Shown: in pieces, positions 1 to 52,168 of the stretch
Position numbering within the stretch: the stretch's first letter is position 1
Layout: each line of letters begins with the position of its first letter
Made by a program: the position numbers and the translations under genes
Source of the DNA: Pseudomonadota bacterium
Lineage (GTDB): Bacteria > Pseudomonadota > Gammaproteobacteria > Xanthomonadales > Rhodanobacteraceae
Direction: 5' to 3'
DNA length: 52,168 nucleotides
Assembly (NCBI GenBank): GCA_021780735.1
Contig: JAJXYE010000121.1
Coordinates: forward strand, 1 to 52,168
The notes under the pieces: generated by a model
What the model saw: only the letters and a program-made list of their open reading frames with translations
What the model was told of the DNA's origin: nothing
The model's database searches: none

Positions 1-66
1 GGATCCATTCCCCCAAACCGCGGCCATCCATGGCCGGACCGACGAGTAGAACCAGGGCCTGACTTC

Positions 67-1074
67 ATGAGCATTCGGCATTTCTTGACCACCCAGGATT
101 ACAGCCGCGCCGAGATCGACGCCTTGCTGGAGCAGGCGGCCGCGTTCAAGCGCTCGCCACGCGGCCAGCAACTGGCCGGCAAGTCCATCGCACTGCTGTT
201 CTTCAACCCCTCGATGCGGACCCGTACCAGTTTCGAGCTGGGCGCGTTCCATCTGGGTGCACACGCCATTGTGCTGGCACCGGGCAAGGATGCGTGGCCG
301 ATCGAGTTCGAGGTCGGCAGCGTGATGGACGGTGACACCGAGGAGCATATCGTCGAGGTCGCGCGGGTACTCAGCCGCTATGTGGACCTGATCGCGGTGC
401 GTGCCTTCCCGAAATTCCAGGACTGGCAGGTCGATCGCCAGGACAAGGTCATCAAGGCCTTTGCGCAGTACGCGACCGTGCCGGTGATCAACATGGAGAC
501 GATCACCCATCCCTGCCAGGAGCTGGCGCATGCGCTGGCGTTGAAAGAACATCTGGGCGACCTGCAGAACAGGAAATACGTACTCACCTGGACCTACCAT
601 CCCAAGCCGCTGAACACGGCGGTGGCGAATTCGGCCCTGCTGATAGCCACCAAGATGGGTATGGACGTCACCTTGCTGTGCCCCACGCCCGACTATGTGC
701 TGGACGAGCGTTACATGGAATTTGGCCGTCTGAATGCAGAGCAGAACGGTGGCTCGCTCAGGGTCAGTCATGACATCGAGGAGTCCTATCGCGGCGCCCA
801 CGTGGTCTACGCCAAGAGCTGGGGCGCACTGCCGTTTTTCGGTCAGTGGGACAAGGAGAAGCCGATCCGCGAGGCGAACAGGCATTTCATCGTCGACGAA
901 GCCAAGATGGCGCTGACCGACCACGGGCTATTCAGTCACTGCCTGCCGTTGCGGCGAAACATCAAGGCCACCGACGCGGTGATGGATTCGCCGGCCTGTA
1001 TCGCCATCGACGAGGCCGAGAACCGTCTGCACGTGCAGAAGGCGGTGATGGCCTCGCTGCTGGCCGGCCGCTGA
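67..1074 (+). CDS. argF': N-acetylornithine carbamoyltransferase (AOTCase, Xanthomonas-type)
   Basis: Carbamoyl-phosphate motif FNPSMRTRTSFE, HPCQELAHA, HCLPLRRN; Glu at residue 92 (DTEEH) as in Xanthomonas AOTCase; followed by argG/argE/argB-A/argC/argH. Confidence 0.93.
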   Translation: MSIRHFLTTQDYSRAEIDALLEQAAAFKRSPRGQQLAGKSIALLFFNPSMRTRTSFELGAFHLGAHAIVLAPGKDAWPIEFEVGSVMDGDTEEHIVEVARVLSRYVDLIAVRAFPKFQDWQVDRQDKVIKAFAQYATVPVINMETITHPCQELAHALALKEHLGDLQNRKYVLTWTYHPKPLNTAVANSALLIATKMGMDVTLLCPTPDYVLDERYMEFGRLNAEQNGGSLRVSHDIEESYRGAHVVYAKSWGALPFFGQWDKEKPIREANRHFIVDEAKMALTDHGLFSHCLPLRRNIKATDAVMDSPACIAIDEAENRLHVQKAVMASLLAGR

Positions 1075-1077
1075 GTC

Positions 1078-1701
1078 ATGTACACGCCCAGCTACTTCCG
1101 CGAGACGCGCGATGAGGCCCTGCAAAGGCTGATTCACGACTATCCGTTCGCCACGGTGGTCGCACAAACGTCTGCGGGACTGAGTGCCAACCACTTGCCG
1201 TTCGAGCAGGTGGATGGTGCGTTGCACGGCCACGTAGCCGGCGGCAACGAGCTGGCGCAGATGGATGGCGCCGATGTGCTGCTGATCTTCCGTGGGCCGG
1301 ATGGCTACATCAGCCCGAACTGGTACCCGACCAAGCACCAGACAGGTCGCGAGGTGCCGACCTGGAATTACGCCGTGGTGCATGTGCACGGCCGTCTGAA
1401 GGTGATCAAGGATGCACAGTGGCTGCGTCGGTTGCTGGAGACGCTTACCGACCACCACGAGGCCGGGCAGCCCAGGCCGTGGCATGTCGGTGACGCGCCG
1501 GAAGACCACATCACCAGTTCGCTGCGCGGCATCGTCGGGCTGGAGGTGATCATCGAGCGGATCGAGGGCAAGTTCAAGCTGAGCCAGAATCACCCGGACG
1601 GGAATCGTGCAGGGGTGATCGAAGGCCTGCGCCAGCGCGATGCCGACCGCGATCGCGAGCTGGCCGAGTGGATGCTGCGACAGGAGGCAGCCCGGACATG
1701 A
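1078..1701 (+). CDS. FMN-binding negative transcriptional regulator, PaiB family
   Basis: MYTPSYFRETR start, SANHLPF, HVAGGNELAQ, YISPNWYPTKHQTGREVPTWNY are PaiB hallmarks. Confidence 0.9.
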   Translation: MYTPSYFRETRDEALQRLIHDYPFATVVAQTSAGLSANHLPFEQVDGALHGHVAGGNELAQMDGADVLLIFRGPDGYISPNWYPTKHQTGREVPTWNYAVVHVHGRLKVIKDAQWLRRLLETLTDHHEAGQPRPWHVGDAPEDHITSSLRGIVGLEVIIERIEGKFKLSQNHPDGNRAGVIEGLRQRDADRDRELAEWMLRQEAART

Positions 1702-2171
1702 TTCGTCAGCATCACTATCGCGTCGATGTCGAGTGGATCGGCAACCGTGGCGTCGGCACACGGGGCTATCGCGACTATGAGCGCAGTCACCGAATCAGCA
1801 TCGCTGGCAAGCCGGAGCTGGAAGGATCATCGGACCCGACCTTTCGTGGCGACGCCGGCAAGCACAATCCGGAGGACATGCTGGTCAGCGCGCTGTCGGC
1901 CTGCCACATGCTGTCCTACCTGCACATGGCGACCGTCGCCGGGGTGGTGGTCACCGCCTACCATGATGCCGCCGAGGGCGTGATGGAAACCGAAGGTGAT
2001 GGCGGCCACTTCGTCGAGGTCGTGCTGCGCCCGGTAGTGACCATAACGGCCGACAGTGATCCGGCGCGGGCCGAGGCGGCGCACGCAGCGGCCCACCACG
2101 CCTGCTTCATCGCCAACTCCGTCAATTTTCCGGTGCGCTGCGAGCCGCGCATCGTGGTCGAATTTGTCTGA
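1698..2171 (+). CDS. OsmC family protein
   Basis: ATGA overlap with upstream stop; NPEDMLVSALSACHMLSYLHMA and HHACFIANSVNFPV typical of OsmC; start trimmed to ATG at 1698. Confidence 0.88.
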   Translation: MIRQHHYRVDVEWIGNRGVGTRGYRDYERSHRISIAGKPELEGSSDPTFRGDAGKHNPEDMLVSALSACHMLSYLHMATVAGVVVTAYHDAAEGVMETEGDGGHFVEVVLRPVVTITADSDPARAEAAHAAAHHACFIANSVNFPVRCEPRIVVEFV

Positions 2172-2198
2172 AATCTTCAACATCAGGATCCCCGAATC

Positions 2199-3392
2199 AT
2201 GAGCAAAGACATCGTTCTCGCCTTCTCCGGCGGCCTCGACACCAGCTTTTGCGTGCCCTATCTGCAGGAACGCGGCTGGGCCGTGCATACCGTGTTTGCC
2301 GATACCGGTGGCGTGGATGCCGAAGAGCGCGCCTTCATCGAGCAGCGTGCGGCCGAGCTCGGCGTGGCCTCGCATGTCACTGTAGATGGCGGGCCGGCGA
2401 TCTGGGATGGCTTCGTCAAGCCCTTCGTGTGGGCCGGGGAGGGCTATCAGGGGCAATACCCGCTGCTGGTGTCCGACCGCTATCTGATCGTCGATGCCGC
2501 GTTAAGACGCGCCGCTGAACTGGGTACGCGGGCCATTGCGCATGGCTGCACCGGCATGGGCAATGACCAGGTGCGTTTCGACCTTGCGGTGAAGTCGCAG
2601 GGTGACTACCAGATCGTGGCGCCGATCCGCGAGATCCAGAAGGAGCACACCCAGACCCGCGCCTATGAGCAGGCTTACCTGGAAGAGCGCGGCTTCGAGG
2701 TGCGTGCCAGGCAGAAGAGCTACACCATCAACGAGAACCTGCTCGGCGTGACCCTGTCCGGCGGAGAGATCGACCACTGGCAGGCGCCGGGCGAAGGTTC
2801 GCGCGGCTGGTGCAAACCCCGCGCCGAATGGCCGTCCGAAAAGCTCAGCGTCACGCTTGGCTTCGAGCACGGCGAGGCGGTGTCGCTCAACGGCGAGAAG
2901 CTGGCCGGTGCCAGGCTGCTGGCGAAACTCAACGAACTGTTTGCGCCGTATGGTGTGGGCCGCGGCATGTACACCGGCGACACCACCATCGGCCTGAAGG
3001 GTCGCATCGTGTACGAGGCGCCGGGCCTGATCTCGCTGCTGGCGGCCCATCGTGCGCTGGAAGAGGCGGTGCTCACCAAGCAGCAGAACCGCTTCAAGCC
3101 CGAGGTGGCGCGAAAGTGGGTCGAGGTGGTCTACGAGGGATTTTTTCACGACCCGATCAAGACCGACCTGGAAGCCTTCCTCGCTTCCAGTCAGGCCTGC
3201 GTCAACGGCGAGGTGGTGCTGGAAACCAGCGGTGCGCAGGTCACCGCGGTGGAGATCCGTTCGCCGCACATCCTCAACGCCAAGGGTGCGACCTATGCGC
3301 AGTCGGCTGACTGGGGCGTGGCAGAGGCCGAGGGTTTCATCAAGCTGTTCGGCATGAGCTCGACCCTGTGGGCGGAGGTCAACCGGGGATGA
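2199..3392 (+). CDS. argG: argininosuccinate synthase
   Basis: [17 protein letters not shown]-loop motif; [13 protein letters not shown]; arg operon context. Confidence 0.95.
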
Positions 3393-4489
3393 GCGTCTTG
3401 CTCGATGCCACGCTTGAGCACCTGAAAGCGCTGGTCGGCTTCGACACGCGCAATCCGCCGCGGGCGATCGGCAGCGGTGGCCTGTTCGATTACGTACGCG
3501 CCCAGTTGCCCGGCTTCGAGGTCACGGTGACCGATTACGGTGCCGGTGCGGTGACCCTGCATGCGGTGCGCGGGCAGCCGAAGCTGCTGTTCAACGTGCA
3601 CATGGACACGGTGCCGGATTCGCCGCACTGGAGCGCCGACCCGCATGTGCTGCGCGTCACCCATGACCGAGCGATCGGCCTGGGCGCCTGCGACATCAAG
3701 GGCGCGGCGGCGGCGTTGCTGGCGATTGCCAACGCGACCGACGGCGCGCTGGCGTTGCTGCTGTCGAGCGACGAGGAAGCCAACGACGCGCGTTGCATCG
3801 CCGGTTTCCTGGCCCAGGGGCACGCCTGCAACGCGGTGATCGTGGCCGAGCCGACCCGGGCCGAGGCGGTGCTGGCGCATCGCGGGATCCAGTCGGTGCT
3901 GATGCGCTTCGCCGGTCATGCCGGCCATGCCTCGGGTGAGCAGAAGCCCAGCGACAGCGCACTGCACCAGGCCGTGCGCTGGGGCAACGCGGCGCTGGAT
4001 TTCGTCGCCGCGCAGTCGCATGAGCGCTTCGGCGGGTTGACCGGGCTGCGCTTCAACATCGGCCGGATCGAGGGCGGCATCAAGGCCAACATGATCGCGC
4101 CGACCGCCGAGTTGCGCTTCGGCTTCCGCTCGTTGCCGACGATGTCGCCGGATCGCCTGCTGCAGCAGTTCCGCAGCCTGGTCGAGCCAGGGCCGGCCGA
4201 GTTCACCGAAACCTTCCGCGGCGCGTCCCTGCCGGCCGGCGACACCGCCAGCGCCGAGTCGCGCCGGCTCGCGGCGCGTGACCTCGCCGACGAGCTGGGT
4301 ATCCCGGTCGGCAACGCGGTCGACTTCTGGACCGAGGCGGCGCTGTTCTCGGCCGCTGGCCATACTGCCTTCGTCTACGGCCCCGGCGACATCACCCAGG
4401 CGCACACGGCTGACGAGTGGGTCGCACTGGATCAGCTCCAGCACTACGCAGAAACCCTTTACCGGATAGTCGACAGTGGAAACGCATAA
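3389..4489 (+). CDS. argE: M20-family acetylornithine/N-acetylcitrulline deacetylase
   Basis: M20 peptidase motifs [36 protein letters not shown] overlap with argG; arg operon context. Confidence 0.9.
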
Positions 4490-5792
4490 GGACACCCGCA
4501 AGACCATCGTGCGACTGCTTTCGAGCATGGGCAGCGCCAAGGAAATCCAGCAGTACCTCAAGCGCTTCTCGCAGCTCGACGCCAAGCGCTTTGCCGTGGT
4601 GAAGGTCGGTGGCGCGGTGCTGCGCGACGAACTGGGCGATCTCACCTCGTCGCTGACCTTCCTGCAGCAGGTCGGATTGACCCCGATCGTGTTGCATGGC
4701 GCCGGCCCGCAACTGGACGAAGAGCTGGCAGCGGCCGGTATCGAGAAGCAGACCATCGATGGCCTACGGGTGACCTCACCCAAGGCGCTGGGCGTGGTGC
4801 GCCGGGTGTTCCAGCAGCAGAACCTGCGACTGGTGGAGGCCCTGCAGGCGATGAATACGCGGGCTACTTCGGTATCTTCGGGCGTGTTCACCTCAGAGTA
4901 TCTCGATCGCGACATCTACGGCATGGTCGGCAAGGTCAGCAGCATCAATCTGGCGCCGATCGAAGCCAGTCTGCATGCCGGCTCGATTCCGGTGATTGCC
5001 AGTCTCGGCGAAACCGAGGAAGGGCAGATCCTCAACATCAACGCCGACTTCGCCGCCAATGAACTGGTGCGCGTGCTGCAGCCGTACAAGATCATCTTCC
5101 TTACCGGTACAGGCGGTTTGCTCGACGACCAGGGGCAGCTGATCGACTCGATCAATCTCAGCACCGAGTACGAACACCTGATGCAGCAGCCGTGGATCAA
5201 CGGCGGCATGCGCCTGAAGATCGAGCAGATCGCCGACTTGCTGGCCGACCTCCCGCTGACCTCGTCGGTGTCGATCACCAAACCGGCCGAACTGGCCAAG
5301 GAACTGTTCACCCACAAGGGTTCGGGCACCCTGGTACGCCGCGGCGAGAAGGTGCTTCGCTTCACCTCATGGCAAGGGATCGACCTGGCACGCATGCGCA
5401 CGCTGATCGAGTCGAGCTTCGGCCGCGCGGTGGTGAGTGATTATTTCGAACGCACCACGCCGTATCGCATCTACGTCAGCGAGAACTATCGCACCGCGAT
5501 GATCCTGACCATGGAAGACGGCATCGCCTACCTGGACAAGTTCGCGGTACTCGACGATGCGCAGGGCGAAGGCCTGGGGCGGGCGGTTTGGCTGGTGATG
5601 CGCGAGGAGAACCCGCAACTGTTCTGGCGCTCGCGCCATGGCAACCCGGTCAATCACTTTTACTACGCCGAATCCGACGGCTGTTACAAGCAGGAGCGCT
5701 GGAAGGTGTTCTGGTATGGCCTGCAGGACTTCGCCGCCATTGAGCATTGTGTGGCGCATTGCGCCACCCGCGTACCGACCCTGATCGACTGA
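4476..5792 (+). CDS. argB/argA: bifunctional acetylglutamate kinase / N-acetylglutamate synthase fusion
   Basis: N-terminal amino-acid kinase fold ([34 protein letters not shown]) joined to C-terminal GNAT-like domain ([21 protein letters not shown]); overlaps argE by 14 bp. Confidence 0.9.
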
Positions 5793-5797
5793 ACGGC

Positions 5798-6754
5798 ATG
5801 AGCATGGACAACAAACGCATCGGTATCGTCGGCGCCCGCGGCCACACCGGCGCCGAGCTCATTCGCCTGATTGCCGCGCACCCGTTGCTGGAGCTGGCCT
5901 TCGTTTCCTCGCGCGAGCTCGATGGCCAGCGCCTGGACGCCCATGTCACCGAGTACCAGGGTGAGTTGCGCTACAGCGCGCCGGCGCACGAGGAGTTGCC
6001 GACGCTCGGCGCCGATGTGGTGGTGCTGGCGTTGCCTAACGGCAAGGCGGCGCCTTGCGTGGAAGCGTTCGATCAGGCTGGTGTCGATCCACTCATCGTC
6101 GATCTCTCGGCGGACTACCGTTTCGACGAGCGCTGGTACTACGGCCTGCCGGAACTGACCCGCGACAAGTGGCGCGGCCAGCGCCGGATCAGCAATCCCG
6201 GCTGCTATGCCACCGCGATGCAGTTGTCGATCGCGCCGCTGCAGGATCTGCTCGCCGCGCCGCCGGTGTGCTTCGGCGTGTCCGGGTATTCCGGCGCCGG
6301 CACCACACCGTCGGACAAGAACGATCCTGACAAGCTGCGCGACAACCTGATGCCGTATTCACTCACTGGCCACATGCACGAAAAGGAGGCCAGTCGCCAT
6401 CTCGGCGTGCCGGTGGAGTTCATGCCGCACGTGGCGCCGCACTACCGCGGCCTCACCGTCACGACCAATCTCTACCTGGCGCGCAAGATGAGCCGCGAGG
6501 AGATCATGACGCGCTTCCGTGGCGCCTATGACGGCGAGCCGCTGGTGCGGGTGGTCGATGAGGCACCCTGGGTCAGCCGCATCGCGCACCGGCATCATGT
6601 CGAAGTCGGCGGTTTCGCGGTGTCGGTCGACGGCAAGCGGGTGGTGGTCGTGGCCACGCTGGACAATCTGCTCAAGGGGGCCGCGACGCAGGCCATGCAG
6701 AACATCAATCGCGCGATCGGGGTGGCCGAGATCACCGCCATCCCCTTGTCGTAG
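5798..6754 (+). CDS. argC: N-acetyl-gamma-glutamyl-phosphate reductase
   Basis: [50 protein letters not shown]. Confidence 0.94.
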
Positions 6755-6827
6755 GAGCGCACCTTGAGCGCGAAGGCCCTTTGCATGAACCGACCAGAAA
6801 GCATCGCGCACTTCGGTGCGCTCCTAC
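6751..6827. repeat. GTAG-headed REP-like palindromic element (inverted pair)
   Basis: gtaggagcgcacc...tgcgcgaaggc // gcatcgcgcacttcggtgcgctcctac: inverted arms, shared with the element at 35477-35600. Confidence 0.85.
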
Positions 6828-6846
6828 ACGTTTTGAGGACATCAGC

Positions 6847-8151
6847 ATGACCCAGCCGCTGTGGCACAAAGCCGACATCAGGATCGATGCGAAGATCATG
6901 CAGTTCCTCGCCGGCGACGATGTGCTGCTGGATCGCGAGTTCTTCCTGCACGACATCACCGCCAGCAAGGCGCATGTCGAAGGGCTGGCCAACATCGGCG
7001 TGGTCAGCGCAGACGAGTGCGCGGCGCTGAAGCGCGAGCTAGACGTGCTGGCCGGGGATTTCCGCAGCGGCGCGTTCGTGCTGGACGAGCGCTACGAGGA
7101 TGGCCATTCGGCAATCGAGGCGCGACTCACCGAGCGGCTGGGTGATGCCGGTCGCCGGGTGCACACCGGGCGCAGTCGCAATGACCAGATCCTGGTCGCC
7201 ACACGGCTGTGGCTGAAGGAACAGCTGGTCACGTTGCAGGTGCATTGCGGTGCCATCGCCAGGGTTTGCCTCGATCGCGCGGCCCAGCCGGCACTGCCGC
7301 TGCCCGGCTACACCCACTTGCAGCGTGCGGTGGTGTCGTCCACCGCCATGTGGTTCGCCGGCTTCGCCGAGGGGTTCATCGACAATGCCTGGCGAGCCCG
7401 GCAGACCTCGGCCCTGATCGACGCCAATCCGCTGGGTACGGCCGCCGGTTATGGCGTGAACATGAAACTGGATCGCGAACACACGACAAAGGCACTGGGC
7501 TTCGCCCGCATGCAGGTGTCGCCGATCTACGCCCAGTTGTCGCGCGGCAAATTCGAGATGGCCGTGCTGGAAGCCATCGCCGGCGCGCTGCTCGATCTGC
7601 GCCGGCTGGCGTGGGATCTGTCGCTGTTCACCACCGCCGAATTCAACTTCGTGCAGCTGCCGGCCGAATACACCACCGGCAGCTCGATCATGCCGAACAA
7701 GCGCAATCCCGACGTGATCGAGCTGCTGCGCGCCAGCTACGCCAGCGTGGCCGCCGCGCGCACCGAGATCGAGCAACTGCTGTCGCTGCCTTCGGGCTAC
7801 CAGCGCGATCTGCAGTTCTCCAAGGGTTCGCTGTTCCACGGTGTGCGCCATGGTCTGGGTGCACTGGAGCTGGTGCCTGATCTGCTGGCGCGCTTGCAGT
7901 GGAACGCGCCCGCGATGCGCGCGGCGATCGAACCGGCGATGTACGCCACCGATGTGGCGATCGAGCAGGCCGCCGCCGGCGTGCCGTTCCGCGACGCCTA
8001 TCGTGCGGCAGCGGAGACCGCCTCGTCGGCAGGCGACGGCCGCACGCCAGAAGGCAGCCTGGCAGAGCGCATGTCGCCCGGAGCTGCCGCGGATCTGCGT
8101 CTGGATGAGCTGCGGGCTCGCCTGGTCTCGCTCGACTCGGCGCAGGACTGA
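6847..8151 (+). CDS. argH: argininosuccinate lyase
   Basis: [29 protein letters not shown] fumarase/aspartase signature. Confidence 0.95.
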
Positions 8152-8168
8152 GCGGGCGTCGCGGGGCC

Positions 8169-9305
8169 ATGTCACGCCAGCATCCATCCAACAACTTCGA
8201 CGCCGTGCGGGTGCTCGCCGCGGGCATGGTGCTGTGCTCGCATCAATTTGCCTTGTCCGGACGGGAGGAGCCGCATCCCTTCGGTCTGCTCACCCTGGGT
8301 ACGCTGGGCGTGCTGGTCTTCTTCGCCGTCAGTGGCTACCTGGTGGCGCAAAGCTGGGATCGCGACCCGCACGTCCTGCGCTTCGTGATCAAGCGCTTCC
8401 TGCGCGTCTGGCCTGGCCTGGTCGTGGTCACTGTGGTGGCGGCGTTGCTGATCGGTCCGCTGGTCACGACCTCTTCCCCGCATGACTATTTCCGGTCACC
8501 GCTGACCTGGGACTATTTCGCGCAACTGTATCTGGCCGTTCGCCTTCATCTGCCGGGGGTGTTCGAGCATGCTCCAATTCCCGTCGTGAACGGTTCGCTG
8601 TGGACGATACCGATCGAGGTGCGCTGGTACGGCATCCTGTTGCTGGGCGGTCTGTGCGGATTGCTGCACAAACGCCTGCGCATTCTGCTGCTGGTGTTGG
8701 TAGTGCTGTACGCGGTGTACATCTACGGTGTGTTCGATGTGCAGCACAATCCGCTGGCGCGGGTTCCGCTGCCGGATTTCGGTTGTGAGTACGGCAGCTA
8801 TTTCTGCTACGGCGCGCTGCTCTACCAATTTCGCGACGGCTGGCGAAGTTGGACCGGATGGCTGACTGGCGCACTGGCTATGGGTGCGCTTCTGATGATC
8901 TGGCTCAACCACGCATATACCGCGCTTTACCTGCTGCTGCCGTGGCTGGTCATTCGCCTTGGAACTGCATCGACGCCCCTGCTGCGCCGCGTTGGCCGTT
9001 TCGGGGACTTTTCCTACGGTATCTACATCTACGCCTTCATGATGCAGCAGCTGACACTTTCGGTCATGGGAGCAAATCCCCCTTACTGGGTAGGCCTGAC
9101 GGCTTCCGCCGCCTGCACCATGATTTGCGCCGCGCTTTCCTGGCATCTGGTCGAACGGCCGGCGCTGAACCTCAAGCGTTACCTGCCGGGCGCCACGCTT
9201 CCAGCAGGCGACTTCATGCACCAGCCGCAAGCCGTGATCGTTGCGACGGACAATGTTCAAATTGCCGATCCGCTCGCGCCGGCATCGACAGGAAAGTCGA
9301 CATGA
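8169..9305 (+). CDS. acyltransferase 3 family (OafA-like) membrane protein
   Basis: NNFDAVRVLAAGMVLCSHQFALSG, FFAVSGYLVAQSW, SLWTIPIEVRWY; multiple hydrophobic segments. Confidence 0.88.
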   Translation: MSRQHPSNNFDAVRVLAAGMVLCSHQFALSGREEPHPFGLLTLGTLGVLVFFAVSGYLVAQSWDRDPHVLRFVIKRFLRVWPGLVVVTVVAALLIGPLVTTSSPHDYFRSPLTWDYFAQLYLAVRLHLPGVFEHAPIPVVNGSLWTIPIEVRWYGILLLGGLCGLLHKRLRILLLVLVVLYAVYIYGVFDVQHNPLARVPLPDFGCEYGSYFCYGALLYQFRDGWRSWTGWLTGALAMGALLMIWLNHAYTALYLLLPWLVIRLGTASTPLLRRVGRFGDFSYGIYIYAFMMQQLTLSVMGANPPYWVGLTASAACTMICAALSWHLVERPALNLKRYLPGATLPAGDFMHQPQAVIVATDNVQIADPLAPASTGKST

Positions 9306-10464
9306 GCCCGTCTTCGGGTCTGTCCGCACAGGCGCTGCCATCGTGGCGGCGTGCCGTGCTCAAGGTCGGCAGCAGCCTGCTCGCGGCCGATGGTGGCGGG
9401 CTCACGCCGCGCTTCGCCGGGGCGCTGGCGGCCTTCATCGCGAGCAGCCATGCCCAAGGTCGACAGGTGGTGCTGGTGTCCTCTGGCGCGGTGGCGGCCG
9501 GCCGCGCGCTGCTGCGCGCGCGCGAAACGCTTGGCCGCGACCTGGCCGCGCGCCAGGCGCTGGCCGCGCTTGGTCAGGCGCCGATGATCGGGTTGTGGCA
9601 GGCACTGTCATCAAGGCCGGTGGCGCAGGTGCTGCTGACCCACGACGACCTGCGCAACCGCCGTCGCTATCTCAATGCGCGCGCCACCTTGCATGGGTTG
9701 CTGGCACTGGACGTGCTGCCGGTGGTGAACGAGAACGACACCGTGGCGGTGGATGAATTGAAGCTCGGCGACAACGACAATCTGGCCGCGATCGTCGCGG
9801 CGCTGATCGATGCCGATCTGTTGCTGATCGCTTCCGATGTCGCCGCGCTTTACGATGCCGATCCACGCCGTCAGGCGACGGCACGGCCGATCGATCGGAT
9901 CGACGCGATCACGCCGGCGATCATCGCCATGGCCGGCGGCAGTGGCAGCACGGTGGGGACCGGCGGCATGCGCACCAAGCTGGAGGCCGCGCAGAAGGCT
10001 GCAGCGGCCGGCATCGTCACGGCGTTGTTCAATGGCCGCGATGCCGACGCGGTGCAGGCGCTGGCGCGGGGGGTTCTGCACGGAACCCTGTTCTGTGCGC
10101 CCGCCAGCCGCATGCAGGCGCGCAAGTACTGGCTGCTGCATGTGCCGGCCGTGCCCGGCTGCATCCATGTCGATGCCGGCGCAGCACGGGCGATCAGCGA
10201 GGGTGGTGCCTCGTTGCTGCCCAAGGGCATCATCGACGCGGTCGGCGAGTTTCAGCGCGGCGACATGGTCGAGATCGTCGGCGACAGTTCCTCGGGCGAG
10301 CCTGGCGTGGTGGCACGCGGCATCACCCAGTACGGCGCCGCCGAAATCAACCAGATCGCGCGCAGCCACACCCGCGACATCAAGCAGCGGCTCGGCTACA
10401 GCTACGGCGAAAACGTCGTGCACCGCGACGACCTGGTCATCACCAGCGAATTTGGAGTTGCCCC

Positions 10465-10468
<4 letters not shown>
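9302..10468 (+). CDS. proB: glutamate 5-kinase with C-terminal PUA-like region
   Basis: [59 protein letters not shown]; start trimmed to ATG 9302 overlapping upstream stop. Confidence 0.93.
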
Positions 10469-11721
<1,253 letters not shown>

Positions 11722-11765
11722 GGGCCGCTTGCGTCACCGTCAGATCCGGCAAGATCCCGGCGGCT

Positions 11766-12248
11766 TCAATCGCGGAAATTGTCGAATTGCAGCGGCAGTT
11801 CCACGTCGGCCTTGCGCAGTTCGGCCATGGCCGCCTGCAGGTCGTCGCGCTTCTTGCCGCTGACGCGCAACTTGTCGCCGTTGATCTGCGCCTCGACCTT
11901 CAGCTTGGCTGCCTTCAGTGCGGCCACCAGCTTCTTCGCCACCGGCTGCTCGATGCCCTGCTTGACGGTGATCTTCTGGCGCGAGCCGCCGAGGTTGGTT
12001 TCCGGCTCGGCCACGTCGAGCGCGCGGATGTCGATCTTGCGCGCTGCCAGCCGGCCACGCAGGATGTCGAGCATCTGCTGCAGCTGGAATTCGCTGGGCG
12101 CGCTCTGCGTGATCACGAAATCGTCCAGCGCGAACGAGACATTCTGGCCCTTGAAATCGAAGCGGGTCGACAGCTCGCGGTTGGCCTGGTCGACGGCGTT
12201 GGTCAGCTCGTGTTTGTCTACTTCGGAAATCACGTCAAAAGAGGGCAT
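11766..12248 (-). CDS. yajQ: YajQ family nucleotide-binding protein
   Basis: MPSFDVISEVDKHELTNAVDQANRELSTRFDFKG and ISGKKRDDLQ-type C-terminus. Confidence 0.93.
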   Translation of the reverse strand: MPSFDVISEVDKHELTNAVDQANRELSTRFDFKGQNVSFALDDFVITQSAPSEFQLQQMLDILRGRLAARKIDIRALDVAEPETNLGGSRQKITVKQGIEQPVAKKLVAALKAAKLKVEAQINGDKLRVSGKKRDDLQAAMAELRKADVELPLQFDNFRD

Positions 12249-12352
12249 GTCGGTTGCTCGTCGAAGGCGGTGAGCCAGTGTAAGCGATGGCGGCGGTCGC
12301 GGCAGGTGATAATGCGCGGCATGAAGCGCACTAAAGCGAAGGCCGCGACGGC

Positions 12353-13531
12353 ATGAAAGTTGACGTACTGATCATCGGTGCCGGTGCCGCGGGCCTGATG
12401 TGCGCCATCGCCGCCGGTCAGCGCGGTCGCCGCGTGCTGGTGGTCGATCATGCCAACAAGGTCGGCAAGAAGATCCTGATGTCCGGCGGCGGGCGCTGCA
12501 ATTTCACCAACCTGGGCGTCACGCCGGCCAATTACCTGTCTGCGAACCCGCATTTCGCCAAGTCGGCGCTGGCACGCTACACGCCGTGGGATTTCATCGC
12601 GCTGGTTGAGAAGCACCGTATCGCCTGGCACGAAAAGGAACTCGGTCAGCTGTTCTGCGACGATTCCTCGCGGCAGATCGTGCGCATGCTGCTGGATGAA
12701 TGTGCCGCTGCCGGTGTCAGTGTGGAAGCGAATTGCGGTGTGCAGCGCGTGCGCAGGACGGCCGAAGGATTCGGCATCCACACGGCGCGCGGCGAGGTGC
12801 ATGCACAGTCGCTGGTGGTGGCCAGCGGTGGCCTGTCGATTCCCAGCATGGGCGCCAGCGGTTTCGGCTACGAGCTGGCACGCCAGTTCGGCCATGCCGT
12901 CTTGCCGACCCGTGCCGGACTGGTGCCGCTGACCCTGAGCGGCAAGCACCAGGAGCACTATCAGGATCTGGCCGGCGTGGCACTGCCGCTGGCCGCAACC
13001 CGGATTGGCAAACAGCGCTTCCGCGCCGGCCTGCTGTTCACCCATCGCGGCCTCAGCGGTCCGTCGATCCTGCAGATTTCATCGTACTGGCAATCGGGCG
13101 ATGATCTGCGTGTGGACCTGCTGCCCGATGTGGATGCCGGCCACTGGCTGGTCGAACAACGCGCCGCACGACCGCTGGCGGAACTGAAGACCGTGCTGGG
13201 CGAGGCGCTGCCCAAGCGGCTGGCACAGCGTCTATGCGAGCAATGGTTCGAGAGCCGGCCGATGCGTCAGTATCGCGAAGCCGAACTGACCGGTATCGGC
13301 AACCAACTCAACGACTGGCCAATGACCGCCAGTGGTACCGAGGGCTATCGCACGGCGGAGGTCACCCTGGGCGGCGTCGACACCGATGGCCTGTCTTCCA
13401 GCACCATGCAATCCCGGCTCGTGCCCGGCCTGTACTTCATCGGCGAGGTGGTCGACGTCACCGGCTGGCTCGGCGGCTACAACTTCCAGTGGGCATGGGC
13501 CTCGGCGCAGGCGGCCGGCGCGGCGGTCTGA
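12353..13531 (+). CDS. HI0933/BaiN-like NAD(P)/FAD-dependent flavoprotein
   Basis: VLIIGAGAAGLMCAI, KKILMSGGGRCNFTN, ending GLYFIGEVVDVTGWLGGYNFQWAWASAQAAG. Confidence 0.92.
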   Translation: MKVDVLIIGAGAAGLMCAIAAGQRGRRVLVVDHANKVGKKILMSGGGRCNFTNLGVTPANYLSANPHFAKSALARYTPWDFIALVEKHRIAWHEKELGQLFCDDSSRQIVRMLLDECAAAGVSVEANCGVQRVRRTAEGFGIHTARGEVHAQSLVVASGGLSIPSMGASGFGYELARQFGHAVLPTRAGLVPLTLSGKHQEHYQDLAGVALPLAATRIGKQRFRAGLLFTHRGLSGPSILQISSYWQSGDDLRVDLLPDVDAGHWLVEQRAARPLAELKTVLGEALPKRLAQRLCEQWFESRPMRQYREAELTGIGNQLNDWPMTASGTEGYRTAEVTLGGVDTDGLSSSTMQSRLVPGLYFIGEVVDVTGWLGGYNFQWAWASAQAAGAAV

Positions 13532-13670
13532 GGCGAGCCGCCCGAGGCGTCACCTGTCACGGAAAATTCCGGCTTGACGCTGCCGCCCGGCGGCTGCAGC
13601 ATCAACAGGTGCCGTTGGCCTGAGCGCGGCGGTGATCCGGAGCCAACCCTGACATCACACGGAAGAGAGC

Positions 13671-14309
13671 ATGGCCACGATAAAGAACGGCAATCTGATC
13701 GATCCGGAAGTCGAGCTCAAACTCTATCCTTCGATCGAACACGGCGCACTGAGTCACGTCGCTGCGATCGTGATGCACCGGACCGATTCGTCCAGCGCGG
13801 CAGGCACCTTCAGCGCCTATGCCGGCGGCAAGCAGACCGGGGCCCACTTCCTGGTGGACAAACTGGGCAAGATCTACCAGACCGCGAGCGTCGACAAGGT
13901 CTGCTGGCACGTCGGCATCCTGGTTGCCCGTTGCGAGGTGGAAAAGAGTTGCGACCCGCAGGAGCTGAAAACCATCGCGACCTTGCTGCACAAGAAGGGC
14001 GAGAGCTTCAGCACGCGGGCGAAGAACCTGTCGCACCACGAATTGACCAAGACGTACCCGATGCGATACCCGTCCAACAGCGACTCTCTCGGCATCGAGG
14101 TCGTGGGGATGTTTCTGCCGGCGCAGAAGGCCTTTGAAAAGCCGACGTCGGAGCAACTGAAGTCGGTGAAATACCTGGTGGACATCCTGGTCAATTCGTT
14201 CAAGCTGAATCTGCTCAGCGACGTCTATGCGCATGGCGCAATCGCCCGCAAGGAGGTCTCCGAGGGCGCCCAGTTGCTGCACTACCTGCAATCCGGGGCC
14301 AAACCATGA
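13671..14309 (+). CDS. N-acetylmuramoyl-L-alanine amidase (Amidase_2/PGRP-like), no evident signal peptide
   Basis: VMHRTDSSSAAGTFSAY...AHFLVDKLGKIYQTA..CWHVG...SLGIEVVGMF...YAHGAIARKEVSEG pattern of the Amidase_2 fold. Confidence 0.75.
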   Translation: MATIKNGNLIDPEVELKLYPSIEHGALSHVAAIVMHRTDSSSAAGTFSAYAGGKQTGAHFLVDKLGKIYQTASVDKVCWHVGILVARCEVEKSCDPQELKTIATLLHKKGESFSTRAKNLSHHELTKTYPMRYPSNSDSLGIEVVGMFLPAQKAFEKPTSEQLKSVKYLVDILVNSFKLNLLSDVYAHGAIARKEVSEGAQLLHYLQSGAKP

Positions 14310-14701
14310 GAGTGGCCGCTGCCTTGGCGATGCTGTGCCTGACCGTGCCGCTGGTGTGCTCGTGTCGGCCGGTGCGGAAGGCGAACCGGATCGAGGTCGT
14401 CGCCATCGCCAGGGTGGTTGACCGGAATCAGCCCGACCACGACATGTGCAGCACCCTGACAATGAGCAAGGCGGATGTCGTCCGCTATTTTGCGCTGGCC
14501 GATGTGGTGGACGCGGGCGAGTTCCACGATCAGGCCATCATCCTGCCATGCAAGTACCAGGGCTCGATCAGGATGGGTGGCCACGTGTATCAGTGGGAGA
14601 TATTCGCCGGTGGCGCCGGTTATCTCTACGATGGAGCGGCGGTCAACAAGCGATACGTGTGCCGGGAAAGGTGTCTCGCCGCCTTGCCGAACCTGCAATA
14701 G
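14306..14701 (+). CDS. small putative lipoprotein/periplasmic protein, translationally coupled to the amidase
   Basis: ATGA overlap with 13671-14309; N-terminal hydrophobic stretch MRVAAALAMLCLTVPLVCSC with lipobox-like Cys; further Cys residues. Confidence 0.65.
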   Translation: MRVAAALAMLCLTVPLVCSCRPVRKANRIEVVAIARVVDRNQPDHDMCSTLTMSKADVVRYFALADVVDAGEFHDQAIILPCKYQGSIRMGGHVYQWEIFAGGAGYLYDGAAVNKRYVCRERCLAALPNLQ

Positions 14702-14791
14702 CCGCGCGCCTGCATTGCTTCGCCGGGCCCGCTGTGGTTCCTGCGCTCAGCCGGTGATGCTGCGTCGAACCACTCGGGGAGACAACCACGC

Positions 14792-15223
14792 ATGTTGATC
14801 CACGGCCAGTGTCATTGCGGCAATATCGCCTTCGACCTGTACTGGGAGCCCGATCCGGCCAGGATCCCCGCACGCGCCTGCAGCTGCAGCTTCTGCAGCA
14901 AGCACGTTGGCGTGTGGACATCCCACCCAGCTGGCAAGCTGAGGATTGCCATCAGGGATCCTGCATTGGTGTCGCCCTACGTCTTCGCTACACGCACCGC
15001 CGAGTTCCACGTCTGCGCCCGTTGCGGTGTTGTACCTGTGGTTACCAGCCGCATCGGCGGGCGTGTTTATGCCGTGGTCAACGTGAACACCTTCGAGGGC
15101 ATCGATTCGGCGCTGCTGCAGCACGCTTCGGCGAGCCTCGATGGCGAGGGCAGGGATGCCCGGCTTGAGCGGCGGCAGCAGAACTGGATCTCCGATGTGG
15201 CCTGTCTCGAGGGCGGCGACTGA
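14792..15223 (+). CDS. GFA (glutathione-dependent formaldehyde-activating enzyme-like) family protein
   Basis: GQCHCGNIAF, ACSCSFCSKH, FHVCARCGVVP zinc-binding Cys pattern. Confidence 0.87.
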   Translation: MLIHGQCHCGNIAFDLYWEPDPARIPARACSCSFCSKHVGVWTSHPAGKLRIAIRDPALVSPYVFATRTAEFHVCARCGVVPVVTSRIGGRVYAVVNVNTFEGIDSALLQHASASLDGEGRDARLERRQQNWISDVACLEGGD

Positions 15224-15336
15224 TCCGATGGCAGAGCCGGACATACCGCCTCCGGCATGGCCAAAAGCCCCCATTTCGCGCATCCTCAACGTCCCGCGTG
15301 CTTGACTGTGCGGCGGACAACGACGAGGGACGCTAC

Positions 15337-16224
15337 ATGAAAGTCGGATTCATCGGCCTCGGTGCCATGGGCGGCGCGATGGCAGGCAACCTGATCGCGG
15401 CGGGTCATGCGTTGACCGTGTGGAATCGCTCCAGCGCATCCTGCGAACCGCTTGCCTTGCTCGGAGCCAGGGTGGCGTCAACGCCCGATCGCGCGGCGCA
15501 GGGCGAGGTGCTGTGCAGCATGCTGGCGAACGACGAAGCGGTGCGCAAGGTAATACTGGACAGCGGACTGCTCGACGCGATGGAACGCGGTACGGTGCAT
15601 GTCAATCACGCGACGGTTTCGCTGGCGCTGACCAGACAACTGGCCAGCGAACATGACAGGCGCGGCCTGGAGTACGTTGCCGCGCCGGTGTTTGGCCGCC
15701 CGGACATGGCGGCTGCGGCAAAGCTCAATATTCTCGCTGCGGGCAAGCCTTCGGCGATCGACAAGGTGTTGCCGTTGCTGCAGGCGATGGGCAGCCAGGT
15801 GTGGCCGATGGGCGAGGCAGCCGAACGCGCCTGCGTGGCGAAGATCGCCGGCAATTTCATGCTGGCCAGCGCGATCGAGAGCATGGCCGAGGCGACCGCG
15901 CTGACCCGGGCCTACGGCGTCAGTGCGGCGGACTTTCTCGAGGTGATGACCAGCACCCTGTTCGCCTCGCCGGCCTACCAGGGCTACGGCAAGCTGATCG
16001 CCGAACAGCGCTTCAAGCCGGCCGGCTTTCCCTTGCCGTTGGGATTCAAGGATGTGGGACTGGCCCAGTCGGCAGCGGAAGCGGCGCGGGTGCCGCTGCC
16101 GTTCGCCGGTGTGCTGCGCGACAGCCTGCTCGAAGCGATGGCCGCAGGCGACGAGGATCTGGATTGGTCGGCCTTGTCGATGGTGGCGGCGCGTCGGGCG
16201 CATCTGGACGAGCGCGGGCAGTAG
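15337..16224 (+). CDS. NAD(P)-dependent oxidoreductase, 3-hydroxyisobutyrate dehydrogenase family
   Basis: KVGFIGLGAMGGAMAGNLIAAGHALTVWNRS; C-terminal GFKDVGLAQSAAEA. Confidence 0.9.
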   Translation: MKVGFIGLGAMGGAMAGNLIAAGHALTVWNRSSASCEPLALLGARVASTPDRAAQGEVLCSMLANDEAVRKVILDSGLLDAMERGTVHVNHATVSLALTRQLASEHDRRGLEYVAAPVFGRPDMAAAAKLNILAAGKPSAIDKVLPLLQAMGSQVWPMGEAAERACVAKIAGNFMLASAIESMAEATALTRAYGVSAADFLEVMTSTLFASPAYQGYGKLIAEQRFKPAGFPLPLGFKDVGLAQSAAEAARVPLPFAGVLRDSLLEAMAAGDEDLDWSALSMVAARRAHLDERGQ

Positions 16225-16244
16225 CGGTTTCGCCGGCGCTGCGA

Positions 16245-17135
16245 TCAGCGCAGATCGGAGCCGGGCCAGTCCAGCGTGCCGTCGATGACGATATGACTGT
16301 GTCCGCCGGTCCAGATCACTGCGCCATCGATGTGCACGCGCAGCCGTGCATCATGGCCGATCTCGCGGCCCTGGCTGACCGCATAGCCGCGGGCCAGCGA
16401 GCCCTGCGGTTCGGCATGCGCGATGTAGGCGGCAAGCAGCCCGTTGGCGGCGCCGGAAGCGGGGTCTTCGACGATGCCGACGCCGGCCGGGAAGGCGCGC
16501 ACGGCCAGCTGAAAGTCGCTTCCACTGCTCCGCGCAAATGCACAGAGGCCCATACTGTCGCTGGCCTGGGCCAGCGCGAGAATCGCCGCATGATCGGGTT
16601 GCCAGCGGCGCAGGCTGGCTTCGTCGGCCACTTCGGCCAGCCACCAGCGTCGGCCGCCATCGACCAGCGCCGGCGCCAGCGCGCCCGGCTCGACGCCGGC
16701 AAGGCAGGCCGCTAGCAGCGGATGTGCGTCCATGCCGGTTTCCAGAATGCGCTCGCCAGGCGATTGCAGCAGCAACTCGCGATCGGCGCCGTTGCCTGCA
16801 ACGAGGATCGGCAGCACGCCGGCGCCGCACTCCTGCCACAGCAGGCCGTCCCGCGGCGTGGTCAGTCCGCATGCGAGCGCCACATGCGCGCTGCCGATGC
16901 TGGGATGGCCGGCGAATGGAATTTCCTTGTGCGGAGTGAAGATGCGCACGCGATAGCTTGCTTGCGGGTCGCTTGCGGGCAACAGGAAGGTGGTTTCGAC
17001 CAGCGCCGTCCAGCGCGCGAAACGCTGCATCGCCGGGGTGTCCCAGCAATCCGCGCCGATCACCACACCGAGATGATTGCCGCCACCGGGGGTGGCAGCG
17101 AAGACGTCCAGATGCAGGTAGCGGAGCAGGGCCAT
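16245..17135 (-). CDS. PhzF family phenazine biosynthesis-like isomerase
   Basis: LDVFAATPGGGNHLGVVI, ETTFLLP, RIFTPHKEIPFAGHPSIGSAH, EDPASGAANGLLAAYI. Confidence 0.9.
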   Translation of the reverse strand: MALLRYLHLDVFAATPGGGNHLGVVIGADCWDTPAMQRFARWTALVETTFLLPASDPQASYRVRIFTPHKEIPFAGHPSIGSAHVALACGLTTPRDGLLWQECGAGVLPILVAGNGADRELLLQSPGERILETGMDAHPLLAACLAGVEPGALAPALVDGGRRWWLAEVADEASLRRWQPDHAAILALAQASDSMGLCAFARSSGSDFQLAVRAFPAGVGIVEDPASGAANGLLAAYIAHAEPQGSLARGYAVSQGREIGHDARLRVHIDGAVIWTGGHSHIVIDGTLDWPGSDLR

Positions 17136-17336
17136 GGATTCGTTGGGGCCGCAAGCGGCAGTGCAGGGCGCTGCATGATAGCGGTGTGCCGTGGCCAGGG
17201 GCAGTGACGGTTAGGCATATCGGTGCATGGGCAGGAAATAAGCCCGCTCGCAGCCCGCCCGGCGCGCGCAAGGTCGACAAGCCCGGATCGGCAGGCCAAG
17301 ATGCCAGCTTTTGCATCCCTCGCTGCGGAACCGTAC

Positions 17337-17942
17337 ATGCCGATCACCCTGGTCATCATCGCCATTTCCTGCATCGTCTCGTTCATGGCGTTCAACAACA
17401 GTCGCCTGATGAACGACCTGATCCTGTGGCCACCGGCGATCACCCGCCAGCGCGAATATCACCGGTTGGTCACCTATGGCGTGGTGCATGCGGATTTCGG
17501 GCACCTGCTGTTCAACATGGTCACCCTGTTTTTCTTCGGGCAGCAGATGGAGCCGTTCTTCACCCAGATGCTGGGCCCACTGGGATTTGCGCTGTTCTAT
17601 ATCGGTGGGCTGGTGCTCTCGATCCTGCCGACTTACCTGAAGAACCGGGCGAATCCGAATTACCGCAGCCTCGGCGCCTCGGGGGCGGTATCGGCGGTGC
17701 TGTTTGCCTATATCCTGCTGGCGCCGTGGCAACGCATCATCGTGCTGGTCGTACCGATGCCGGCCATCGTCTACGCGCTGCTGTATACCGGTTATTCGCT
17801 CTACATGGATCGCCGCGGGCAGGGCAACGTCAACCACAGTGCGCATCTTTGGGGCGCGGCGTACGGCGTGATTTTCACCCTCCTGGTCAATCACCGGGTG
17901 CTGCCTCATTTCATCGATGCACTGACCCACCCGGGCTATTGA
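17337..17942 (+). CDS. rhomboid family intramembrane serine protease
   Basis: HADFGHLLFNMVTLFFFG, SLGASGAVSAVLF (GxSG), NHSAHLWGAAYG; start trimmed to ATG 17337. Confidence 0.88.
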   Translation: MPITLVIIAISCIVSFMAFNNSRLMNDLILWPPAITRQREYHRLVTYGVVHADFGHLLFNMVTLFFFGQQMEPFFTQMLGPLGFALFYIGGLVLSILPTYLKNRANPNYRSLGASGAVSAVLFAYILLAPWQRIIVLVVPMPAIVYALLYTGYSLYMDRRGQGNVNHSAHLWGAAYGVIFTLLVNHRVLPHFIDALTHPGY

Positions 17943-18077
17943 ATCGCGCTGCCACGGTTCGACCTGCTGTGCTTCGGCGGTCGCGCATGAATGATTCTTG
18001 CACTGCATAGTGCCGTGGGTGGGCGAGGCGCGCATACTGGGTCAGGCTTTCATCGACCACCGCAGGAGAACCAGCGC

Positions 18078-18725
18078 ATGGCTATGACACGCAAGTCGGC
18101 TACCGGGAAGGCCGCGGCAGGGAAGGCGATTGTCGGCAAGGCTGCCATCAAGACCAAGGCGGCGAACAAGCCGGCACCACGCAAGGCAGCCGCAAAAAAG
18201 GCGGCACCCGGGAAAGCGGTGGCGAAGAAGGTTGCGCCGAAGAGAGTTGCAACCAAGAAAGCGGCGCCGAGGAAGTCGGCAGCGAAGAGTGCGGCCACGG
18301 CGAAGGTCAGCGCGAGGAAGGCTGCCTTGAAGAAAGTGACGGCAGGGAAGGCTGCTGCCGCAACACCGCTGAAAAAGCCGGCAACCGTGAAGAAGACCGC
18401 CATCAGCGACCTTGGCAGGAAAGTCGTCGCCGGCAAACCGGTCGCAACGCGCACGGCGCCGACAAAGGTTGCGACAGGCAAGCGCGCCCCGGCCGTGGAT
18501 GCGCCGATCAAGCACATCAGTCCGGAAGAGGCGGTGGCGCACATCCAGGCGCTGCTGAACGCCAAGCACGAACGTGTGCAGCAAGACCCGGGCTGGCCCG
18601 GTGCCGGTGCCGCGACTTCGGCGCCGGGTGGTGCGGCGCTGCATCCGGCAGCAATCGCCGATGCCGCTGGCGATGGCCGGGTCAAAGCTCCACAGCGCAA
18701 CGATCAGGCCAAACGCAAGGGGTGA
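18078..18725 (+). CDS. Lys/Ala-rich histone H1-like (AlgP-like) protein
   Basis: MAMTRKSATGKAAAGKAIVGKAAIKTKAANKPAPRKAAAKKAAPGKAVAKKV repeats; long antisense ORFs here are shadows. Confidence 0.75.
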   Translation: MAMTRKSATGKAAAGKAIVGKAAIKTKAANKPAPRKAAAKKAAPGKAVAKKVAPKRVATKKAAPRKSAAKSAATAKVSARKAALKKVTAGKAAAATPLKKPATVKKTAISDLGRKVVAGKPVATRTAPTKVATGKRAPAVDAPIKHISPEEAVAHIQALLNAKHERVQQDPGWPGAGAATSAPGGAALHPAAIADAAGDGRVKAPQRNDQAKRKG

Positions 18726-18861
18726 TCGGTTCTTCATCGTGGCCGCCACGACAAAGACCCGCGTACGTGCCATGCGGCCACCCGGAAACCGGCAGGGACT
18801 CAGTACCCGTTCAAGCGCAATGGACTACGGTGGCATCGTCACCGCCGTTGGGAGCTGGATC

Positions 18862-19290
18862 ATGAAACGCCTGTTGGCCGGCCTTGCACTGATGACTGCC
18901 GCGGCAGCGCTCTCGGGCTGCTACTACGATCCTGGCTACAGCTATGTGCGCAGCTCCGGCTACGCCGGCGACGCGTACTATGGCCGCGGAAGCGATGCCT
19001 ATTACGCCGCGCCTGGCTACTACGATGGCTATTACGGTGGCGGTTACTACGGCAATGCGTATTACGGCGACGGTTACTACGGCTGCTGCTACGGGCCGGC
19101 GCTGGGCATCGGCGTGGTTGGCGGTTATTACTCACGGCCCGGTTATCGTCACCATGACGACGATGATCGTCGTGGTTATTCGCATGGTGGATATCATGCT
19201 CAGGGCGGGCGTGGCCGGCCGCCATCCTCCCGTCACTCGCGCGGCGGCGACCATCCGCGCGGTGGAGAACGTCACGATCACCGCCACTAG
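18862..19290 (+). CDS. Gly/Tyr-rich small lipoprotein, His/Asp/Arg-rich C-terminus
   Basis: MKRLLAGLALMTAAAALSGCYYDPGYSY lipobox LSGC; GYYGGGYYGNAYYGDGYYG low-complexity core. Confidence 0.75.
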   Translation: MKRLLAGLALMTAAAALSGCYYDPGYSYVRSSGYAGDAYYGRGSDAYYAAPGYYDGYYGGGYYGNAYYGDGYYGCCYGPALGIGVVGGYYSRPGYRHHDDDDRRGYSHGGYHAQGGRGRPPSSRHSRGGDHPRGGERHDHRH

Positions 19291-19321
19291 ATCGGCCTGA
19301 CCATTCGGGCAAAATCGAGGC

Positions 19322-20437
19322 ATGTCTCCGATCCGCCCGTCCTCATCGGCCAGCTCCGCGCCAAGGCGCATTGTCATGGCGGCGATGTGCCTGGTGCTTT
19401 CCGCCTGCGGCAGTCTTCGCTACTACGCCCAGGCCGCGCGCGGGCAGGGCGAGCTTCTGATGCATCGCCGCGATGTCGGCAGATTGCTGCGCGATCCGGC
19501 CACCGATCCGCAGCTCGCCGCACGCTTGCGACTGGCGCAACAGGCGCGCCGGTTTGCCTCAAGCCGGCTCGGTCTGCCGGAGAACCGCAGCTATACCGGC
19601 TACGTTGCGCTGGATCGCCCATTCGTCGTCTGGAACGTGTTCGCCGCACCGCGCTATTCGGTGCAAGCGGTGCCGCAGTGCTTCCCGATTGCCGGATGCG
19701 TGGCCTATCGCGGCTGGTTCAGCGAGGCCGCCGCCACGGCGGATGCGGCGCGACTGCAGGCCAAGGGGGACGACGTGTGGGTTGGCGGCGTGCCGGCGTA
19801 TTCGACGCTGGGCTGGTTTGCCGATCCGATCCTTTCCAGCATGTTGCGCTGGGATGACGATGAGCTGGCCAGCACCATCTTTCACGAGCTGGCGCACCAG
19901 CTGATCTATGTAAAGGACGACACCGCGTTCAACGAGTCCTTCGCCACCTTCGTGCAGACCGAGGGCCTGCGCGAATGGCGCCGCTCGCGTCACCTGCCGC
20001 CGCCGGATGGTCAAGCGCAGGCCATGGACGACGGCTTCACCAGGCTGGTCCTGGCTCTGCGCGAGCGCCTGAAAAAGCTCTACGCCAGCGGCGAGGATGA
20101 CGCGGCGATGGCGGCCGGCAAGCGCCGCGAAATTGCCGACTTCCGTATTCGCTATGAGCAATGGCGCCAGAGCAACTGGCCCGATGACCATCACTACGAT
20201 GCCTGGGTGGCAAGGCCGATCAACAACGCCAGGCTGCTGCCGTTCGGGTTGTACGACCAGTGGACGCCGGCATTTGCCGCGCTGTTCGAGCGGGCGGGAG
20301 GCAACTGGCCGTCCTTCTACGCGCAGGTGCGCAGATTGGCACGGGAATCACGGGAGCGGCGCACCTCCGCGCTGCGGGCATTGTTGCCGGCTGCGCGCCC
20401 GCCGAGCGCCGGGGCGGTGGCCGGCGACGCCGATTGA
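19322..20437 (+). CDS. predicted zinc aminopeptidase (COG4324-like)
   Basis: Lipoprotein-like N-terminus (LSACGSLRYYAQAARGQGELL), HExxH motif TIFHELAHQLIYVKDDTAFNESFATFVQTEG. Confidence 0.87.
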   Translation: MSPIRPSSSASSAPRRIVMAAMCLVLSACGSLRYYAQAARGQGELLMHRRDVGRLLRDPATDPQLAARLRLAQQARRFASSRLGLPENRSYTGYVALDRPFVVWNVFAAPRYSVQAVPQCFPIAGCVAYRGWFSEAAATADAARLQAKGDDVWVGGVPAYSTLGWFADPILSSMLRWDDDELASTIFHELAHQLIYVKDDTAFNESFATFVQTEGLREWRRSRHLPPPDGQAQAMDDGFTRLVLALRERLKKLYASGEDDAAMAAGKRREIADFRIRYEQWRQSNWPDDHHYDAWVARPINNARLLPFGLYDQWTPAFAALFERAGGNWPSFYAQVRRLARESRERRTSALRALLPAARPPSAGAVAGDAD

Positions 20438-20444
20438 GCCGGGC

Positions 20445-21527
20445 TCAAGCCGGCAGGAACAGTTGCAGCAGCTCGCAATCCGCGGAGCAGTTGGCGTAGT
20501 GCTGCTGCACCCCAGCGGGAACCACGAAGGCATCACCCGCCGCCAGCGCCTGCGCCGGGGCGGTGTCGACGTGCAATTGCATGCTGCCGGCAAGAACGAA
20601 GGCAAATGCGAACTGCTTCTGCTGCAGTGTCGATGTATCGGCTGCGGCCTCTTCCACGGTTCGACGGATGACGCAGGCCCCGGCCAGGCCGCCGGTGGCG
20701 GTGGCGATGCCGAGGTCGCGACGAGTCCAGCCGCCTGGCTGCGGGCTCCAGCGAGCGTGCTCCTGCTGGTGGAAGACAAAGCGCTGGCCGGCGTAGTCGC
20801 GCTCGGTCAGATGGCGGCCGGTAGGCAGATCCATCCGATGATCCAGCCACGTCATGTGTTCGGCCGGGCTGCCGATCTCGATCACTTCCAGCCCGTCCGA
20901 CGCTTCCAGCACCCGGTGCCGGATCTGTGGCGGCTGCAGCACGCAATCGCCCGCACGCATGACAAACGGTTCGCCCTGATCCTCGTACACCAGTCGCACC
21001 CAGCCGTTGAGACAGTAGATCAGCTGCAGCTGGATGTCGTGATAGTGCACGTTGTCGCCGACCGGTCCGCCGCGCGGAATGCGGATATGCGAGGCGATGA
21101 ACCGGCCGCCCTGGCGATCGGGAATCAGGTCACGGTACTGCATGCCGGCCCGACCAGCTTTCCAGTTGCCGGGCTGATCGTCCATGCGCTGGATGCAGAG
21201 ACGGGATTGCAGTGGCGGCATGTGCAGCGGCGGCCTGGCCGGAGCGAATTCGATTTGGGTTCGGTTGGGGGCGACCAGGACGGCATGAGCTTCGTCGCGA
21301 GCCATTCCCAGCCGGAGGACGCCAGGATCTCCGTGAAACTCTGCGTCCAACAGGAGGCGCAGCCCGTAGCCGCTGAGTTGGGCGCTGCGCGGTTCGTCGG
21401 CCGGCATGATGGCGTCGAGGCGAAAACCCAGGGTCTCGATGAAAAAGCGCATGGTCTGGGCAAGATCACCGGCTGGCAGCACACATTGTGCCAATTCGAT
21501 GTCAGATCCGGCAGAAATTTCATGCAT
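20445..21527 (-). CDS. VOC/glyoxalase-like domain fused to two cupin domains
   Basis: N-terminal VOC-like LAQCVLPAGDLAQTMRFFIETLGFRLDAIMP; two cupin segments (VHYHDIQLQLIYCLNGWVRLVYEDQGEPFVMRAGDCVLQPPQIRHRVLEASDGLEVIEIGSP and FAFVLAGSMQLHVDTAPAQALAAGDAFVVPAGVQQHYANC); start codon uncertain (21545 also possible). Confidence 0.75.
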   Translation of the reverse strand: MHEISAGSDIELAQCVLPAGDLAQTMRFFIETLGFRLDAIMPADEPRSAQLSGYGLRLLLDAEFHGDPGVLRLGMARDEAHAVLVAPNRTQIEFAPARPPLHMPPLQSRLCIQRMDDQPGNWKAGRAGMQYRDLIPDRQGGRFIASHIRIPRGGPVGDNVHYHDIQLQLIYCLNGWVRLVYEDQGEPFVMRAGDCVLQPPQIRHRVLEASDGLEVIEIGSPAEHMTWLDHRMDLPTGRHLTERDYAGQRFVFHQQEHARWSPQPGGWTRRDLGIATATGGLAGACVIRRTVEEAAADTSTLQQKQFAFAFVLAGSMQLHVDTAPAQALAAGDAFVVPAGVQQHYANCSADCELLQLFLPA

Positions 21528-21772
21528 GTGCAGGTGTTTCCTCATGATCCGGATCAAGCCGGGCATGCGTTTTCCTGGACTGGGCCGGAGGGCTGCGGTC
21601 GCATGGTGAACGCGGATGGCCGCCCTGTGGCCTGGCCAAGGTTGCATCGACGGCGTTTCGGACAGTGTATGCCAGTCGTGGCAGCGGGCTCGATCGCGCT
21701 TGCCTGTCGGGCAGCTGAACGGACGCCCGTTTGCACATTGAACTCACGTCGCTACGCACACACTAAGCCCGT

Positions 21773-21897
21773 GTATCGCCGTGATGGCGACAGGAAGCGG
21801 CACGGAACATGGTGTTGCTGAGGGGCCGGCCTTACCTCCCCTGGAGGCCGCCTGACAAACCTCATCAGTCCTCCCCTGGCTGATGGGGTTTTTTTAT
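21773..21897 (+). ncRNA. candidate small RNA with repeated C-rich loops (sX13-like architecture)
   Basis: Non-coding gap; hairpin CGCC/GGCG at about 21777-21789; hairpin CGGCCT-TACCTCCCCTGG-AGGCCG at about 21827-21850; terminator hairpin CCTCATCAG-TCCTCCCCTGG-CTGATGGGG-T7; weak upstream promoter-like TTGAAC/CACTAA. Confidence 0.6.
21860..21896 (+). terminator. intrinsic (Rho-independent) terminator
   Basis: 9-bp stem CCTCATCAG/CTGATGGGG (one G-U) followed by TTTTTTT. Confidence 0.85.
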
Positions 21898-21971
21898 GCG
21901 CGATGAGACGGTGAGCTTCATTCCCGCAGTGGATAATGGCAGTCATTGCCTTGTTCCACATCCGGACGCAG

Positions 21972-23156
21972 ATGATCATCGACTCTTTGCTCGATACCGA
22001 CCTGTACAAGTTCTCGATGATGCAGGTGGTCTTGCACCAGTATCCGGCCGCGCAGGTGGAGTATCGCTTCAAGTGCCGCAATCCGGGTGTCGACCTGGTG
22101 CCGTACATCGGGGAGATCCGCGCCGAACTTGCCGGACTTTGCAGCCTGCGCTTCAGCGCGGACGAGCTCGACTACCTGCGCAGCTGGCGTTTCATCAGCA
22201 GCGACTTCATTGATTTCCTGGGCCTGTTCCAGCTCAACGAGAAATATGTCGAGATCACGCCTGCCGCTGCCGACAACGGCGAGATCGAGATTCGCATCTG
22301 CGGGCCCTGGCTGCACACGATCCTGTTCGAGGTGCCGTTGCTGGCAATCGTCAACGAAGTGTATTTTCGCCATGCCAGCGCCGGGCTGGATCTGGCCGAA
22401 GGCCGTCGACGCCTGCGCCATAAAATCGCCCTGCTGCGGGATGCCCCGGACTATGCCGGCTGCCGCATTGCCGACTACGGCACGCGCCGGCGCTATGCGC
22501 GGGTGTGGCATGAAGAGGTGGTGACCACACTGCGCGACGAGCTGGGCACGCAGTTCGCTGGCACCAGCAATGTCTGGTTGGCGCGCAAGCTCGACCTGAC
22601 TCCGCTCGGCACGCTTGCGCATGAATACCTGCAGGCGCACCAGGCACTGGGCCCGCGGTTGCGCGACTCGCAGGTTGCGGCGCTGGAGGCGTGGGCCAGG
22701 GAGTACCGTGGTGACCTCGGCATCGCGCTGTCCGACGTCTACGGCCTCAACGCGTTCCTGCGCGACTTCGACATGTATTTCTGCAAGCTGTTCGACGGCA
22801 CCCGACACGATTCCGGCGATCCGTTCGAATGGGGCGAGAAGGTACTGGCGCACTACGCCTCGAACCGGGTCGATCCGCGCAACAAGGTGCTGGTATTCAG
22901 CGATGGCCTGGACATCCCCAAGGTGATGCAGCTGTACCGACATTTCCGTGGCCGCTGCCTGCTGGCCTTCGGCGTCGGCACCAACCTCACCAACGACGTC
23001 GGACCGGCAGCCCTGAACATCGTGATCAAGATGATTCGCTGCAACGGTCAGCCGGTGGCCAAGCTAAGCGATTCGCCCGGCAAGAACATGTGCGAGGACA
23101 AGGCCTACGTGGCGTACTTGCGGCAGGTGTTCGAGATTCCCGACGGAGCTGACTGA
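21972..23156 (+). CDS. pncB: nicotinate phosphoribosyltransferase
   Basis: [63 protein letters not shown]; start trimmed to ATG 21972. Confidence 0.95.
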
Positions 23157-23228
23157 AGGCCTGCAGGCGGGCAGGGCGCGCGATGGCGTAGACTGCCCGA
23201 TCAGGTCTGTCTCCGCAGGAGTTTGCGC

Positions 23229-23714
23229 ATGCCCAGTGTCTATGATTTCACTGTCAACGATATCGACGGCAAGCCGCGCTCGCTGGCCGAATGGCGGGGC
23301 AAGACGCTGCTGATCGTCAATGTCGCATCCAAATGCGGTTTCACGCCGCAATACAAGGGGCTGGAGACGCTTTGGCAGGACCAGCGCGACCGCGGCCTGG
23401 TGGTACTCGGCTTTCCCTGCGACCAGTTCGGTCACCAGGAGCCCGGCGACGAGGCGGAAATCAGGGACTTCTGCACCACCCAGTACGACGTGACCTTTCC
23501 GATGTTCGCCAAGGTCGAAGTGAACGGCGATCACGCCGATCCGCTGTACCGGTGGCTGAAGAGCGAAGGCAGGGGCCTCCTCGGCAGCGAGTCGATCAAG
23601 TGGAACTTCACCAAGTTCCTGGTTGATGCCGAAGGTCAGGTCGTCAAGCGCTACGCCTCGACCGACTCGCCTGAAAAGATCGGCCGCGACATCCTGTCAC
23701 GGCTGGACGGCTGA
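23229..23714 (+). CDS. glutathione peroxidase
   Basis: LLIVNVASKCGFTPQYKGLE, GFPCDQFGHQEPG, IKWNFTKFLVD. Confidence 0.94.
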   Translation: MPSVYDFTVNDIDGKPRSLAEWRGKTLLIVNVASKCGFTPQYKGLETLWQDQRDRGLVVLGFPCDQFGHQEPGDEAEIRDFCTTQYDVTFPMFAKVEVNGDHADPLYRWLKSEGRGLLGSESIKWNFTKFLVDAEGQVVKRYASTDSPEKIGRDILSRLDG

Positions 23715-23715
23715 G

Positions 23716-25254
23716 CTACTTGCCGCCCTTGTAGTTCGCCAGCGCGATGGCGATAGCGTCCAGGTCGCTGCTGGCGGGAGGTTTGCCTGGCGCGGCCTCG
23801 TAGTTGTTGAGCATGATCGCGAACGCCAGCCGTTGCCCGCTGGCCGCGGTGACATAGCCAGCCAGGCTGTGCACGTAGGTCATGCTGCCGGTCTTGGCCT
23901 GCACATTGCCTGCGGCGGCGCTGTCGCGCATGCGGTGAACCAGGGTGCCGTCGACGCCGGCCAGGGGCAGCGCCTCGCGCAGCTGCGTCGCATATGGCTG
24001 ACCGGCCAGGTAGCCGAGCAGGTGCAATATCGCATCCGGCGTCACCAGATCGCGGCGCGACAGGCCGGTGCCCTCGGCGAACCGGCTGGCGTCCGGGGCA
24101 ATGCCGATCTGCGTCAACAGCCGGCGCAGCGCGCGGATGGCGTAGCTTTCGGTATCCGTGAAGGTGGGGTCTGCCGAGACGGCAGCGGCTTGTTCGTGCA
24201 CACCCACACTCAGCAGCAGGTTTTGCAGATACAGGTTCTGCGACCGTTTCAGGCCGCGCTTGAGGATATCCAGCAAGGGTGGCGAGAGCACTTCGCCCAG
24301 CGTGTCGGCGTGCGCGAGCAGGGCACTGTCATCCTGCGGCCAGTGCAGGACCCGCACCGTGCCGCTGATCAGGATGCCGCGACTGGCCAGCGCCTGACGC
24401 AACTGCCGGCCGGCCTGCAGCGCCGGGTCGGTCATGGCGAGCCGGAAATGTGCCGGCGACGACTGTGCCGGAACCGTGCCGAAAACGTACAGGCTGTCGC
24501 TGCCCGGTGCCCGGTAGAGATTGATGTCGCTGCTGGCGCGCGGCAGCGTGGTGGTTATCTGGCCGAACAGTTTCGGGATTCCATTGACCGGGGCGAGTGT
24601 GAGACTGGCCGGCTGGCCGGCGGATGCGCCCGGACTCACCGTGACGTCGACGATGTTCTCGTCCACGCTCAGTGCGGACGAAGGCACGGCAAACCAGCTC
24701 TGCAGGTCGTCGGCCTCCCAGCCCGTGCCGAACGGCGAACCGCTGAAATAGCTGTCGTCAGCGATCAGGTCGCCATGCACCCGGCGGATCCCCCGTGCCG
24801 CCAGTTGTGATGCCAGTTGCGCGGCCCAGTCGGCGCTGCTGTCCGTGCCCAGCGTCGGGTCGCCCATGCCATAGAGCACAAGATGGCCGTCCAGACGGCC
24901 GTTGTGCACCCTGCCGCGCGAGAGCAGGCGCGTCGACATGTGGTAGTCCGGGCCCAGGCTGGCAAGACTCAATGCGGCGGTGAACAGCTTGGCGGTCGAC
25001 GCGGGCTGCAGCAACTTGTCGGCGCGATGGGTATACAGCATGCGTCCGCTGTCCAGCGAGGCTACGGCGATGCCCCAGCTGGCGGTGGCGAACCGGGGTT
25101 GCCCGATCAGTGCGTCGATCTGGGCGCTCAGCCCTGCAGGGGTGCTGGCCGCGGGTATCGCGCCGGTAGCGGCAGCTGCCGGCATTGACCCGAGCAGCAG
25201 ACTGGCCGCGATCAGGAATCTCGGGACAGGACAGCGGCGCGAAGGTTCGGTCAT
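23716..25254 (-). CDS. dacB: D-alanyl-D-alanine carboxypeptidase/endopeptidase (PBP4 family)
   Basis: Signal-like N-terminus; LLQPASTAKLFTAA (SxxK), GTGLSRRDLVTP (SxN region), VQAKTGSMTYVHSLAGYV (KTG). Confidence 0.92.
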   Translation of the reverse strand: MTEPSRRCPVPRFLIAASLLLGSMPAAAATGAIPAASTPAGLSAQIDALIGQPRFATASWGIAVASLDSGRMLYTHRADKLLQPASTAKLFTAALSLASLGPDYHMSTRLLSRGRVHNGRLDGHLVLYGMGDPTLGTDSSADWAAQLASQLAARGIRRVHGDLIADDSYFSGSPFGTGWEADDLQSWFAVPSSALSVDENIVDVTVSPGASAGQPASLTLAPVNGIPKLFGQITTTLPRASSDINLYRAPGSDSLYVFGTVPAQSSPAHFRLAMTDPALQAGRQLRQALASRGILISGTVRVLHWPQDDSALLAHADTLGEVLSPPLLDILKRGLKRSQNLYLQNLLLSVGVHEQAAAVSADPTFTDTESYAIRALRRLLTQIGIAPDASRFAEGTGLSRRDLVTPDAILHLLGYLAGQPYATQLREALPLAGVDGTLVHRMRDSAAAGNVQAKTGSMTYVHSLAGYVTAASGQRLAFAIMLNNYEAAPGKPPASSDLDAIAIALANYKGGK

Positions 25255-25369
25255 GCCCACAGTATCGCCAATCACGGGCACGCCTGCAGGGCGTTGAGGC
25301 CACTCTGATAAACTTCGGATCTCATGCCGGCCTCTCGCCGGCGGATCCGAACCTATTGGTGAGACCCTC

Positions 25370-25852
25370 ATGCAGATTGCCCGCAATTCCGTTGCTGCCT
25401 TCCATTACACGCTGACTGACGACCAGAGCCAGGTCATCGACAGCTCCGAGGGCCGCGATCCATTGACTTACCTGCATGGCAGCGGCCAGATCGTGCCGGG
25501 ATTGGAGAGGCAGATGGAAGGACGTTCGGTCGGTGACAAGTTCACCGCCGATGTGGCGCCGGAAGAGGGTTATGGCGTGCACCATGCCGAGTTGATGCAG
25601 GAAGTGCCGCGAGAAGCATTCCAGGGTGTGCAGGATATCCAGCCCGGCATGCAGTTCCAGGGCCGTGGCCCGCAGGGCGAGATCAATGTCACCGTGACCC
25701 GGGTCGAGGACGACAAGGTGTTCATCGACGGCAATCATCCGCTGGCCGGCAAGACCCTGCATTTCGCCATCGAAGTCACCGATGTGCGCGCGGCGAGCGA
25801 GGAAGAGCTCGCGCACGGCCATGTGCATGGTGCCGGTGGTCACCACCACTGA
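25370..25852 (+). CDS. slyD: SlyD-like FKBP-type peptidyl-prolyl isomerase
   Basis: MQIARNSVAAFHYTLTDDQSQVIDSSEGRDPLTYLHGSGQIVPGLERQMEG and His-rich tail HGHVHGAGGHHH. Confidence 0.92.
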   Translation: MQIARNSVAAFHYTLTDDQSQVIDSSEGRDPLTYLHGSGQIVPGLERQMEGRSVGDKFTADVAPEEGYGVHHAELMQEVPREAFQGVQDIQPGMQFQGRGPQGEINVTVTRVEDDKVFIDGNHPLAGKTLHFAIEVTDVRAASEEELAHGHVHGAGGHHH

Positions 25853-25926
25853 GGTTCTTGCGCTCGCGCGCACGGTCCGACCCGTCGCCGGTGCCTGGCG
25901 ATCGAACTGGCGGGGGAAGTCCGCGG

Positions 25927-26455
25927 ATGCAGGAGAGTTTGCGCATCGCAATCGTGGGATAGGGCGCCGCCGGCCAGGCCGCGGCGCTCTTTCCTTGCGC
26001 CCGGGGCCATCTCCCAAGCGTATTTGAGCAGGCACCTATGCCGGGCCCGATCGGTGCCGGCTTCCTGTTGCAACCCACCGACCTTGCGGTATGGGCAAGA
26101 CTGGATCGGGGCGATGAGGCATTCCGCCGGGGCCAGCGGATTGAGCGCCTGTCCAGCTGCAACCAGTGCGGTCGGCGCGTGGACAGCGACAGGCGCTGGC
26201 GCACCTTCTGCTTCAGTCTGCGCGAGAAGACGTCGATGCGTTCGACGCCCAGACTCTGCAGTGGATGCAACAGCGCGTGGCGGCCTTCTGGCCCGAGGTG
26301 TCGCCCTTGCTGGCAAGCGCCGACTCGCCAGGACAGATGCAGCGTGCGCGCTGTCATGACGTGATCGTTCGCCCGTCTGCGCGAGGCCGGGTGGTGTTCA
26401 TCGGCGGCGTGGTGGCGATGACACCGCTCTGGCAAGGCGCCCCGCTCAGTACCAG
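25927..26455 (+). pseudogene. degenerate FAD-dependent monooxygenase (salicylate hydroxylase/UbiH-like)
   Basis: Conceptual translation MQESLRIAIVG*GAAGQAAALF..FEQAPMPGPIGAGFLLQPTDLAVWARL..RGQRIERL, internal deletion and frameshift, then TFCFSLRE / DVDAFDAQTLQWMQQRVAAFWPEVSPLL..ARCHDVIVRP..RGRVVFIGGVVAMTPLWQGAP (cf. RVVFIGDAAHAMSPQLGQGA). Confidence 0.8.
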
Positions 26456-27555
26456 TCGAGCAGCGACACGCCCAGGCCGAGGTAGGTGGCGTTGTGGTTG
26501 TAGTCGATCAGGCTTTCGCCGTAACCCTTGAACAATTCGGCGTAGCCGCGGACATTGCCGAACATCGGGAAACTCCAGGTGAACCTGGCGGCGCCATGGC
26601 TGCGCTTGCCTCCGCGCAGGGAATGACGCAGCAGCAGGCCGAACTCCTGACCGTGCCATTCGTGCACGATCTGCATGTCGGCGCGGCCGGCATAGTCGCT
26701 GATGTCGGGATTGTTGTCGTCGACGCGTGACTCCGGCAGTCGCCACCATGGACGCAGCATCACGGCCCAGCCGTGGCGGTCGAAGCCGAAGTGGGCGATC
26801 ACCCGGTTCCAGCTGCGCGAAAGGGGGTCGGAACGGCCGTTGGACTGGTGGGTCAGGCTGATGCCGAACATGCGGCCATTCCAGCCCAGCAGGTGGTAAT
26901 GCGTGTTGAACACCAGCATCGCCTCGGGCTGGTAGTCGGTCTCGCGGAACGGGCGCGAACTGCCGACGTTGTAGACCTGCCAGCGGGACGACTGGGTATA
27001 GGCCACCCACAGGTCGCCGCGGTCGCCGAACACCCCCTGCCACACCTTGGTCTTCAGGCTCAGCTGGAACTTCGATTCGATGTTGTCCAGTTGCTGCGGC
27101 GTGGTGACCGTATTGTTCGGGTTCGGGCTGCTCGGCAGGTTGTTCTGGTTGCTGGTGGCGAACAGCGGCATCAGGTAGACCGGCCGGTAACCGCGGATGT
27201 TGAACGTGCCCAGCTTGCTTTGCGGCGACAGTTCCCAGCGGCTGTCGAGCAGGGACGGCGGGGGCGCCACGGTGTCTTGCGATTCCGCCGCAGCCACGGT
27301 CGGCGCGGCATTGCCGCCATGGCTGTCGCGCACGAACCATTGCGCCGGTGCGGCAGGGGCGCCGTCGCTTCGTTTGCTGGCAACCGGCAGGTTTTCCCGG
27401 CCAGTGGCATGGTCGTAGCAGGCAAGCCGCTGCGAGTCCGTCTCGATCGCGGTGCAGGCGCGAATGTCGAGTGGATCGGGATTCTGGGCGTGGACACCGC
27501 TGGTCGGCGCAAGCAAGGTCAGGGCGATGACGGCGGCGGCCAGATCTTGCTTCAT
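26446..27555 (-). CDS. pldA: outer membrane phospholipase A1
   Basis: Signal peptide MKQDLAAAVIALTLLAPTSGVHA; GRMFGISLTHQSNGRSDPLSRSWNRV catalytic motif; beta-barrel-like C-terminus. Confidence 0.9.
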   Translation of the reverse strand: MKQDLAAAVIALTLLAPTSGVHAQNPDPLDIRACTAIETDSQRLACYDHATGRENLPVASKRSDGAPAAPAQWFVRDSHGGNAAPTVAAAESQDTVAPPPSLLDSRWELSPQSKLGTFNIRGYRPVYLMPLFATSNQNNLPSSPNPNNTVTTPQQLDNIESKFQLSLKTKVWQGVFGDRGDLWVAYTQSSRWQVYNVGSSRPFRETDYQPEAMLVFNTHYHLLGWNGRMFGISLTHQSNGRSDPLSRSWNRVIAHFGFDRHGWAVMLRPWWRLPESRVDDNNPDISDYAGRADMQIVHEWHGQEFGLLLRHSLRGGKRSHGAARFTWSFPMFGNVRGYAELFKGYGESLIDYNHNATYLGLGVSLLDWY

Positions 27556-27712
27556 GCGGGCATCCGGGGGCGGGCTGGATCAGCGGCGCTGGCAGTCTAT
27601 CCGATGACCGCCAGCCGCTGCCTCGCCCGCACGGATTCGCGCCCGCCAGACAGCGTGCCCCACGCCATGCCTGGTCGTGACGCACGGCCGCTGGCGCGCC
27701 AGCGACTGGGGC

Positions 27713-28066
27713 CTACAACTGCTTGATCCAGCGGGCGTATTCGGACTTGCTGATCTTGCCGTCCTTGTTGCTGTCGGCGTTGAGGAAGTCATTCGCCAGC
27801 GGCGGGTAGGCTGTCGCCTGATCCTCGCTGATCCACTTGCTGTCGCCCGCCAGCTGCTTGAAATCCGGCGCCGGGCCAAACGTGGGCGCGGGCGCCGCTA
27901 CACTGTGCACCACCAACTCGCCCTGCGGTGTCTGATAAGAGGCCGATGCGATCGGCGCCGGGGAGCTGCTGGCTGCCGCCGGCGCGTCTTGCGCGAAGCT
28001 CGTGCTGGCGAACAGCGCGCCGGCAATGGCGAGACCGGACAACAACAACGGGTTGCGGAATTTCAT
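27713..28066 (-). CDS. EF-hand-containing exported protein
   Basis: MKFRNPLLLSGLAIAGALFASTSFA signal; C-terminal DSNKDGKISKSEYARWIKQL EF-hand loop. Confidence 0.78.
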   Translation of the reverse strand: MKFRNPLLLSGLAIAGALFASTSFAQDAPAAASSSPAPIASASYQTPQGELVVHSVAAPAPTFGPAPDFKQLAGDSKWISEDQATAYPPLANDFLNADSNKDGKISKSEYARWIKQL

Positions 28067-28235
28067 GCGGGATACTCCAATGGCGAATGACTCAGGTGGA
28101 ACGCTCTGCATGCCCGGATCCAGCATCGTTGCGTGGCGCGCCGATGACGGTGTCCGAACTCCGCGCCACTGTAACCGGGCAAGTGTGTATGCCAGATCAT
28201 TCCGGCAAGCATGAAAGCGTGAAGGCGGTGCGCCG

Positions 28236-29501
28236 TTGAGCGTCGCTTCAGCTTCTCCGCCGCCGCTCAGCCAGGCCCAGGCAAGGCTGTTGCAGTTGGC
28301 AGCGCAAGGCCTGTTGCAGCCGTCGCGGCGACCACCGCGACCGAGCGATGTCGCGGCCACGATCGAACGCATGTGCCTGCTGCAGATCGACACCATCCAC
28401 GTACTGGCGCGCAGTCCCTATCTGGTGCTGCATGCCCGCCTTGGCGACTACCCGATGGCGTGGCTGGACGAAGCCCTGGCCAGCGGCCAGCTGGTCGAGT
28501 GCTGGGCGCACGAGGCGTGCTTCGTCGCCGCCCGGGATTTCGGCTGGCACCTGGCCGGGCGCGGGCAGCGCATGCATCACTGGGCGCATCGCAACGCCGC
28601 GCGTCTGCACCATGAGCAGCGCGCCGAACTGGACGCATTGCTGGCGGGCATCCGTGAATCCGGTCCGGTGCGCGCCGCGGATTTTGTTCGCGGCGAGGCC
28701 GCTGGCGCGTCGGGTTGGTGGGCCTGGAAGCCGGAAAAGCGCCGGCTGGAGGCGTGCTTCGCGCTGGGCGAACTGATGGTAGCGCGGCGCGAGAATTTCC
28801 AGCGCGTATACGACCTGACCGAACGCGTGCTGGTCACGCTCGACCCGCCGCCCGATCCGGCCATTGCCGGCTGCTCGGCAGCGCAACTGCGGCGTCACTT
28901 CATCCTGCAGAGCGTGCGCGCGCTGGGCGTCACGCCAGCCAACTGGATTGCCGACTACTTCCGCCTTAGGCCGAAGGTGACCGAGCAGGAACTGTCGCCC
29001 CTGCTCGCCAGCGGCGAGTTGCTGGCCGTGCCGGTTGCGGGCTGGGCGCAGCCAGGCTATGTCCACCATGCTCATGCTCCATTGCTGGACAAGGCCATGC
29101 GCGGTCGCCTGCGCGCCACCCATACCGCGCTGCTGTCACCGTTCGATCCACTGGTCTGGGATCGCGCCCGGGTTCTGGCAATGTTCGATTTCGAGTACAG
29201 CCTGGAGTGCTACACCCCGGCCGCGCGGCGGCGCTACGGGTATTTCGTGCTGCCGATCCTGCATCGGGGGCGGCTGGTCGGTCGACTGGATGCGAAGGCG
29301 CATCGCGGCGACGGTGTGTTCGAGATCAAGGCGTTGTTCCTGGAGGACGGCGTGGAGGTCACGCCACGCCTGCTGCACGAGCTGGCCCGGACAATTGTGG
29401 CAAGTGCGCGCTGGCACGGTACGCCGCAGGTCAGCTTGAGCCGAACCCGGCCGGCGACACTGGCCAGGCCATTGCGAACCGAAATCAGGCTCGCCAGTTG
29501 A
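28236..29501 (+). CDS. YcaQ-like (winged-helix/AlkX) DNA glycosylase family protein
   Basis: LLQIDTIHVLARSPYLVLHARLGDYP, ECWAHEACFV, LLSPFDPLVWDRARVLAMFDFEYSLECYTPAARRRYGYFVLPIL. Confidence 0.88.
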   Translation: MSVASASPPPLSQAQARLLQLAAQGLLQPSRRPPRPSDVAATIERMCLLQIDTIHVLARSPYLVLHARLGDYPMAWLDEALASGQLVECWAHEACFVAARDFGWHLAGRGQRMHHWAHRNAARLHHEQRAELDALLAGIRESGPVRAADFVRGEAAGASGWWAWKPEKRRLEACFALGELMVARRENFQRVYDLTERVLVTLDPPPDPAIAGCSAAQLRRHFILQSVRALGVTPANWIADYFRLRPKVTEQELSPLLASGELLAVPVAGWAQPGYVHHAHAPLLDKAMRGRLRATHTALLSPFDPLVWDRARVLAMFDFEYSLECYTPAARRRYGYFVLPILHRGRLVGRLDAKAHRGDGVFEIKALFLEDGVEVTPRLLHELARTIVASARWHGTPQVSLSRTRPATLARPLRTEIRLAS

Positions 29502-29531
29502 ATTCGGCTTGAGGGTTGGCCGTCGACCCAC

Positions 29532-30002
29532 TCAGGGCGCGCTGTCGGCCGGTGCCGGGTTTTCCTCGCAGGATTTGCCATGCAGCGCCTGGCGCAGGGA
29601 TCTGGCCAGCGAATTGCAGCGCTCCTCCAGCTGCGGACGGATCTCGGGATTCTTTGCGTCGCGCAACAGGCTGGTGCGCATGGCCTGGTAGCGATAGGGC
29701 AGCTGTTCCGGCGCGTAGATCGCCGCGGCCCTATGGCAAGCCATGTAGCTGGACAGATAATCGTCGCAAGCGGGAATGCCGGTGCGTCCGGCGTCGGCGT
29801 CGCTGGCCTGGTCGCCAGTCCGTGCGGCTGCACCAGGATGCTCGGCAGCGGCATGCCCGGTGCCCCGCTCTTTCCTGGCGGCCGTCAAGCTGGAGGCTGG
29901 CTTCGTGGTACTGGAAGGGCGGGTGACCGGGTGACTGGCGCAGGCGGCCAGCAGCACGCTGGTGATCATCGCGACCAGGGCAAGGCGGGACAGGGTAGGC
30001 AT
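29532..30002 (-). CDS. hypothetical lipoprotein
   Basis: MPTLSRLALVAMITSVLLAACAS lipobox; no recognised domain. Confidence 0.6.
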   Translation of the reverse strand: MPTLSRLALVAMITSVLLAACASHPVTRPSSTTKPASSLTAARKERGTGHAAAEHPGAAARTGDQASDADAGRTGIPACDDYLSSYMACHRAAAIYAPEQLPYRYQAMRTSLLRDAKNPEIRPQLEERCNSLARSLRQALHGKSCEENPAPADSAP

Positions 30003-30490
30003 CTGGCACTCCTGGGCATGGCGACCTGGCATGGTACATCGGTGCGGTGCACGATGCCGAAACGGATCGGGCGCGTTGTCGCTACTAGACAGGGTACGAG
30101 GTAAAGAAAACCTGAAGAAGGCGAAGTGACGGTGCGCCCGCACCGCGGCGGTGCCGCGTGTCGCGCCCGGATCCCGTCCAGGGTCTGGCGGGCACCGGGG
30201 TCAGCCGGGCACTGCCCGGCAGCGCTTGAAAGGGATGCATCCTGGCAGGCGAAACCCCTCCGTATGGTCAGTTTTCCCCTGCAAAGATAATGGTCATGTC
30301 GACCCGCTTGACAAATCACGTTCAAGCTGGAAATCCGTTATGCTTGAGTTACTGCGTCTGCTTGGACATGTGCGTGCCCGGTGGTGGTTTCCTGAATCCA
30401 GCCGTTGCACCCGACCTTGGCATGCTCAGTAAGCCGTCGGCCCGTTGCGGCCGGTTTGTCTAAAGAGTCTGGATTGGATCGGAGTGAGTC

Positions 30491-30700
30491 ATGGCGGATC
30501 GTGAAGTAGGTACAGTCAAGTGGTTCAATGATGCCAAGGGGTTCGGTTTCATCAGCAGGGAAAGCGGCCCCGATGTGTTCGTGCATTTTCGCGCCATCAC
30601 CGGCTCGGGGTTCAAGAGCCTGCAGGAAGGCCAGAAGGTGAGCTTCAAGGTCGTCGATGGCCAGAAGGGGCTGCAGGCCGAAGACGTCACACCCGTTTGA
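30491..30700 (+). CDS. cold shock domain protein (CspA family)
   Basis: [30 protein letters not shown] (RNP1/RNP2). Confidence 0.95.
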
Positions 30701-30723
30701 TTCTGGAACGAGCAGAGTCATTG

Positions 30724-30752
30724 AAGGGCCGGCCATGCCGGCCCTTTTTTTG
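30724..30752 (+). terminator. intrinsic terminator after csp
   Basis: AAGGGCCGGC-CAT-GCCGGCCCTTTTTTT. Confidence 0.9.
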
Positions 30753-30783
30753 AGTAGCGTGTCTATCCGGGTAGCTTTTGCCG

Positions 30784-31722
30784 ATGACTGATCACTTGAT
30801 GAAATCGGCCGCCGCGACAGGGTCGAAAAACATTAAGGCCGATGCACCACTGATAATCGAGGTGTCGAGCGCCGATGGCGCCCGGTTTGAATTGCTCGGC
30901 GTGGTTCCCACGCAGAGCTGGGATCGCTTGCTTTATTGGATGCCGGCGATGGGCATGCCGGCCAGGCATTATCTGCCATTGGCGCGGGCGCTGGCGCAAC
31001 GGGGTATCGCGGTGATCCTGCATGAATGGCGCGGCATCGGTTCCAGCACGCTGCGTGCGGGTCGCAAGCATGACTGGGGTTATCGCGAGTTGCTGCGTCA
31101 CGACATCGCGGCAGGCATGTCGGCGTTGCGCCAGCGCTGGCCACGGGCGAGCTGCTGGATGGGTGGGCACAGTCTCGGTGGCCAGCTGGGTCTGCTGTAT
31201 GCCAGCCTGCGTCCCGACGAGGTCGCGGGGCTGCTGCTGGTGGCCAGCGGCGCACCGTACTGGCGACGCTACCGCCATGGCTGGTTGCTGCGGGTGACGC
31301 TGCAACTGGCGCCGCTGCTGGCCGGTGTGCTCGGCTATCTGCCGGGTCGGCGGCTTCGCTTTGCCGGCAACGAGGCACGCGGGGTCATTGCCGACTGGGC
31401 TCGCAGCGGTCGCAGTGGGCGCTATGCCATCAGCGGCATGAGCGAGGATCTGGAACGTCATCTGGGCATGCTGCAGTTGCCCACGCTGGCGCTGCGACTG
31501 CGTGACGACTGGCTGGGCCCGGCCGGGTCGCTGGACTGGTTGCTGGGCAAGCTGCCGTCGGCGCCCTGCACACAGCAGCTGCTCGCGCCGCAGGATCTGG
31601 ATGGCCACCCCGCCGATCATTTCAGCTGGATGAAGAACCCCGAGCCCATTGCCTCACGCCTCGTCGCCTGGATCGATACGCAAAACGCTGCGTTCGACAC
31701 GGGCGAAGACCCGATCGCTTGA
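30784..31722 (+). CDS. alpha/beta hydrolase
   Basis: GGHSLGGQLGLLYASL nucleophile elbow; oxyanion region PAMGMPARHY. Confidence 0.83.
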   Translation: MTDHLMKSAAATGSKNIKADAPLIIEVSSADGARFELLGVVPTQSWDRLLYWMPAMGMPARHYLPLARALAQRGIAVILHEWRGIGSSTLRAGRKHDWGYRELLRHDIAAGMSALRQRWPRASCWMGGHSLGGQLGLLYASLRPDEVAGLLLVASGAPYWRRYRHGWLLRVTLQLAPLLAGVLGYLPGRRLRFAGNEARGVIADWARSGRSGRYAISGMSEDLERHLGMLQLPTLALRLRDDWLGPAGSLDWLLGKLPSAPCTQQLLAPQDLDGHPADHFSWMKNPEPIASRLVAWIDTQNAAFDTGEDPIA

Positions 31723-31777
31723 TTACCATCCCTCGCGCCTGCACCTATGCGGACTCGTCCCCTGCCGGAATTCCCCG

Positions 31778-32848
31778 ATGAATCTGTTTGAACCACTGAC
31801 CCAGCGCAGCCTGCGCCTTCGCAACCGCCTGATCGTGTCACCCATGTGCGAGTACTCGGCGGTCGATGGCGTGCCGAACGACTGGCATCTTGTTCACCTG
31901 GGCAGTCGCGCGGTCGGCGGCGCCGGCGCGGTGATCGCCGAGGCTACGGCAGTGTCGGCGCAGGGGCGCATCTCGCCGCAGGACACCGGCTTGTGGAATC
32001 AGGCGCAGGTCGATGCATGGCGGCCGATTACCAGGTTCATCAAGGCGCACGGCGCGGTCGCCGGCATACAGCTGGCGCATGCCGGACGCAAGGCCAGCAC
32101 GCTGCGGCCTTGGGACGGGCAGGGTCCGGTGCCCGCCGGACAAGGGGGTTGGCCGACCGTGGCACCATCGGCGTTGCCGTTCGACGCAGGCTGGAACGTG
32201 CCGCAGGCACTGGACGAGTCCGGCATCGAGGCGGTGATCGCGGACTTTCGCGCGGCGGCGCGACGCGCGCTGGACGCGGGCTTCGACTTGATCGAACTGC
32301 ATGCGGCCCACGGCTATCTGCTGCACCAGTTCCTGTCGCCATTGAGCAACCGGCGCGACGACCGCTACGGTGGCAGTGTCGAGCATCGCAGCCGACTCAC
32401 CCTTGAGGTGATCGCTGCGGTACGCGAAGTCTGGCCGGCCGAGCTGCCTTTGTGGCTGCGCATCTCGGCCACCGACTGGGCCCCGGCGGATGGCCCGCGC
32501 GGGTGGGATATCGAGCAGAGTGTGCAACTGGCGCAGCAGGCGAAGTCGCTTGGCGTGGATCTGATCGACGTCTCCAGCGGTGGCTTGCTGCCCCATGTCA
32601 GGATTCCGCTCGGGCCGGGTTACCAGGTGCCGTTCGCGGCGCAGATCCGTCGCGAAGCGGGCATTGCCACCGGCGCGGTCGGCCTGATCACCGAAGCCGG
32701 GCAGGCGGCGGCGATCGTCGCCAACGAGGAGGCCGACGTGGTGCTGATTGCCCGCGAGAGCCTGCGTGATCCGTACTTTCCTCGTCGCGCCGCCAGCGAA
32801 CTGGGCGAGAAGATTGATGCCCCGGCACAATACCAGCGGGCCTGGTAA
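31778..32848 (+). CDS. NADH:flavin oxidoreductase, Old Yellow Enzyme family (YqjM-like)
   Basis: RNRLIVSPMCEYSA, QLAHAGRKAST, HAAHGYLLHQFLSPLSNRRDDRYGGS. Confidence 0.93.
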   Translation: MNLFEPLTQRSLRLRNRLIVSPMCEYSAVDGVPNDWHLVHLGSRAVGGAGAVIAEATAVSAQGRISPQDTGLWNQAQVDAWRPITRFIKAHGAVAGIQLAHAGRKASTLRPWDGQGPVPAGQGGWPTVAPSALPFDAGWNVPQALDESGIEAVIADFRAAARRALDAGFDLIELHAAHGYLLHQFLSPLSNRRDDRYGGSVEHRSRLTLEVIAAVREVWPAELPLWLRISATDWAPADGPRGWDIEQSVQLAQQAKSLGVDLIDVSSGGLLPHVRIPLGPGYQVPFAAQIRREAGIATGAVGLITEAGQAAAIVANEEADVVLIARESLRDPYFPRRAASELGEKIDAPAQYQRAW

Positions 32849-32877
32849 GCGCGGTTCGAAACCCGACGGAGGACCTC

Positions 32878-33753
32878 ATGCATTTGCAACCCACCCTGAT
32901 CGACGGCCAGTTGCATGATCTCGGCGACGGCTTCAGCGTGCGCCGCATGCTGCCCATGATGCAGGCGCGGCATGTCGGACCGCTGGTTTTTTTCGACCAT
33001 TTCGGGCCGGTGGATTTCAGCGCCGGCAGCGGCATGGATGTGCGGCCGCACCCGCATATCGGGCTGGCCACGGTGAGCTGGCTGTTCGACGGAGCGATCC
33101 GTCATCGTGACAGCCTGGGCAGCGAGGTCGATATTCGCCCAGGCGAGGTGAACTGGATGACCGCCGGGCGCGGCATCGTGCACTCCGAGCGCACGCCGCC
33201 GGACGAACGCCGCGACGGCCAGCGCCTGCACGGGGTGCAGATATGGGTGGCCCTGCCGCAGGCAGACGCCGAGATCGCCCCGGAGTTTCACCATCATGAG
33301 CGCGCTGCGTTGCCGCAACTGCGCTGGCCTGGCATCGAGGTGGCGCTGATCGCCGGCAGCGCCTATGGCGAGCAGTCGCCGGTGCGGGTGTTTTCGCCGA
33401 TGTTCCTGCTCGAGGCGAAACTGGCGGCCGGCGCCGAGCTGGCGTGGCCGGCAGAGCACACCGAGCGTGGCATCTTCGTGGTTGAAGGCGGGGTCGACTG
33501 GAGTGATCTGCACATCGGCGGTGCGCAGATGGCGGTGCAGGCCGGCGTCTCGGCGGCACCGCTGAAGGCAAGTCAGGACAGCCGTCTGATCCTGTTCGGT
33601 GGTGCGCCACTGGATGGCGAACGCCACCTGTGGTGGAACTTCGTGGCCAGCTCGCTTGAGCGCATCGAGCAGGCCAAGGCCGACTGGCAGGCGCAGGCCT
33701 TCGGCACGGTGCCTGGCGACGAGGATGAGTTCATCCCGCTGCCGCCGGGCTGA
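32878..33753 (+). CDS. pirin family protein
   Basis: LVFFDHFGPVDFSAGSGMDVRPHPHIGLATVSWLFDGAIRHRDSLGSEVDIRPGEVNWMTAGRGIVHSE. Confidence 0.94.
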   Translation: MHLQPTLIDGQLHDLGDGFSVRRMLPMMQARHVGPLVFFDHFGPVDFSAGSGMDVRPHPHIGLATVSWLFDGAIRHRDSLGSEVDIRPGEVNWMTAGRGIVHSERTPPDERRDGQRLHGVQIWVALPQADAEIAPEFHHHERAALPQLRWPGIEVALIAGSAYGEQSPVRVFSPMFLLEAKLAAGAELAWPAEHTERGIFVVEGGVDWSDLHIGGAQMAVQAGVSAAPLKASQDSRLILFGGAPLDGERHLWWNFVASSLERIEQAKADWQAQAFGTVPGDEDEFIPLPPG

Positions 33754-33824
33754 CCCGGCAGCTTGCACCGACGTGCCGGCCGTAGCACGCTCAGCCGATC
33801 GACCTTGCCAATGCGGAGCCCAGC

Positions 33825-34127
33825 ATGTCCGGTTTCAGCAGCTTCAGCGAGTTCTATCCGTTCTACCTGGGTGAACACAGCAATCGCCACTGTCGGCGGC
33901 TGCACTTCATCGGCAGCAGTCTGGTGCTGGCCGTGCTGATGCTGGCGCTGCTCAGCGGCCAGGCGCGCTGGCTATGGCTGATGCCGCTGGCCGGTTACGG
34001 CTGCGCATGGATCGGCCATTTCGTGTTCGAGAAGAACCGCCCGGCCACTTTCAGCCATCCGCTGTACAGCCTGCTCGGCGACTGGGTGATGTACGGCCAG
34101 ATGCTGCGCGGCAAGGTTTCCTTCTAA
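33825..34127 (+). CDS. Mpo1/DUF962-like membrane protein
   Basis: YPFYLGEHSNRHCRRLHFIGSSL, WIGHFVFEKNRPATFSHPLYSLLGDWVMY. Confidence 0.88.
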   Translation: MSGFSSFSEFYPFYLGEHSNRHCRRLHFIGSSLVLAVLMLALLSGQARWLWLMPLAGYGCAWIGHFVFEKNRPATFSHPLYSLLGDWVMYGQMLRGKVSF

Positions 34128-34146
34128 GGTTGCCCTGACCGTTCGG

Positions 34147-34536
34147 TCAGCGGTATTTCTCGTGGCAGCTCTTGCAGGCCTGGTTGATCGGCATGATCAC
34201 GGCGGCCAGTGCCGGGCAATCGGCAGGTGCGGCCTGCAGGGCCAGCTGCAGCTTGTTCTGCAGGTTGTCGGCTGCAGCGGCAAAGGGTTTGTCGGCCATG
34301 CCGAATACCGGCACGATGTCGGTCGCCGTCGACTGCAGGCGCAGCAGATGCTGCTGGATTTTCGCCACGTCGCACTGCTTCGCCTTCAACGCATGACCCA
34401 GTTCGCCCATGTGGTATCCCATGGTGTGCATGACGGCCTTGGGCATCGGGTTGCGTTGGCTCAGCGCGTTCATCACGTTCACCGTGCCGATCACACCGAT
34501 GATCAGGCCCAGCAGTATCAGAAGAGCGACGCGCAT
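34147..34536 (-). CDS. cytochrome c'-like exported/anchored protein
   Basis: N-terminal TM MRVALLILLGLIIGVIGTVNV; C-terminal CKSCHEKYR heme-binding motif. Confidence 0.75.
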   Translation of the reverse strand: MRVALLILLGLIIGVIGTVNVMNALSQRNPMPKAVMHTMGYHMGELGHALKAKQCDVAKIQQHLLRLQSTATDIVPVFGMADKPFAAAADNLQNKLQLALQAAPADCPALAAVIMPINQACKSCHEKYR

Positions 34537-34694
34537 GCAGGTAATCCTCAGGTGGCAGGGAACAGGCCGGCAGCATAACCCGGTGCACCGCGTGACATCC
34601 ATGCTGGCGCGGTAAAATAGGCCGATGACCATCCGCTGGAACTACCCGTGATAATTGCCAAGCCCCATCGCATGACGCGCTTTCGGTTGCCGAC

Positions 34695-35480
34695 ATGAGC
34701 GGCGCCGATGATCTGGCAGAGCGTTTCGCCGGGGTCGAACGTCTCTACGGCAGCGGCAGCGTGGCGCGGTTTGGCCAGGCGCATGTGTGCGTGATCGGCG
34801 TCGGCGGCGTCGGCTCCTGGGCGGCCGAGGCGCTGGCACGCAGCGGGGTGGGCCGACTTACCCTGATCGATGCCGACGACATCTGCGTGTCCAACACCAA
34901 CCGCCAGTTGCACGCGCTGGACGGCGAGTACGGCAAGCCCAAGGTCGGCGTGATGGCGGCTCGCGCGCACGCGATCAACCCGGCGATCCGGCTCGAGGCG
35001 ATCGAGCGCTTCCTCACCACCTCCACGCTGGACGAGCTGCTCGATCGCGGCTACGACGTGGTGCTCGATGCCTGCGATGCGTTCCGGGTGAAGCTGGAGA
35101 CGATCGCCTGGTGCCGCCGGCGCAAGCTGCCGATCGTCAGCGTGGGCTCGGCCGGCGGGCGCACCGACTCCACCCAGATCCGCGTGCGCGATCTTTCGCG
35201 CACCGAGCACGACGCGATGTTCAGCCTGATCCGCAAGAAGCTCCGCACCGACTTCAATTTTCCGCGCAACCCGGATCGCTACTTTGGTGTGTCGGCCGTC
35301 TATTCGCTGCAGAACGTGCAGTACCCGCAGCCCGACGGCACGGTGTGCGGTACCCGGCCACCGGGTAGCGATGCGTTGAATCTGGCTTGCGGCGGCGGTC
35401 TGGGGGCAGCCACCCACATCACCGGCGCGTTTGCATTTGCGGCGGTGGGCAAGGTACTCGAGAAGCTTCTGGAGAGGTAG
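34695..35480 (+). CDS. tcdA: tRNA threonylcarbamoyladenosine dehydratase (ThiF/CsdL family)
   Basis: VCVIGVGGVGSWAAEALARSGVGRLTLIDADDICVSNTNRQLHAL. Confidence 0.93.
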   Translation: MSGADDLAERFAGVERLYGSGSVARFGQAHVCVIGVGGVGSWAAEALARSGVGRLTLIDADDICVSNTNRQLHALDGEYGKPKVGVMAARAHAINPAIRLEAIERFLTTSTLDELLDRGYDVVLDACDAFRVKLETIAWCRRRKLPIVSVGSAGGRTDSTQIRVRDLSRTEHDAMFSLIRKKLRTDFNFPRNPDRYFGVSAVYSLQNVQYPQPDGTVCGTRPPGSDALNLACGGGLGAATHITGAFAFAAVGKVLEKLLER

Positions 35481-35600
35481 GAGCGCACCCTGTGCGCGAT
35501 GCCTTTGCCTTGATGAATCACAGGCATCGCGCACAGGGTGCGCTCCTACGGGTGCTTTTTTGCCAGGCGCACAGGGTGCGCTCCTACGGGCGCTTTTTTA
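35477..35600. repeat. REP-like element: perfect 28-bp inverted repeat plus a 39-bp-period partial tandem copy
   Basis: GTAGGAGCGCACCCTGTGCGCGATGCCT (35477-35504) / AGGCATCGCGCACAGGGTGCGCTCCTAC (35522-35549); GCGCACAGGGTGCGCTCCTACGGG[T/C]GCTTTTTT repeated at 35529 and 35568. Confidence 0.92.
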
Positions 35601-36338
35601 CCAACCCATGTACTGCCCGCCATTGATCGCCAGGTTGGCGCCGGTCATCCAGGCGGTTTCCTCGCGGGTGAGGAAGGCCACGGCGTGGGCGATTTCATCC
35701 GGCCTGCCGAGGCGGCCGACCGGGATCTGCGCCACGATCTTCTCGCGCACTTCCTCGGGCACGGCCATCACCATGTCGGTGCCCACGTAGCCGGGCGAGA
35801 CGGTGTTGACGGTGATGCCGAACTTCGCGTTCTCCTGCGCCAGCGAGATGGTGAAGCCGTGCATGCCGGCCTTGGCGGCGGCGTAGTTGGCCTGGCCGTA
35901 CTGGCCCTTCTGGCCGTTGATCGAGCTGATCTGCACCACGCGACCCCACTTGCGCGCACGCATGCCTTCGATCACCGGTCGGGTGACGTTGAAGCAGGCA
36001 TTCAGGTTGGTGTTGATCACGTCGGTCCACTGCTGGTAATTCATCTTGTGGAAGGTGGTGTCGCGGGTGATGCCTGCGTTGTTGACCAGGATCTCCACCG
36101 GCCCGCATTTCTCCTCGATCACGCGCGCCATGGCGACGCAGGCTTCCGGATCGGTGACGTCGGCTTGCACCATGCACACCTCGATGCCGTCCTTTGCCAT
36201 CGCTGCCCGCCAGGCCTCGGCCTTGGCTTCATCGCGATAGTTGGTGGCAACCTTGTGACCCTGCCCCGCGAGGTAGCGGATGATGGCGCTGCCAATACCG
36301 CCGGTGCCGCCCGTAACCAATGCTGTGCGCTGGGTCAT
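35598..36338 (-). CDS. phbB: acetoacetyl-CoA reductase (SDR family)
   Basis: MTQRTALVTGGTGGIGSAIIRYLA, NNAGITRDTTFHKM, SSINGQKGQYGQANYAAAKAG, GYVGTDMV, INGGQYMGW. Confidence 0.92.
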   Translation of the reverse strand: MTQRTALVTGGTGGIGSAIIRYLAGQGHKVATNYRDEAKAEAWRAAMAKDGIEVCMVQADVTDPEACVAMARVIEEKCGPVEILVNNAGITRDTTFHKMNYQQWTDVINTNLNACFNVTRPVIEGMRARKWGRVVQISSINGQKGQYGQANYAAAKAGMHGFTISLAQENAKFGITVNTVSPGYVGTDMVMAVPEEVREKIVAQIPVGRLGRPDEIAHAVAFLTREETAWMTGANLAINGGQYMGW

Positions 36339-36452
36339 GTCTTCTCTCTCCTGTGAGTTGAAACCAAGCCTGGGGGGGGAACCGCCATCATCGCCACCGA
36401 TTGCTGCAGCACGTGGTCAACGGCATGCGGTTTGCGTTCTCTTTATAGCCGG

Positions 36453-37319
36453 TCAGGCGACAGAATTACCGCTGCAATGCGGCATCACCGCCGGATCGAA
36501 GCCGGCCAGGGCATGCGCGAGCAGGCCGCCCACGCCGATGACGGTGTCCGGCAGGGGCTGCCGCAGGAAGGCCAGTGCGCGGCGCAGCGCCGGCGTGGGT
36601 TCGGCCGGGTCGATCGGCCAGGCGTGCGCGGTCTTTGACAACTTGTTGCCTTGCGCATCGAGCACCAGCGGCAGGTGTCGATAGCGGACGGCGGGCAGGC
36701 CGAGGCAGCCGCGCAACCAGATTTGCCGGGCAGTGGATTCGAGCAGATCCTGGCCGCGCACCACCTCGGTGATCTGCTGAAACGCATCGTCGACCACGCA
36801 GGCCAACTGGTAGGAGTAGAAGCCGTCAGCGCGGCGTATCACGAAGTCGCCGACCGTCTCGCGCAGGTTCTCGTGCTGCGGCCCCTGCAACGCGTCGTCA
36901 AAGGTCACCTCGACGTCCGGTACGCGCAGGCGCCAGGCCGGGACGCGGTCGGCATGGGCCGCCGCGAGGCATTGCCCGTCACGATGGATGCCGCCGCCGG
37001 CAGCCAGTTCGCTGCGGCTGCAACTGCAGGGAAACACCCGGCCGGCCGCGCGCAATTGCTCGAACGCGGCGTCGTAGGCGGCCAGCCGCGTCGACTGGAA
37101 CAGCGGTGGCTCATCGGCAACCAGGCCGAATGCCGCCAGCGTGGCGAGGATACCGGCTGCCGCGCCGGGCACCTCGCGCGGAGGGTCGATATCCTCCACC
37201 CGCACCAGCCATTGCCCGCCGGCATGGCGCGCGCAGAGCCAACTGCCGACGGCTGCCACCAGCGAGCCGAAATGCAGTTGTCCGGTGGGTGAAGGAGCAA
37301 ACCGGCCGCGGTAGGTCAT
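36453..37319 (-). CDS. gluQ: glutamyl-Q tRNA(Asp) synthetase
   Basis: RGRFAPSPTGQLHFGSLVAAVGSWL (HIGH-like), QGNKLSK (KMSKS-like), short form without anticodon domain. Confidence 0.93.
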   Translation of the reverse strand: MTYRGRFAPSPTGQLHFGSLVAAVGSWLCARHAGGQWLVRVEDIDPPREVPGAAAGILATLAAFGLVADEPPLFQSTRLAAYDAAFEQLRAAGRVFPCSCSRSELAAGGGIHRDGQCLAAAHADRVPAWRLRVPDVEVTFDDALQGPQHENLRETVGDFVIRRADGFYSYQLACVVDDAFQQITEVVRGQDLLESTARQIWLRGCLGLPAVRYRHLPLVLDAQGNKLSKTAHAWPIDPAEPTPALRRALAFLRQPLPDTVIGVGGLLAHALAGFDPAVMPHCSGNSVA

Positions 37320-37421
37320 TGCGTCATTTTAGGGTGATTCGCAAGTCGATCGCAGCGAACCACTCGCCCCAAAACCGCTCCGGGAGGTGGCCGAAAGCGA
37401 AGCTGTGCGGGCCGTCACACC

Positions 37422-37449
37422 CTTGAAACGGCGATCGCGCGCCCCGAAT
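37422..37449 (+). promoter_or_regulatory. putative sigma-32 (RpoH) type promoter upstream of htpX
   Basis: CTTGAAA - 13 nt - CCCCGAAT; upstream TCACACC extends the -35 match. Confidence 0.65.
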
Positions 37450-37510
37450 AATCGGTGGCGGCTCAAGCCGCGCTCAATCGGCATGACTACCCGCTGCAAA
37501 GGAGACCGCT

Positions 37511-38407
37511 GTGCGTCGTATTGGCCTGTTCATCGCTACCAACCTCGCCGTCCTGCTGCTGCTGAGCATCGTGTGCCGGATCTTCGGCATCGATCAGCTC
37601 GCGGCCAGCCACCGCTATGGCGGCATGGGCGGTCTGCTGGCCTTTGCTGCCGTATTCGGCATGGGCGGCGCCTTCATCTCGCTGGCCTTGTCCAAGTGGA
37701 TGGCCAGGATGTCCACCGGTGCGCGCGTGATCGAGCAACCGCAAAACGAGACCGAGCGCTGGCTGGTTGACACGGTACGGCGTCATGCACAGAACGCCGG
37801 CATCGGCATGCCCGAGGTGGCGATCTACGATGCGCCGGAAATGAATGCTTTCGCCACCGGCATGACCAGGAACAGCGCGTTGGTGGCAGTCAGCAGCGGC
37901 TTGCTGCAGCAAATGGATCGCGATCAGGTCACTGCCGTGCTGGGGCATGAGATCGGTCACGTCGCCAATGGTGACATGGTCACCCTGACCCTGATCCAGG
38001 GCGTACTCAACACGCTGGTGATTCTGGCCGCGCGGGTGGTCGGCAACCTGGTCGACAACTGGCTCTCCGGTGGCCGCAGCGAAAACCGTGGCGGCGGCCT
38101 GGGCTACTTCGTGGTGGTGATGGTGCTGCAGATGGTGTTCGGTCTGTTCGCCTCGATGATCGTGGCGGCATTCTCGCGCTGGCGCGAGTTCCGCGCCGAT
38201 GCCGCCGGGGCCAGGTTCGCCGGTCGTGGTTCGATGATCTCCGCCCTGCAGCGGCTGCAGGTCAATCATGGTGCCAGTACGCTGCCCAACACGATTGCCG
38301 CATTCGGCATCTCCGGCCCGCTGGCCGAGGGCTTCAAGCGCCTGTTCATGAGCCATCCGCCACTGGAAGAGCGCATCGCCGCGCTGCGCAACCTTGAGGC
38401 CGCCTGA
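37511..38407 (+). CDS. htpX: protease HtpX
   Basis: GHEIGHVANGDMVTLTLIQGVLNT (HExxH), multiple TM segments, SHPPLEERIAAL. Confidence 0.95.
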   Translation: MRRIGLFIATNLAVLLLLSIVCRIFGIDQLAASHRYGGMGGLLAFAAVFGMGGAFISLALSKWMARMSTGARVIEQPQNETERWLVDTVRRHAQNAGIGMPEVAIYDAPEMNAFATGMTRNSALVAVSSGLLQQMDRDQVTAVLGHEIGHVANGDMVTLTLIQGVLNTLVILAARVVGNLVDNWLSGGRSENRGGGLGYFVVVMVLQMVFGLFASMIVAAFSRWREFRADAAGARFAGRGSMISALQRLQVNHGASTLPNTIAAFGISGPLAEGFKRLFMSHPPLEERIAALRNLEAA

Positions 38408-38460
38408 GCGGCCGCCACCCTTTCATACATCACGTCAATGCAAGTCTGGAACAGCCACCT

Positions 38461-40329
38461 ATGAACGCACCCGCCGAAACCCGCAAATTCGAAGCCGAAG
38501 TCGCCCAGGTCCTGCACCTGGTCACCCACTCGCTTTACTCGCACAAGGAGATCTTCCTGCGCGAGCTGATCTCCAACGCTTCGGACGCCTGCGACAAGCT
38601 GCGCTTCGAGTCGATCGCCAACCCGGCCTTGTCCGCCGGCGACAGCGAGCTGCACATCGACGTGAGCTGGGACGAAGAAGCGCGCACCGTCACCGTGCGC
38701 GACAACGGTATCGGCATGACCCGCGACGAAGTGGTGGCGAACATCGGCACCATCGCCAGCTCCGGCACCCGCCGCTTCCTTGAGGCGATGTCGGGTGAGC
38801 AAAAGGCGGACGCGCGCCTGATCGGGCAGTTCGGCGTGGGCTTCTATTCCGCCTTCGTGGTGGCCGACAAGGTCACCGTGATCAGCCGTCGCGCCGACGC
38901 GCCGGAGAGCGACGGTGTGAAGTGGGAAAGCGACGGCAAGGGCGAGTACTCGCTGGAGCAGGTCGATCAGCCGCAGCGCGGCACCGCGGTGATCCTGCAC
39001 CTGAAGGCCGACGAGGACGAGTTCCTCAAGGGCTGGCAGCTGAAGTCGCTGATCCGCAAGTACTCCGATCACGTCGCGTTCCCGATTCGCATGCCGGTCG
39101 AGAAGGACGGCAAGCCGACCGACGAATTCGAGAGCACCAACGCCGCTTCGGCCCTGTGGACCAAGCCGAAGAGCGATATCTCCGACGACGACTACCAGGG
39201 CTTCTACAAGTCGCTGGGTCACGACTTCAACGACGCGCTGGCCTGGACCCACAACCGGGTCGAGGGAAGCCAGAGTTTCACCACCTTGTTGTATCTGCCT
39301 TCGCAGCCGCCCTTCGACTTGATGATGGGCGGGCGCGACGAACGCAAGGGGCTCAAGCTGTACATCAAGCGCGTGTTCGTGATGGACGCGGCCGAGGAGC
39401 TGCTGCCGAACTACCTGCGCTTCGTGCGCGGCGTGGTCGATGCCGACGATCTGCCGCTCAACGTAAGCCGCGAGCTGCTGCAGAAAAACCGCCAGCTCGA
39501 TCGCATCAAGGCCGCCTGCGTCAAGCGCGTGCTCGACCTGATCGAGAAGCTGGCCAGGGACGAGCCGGAGAAGTTCGCCACCTTCTACAAGGCCTTCGGC
39601 AACACGCTCAAGGAAGGCATCAGCGAAGACGCCAACAACCGCGAGCGCATCGCCAAGCTGCTGCGCTTTGCCAGCACCAAGGGCGATGGCACCGCGCAGA
39701 ACGTGTCGCTGGACGACTACATCGGCCGCATGGCCGTCGGCCAGGATGCGATCTGGTACATCACCGCCGACAGCTACAAGGCCGCAGCCGGCAGCCCGCA
39801 ACTGGAGGCGTTCAAGGCCAAGGACATTGAAGTGCTGCTTATGTCCGACCGCATCGACGAGTGGATGATCGGTTCGCTCGCCGAGTACGAAGGAAAGAAG
39901 CTCAAGAGCGTAGCCAAGGGCGAGGTGCCGCTGGACGAGGCCGACAAGAAGAAGCAGGAAGAGGCCACGAAGGAAGCCGAGCCGCTGCTGAAGAGGCTCA
40001 AGGAGCTGCTCGGCGATCGCGTGGGCGACGTCAAGGTGTCCGCCCGCCTCACCGACTCGCCGTCGTGCCTGGCGCTGTCCGACTACGAAATGGCGCCGCA
40101 CCTGGCACGCCTGTTGCGCGAGGCCGGTCAGGACATGCCCGAGTCCAGGCCGACGCTGGAGATCAATCCGGCGCACGCGCTGGTCAAGCGGGTCCAGGCC
40201 GAGGCCGACGAGGGCAAGGCGCGTGATCTGGCCACCTTGCTGCTGGAGCAGGCGGAGATTTCCGCCGGGGCGCAGTTGCCGGATCCGGCGGCGTTCGTGC
40301 AGCGAATGAACCGGGTGTTGCTGGGCTGA
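38461..40329 (+). CDS. htpG: molecular chaperone HtpG (Hsp90)
   Basis: SLYSHKEIFLRELISNASDACDKLR, DNGIGMTRDEVVANIGTIASSGT, GQFGVGFYSAFVVAD. Confidence 0.97.
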   Translation: MNAPAETRKFEAEVAQVLHLVTHSLYSHKEIFLRELISNASDACDKLRFESIANPALSAGDSELHIDVSWDEEARTVTVRDNGIGMTRDEVVANIGTIASSGTRRFLEAMSGEQKADARLIGQFGVGFYSAFVVADKVTVISRRADAPESDGVKWESDGKGEYSLEQVDQPQRGTAVILHLKADEDEFLKGWQLKSLIRKYSDHVAFPIRMPVEKDGKPTDEFESTNAASALWTKPKSDISDDDYQGFYKSLGHDFNDALAWTHNRVEGSQSFTTLLYLPSQPPFDLMMGGRDERKGLKLYIKRVFVMDAAEELLPNYLRFVRGVVDADDLPLNVSRELLQKNRQLDRIKAACVKRVLDLIEKLARDEPEKFATFYKAFGNTLKEGISEDANNRERIAKLLRFASTKGDGTAQNVSLDDYIGRMAVGQDAIWYITADSYKAAAGSPQLEAFKAKDIEVLLMSDRIDEWMIGSLAEYEGKKLKSVAKGEVPLDEADKKKQEEATKEAEPLLKRLKELLGDRVGDVKVSARLTDSPSCLALSDYEMAPHLARLLREAGQDMPESRPTLEINPAHALVKRVQAEADEGKARDLATLLLEQAEISAGAQLPDPAAFVQRMNRVLLG

Positions 40330-40353
40330 GGCGCAGCACCGCTGGTCGACATG

Positions 40354-40383
40354 AAAAGGCCCGCCAGTCGGCGGGCCTTTTCT
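40354..40383 (+). terminator. intrinsic terminator after htpG
   Basis: AAAAGGCCCGCC-AGT-CGGCGGGCCTTTT. Confidence 0.88.
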
Positions 40384-40714
40384 CTGGTCTGCCTCCCGGT
40401 GGGTAACCTGGTGGCCATCCGGTGAGTCGCCACCTGGGACTCAGGCGGTCGGCCACCGGGCAGGCCAGTCGCGCCCACCGGCTTCTGCTCGAGGAATTCG
40501 CCGAACGGATGCAGCAGACTGCCGAGCGCTGCCTGGGCCTTGTCGGTCAGTACCGCACTGGCGCCCATGATGAAGTCCGGGTCGCCGAGTGGCAGCTGCA
40601 TGCGCGGGTTCTCTTCCAGGGCGGGCCTCAGCTGTGGCGGGGTGGAAAACGACGCTGTCGGCACGACGGCCTTCCTGCATGGCCAGCCGTTGGGCGCCGG
40701 GGAGTCCCGCATTT

Positions 40715-41620
40715 TCACGAGTTGTCAGTCGCGAAAGCGGCAAGCGCCTCGAACAGATGGTCGTATACCAGCCGCACGCGGCGGTCGGCACGCAGGTCTT
40801 CATGCATCACCAGCCATGCTTCCATGTCCAGCGCGCATGCGTCAGGCAGTACCCGCACGAGCCGCTCGCGCCGTGCGAGCGCGTGTTGATAAACGCCGAT
40901 GCCGTAGCCTGCGCGCACTGCGGCCAATCGAACCAGGGCACTGTCGGTGCGCAACGCGAACTTGTCGCGGGCGTACATCACGCCACCCCGCGCACCGCGG
41001 CGCATGTCGAGAAGGGCGGGTAGTTCGCGATCGAAGCCGATGACCGTGTGGCGCTGCAGTTCGGCCAGTGTGCTCGGGGCGCCATGTTCCTTCAGGTACC
41101 GCCGGTGCGCATACAATCCCACACCGAAATTACCCAGACGGCGCGCCACCAGGGCGGCCTGGCTCGGCCGCAGCCGGCGCACCCCGATGTCGGCGTCCTT
41201 GCGCAGCAGGTCATCGGTGGTATCGGACAGCGAAAGTTCGATCACGATGCCGGGCTGTCGCCTGCGCAGCTCGGTGAGGATCGCTGGCATCACCTCGCCG
41301 CCGATCAACTCGCTGCAGGAAATGCGCACCACGCCGCACATTCCGTCCTGGCCTGCGGAAGCAGCTCGACGCAGCGCCCCGGCCGCAGCCTCCATGTTGC
41401 GTGCGTGTCCTGCAAGTTCGGCGCCTGCTTCGGTCAGTGCCAATCCTCGCGGCGAGCGTGTGAAAAGCACCACGCCCAGCTTGGCTTCGAGTTGTCGCAC
41501 ATGCCGCCCCAGGCTGGGCTGGGTCATATCCAACGCCTGTGCTGCTGCAGACAGGCTGCCCGCGCTCGCCACTGCGAGAAACGAACGGTACAGATCCCAG
41601 CCGGGTTCGTCGAAAGCCAT
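40715..41620 (-). CDS. LysR family transcriptional regulator
   Basis: FLAVASAGSLSAAAQALDMTQPSLGRHVRQLEAKLGVVLFTRSPRGLALTEAG. Confidence 0.92.
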   Translation of the reverse strand: MAFDEPGWDLYRSFLAVASAGSLSAAAQALDMTQPSLGRHVRQLEAKLGVVLFTRSPRGLALTEAGAELAGHARNMEAAAGALRRAASAGQDGMCGVVRISCSELIGGEVMPAILTELRRRQPGIVIELSLSDTTDDLLRKDADIGVRRLRPSQAALVARRLGNFGVGLYAHRRYLKEHGAPSTLAELQRHTVIGFDRELPALLDMRRGARGGVMYARDKFALRTDSALVRLAAVRAGYGIGVYQHALARRERLVRVLPDACALDMEAWLVMHEDLRADRRVRLVYDHLFEALAAFATDNS

Positions 41621-41775
41621 GCATATATGTATAGCAGGTGTTCTCTGATCGGTGATTCTCAAAAGGCTTGCCCCGCGTCAGACTTGCGCTGTCCACGGGG
41701 GACGACCCCTGCCACGGAAGGTAAAAAGGGTTGGCTTGCACGACCTTCTTTGCTCGTAGCCGCAGAAGGAGACGC

Positions 41776-42420
41776 ATGAGACTTCGCACACGACTGTCAT
41801 TTGGCAGCATCGCAGCCATCGTGCTTTGGGCTGGCTTCCTGTTGCTGCCTTTCATGGTGCCCGGTTACGACTCCGTCAGGGAGACGGTCAGCCTGATCGG
41901 AGAAATGAGTTCCCCGGCCCGGATTCCTTTCGCCGCCATGTTGTGCCTTCTGGCGGCCTGCCTGCTGATCTTTTCATCAGGCCTCAGGGACGTTTCGAAA
42001 ATGCTTGGTCTGTCAGGCGCAGCCGCAAACCTGACGACAATGATGGCAGTCTCGTCCGCCGGTGTCGGGATCTTTGCGTTTCCGCACCCACTCCATAACG
42101 TCTTTGGCTTGTCTGAGATCGTCGGTTACCAGGCGCCCTGGGTGCTCGCCATGACGTGGCGACGCGAGAAGAGATTTCATCGTGTCGTGACGTTCTCGTG
42201 GTTGATGGGTGCCTTGTTGTGGTGCGCGATCATGGCAAACCTGGGCGCTATCGATTTCCACAGCTGGCTCTGGAAAATTGAAAAGCCAGAGTATGGCCTT
42301 GTCCAAAGGACGCTGTTCCTGACGTGGTCTGTGTGGCTCGCAGGTGTCAGCGTCATGCTGATGGCCCATCGCGTCATCCGCGATGAAAGCGCGAGAGCGG
42401 CATTGCCGGCAAGCGGGTAG
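41776..42420 (+). CDS. DUF998-like multi-pass membrane protein
   Basis: YDSVRETVSLIGE near N-terminus and several hydrophobic helices. Confidence 0.72.
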   Translation: MRLRTRLSFGSIAAIVLWAGFLLLPFMVPGYDSVRETVSLIGEMSSPARIPFAAMLCLLAACLLIFSSGLRDVSKMLGLSGAAANLTTMMAVSSAGVGIFAFPHPLHNVFGLSEIVGYQAPWVLAMTWRREKRFHRVVTFSWLMGALLWCAIMANLGAIDFHSWLWKIEKPEYGLVQRTLFLTWSVWLAGVSVMLMAHRVIRDESARAALPASG

Positions 42421-42663
42421 GCAGCGATGGTTTCCAGTGGGAAACGGAACGGCATGTCATGCCCGCTCGGCACTTTCGCTTGCGGATCAAATGCAACCAA
42501 CAGCAACTGGGCGACGCCTTCAAATTCCCGCCACAAAGAGGTCGTTCGAAAGGCACCGCGAACCGTGACTTCCGCCGACTTGGCGGGCCTATTCTTTGCT
42601 CTTTTTCGCCCGCGAAGTGGGTGGTGACCGAGCAGGACTTCCTGCCGATCCCCGCACTGGCGT

Positions 42664-44190
42664 CTATAGCTGATCCAGCTGCGCCAGATACCGCCGCGCC
42701 TGCGTCAGGGTGGCCGTGCGCTCGACGGGATTCATACGATCCCAGCTGCGATACGTCATCGCCAGCCGCGGGTTGCGCCCGAACTGCTCGCGATGCCGCG
42801 CATGGAAATGCCAGTACAGGCTGTTGAACGGGCAGGCGCGGTCGCCGTGCCTCTTGGTGTGCGTGTAATGGCAACCCTTGCAGTGGTCGGACTGCCGGTT
42901 CACGTAGGCCGCCGAGCCGCTGTAAGGCTTGCTGCCCACGATGCCGCCATCGGCGAACTGGCTCATGCCGCGGGTGTTGGGCATCTCCACCCATTCAATC
43001 GCGTCGACGTAGATGCCCAAATACCAGGCGTCCACCTCGTCCGGATCGCAGCCGGCGAGCAGGGCGAAGTTGCCGGTGAGCATCAACCGCTGGATGTGGT
43101 GCGCGTAGCCCAGCGCCAGCGACTGGCCGATCGCCGCGCGCAGACACGCCATCTTCGTGTCCGCGCTCCAGTACCACGCCGGCAGCGCGCGTTTGGCGTT
43201 CAGCGCGTTGAGCTTCGCGTAGCCGGGCATGCGCGCCCAGTAGATGCCGCGCACGTATTCGCGCCAGCCAAGGATCTGCCGCACGAAGCCCTCGGTGGCG
43301 GCCAGATCCGCCTCGCCGCGCTCGAACGCCGTCACCGCCTCCTCGATCACCTCGCGCGGATGCAGCATCTTCAGGTTCAGCGCGAACGACAGCCCGGCAT
43401 GGAACAGTGTGCGCGACTGCCCGCTCATCGCATCCTGAAAGCGCCCGAAATGCACCAGCCTTCGCGCGATGAATTCCTTCAGCCACGCCTGCGCCTCGCG
43501 CCGCGTCAGCGGCCAGCCAAAGGCTTCCGCGGTGGGTTCGCCCATGGTCTGCACGCCGGCCGCCTCGATCTCGTCCCATAGCGCACGCAGGTCGTGTTTT
43601 TGCCACGGCCATGCCGGCGCGCGAGGATCGCCGGGCCACTTCTCGCGGTTCTCCGCGTCGAAGTTCCAGCGCCCGCCGCGCGGCTCGCCGTCCGGTTCCA
43701 GCAGGATCTGGTGACGCCGGCGCAGGTCACGGTAGAAGAATTCCATGCGCGGCACTTTCTTCTCGAAACGCTTCGCCGCCTCGTCGCGCGCGAGCAGGAA
43801 ATGCTCCGCGCTCACGACGTCATGCGGCAGGCCGCTCGCCTCGAATGCTTCCCGCAGCGCCTGTTCCACCCGCCACTCGTCCGCTTCCATGCGCTCCAAC
43901 CGGGTGGCGCCGAACCGCACGCTCAGCCAGGGCAGGTTGGCGGCGAAGCTGTGCCGGTTGCGGGTGTCGCCGATGCGCAGGTATTCCACCCGATGCCCGG
44001 CCTTGGCCAGCGCCTCGCCGAAGCGACGCATGGCGGCAAAGATGCCCAGCACCTTCTGCGCGTGATGGCGCACGTAGTCGGTCTCGCTGCGCACCTCCAT
44101 CATCACGTAGACCACGTTCTCGTCCACGCTGCGGAACCAGCTGTGCCGTGCGTTGAGCTGGTCGCCCAGGATCAGGCGCAGGCAGCTCAT
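42664..44190 (-). CDS. cryptochrome/photolyase family protein (FeS-BCP/PhrB-like)
   Basis: [78 protein letters not shown]. Confidence 0.92.
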
Positions 44191-44336
44191 GACCTGGACT
44201 CCGGTGCTTTCTGGCGGCGGCAGCGCTCGCTGCAGAAACGCACCTCGTCCCACACGCGCTGCCACTTCCTGCGCCACGCGAACGGACGCTGGCACACGGG
44301 GCAGGTCTTGCTCGGCAGGTGCGGTTTGCGGTGCAT
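44187..44336 (-). CDS. DUF2256 zinc-ribbon-like protein (49 aa)
   Basis: Reverse-strand translation [49 protein letters not shown]; stop overlaps photolyase ATG; not in supplied ORF track. Confidence 0.9.
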
Positions 44337-44343
44337 GGCAGCC

Positions 44344-45096
44344 TCAGGCCTTGGGCAGCGGATGGATCACCGCCTGGCCGCCGTCCACGCTCCACTGCTG
44401 CGCGGTCACCCAGCGCGCCTGCTCGCTGAGCAGGTAGTCGATCAGGGAGGCGCTGTCCTCGCCTTCGCCGACGATGCCCATCGGATTCATCCTGCTGTTG
44501 CGCTCGATCGCCTCCGGCGTGCCGGTGAGTCGCGCCGACAGCGCCGAGCGGGTGAGGCCCGGATGCACGCAGTTCACGCGGATGCCTTTCTCCGCATACG
44601 TTGCCGCCGTGCTCATCGCCAGCGCGGCCACTGCCGCCTTGGCGCTGGCGATCGCCTCGTGATTGGGAAAGCCCGCCTGCGCCACCAGCGTGCCAAGCAG
44701 CACCGCGCTGGCCGGCTCCTTGTGCTTGACTGCGGCGCCGACGAAGGCCTTCAGCGCATGGAACGCGCTGAAGTAGTTGAGCTGGAAGATCGCCTGCAGA
44801 TCCGCCTCGCCGGTGAGGTGCAGCGGGCGGATCAGGGTGGAACCCACGCAGTGCGCGAAGCCGGTGATCGGTCCCAGTGTGGCCTGCGCGGTCTGCAGCA
44901 GCGTGGTGGCGGTGGCCGGGTCGGTGAGGTCGCCGGCCAGCACCAGCGCCTCGCCCGGCAGGCTGGAGGCCAAAGTATCCAGTCGCGACGAATCGCGGGC
45001 GGTGAGCGCCAGTCGGCAGCCGCGCGCGGATAGCCGCCGAGCCAATGCCGAACCGATCGCCCCGGAGGCGCCGGTGATCCAGACGGTGTGAGTCAT
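44344..45096 (-). CDS. SDR family oxidoreductase
   Basis: [63 protein letters not shown]. Confidence 0.9.
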
Positions 45097-45438
45097 GGTT
45101 TTCTCGAAGGAAGGAATCGACCTGCATACGCAAGAAGAGGGTGGGTGGTTGCATGCCACGCGAGAGCCGAGCCGCGCGTCGGAACCAGTGAGGGTGGCGC
45201 TCGGGATCGTGGGGTGTCGGAGGGAGCTGGCGGTGTTGGGGGCACCATCCGTTGCACGCGTCCTGCGTCAACCCCGTCGGCCCGCTGCGCCGTCGCGTGA
45301 CTCGTGGCCGCGAAGCGCCTTGAGCCAAGGGCTTTGCTCGATCTGCGGCCGCCGATATGGCAGTCCGCGCCACCCCGGATAGTTCACCGTCCTGTCACAG
45401 GCTGGCAGCGAGCCCGCGCGAACGGCGACAATGGCGGC

Positions 45439-47262
45439 ATGCATACCGATGACCTGCCCCCCGAATTTCCACAGACGCTCGATACGCTGTGGAGCCGCTG
45501 CGTAGGCATGATCGCCCGTGGCGTCGAATACCCGCATTACATCAACGCCCTGAAAGTCGTGTACGCGCGTGATGACTTGTTCAGCTGGCCGATGGCGCTC
45601 GCCGTGGCGCGGTCAGTATGGCGGCAGACCCCGCAGCCGGCGCTTCGCTACGGGTTGCCGACCTTGCCGGTTACCGAACGCAACGCTGCGTGTCCATGTG
45701 GCTCAGGGCAGAAATACAAGAAGTGCTGCCTGGCGCTGGAACACGACCTGCCGATGGGGCAGGTCAACTTTCTGCCCGAGCTGCTGGAGTATCTTCCCCG
45801 TCGCCGCTGGAGCGAGCTTGCCGGTAGCCGTATTGCGCCAGACATGGTGGCGCATGCCGCCATGGAGATGAACGCAGGAGACCAGGCCAGGGAGGCCTGT
45901 GCCTTGCTCGAACCCTGGTTCGTTGCCGATGCCGACTTCCATGCCGGTCGTGAAGCCCTGTTCGATGCCCTGCTCGATGCCTATGGCAAGCTGTGGCGGC
46001 CGCGCAAGAAAGCACAGCTGCTCGCGCGGGCCATCGAGGTGGGCGACCGTCGCCTGCGCTCGGCGGCGCTGCAGCGTCAGGCTTCGATCACCTCCGACAA
46101 TGGCGACCATGCCGGTGCATGGCGACTCTTCGCCGAGGCACAGCGCAGCGACCCGCAATCGCCTTCGTTGTCGCATCTGGAAGTCACCCTGCTGATGTCC
46201 GAGGGGCGCCATGCCGAGGCACGCGAGCGCGCGCGCTTCTGGGCACACCGACTGGCCGCCATGCGTGATCCGGAACTGGCAGACCTGGTCGGCTTCATGC
46301 GCGAGATCGCCACCCATGGCGAACAAGCGATGCAGCAGATGGCGTTTGGCAACCAGCCCGAACTGGGCGAACTGGCCGCGCTGTTGCAAGAAGCACCACC
46401 GGTCGCTTCGGCCTATACCCTGGAGCCGAGCGACGAAGAAACCGGGCCGCTCGAACCGACCCGGGCGATGGCCAAGGCGCTGCATGCATGGCAGCAAGTC
46501 GCGGGCAGCGACAGCCACTCTCTGGTCTTCGACGAGGGCGGCAGCGGCTCCGATATCGCGCAATGGTTGCCCGAACTGCGCCGGCAGCCGCAGCTGTGGA
46601 ATGCGTTCGAGGTGCTGGACACCATCGTGGCGGCGATCGGTGAGCTGGGCATGGGCGTATTCACCGAGAATCTCGAGCGATCGGTGCTGGATCGTGCCGA
46701 GCGCCTGCTGCGCGAAGTGCTGTGTGCCAATCACGCCGAAGGCAAACGGCTCGAGTGGGGCTGGTTGCAGAACCGGCCGGCGTTGCACCTGCTGGGCGAA
46801 CGCATCGCCATCGATGCCAGGCAGTCGCTCGATGAGGCGCAAGTGGCGCGGCTGGAATGGCTGGTGTGCGAGCTCAATCCCGGCGACAACCAGGGCTTTC
46901 GCCACGCGCTGGTGCGTGCCTACCTGCAAACTGGCCGCGTAGCTGACGCGCTGGCGCTCACCGAGCGCTACCCCGACGATTTCGCCGCCATGCAATACAA
47001 CCATGCGCTGGCGCTGTTCGCCGCCGGCCAGGGCGGCGCGGCCCTGGTCGCGCTGCGCGACGCCGTTGCGGCTTACCCGAAACCGGCTGCCTGGCTGCTC
47101 AAGGCCAATCCCAAGCGGCCGCGGCAGGGCGGCTGGGGCATCGCCGTGGGCGGCGACGAAGAGGCGTGGATCTATCGACAGGAGACGCTGGCGCTGTGGC
47201 AGCAACTGGACGCGATGGCATGGTTGCGGCAGGTTGTGCGGTCACTCGGGAAAAAGCGTTGA
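45439..47262 (+). CDS. SEC-C motif, tetratricopeptide-like protein
   Basis: NAACPCGSGQKYKKCCL SEC-C motif; remaining sequence alpha-helical repeat-like. Confidence 0.8.
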   Translation: MHTDDLPPEFPQTLDTLWSRCVGMIARGVEYPHYINALKVVYARDDLFSWPMALAVARSVWRQTPQPALRYGLPTLPVTERNAACPCGSGQKYKKCCLALEHDLPMGQVNFLPELLEYLPRRRWSELAGSRIAPDMVAHAAMEMNAGDQAREACALLEPWFVADADFHAGREALFDALLDAYGKLWRPRKKAQLLARAIEVGDRRLRSAALQRQASITSDNGDHAGAWRLFAEAQRSDPQSPSLSHLEVTLLMSEGRHAEARERARFWAHRLAAMRDPELADLVGFMREIATHGEQAMQQMAFGNQPELGELAALLQEAPPVASAYTLEPSDEETGPLEPTRAMAKALHAWQQVAGSDSHSLVFDEGGSGSDIAQWLPELRRQPQLWNAFEVLDTIVAAIGELGMGVFTENLERSVLDRAERLLREVLCANHAEGKRLEWGWLQNRPALHLLGERIAIDARQSLDEAQVARLEWLVCELNPGDNQGFRHALVRAYLQTGRVADALALTERYPDDFAAMQYNHALALFAAGQGGAALVALRDAVAAYPKPAAWLLKANPKRPRQGGWGIAVGGDEEAWIYRQETLALWQQLDAMAWLRQVVRSLGKKR

Positions 47263-47346
47263 CGATCCGGCTTCCCGCTGCGCGCACGCCCGCCACAGGC
47301 GCGGGTGTACATCGCCGTGCCATCTTTTCGCTTTACTCGGCAGTGC

Positions 47347-47541
47347 ATGCTCTGTAGCGACTGCCAATCGGGCTACCACGCACCCTACGACCGGTTCGAG
47401 CGCCTGGCGACGAACCCCGATGTGCCGAGCTTCCTGATGCATTGCAGGCCGTGTGGTGCGCTGTGGAACGAAACCTCCGCTGCGCCAGAGCTGCTGACGC
47501 TCACCCATGCGCGGTGGTTGTATCCGGCGGTGCGGATCTAG
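47347..47541 (+). CDS. small hypothetical protein with two CxxC motifs
   Basis: MLCSDCQSGYHAPYDRF...HCRPCGALW; start uncertain (track start 47305). Confidence 0.45.
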   Translation: MLCSDCQSGYHAPYDRFERLATNPDVPSFLMHCRPCGALWNETSAAPELLTLTHARWLYPAVRI

Positions 47542-47614
47542 CGGTGGTGCCCCGGCGAAGGCTGGGGTATTGAAGCGGGGGCTTTCGATCCGCTGCGAGG
47601 TCTGTCGACCTCGA

Positions 47615-47666
47615 CTCACCGCCGCACAGGGGCCCGGGTAGAGCGGCGGGCCATCCTGGCCCGCAC
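47615..47666 (+). repeat. diverged direct repeat, copy 1
   Basis: ctcaccgccgcacaggggcccgggtagagcggcgggccatcctggcccgcac; matches 50298-50350. Confidence 0.75.
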
Positions 47667-47885
47667 GCGGTGCGCCCGCTGCGCGGGCGAGCGTGGGTCA
47701 ATGGTCTCCGTCCCCTTGTTCGTCCGATCCGCAGGCGTCGCGGCACAAGCCGCGCCGTTGCCGCAGAGGTCGACGCAAGGCCCCTGCGACGACCCGGTCA
47801 TGTCAGTATGGCGAAATCCGCAGATGCCATGTTTCCCCGCACGCTGGTCGCGGTTTGCCACCTTTGACCGACAGGAGTCCGAACG

Positions 47886-48920
47886 ATGCCGAACACCATC
47901 TTCACCACCGTCAATCAGGCCGAGCAGAGTCTGGCGAACAACAAGTTCACCTACACCGAGTGGGTCACCGGGCAGGGTGCCAAGACGGCCACTTTCAACG
48001 AGCTCGACCAGTATCTCCAAGGCTACGCCACCATCGCCGCGTTTCTGTGCAACACACAGGCTTTCCAAGCAGCCATGACACAGGTCTCGAGCGAGCTGTG
48101 GGATGTCTACCGGAAATTCGCCTCCAACACCCGGAACAAGTTCACCCGCGCCCTCAACAGGGTCGCCGCCAGCTACGGATTCGATTTCCAGAATCGCTTC
48201 GTGGTCAACACCAACAACACCCGTCCCATCGGCATCAAGCTCATCGGCGGCGATCCCCAGCTCGGCTACATGTTGCGCAACAAGCTTTTCTGGAAAGACA
48301 GCATGGATCTGCGGCACGGTGAACACAGCCACAGCCTGCAATGGCTTGCCATCGCGCAGGCGAACACCGCTCTGACTACGAGCGTCGCCAACTTGTATTC
48401 GAAGACCGGTGCATTCAGGGCTTCTTCCAAGGGAGACAAGAAGGGCGAGCGATCATTGTTGATGTGGCAGTGGATCGCCGATTGCTTTCCCAGCGACATG
48501 TCGAACCTGGCGACGGAGCAGTTCCTGAACGGCGAAACTCTGGAGTCCGAGTCGTACCGATCTCCGCAGCTGATCACCGACTATCTGATGAAAAGCGGGC
48601 CGATCGCGGGGCACTTCGTGTCGACCTACCTGTTCCATCGTTACAAGAATCGAAACTGGCTCGTCACGAAGAAGGAATGGGATCCCCAGAGCAACGCGGA
48701 CGTCACCCGGATCAGCAAGCTCTATACCGGCGACCCCACCGTGATGCGTCCCGACAGTCCGGGGACCCGAAGCTGGATTCCCAGCCCCAGTTCACCCGAT
48801 GCACGGTTGATTCGCGATCCCAACCGTCACACGCATGTCCACTCCCAACCCGCCGCTCAGGTGTATGACGTCACGTTCCACGGAAATCGCGGGGAGCTGT
48901 GCTACTTCCACACTGAATGA
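47886..48920 (+). CDS. orphan protein of unknown function
   Basis: 344-aa ORF, coherent composition, RBS-like aggag before ATG; motifs DLRHGEHSHSLQWLAIAQ and LMWQWIADCFPSDMSNLATEQFLNGETLE; no family assigned confidently. Confidence 0.7.
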   Translation: MPNTIFTTVNQAEQSLANNKFTYTEWVTGQGAKTATFNELDQYLQGYATIAAFLCNTQAFQAAMTQVSSELWDVYRKFASNTRNKFTRALNRVAASYGFDFQNRFVVNTNNTRPIGIKLIGGDPQLGYMLRNKLFWKDSMDLRHGEHSHSLQWLAIAQANTALTTSVANLYSKTGAFRASSKGDKKGERSLLMWQWIADCFPSDMSNLATEQFLNGETLESESYRSPQLITDYLMKSGPIAGHFVSTYLFHRYKNRNWLVTKKEWDPQSNADVTRISKLYTGDPTVMRPDSPGTRSWIPSPSSPDARLIRDPNRHTHVHSQPAAQVYDVTFHGNRGELCYFHTE

Positions 48921-49008
48921 CACCTGTTGCACGGCGCTGGCGTGCGATCGGAACAGAGCAGCGTTGAGACTTCGTGGTTCGCCGTTTGCCTGCTGCCATC
49001 GGCGACCC

Positions 49009-49893
49009 TCAGTTGGGCAGCGGTTCGGTCAGCGGGGGGCGCTGCACACTCAATGCGGTTCCGGTCGCCGCCACGATGATCGTCATGATCGCCAGCCACT
49101 GCAGCGCGCTGAGTCGTTGGCCGAGCAAGGCCGCGCCGGCCATCGCCGCGATGGCCGGTTCCAGGCTCAACAACGTGCTGAATGTGCGTCCCGGCAAGCG
49201 GGTCAGTGCGATCATCTCCAGCGAATACGGCAGTGCCGAGCTGAGCACGGCCACGCCCAGCGCATACGGCAGCAGCGATGGCGACAGCAAGGCCGTGCCG
49301 GCATGGGCGATGCCGAACGGGATCACCAGCAGCGCGCCGATCATGGTGCCCAGCGTTACCGTGTCCGCGCCGCAAGCCGCGCCGGCCTTCTTGCCCAGCA
49401 CGATGTACAGCGCCCAGCCCACGCCGGCGGCCAGCGCATACAGCGCGCCCACCGGATCGAGCGCCTGCGCGTGCAAGCGCAGCGGCAGCAGCAGGGCCAG
49501 CCCGGCCATCACCAGCGCGATCCAGACGAAGTCGAGCAACCGGCGCGAACCGGCCAGCGCCAGCACCAGCGGCCCGGTGAATTCCAGCGCCACCGCAATG
49601 CCCAGCGGAATCGTGCGCAGCGACAGATAGAACACCAGGTTCATCGCTCCCATCGCCAGGCCATAGCCCCACAGCACGCGCCAGTCGCGCCAGCTGCGCG
49701 CGCGGCGCCACGGCCGCCGCCACAGCAGCAGGATCAGCGCGCTGAAGCCGAGTCGATACGCGGTGGCGCCCTGCGCGCCGACCTGCGGAAACAGGTGCTC
49801 GGCCAGCGAGGCGCCGCACTGGTAGGAAACCATGCTGATCAGCAGGGCGCCGATCGCCAGGGCGATCGGGGTGGCGGTGGAGCCTGGGGACAT
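49009..49893 (-). CDS. EamA/RhtA-like drug-metabolite superfamily transporter
   Basis: Ten-helix hydrophobic pattern; FYLSLRTIPLGIAVALEFTGPLVLAL and LSSALPYSLEMIALTRLPGRTFSTLLSLEPAIAAMAG. Confidence 0.9.
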   Translation of the reverse strand: MSPGSTATPIALAIGALLISMVSYQCGASLAEHLFPQVGAQGATAYRLGFSALILLLWRRPWRRARSWRDWRVLWGYGLAMGAMNLVFYLSLRTIPLGIAVALEFTGPLVLALAGSRRLLDFVWIALVMAGLALLLPLRLHAQALDPVGALYALAAGVGWALYIVLGKKAGAACGADTVTLGTMIGALLVIPFGIAHAGTALLSPSLLPYALGVAVLSSALPYSLEMIALTRLPGRTFSTLLSLEPAIAAMAGAALLGQRLSALQWLAIMTIIVAATGTALSVQRPPLTEPLPN

Positions 49894-50297
49894 GGGAACC
49901 GGCGCGGGCGAGGAGGCGTTGCCGCATGATGCCTGTGGGTCGCGGGGAAACCTACCGGGCCGGGCGGGTTGTGGTGGTTGTTGCTGACATGGGGTGGCAG
50001 TAGTCCTCGCGGGACTCACAGGGTGACGAGCGCGAAGCGCAGAGAGCGAGGGGGTTCGCGCCGTGGCGCGGGGCGAGGTACTTCTCTTTCGTCGCCACGC
50101 GCACGTCCGGAACGTGCGCGAACAGCAACGCTGGCCCGAAGCGCGGAGGGCAGGATGCACGGAGTGAAAGTTGGCAATCAGGAGAAAAGCCACCCCGCCT
50201 CGCGCTTGCCGGGCATCCGGTAACCGCTCCTGCGTGGCCTCAACTCCGGCATCGACGCCATCGGCCTGTCGGCTCCCTGCGGGCCTGTCGTCTCCGC

Positions 50298-50350
50298 CTC
50301 ACCGCCACACAGGGGCCCCGGGTAGAGCGGCAGGCTATCCTGGCTTGCAC
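50298..50350 (+). repeat. diverged direct repeat, copy 2
   Basis: ctcaccgccacacaggggccccgggtagagcggcaggctatcctggcttgcac. Confidence 0.75.
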
Positions 50351-50427
50351 TCGGGGCTCCCGCTGCTCGGACGTGAGGCGGATGCTCGCTGGAAGCGATC
50401 CTGAAGTGATTCCCGCCTTTGCGCAGA

Positions 50428-50814
50428 TCAGAACTTTCTTTGCAAGGAGTGGATGGCTAGGTTTAGGGCTTGCGAAGCACGGCGGACATGCGTCGCAGCA
50501 TTCGCGACCTCGGCAAGAGCGTTTCGATGGAAGATCAACATATCCGCGTAAAAGCGCCGAGGTTGACCGAACTGGTGAGCTTCGATCAGATTGCCGCACC
50601 GAGTCATCTGAAGAGTCTGGCTATCCCAGCTCTCCCAACTGGTGAGCTCTTGAGCTACGTGTGCTGCGGCATTCGTGAGGAACTTTACGGTGTAGGTTTC
50701 ACCATACATTTGCTGCATGGAGTCGACATTCAGAAGCGTTGGTCCCTGAAAGCCCCAGCTATCGACTTCTTCATTCGGATCGTTGCGGCCATGGGCAAGT
50801 CTGATCTCCATCAT
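50428..50814 (-). CDS. hypothetical protein
   Basis: Coherent 128-aa ORF: (M)MEIRLAHGRNDPNEEVDSWGFQGPTLLNVDSMQQMYGETYTVKF. Confidence 0.55.
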   Translation of the reverse strand: MMEIRLAHGRNDPNEEVDSWGFQGPTLLNVDSMQQMYGETYTVKFLTNAAAHVAQELTSWESWDSQTLQMTRCGNLIEAHQFGQPRRFYADMLIFHRNALAEVANAATHVRRASQALNLAIHSLQRKF

Positions 50815-50985
50815 GGACTACCTTCGGTTCGGAAATGACCTATCAGACCAAATGGGCAAATCAGAATGTGAGATTCGTGCGCGGAGTTTGGTATGGCGGA
50901 TGGCGAAGATCAGCTGGAGTACAAAAAACGGCGACTTGGCTTTGAACCGCAAACTCGCTTTGTGCGAACGCGACGCATCGGAATT

Positions 50986-51810
50986 CTAGGTATCTTGCAA
51001 CGTGCGAAGACGGTGAGCAGCAACAAGAATTTGATCGGGTTTGAGGCGATCCGGTAGCTCGATCTGCTTTCCCTCTGCCGGAAAGAATACTTCCTTCATG
51101 AAGCTATCTCGGCTGGCTTTGAGTTGTGCCGAAAGCACGACGCGCCAGTCTTCGCTAAGTGTGAAAAGATGGTTGTCAAATGCCTTGTCGTGAATGGCGG
51201 AGAGACACAGGCCATTGCGGGGATTCAGGCGATTGGCCTTGTCCTCGCTCCATGGAACGATGTGGCTTGCAATCAGCAGGCGCGGCTCGCTGACACCGGA
51301 GATGCAGCATCGGGAGCGGTAGCTGGCAAGTACAGTACGGCGGAAAAAGTTTTGTTTGATCCTTTGACGAACAAGCGCAAGTCGAGTTTCCCCGGAGAAG
51401 TCGATTAAGTCATCGGCGGAGTCATCGCGTACACCTCTCTCGGGAAGATGCTGGCCACGGGTAAGTTGTTGCCGCAGCTCGTCGCACTCAAGGGCAAGAC
51501 CTTCCCAGTCTTGGTTGAATTCGTTCCAAATCTTTCGATCAAGTGCTGATGCGCCGGTGAGGCCCTTGCGGCCGCTGTCAGTGATCGAGCTGTCAAGGCT
51601 GGCAAAGTTGACCAGCTTCATCGCCAGCGCGCTTGGCGTTCGTCGAATGAGTTTGGCTAGCCGAATAATTTCCGGGTTCGTCTTGTGTAATTTGCCGAAT
51701 GGGGTTTGGAAATAGAGGTTGAAGGCGAGCTTGAGCTGCGCAGGCGTCCAATTGCCGGCGTTTGGGAAGGCTTCTTCCAAGGCTTCTTGTGCATCCATAG
51801 TGGGTGCCAC
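50986..51810 (-). CDS. HNH endonuclease (HNH_2-like)
   Basis: LASYRSRCCISGVSEPRLLIASHIVPWSEDKANRLNPRNGLCLSAIHDKAFD. Confidence 0.85.
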   Translation of the reverse strand: MAPTMDAQEALEEAFPNAGNWTPAQLKLAFNLYFQTPFGKLHKTNPEIIRLAKLIRRTPSALAMKLVNFASLDSSITDSGRKGLTGASALDRKIWNEFNQDWEGLALECDELRQQLTRGQHLPERGVRDDSADDLIDFSGETRLALVRQRIKQNFFRRTVLASYRSRCCISGVSEPRLLIASHIVPWSEDKANRLNPRNGLCLSAIHDKAFDNHLFTLSEDWRVVLSAQLKASRDSFMKEVFFPAEGKQIELPDRLKPDQILVAAHRLRTLQDT

Positions 51811-52098
51811 GATTCATCGATCCAACTTTGATCAGGATGCGCGCTTTTTCCTCAGGCGGCTAGTACAGCCAGAAACCTCGTCGGGAAATCCCAAGGCTAA
51901 AAATTGTACTTGTTGAAAAGCTAAAACAAGCAGAGAGTTCCCCCGGCTCTGTTGGGGAGGCAGTAGAAGTTTGATCATGGCGGGTGACGCGTATACATGC
52001 CAGGCGGCCGTTTGAACCGGCAGTGCCGAACCGCCACCCCAACCCCCCGCTTTGCACCACCCCGCCAAAGCGCGACACTGGCGCCGGGAGGGCTCTCG

Positions 52099-52168
52099 AT
52101 GAAGCGCAAATCTGCCTCGGCGACCGGCGCGTCGCCGCCTTCGAGTTTCGAGCGGCTGGTCAAGCGCG
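52099..52168 (+). CDS. possible 5' end of a gene running off the window
   Basis: Open from ATG 52099 (MKRKSASATGASPPSSFERLVKR...) to the window edge; product not identifiable. Confidence 0.35.
   Translation, partial: MKRKSASATGASPPSSFERLVKR

Follow-up and report, generated by a model that had tools for sequence, protein, structure and literature searches.

Background

Xanthomonas sX13 (Rfam RF02232, gathering cut-off 50 bits) uses C-rich loops to repress, independently of Hfq, mRNAs that carry 4G motifs close to the start codon; in an sX13 mutant type IV pilus genes are upregulated, pilE approximately 3-fold (PMC3771888). The RNA accumulates at 37 °C and in high salt, and its gene has been described as always located downstream of polA (PMC3771888). 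For the Rhodanobacteraceae, no sRNA study was found in the paper collection searched.

The locus described here lies in a 52,168-nt stretch of DNA (the window) from a soil bacterium of the Rhodanobacteraceae, whose genome is a 3.57 Mb draft, 87% complete, and whose PncB has its closest relatives in Rhodanobacter (90-91% identity). Between a glyoxalase/cupin gene and pncB there is a small RNA gene, and we consider it likely that its product is a stand-alone trans-acting sRNA of an unnamed family, probably an ancient paralogue of sX13, whose C-rich loops would repress target mRNAs, probably under envelope stress.

Results and discussion

The RNA gene and its predicted fold

The features of the locus are collected in Table 1. 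Read along the plus strand, TTGAACTC (21738-21745) is followed by a 16-nt spacer, by ACTAA, by six bases and then by the RNA, whose 5' end is placed at about 21773 from promoter spacing and conservation and whose 3' end would be that of the T-run (21895/21896), as judged from the terminator. The coordinates given in the preliminary description, 21773-21896, were thus right almost to the base. As had also been pointed out there, no plus-strand gene needs this terminator, since the upstream neighbour is read from the minus strand and pncB lies downstream. The true start of that upstream glyoxalase/cupin gene is probably near 21526, though the open reading frame is listed to 21647, and PncB homologues begin at residue 13 of the open reading frame starting at 21936.

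Table 1. Features of the pncB sRNA locus (positions in the window)
Feature	Position	Strand	Evidence
Glyoxalase/cupin protein gene, upstream neighbour	20445..21526	-	Pfam PF07883, PF00903
Upstream element CTGAA[C/T], ~22 nt before -35	21715..21720	+	81/90 promoter-bearing copies, 20-32 nt upstream
-35 element GAACTC, preceded by TT, RpoE/ECF-like	21740..21745	+	TTGAAC conserved 1.00, 42 species-level sequences
-10 element ACTAA, exactly 16 nt past GAACTC	21762..21766	+	ACTAA 81, TCTAA 9 among 90 copies
Small RNA gene, ~122-124 nt	21773..21896	+	R2 model 122.8 bits at 21773-21893; conservation profile
SL1, UCGCC-GUGAU-GGCGA, near-invariant 5' hairpin	21776..21790	+	5/5 pairs invariant, 55 sequences
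SL2, covarying hairpin without C-rich loop	21796..21819	+	6/7 pairs changed on both sides
GAGGGG, partly in SL3 base, complementary to C-rich loops	21820..21825	+	mean conservation 0.87
SL3, exposed C-rich loop CCUCCCCUGG at 21835-21844	21823..21853	+	predicted fold
SL4, intrinsic terminator, C-rich loop CCUCCCCUGG at 21870-21879, T-run	21857..21895	+	terminator scan
pncB -10 box GATAAT, separate, conserved, downstream of sRNA terminator	21932..21937	+	TGGATAAT conserved 0.88
pncB, nicotinate phosphoribosyltransferase	21972..23156	+	NF003704, 591 bits; start set from homologues

The sRNA is predicted to fold into four hairpins, with an energy of -56.4 kcal/mol against -44.96 kcal/mol in dinucleotide shuffles (z -2.9). 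Sequence and fold confirmed the two hairpins with an identical C-rich loop originally described, the second of them a T-tailed terminator: CCTCCCCTGG was read directly twice, both times within hairpin loops, and in the window RNA the motifs are loop-exposed with unpaired probabilities of 0.99-1.0 (0.99 for the C4 of the SL3 loop). According to base-pair probabilities the motif is open in SL4 of all sequences and in SL3 of most. Only in Rhodanobacter does the identity of the two loops hold; Dyella has an SL3 loop of the ACCCUCCCCC kind, which leaves the SL4 loop as the only invariant one. The CGCC/GGCG hairpin reported to precede them was located as SL1, whose loop is a GUGA tetraloop in many relatives; the three hairpins of that first account were therefore right, but the fourth, SL2, and the promoter had been missed. 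For SL3, a short GGGG/CCCC hairpin proposed by RNAalifold was dropped in favour of the longer stem, which is present in most individual folds and has two-sided changes.

Just 5' of SL3, the near-invariant GAGGGG is complementary to the CUCCCC loops of both the pncB RNA and sX13, and could possibly serve for self-sequestration or for cross-talk with sX13.

Conservation, covariation and distribution

The RNA region is kept in all 45 Rhodanobacter genomes, its aligned part running from promoter to terminator (~21732 to 21903). Stems 2-4 covary strongly among 55 distinct homologues, as the preliminary description had expected of a genuine RNA, with double changes in 16 pairs; SL4 contributes covariation in 8 of its 13 pairs. 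Doubly changed cells numbered 189 against 65.6 +/- 7.8 in shuffles, which ignore relatedness, and 96% of cells were paired against 30-48% with the helices slid, a control that retains relatedness. Conservation and covariation are far above chance. The SL4 loop UCCCCUG is invariant in the 55 sequences while its stem changes freely, a pattern characteristic of a structural stem that carries a functional loop. By these comparisons the gene, its predicted boundaries and structure, the conservation of its loops and its putative promoter are well supported.

With the R2 model, matches of at least 44 bits were obtained in 62 of 116 sampled Rhodanobacteraceae genomes (hand count), and the RNA was present in 17 of the 26 genera sampled (our own count), including Rhodanobacter, Dyella and Fulvimonas. 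In 150 genomes of the order outside the family there was no strong R2 match, the top one scoring 31.4 bits, and no R2 match adjoined pncB at the loci retrieved from Luteibacter and Frateuria. One contig titled Candidatus Eremiobacteraeota (CAJCJD010000218.1) carries a Rhodanobacteraceae-like pncB together with a pncB-type sRNA and is likely mis-binned.

Further copies follow recN and purH or adjoin phhA and a GH92 gene, most of them with promoter-like sequence in front, and their persistence at these loci shows that the RNA does not depend on pncB as a neighbour. Two genomes carry tandem triplets (L195:2715-3374 and L196:2891-3602), one following purH and the other elsewhere; each copy in them has its own terminator, and the triplets resemble arrays of sibling sRNAs.

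These results bear on the alternative raised in the preliminary description, that the RNA is a 5' leader of pncB whose terminator or attenuator controls NAD salvage in cis. Such a leader would agree with the strongly conserved location, directly upstream of pncB and on the same strand at 36 of the R2 loci examined. However, pncB has its own conserved -10 box past the terminator, the stretch between terminator and box is variable in length and unconserved (0.48, then 0.88 at TGGATAAT), the predicted folds contain no dominant antiterminator pairing, and the same RNA with promoter-like sequence occurs at the recN, phhA, purH and GH92 loci, which lack pncB. A leader is disfavoured by the separate -10 box and by the copies without pncB, and we regard it as very unlikely; on sequence grounds, the RNA upstream of pncB is probably its own transcription unit.

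An ECF-type promoter and the probable role of RpoE

The promoter is the most informative part of the locus. A conserved promoter of its own precedes 90 of 96 copies of the RNA, with a spacer of 16 nt in 88 of the 90. Among the 42 species-level sequences, CACACTAA is conserved at 0.95, the spacer at 0.60 and the gap before the RNA at 0.55. Copies linked to pncB have [C/G/A]TTGAACT and then ACTAA, and some of the others GGAACTT-N16-TCTAA. The sX13-model loci of Rhodanobacteraceae commonly show TTGAACTT-N16-TCTAA, once CACTAA, with polA adjacency verified in the host genome only, where the polA-linked sX13 has CAACTT-N16-TCAAA.

The gene for RpoE itself was recognized by TIGR02939 above its cut-off in each of eight genomes, and in these the rpoE promoters combine TGAACT[T/C] with TCTGA, a spacer of 16 nt separating GAACTN from TCTGA (GAACTTGGGCGCCATGCCGCGGTCTGA in the host genome). 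The published AlgU/RpoE consensus is GAACTT-N16/17-TCtgA (PMC10651043). Because the sRNA promoters resemble both the rpoE promoter and this consensus, RpoE probably controls the pncB RNA as well as sX13, a reading with which the accumulation of sX13 at 37 °C and in high salt fits. Another ECF sigma factor is nevertheless possible, since ACTAA and TCTGA disagree at a position of high conservation and each of the genomes has 5-17 matches to the RpoE-type sigma model.

A sigma-70 promoter scan of 600 bases returned none, and RpoH, considered on account of CTTGAA, was ruled out by the lack of a conserved CCCCAT-like -10 element. Three Rhodanobacter genomes lack the exact sequence GGAACTT-N16-TCTAA, so this form does not serve them as a general promoter; for TGAACT-N17-ACTAA each genome has a single match, at the pncB sRNA locus.

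Two side observations concern these promoters. In most copies the CTGAA[C/T] element lies 20-23 nt, about two helical turns, before the -35 element; it repeats the core of that element, is dispensable for an ECF promoter and could be an activator site or a second sigma contact. The rpoE-type promoter is itself conserved ~100 nt before rpoE (L215-L220), which suggests that rpoE may be autoregulated.

Relation to sX13

No Rfam family reached its cut-off anywhere in the window. The top Rfam match of the pncB RNA was sX13, at 30.8 bits (E 6e-4), and in the whole host genome the sX13 model had only two significant matches, this one and another of 37.8 bits directly downstream of polA (DNA polymerase I gene), the next scoring 14.0 bits. 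In the opposite direction, the R2 model found the polA-linked sX13 of the host genome at 28.5 bits, and it recovered the majority of the other tested sX13 loci in the correct position and on the correct strand.

The two RNAs are alike in length (~115-120 nt), in their stable hairpins with exposed C-rich loops, one of them on the terminator, in their intergenic position and, within Rhodanobacteraceae, in promoter type. They differ in that the pncB RNA lies in the cupin/pncB gap instead of at polA and coexists with a polA-linked sX13, in the 5' half (SL1 and SL2) and in layout, sX13 having three stable stems with three apical C-rich loops and the pncB RNA four stems with two such loops.

A relocated sX13 orthologue would share the C-rich loop logic and the promoter type, and would give sX13 as the top Rfam match. 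Against it, the better-scoring sX13 stands directly downstream of polA in the same genome, 59 of the 62 Rhodanobacteraceae genomes with the pncB-type RNA have an sX13 match elsewhere (hand count), and SL1 and SL2 are unlike those of sX13; strict orthology is ruled out by the co-occurrence with polA-linked sX13, and we give relocation next to no credence. The preliminary description had seen here an sX13-family homologue or a new analogue of roughly 120 nt. That a discrete ~120-nt sRNA with sX13-like C-rich loops is present is strongly supported; it is not a strict sX13 homologue, given its score against the 50-bit cut-off, its place away from polA and the separate sX13 at that gene, and it is better described as a new analogue and probable paralogue.

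The main rival reading is that the resemblance is convergent, a C-rich-loop sRNA of independent origin having been drawn to similar promoters and loops. The cross-scores are weak and the 5' halves unlike, the 6C, ar14 and P37 models also match the pncB RNA below threshold, and C-rich loops do arise in unrelated sRNAs, such as alpha-r7 and RNAIII (PMC3771888). However, the sX13 model picks just the polA and pncB RNAs in the host genome, R2 recovers most polA-linked sX13 loci tested in the right place and on the right strand, and GAACTT-N16-[A/T]CTAA promoters are common to both RNAs, so that independent origin appears unlikely. The best reading of the two significant sX13-model matches, the weak cross-matches and the shared promoter architecture is that the pncB RNA is probably a diverged paralogue of sX13 that arose by an old duplication, although the case for paralogy is built on weak cross-scores of 28.5 and 30.8 bits plus promoter similarity. 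We would describe it as a new sRNA family of a known kind, diverged and sX13-like, but distinct in its place, in its 5' half and in having two C-rich loops.

In one genome two sX13-model matches lie ~400 bases apart (L033, G057:C69:11431-11956), and a similar pair occurs in another (G104:C4), which indicates that sX13 itself has been duplicated in some members.

Proposed mode of action and candidate targets

From these features we infer RpoE as the sigma factor, descent by sX13 duplication, the mode of action and the targets. In the proposed mechanism, envelope stress would act through RpoE to raise one or more C-rich sRNAs. Transcription of the pncB RNA would start at about 21773 from the ECF/RpoE-type promoter GAACTC-N16-ACTAA and stop at the SL4 terminator, the two C-rich loops (CCUCCCCUGG) would pair with G-rich ribosome-binding sites (GGGGA...AUG) of target mRNAs, and translation would be repressed, with less pilin and other surface proteins as the outcome.

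A prepilin gene with a GGGGA ribosome-binding site, the genes being selected by that motif, was found in 33 of 45 Rhodanobacter genomes. It is mostly one pilin, with CAGGGGAG/A and in many cases CAGGGGA(G/A), which matched PF00114 in the tested example. The predicted duplex of the SL3 loop with the pilin mRNA typically has an energy of -16 to -21 kcal/mol, the 1% level for arbitrary ATGs being -16.1 kcal/mol; the pilin energies are biased because the genes were chosen by GGGGA. In the host genome, at 87% completeness, there was no pilin match. A generic search for CAGGGGAG before ATG returned mixed genes and is weak evidence, since the motif is itself Shine-Dalgarno-like. As a lead, the pncB RNA has a candidate target in the major type IV pilin, and because Shine-Dalgarno-like pairing is generic the same targets could belong to the polA-linked sX13. 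In each of two Rhodanobacter species (L253:1513-2835 and L262), a MacB/FtsX-like permease gene, identified by eye, has the same ribosome-binding site, CACAGGGGAGCGTTATG, and its mRNA may be a further candidate.

Alternatively, the RNA could be a sponge or titrator, its loops binding in bulk either a protein or the G-rich sites of ribosomal binding, or the whole molecule sequestering another RNA. Its loops are complementary to the Shine-Dalgarno sequence and invariant, two genomes carry the RNA gene in tandem, an arrangement typical of dosage-type regulators, and the conserved GAGGGG could pair with the C-rich loops of sX13. The loops nevertheless lack the repeated GGA motifs of RsmA/CsrA sites, for which reason an RsmA/CsrA sponge was rejected, and the relative that has been studied best, sX13, has discrete mRNAs as its targets (PMC3771888). 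We consider bulk titration improbable and prefer repression of individual mRNAs.

More tentatively, Rhodanobacteraceae may possess an RpoE-run battery of paralogous C-rich-loop sRNAs (polA-linked sX13, the pncB RNA and the extra copies), jointly silencing the mRNAs of type IV pilin and others with CAGGGGA ribosome-binding sites under envelope stress, a scheme that we find possible and on balance somewhat doubtful. If it were true, sX13 would rank as the best-known representative of a superfamily of envelope-stress sRNAs, and its rise under heat and salt would be explained. The present analysis adds a conserved, previously unnamed sRNA family to the Rhodanobacteraceae and suggests that sX13, whose gene has been placed invariably at polA, has paralogues at other loci; the shared GAACTT-N16-[A/T]CTAA promoter points to an envelope-stress sigma factor as the driver of sX13 transcription.

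Comparison with other sRNAs

Among other known RNAs, 6C (RF01066), P37 (RF01678) and ar14 (RF02344) share C-rich hairpin loops or a terminator hairpin with the pncB RNA and match it at 20-27 bits, but all stay below their Rfam cut-offs and belong to other clades with other structures. The enterobacterial sigma-E sRNAs RybB, MicA and MicL, which are Hfq-dependent and act through single-stranded seed regions, are unrelated to it in sequence; what they have in common with it is the proposed logic, by which an envelope-stress sigma factor induces an sRNA that reduces surface protein. VrrA of Vibrio cholerae, a sigma-E-dependent sRNA of ~140 nt, represses a surface protein and reduces the level of the pilin TcpA without a stringent requirement for Hfq (PMC2628432). 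No relation in sequence or structure to the pncB RNA is apparent and the two are likened by action alone, which would be similar in outline if RpoE control of the pncB RNA holds.
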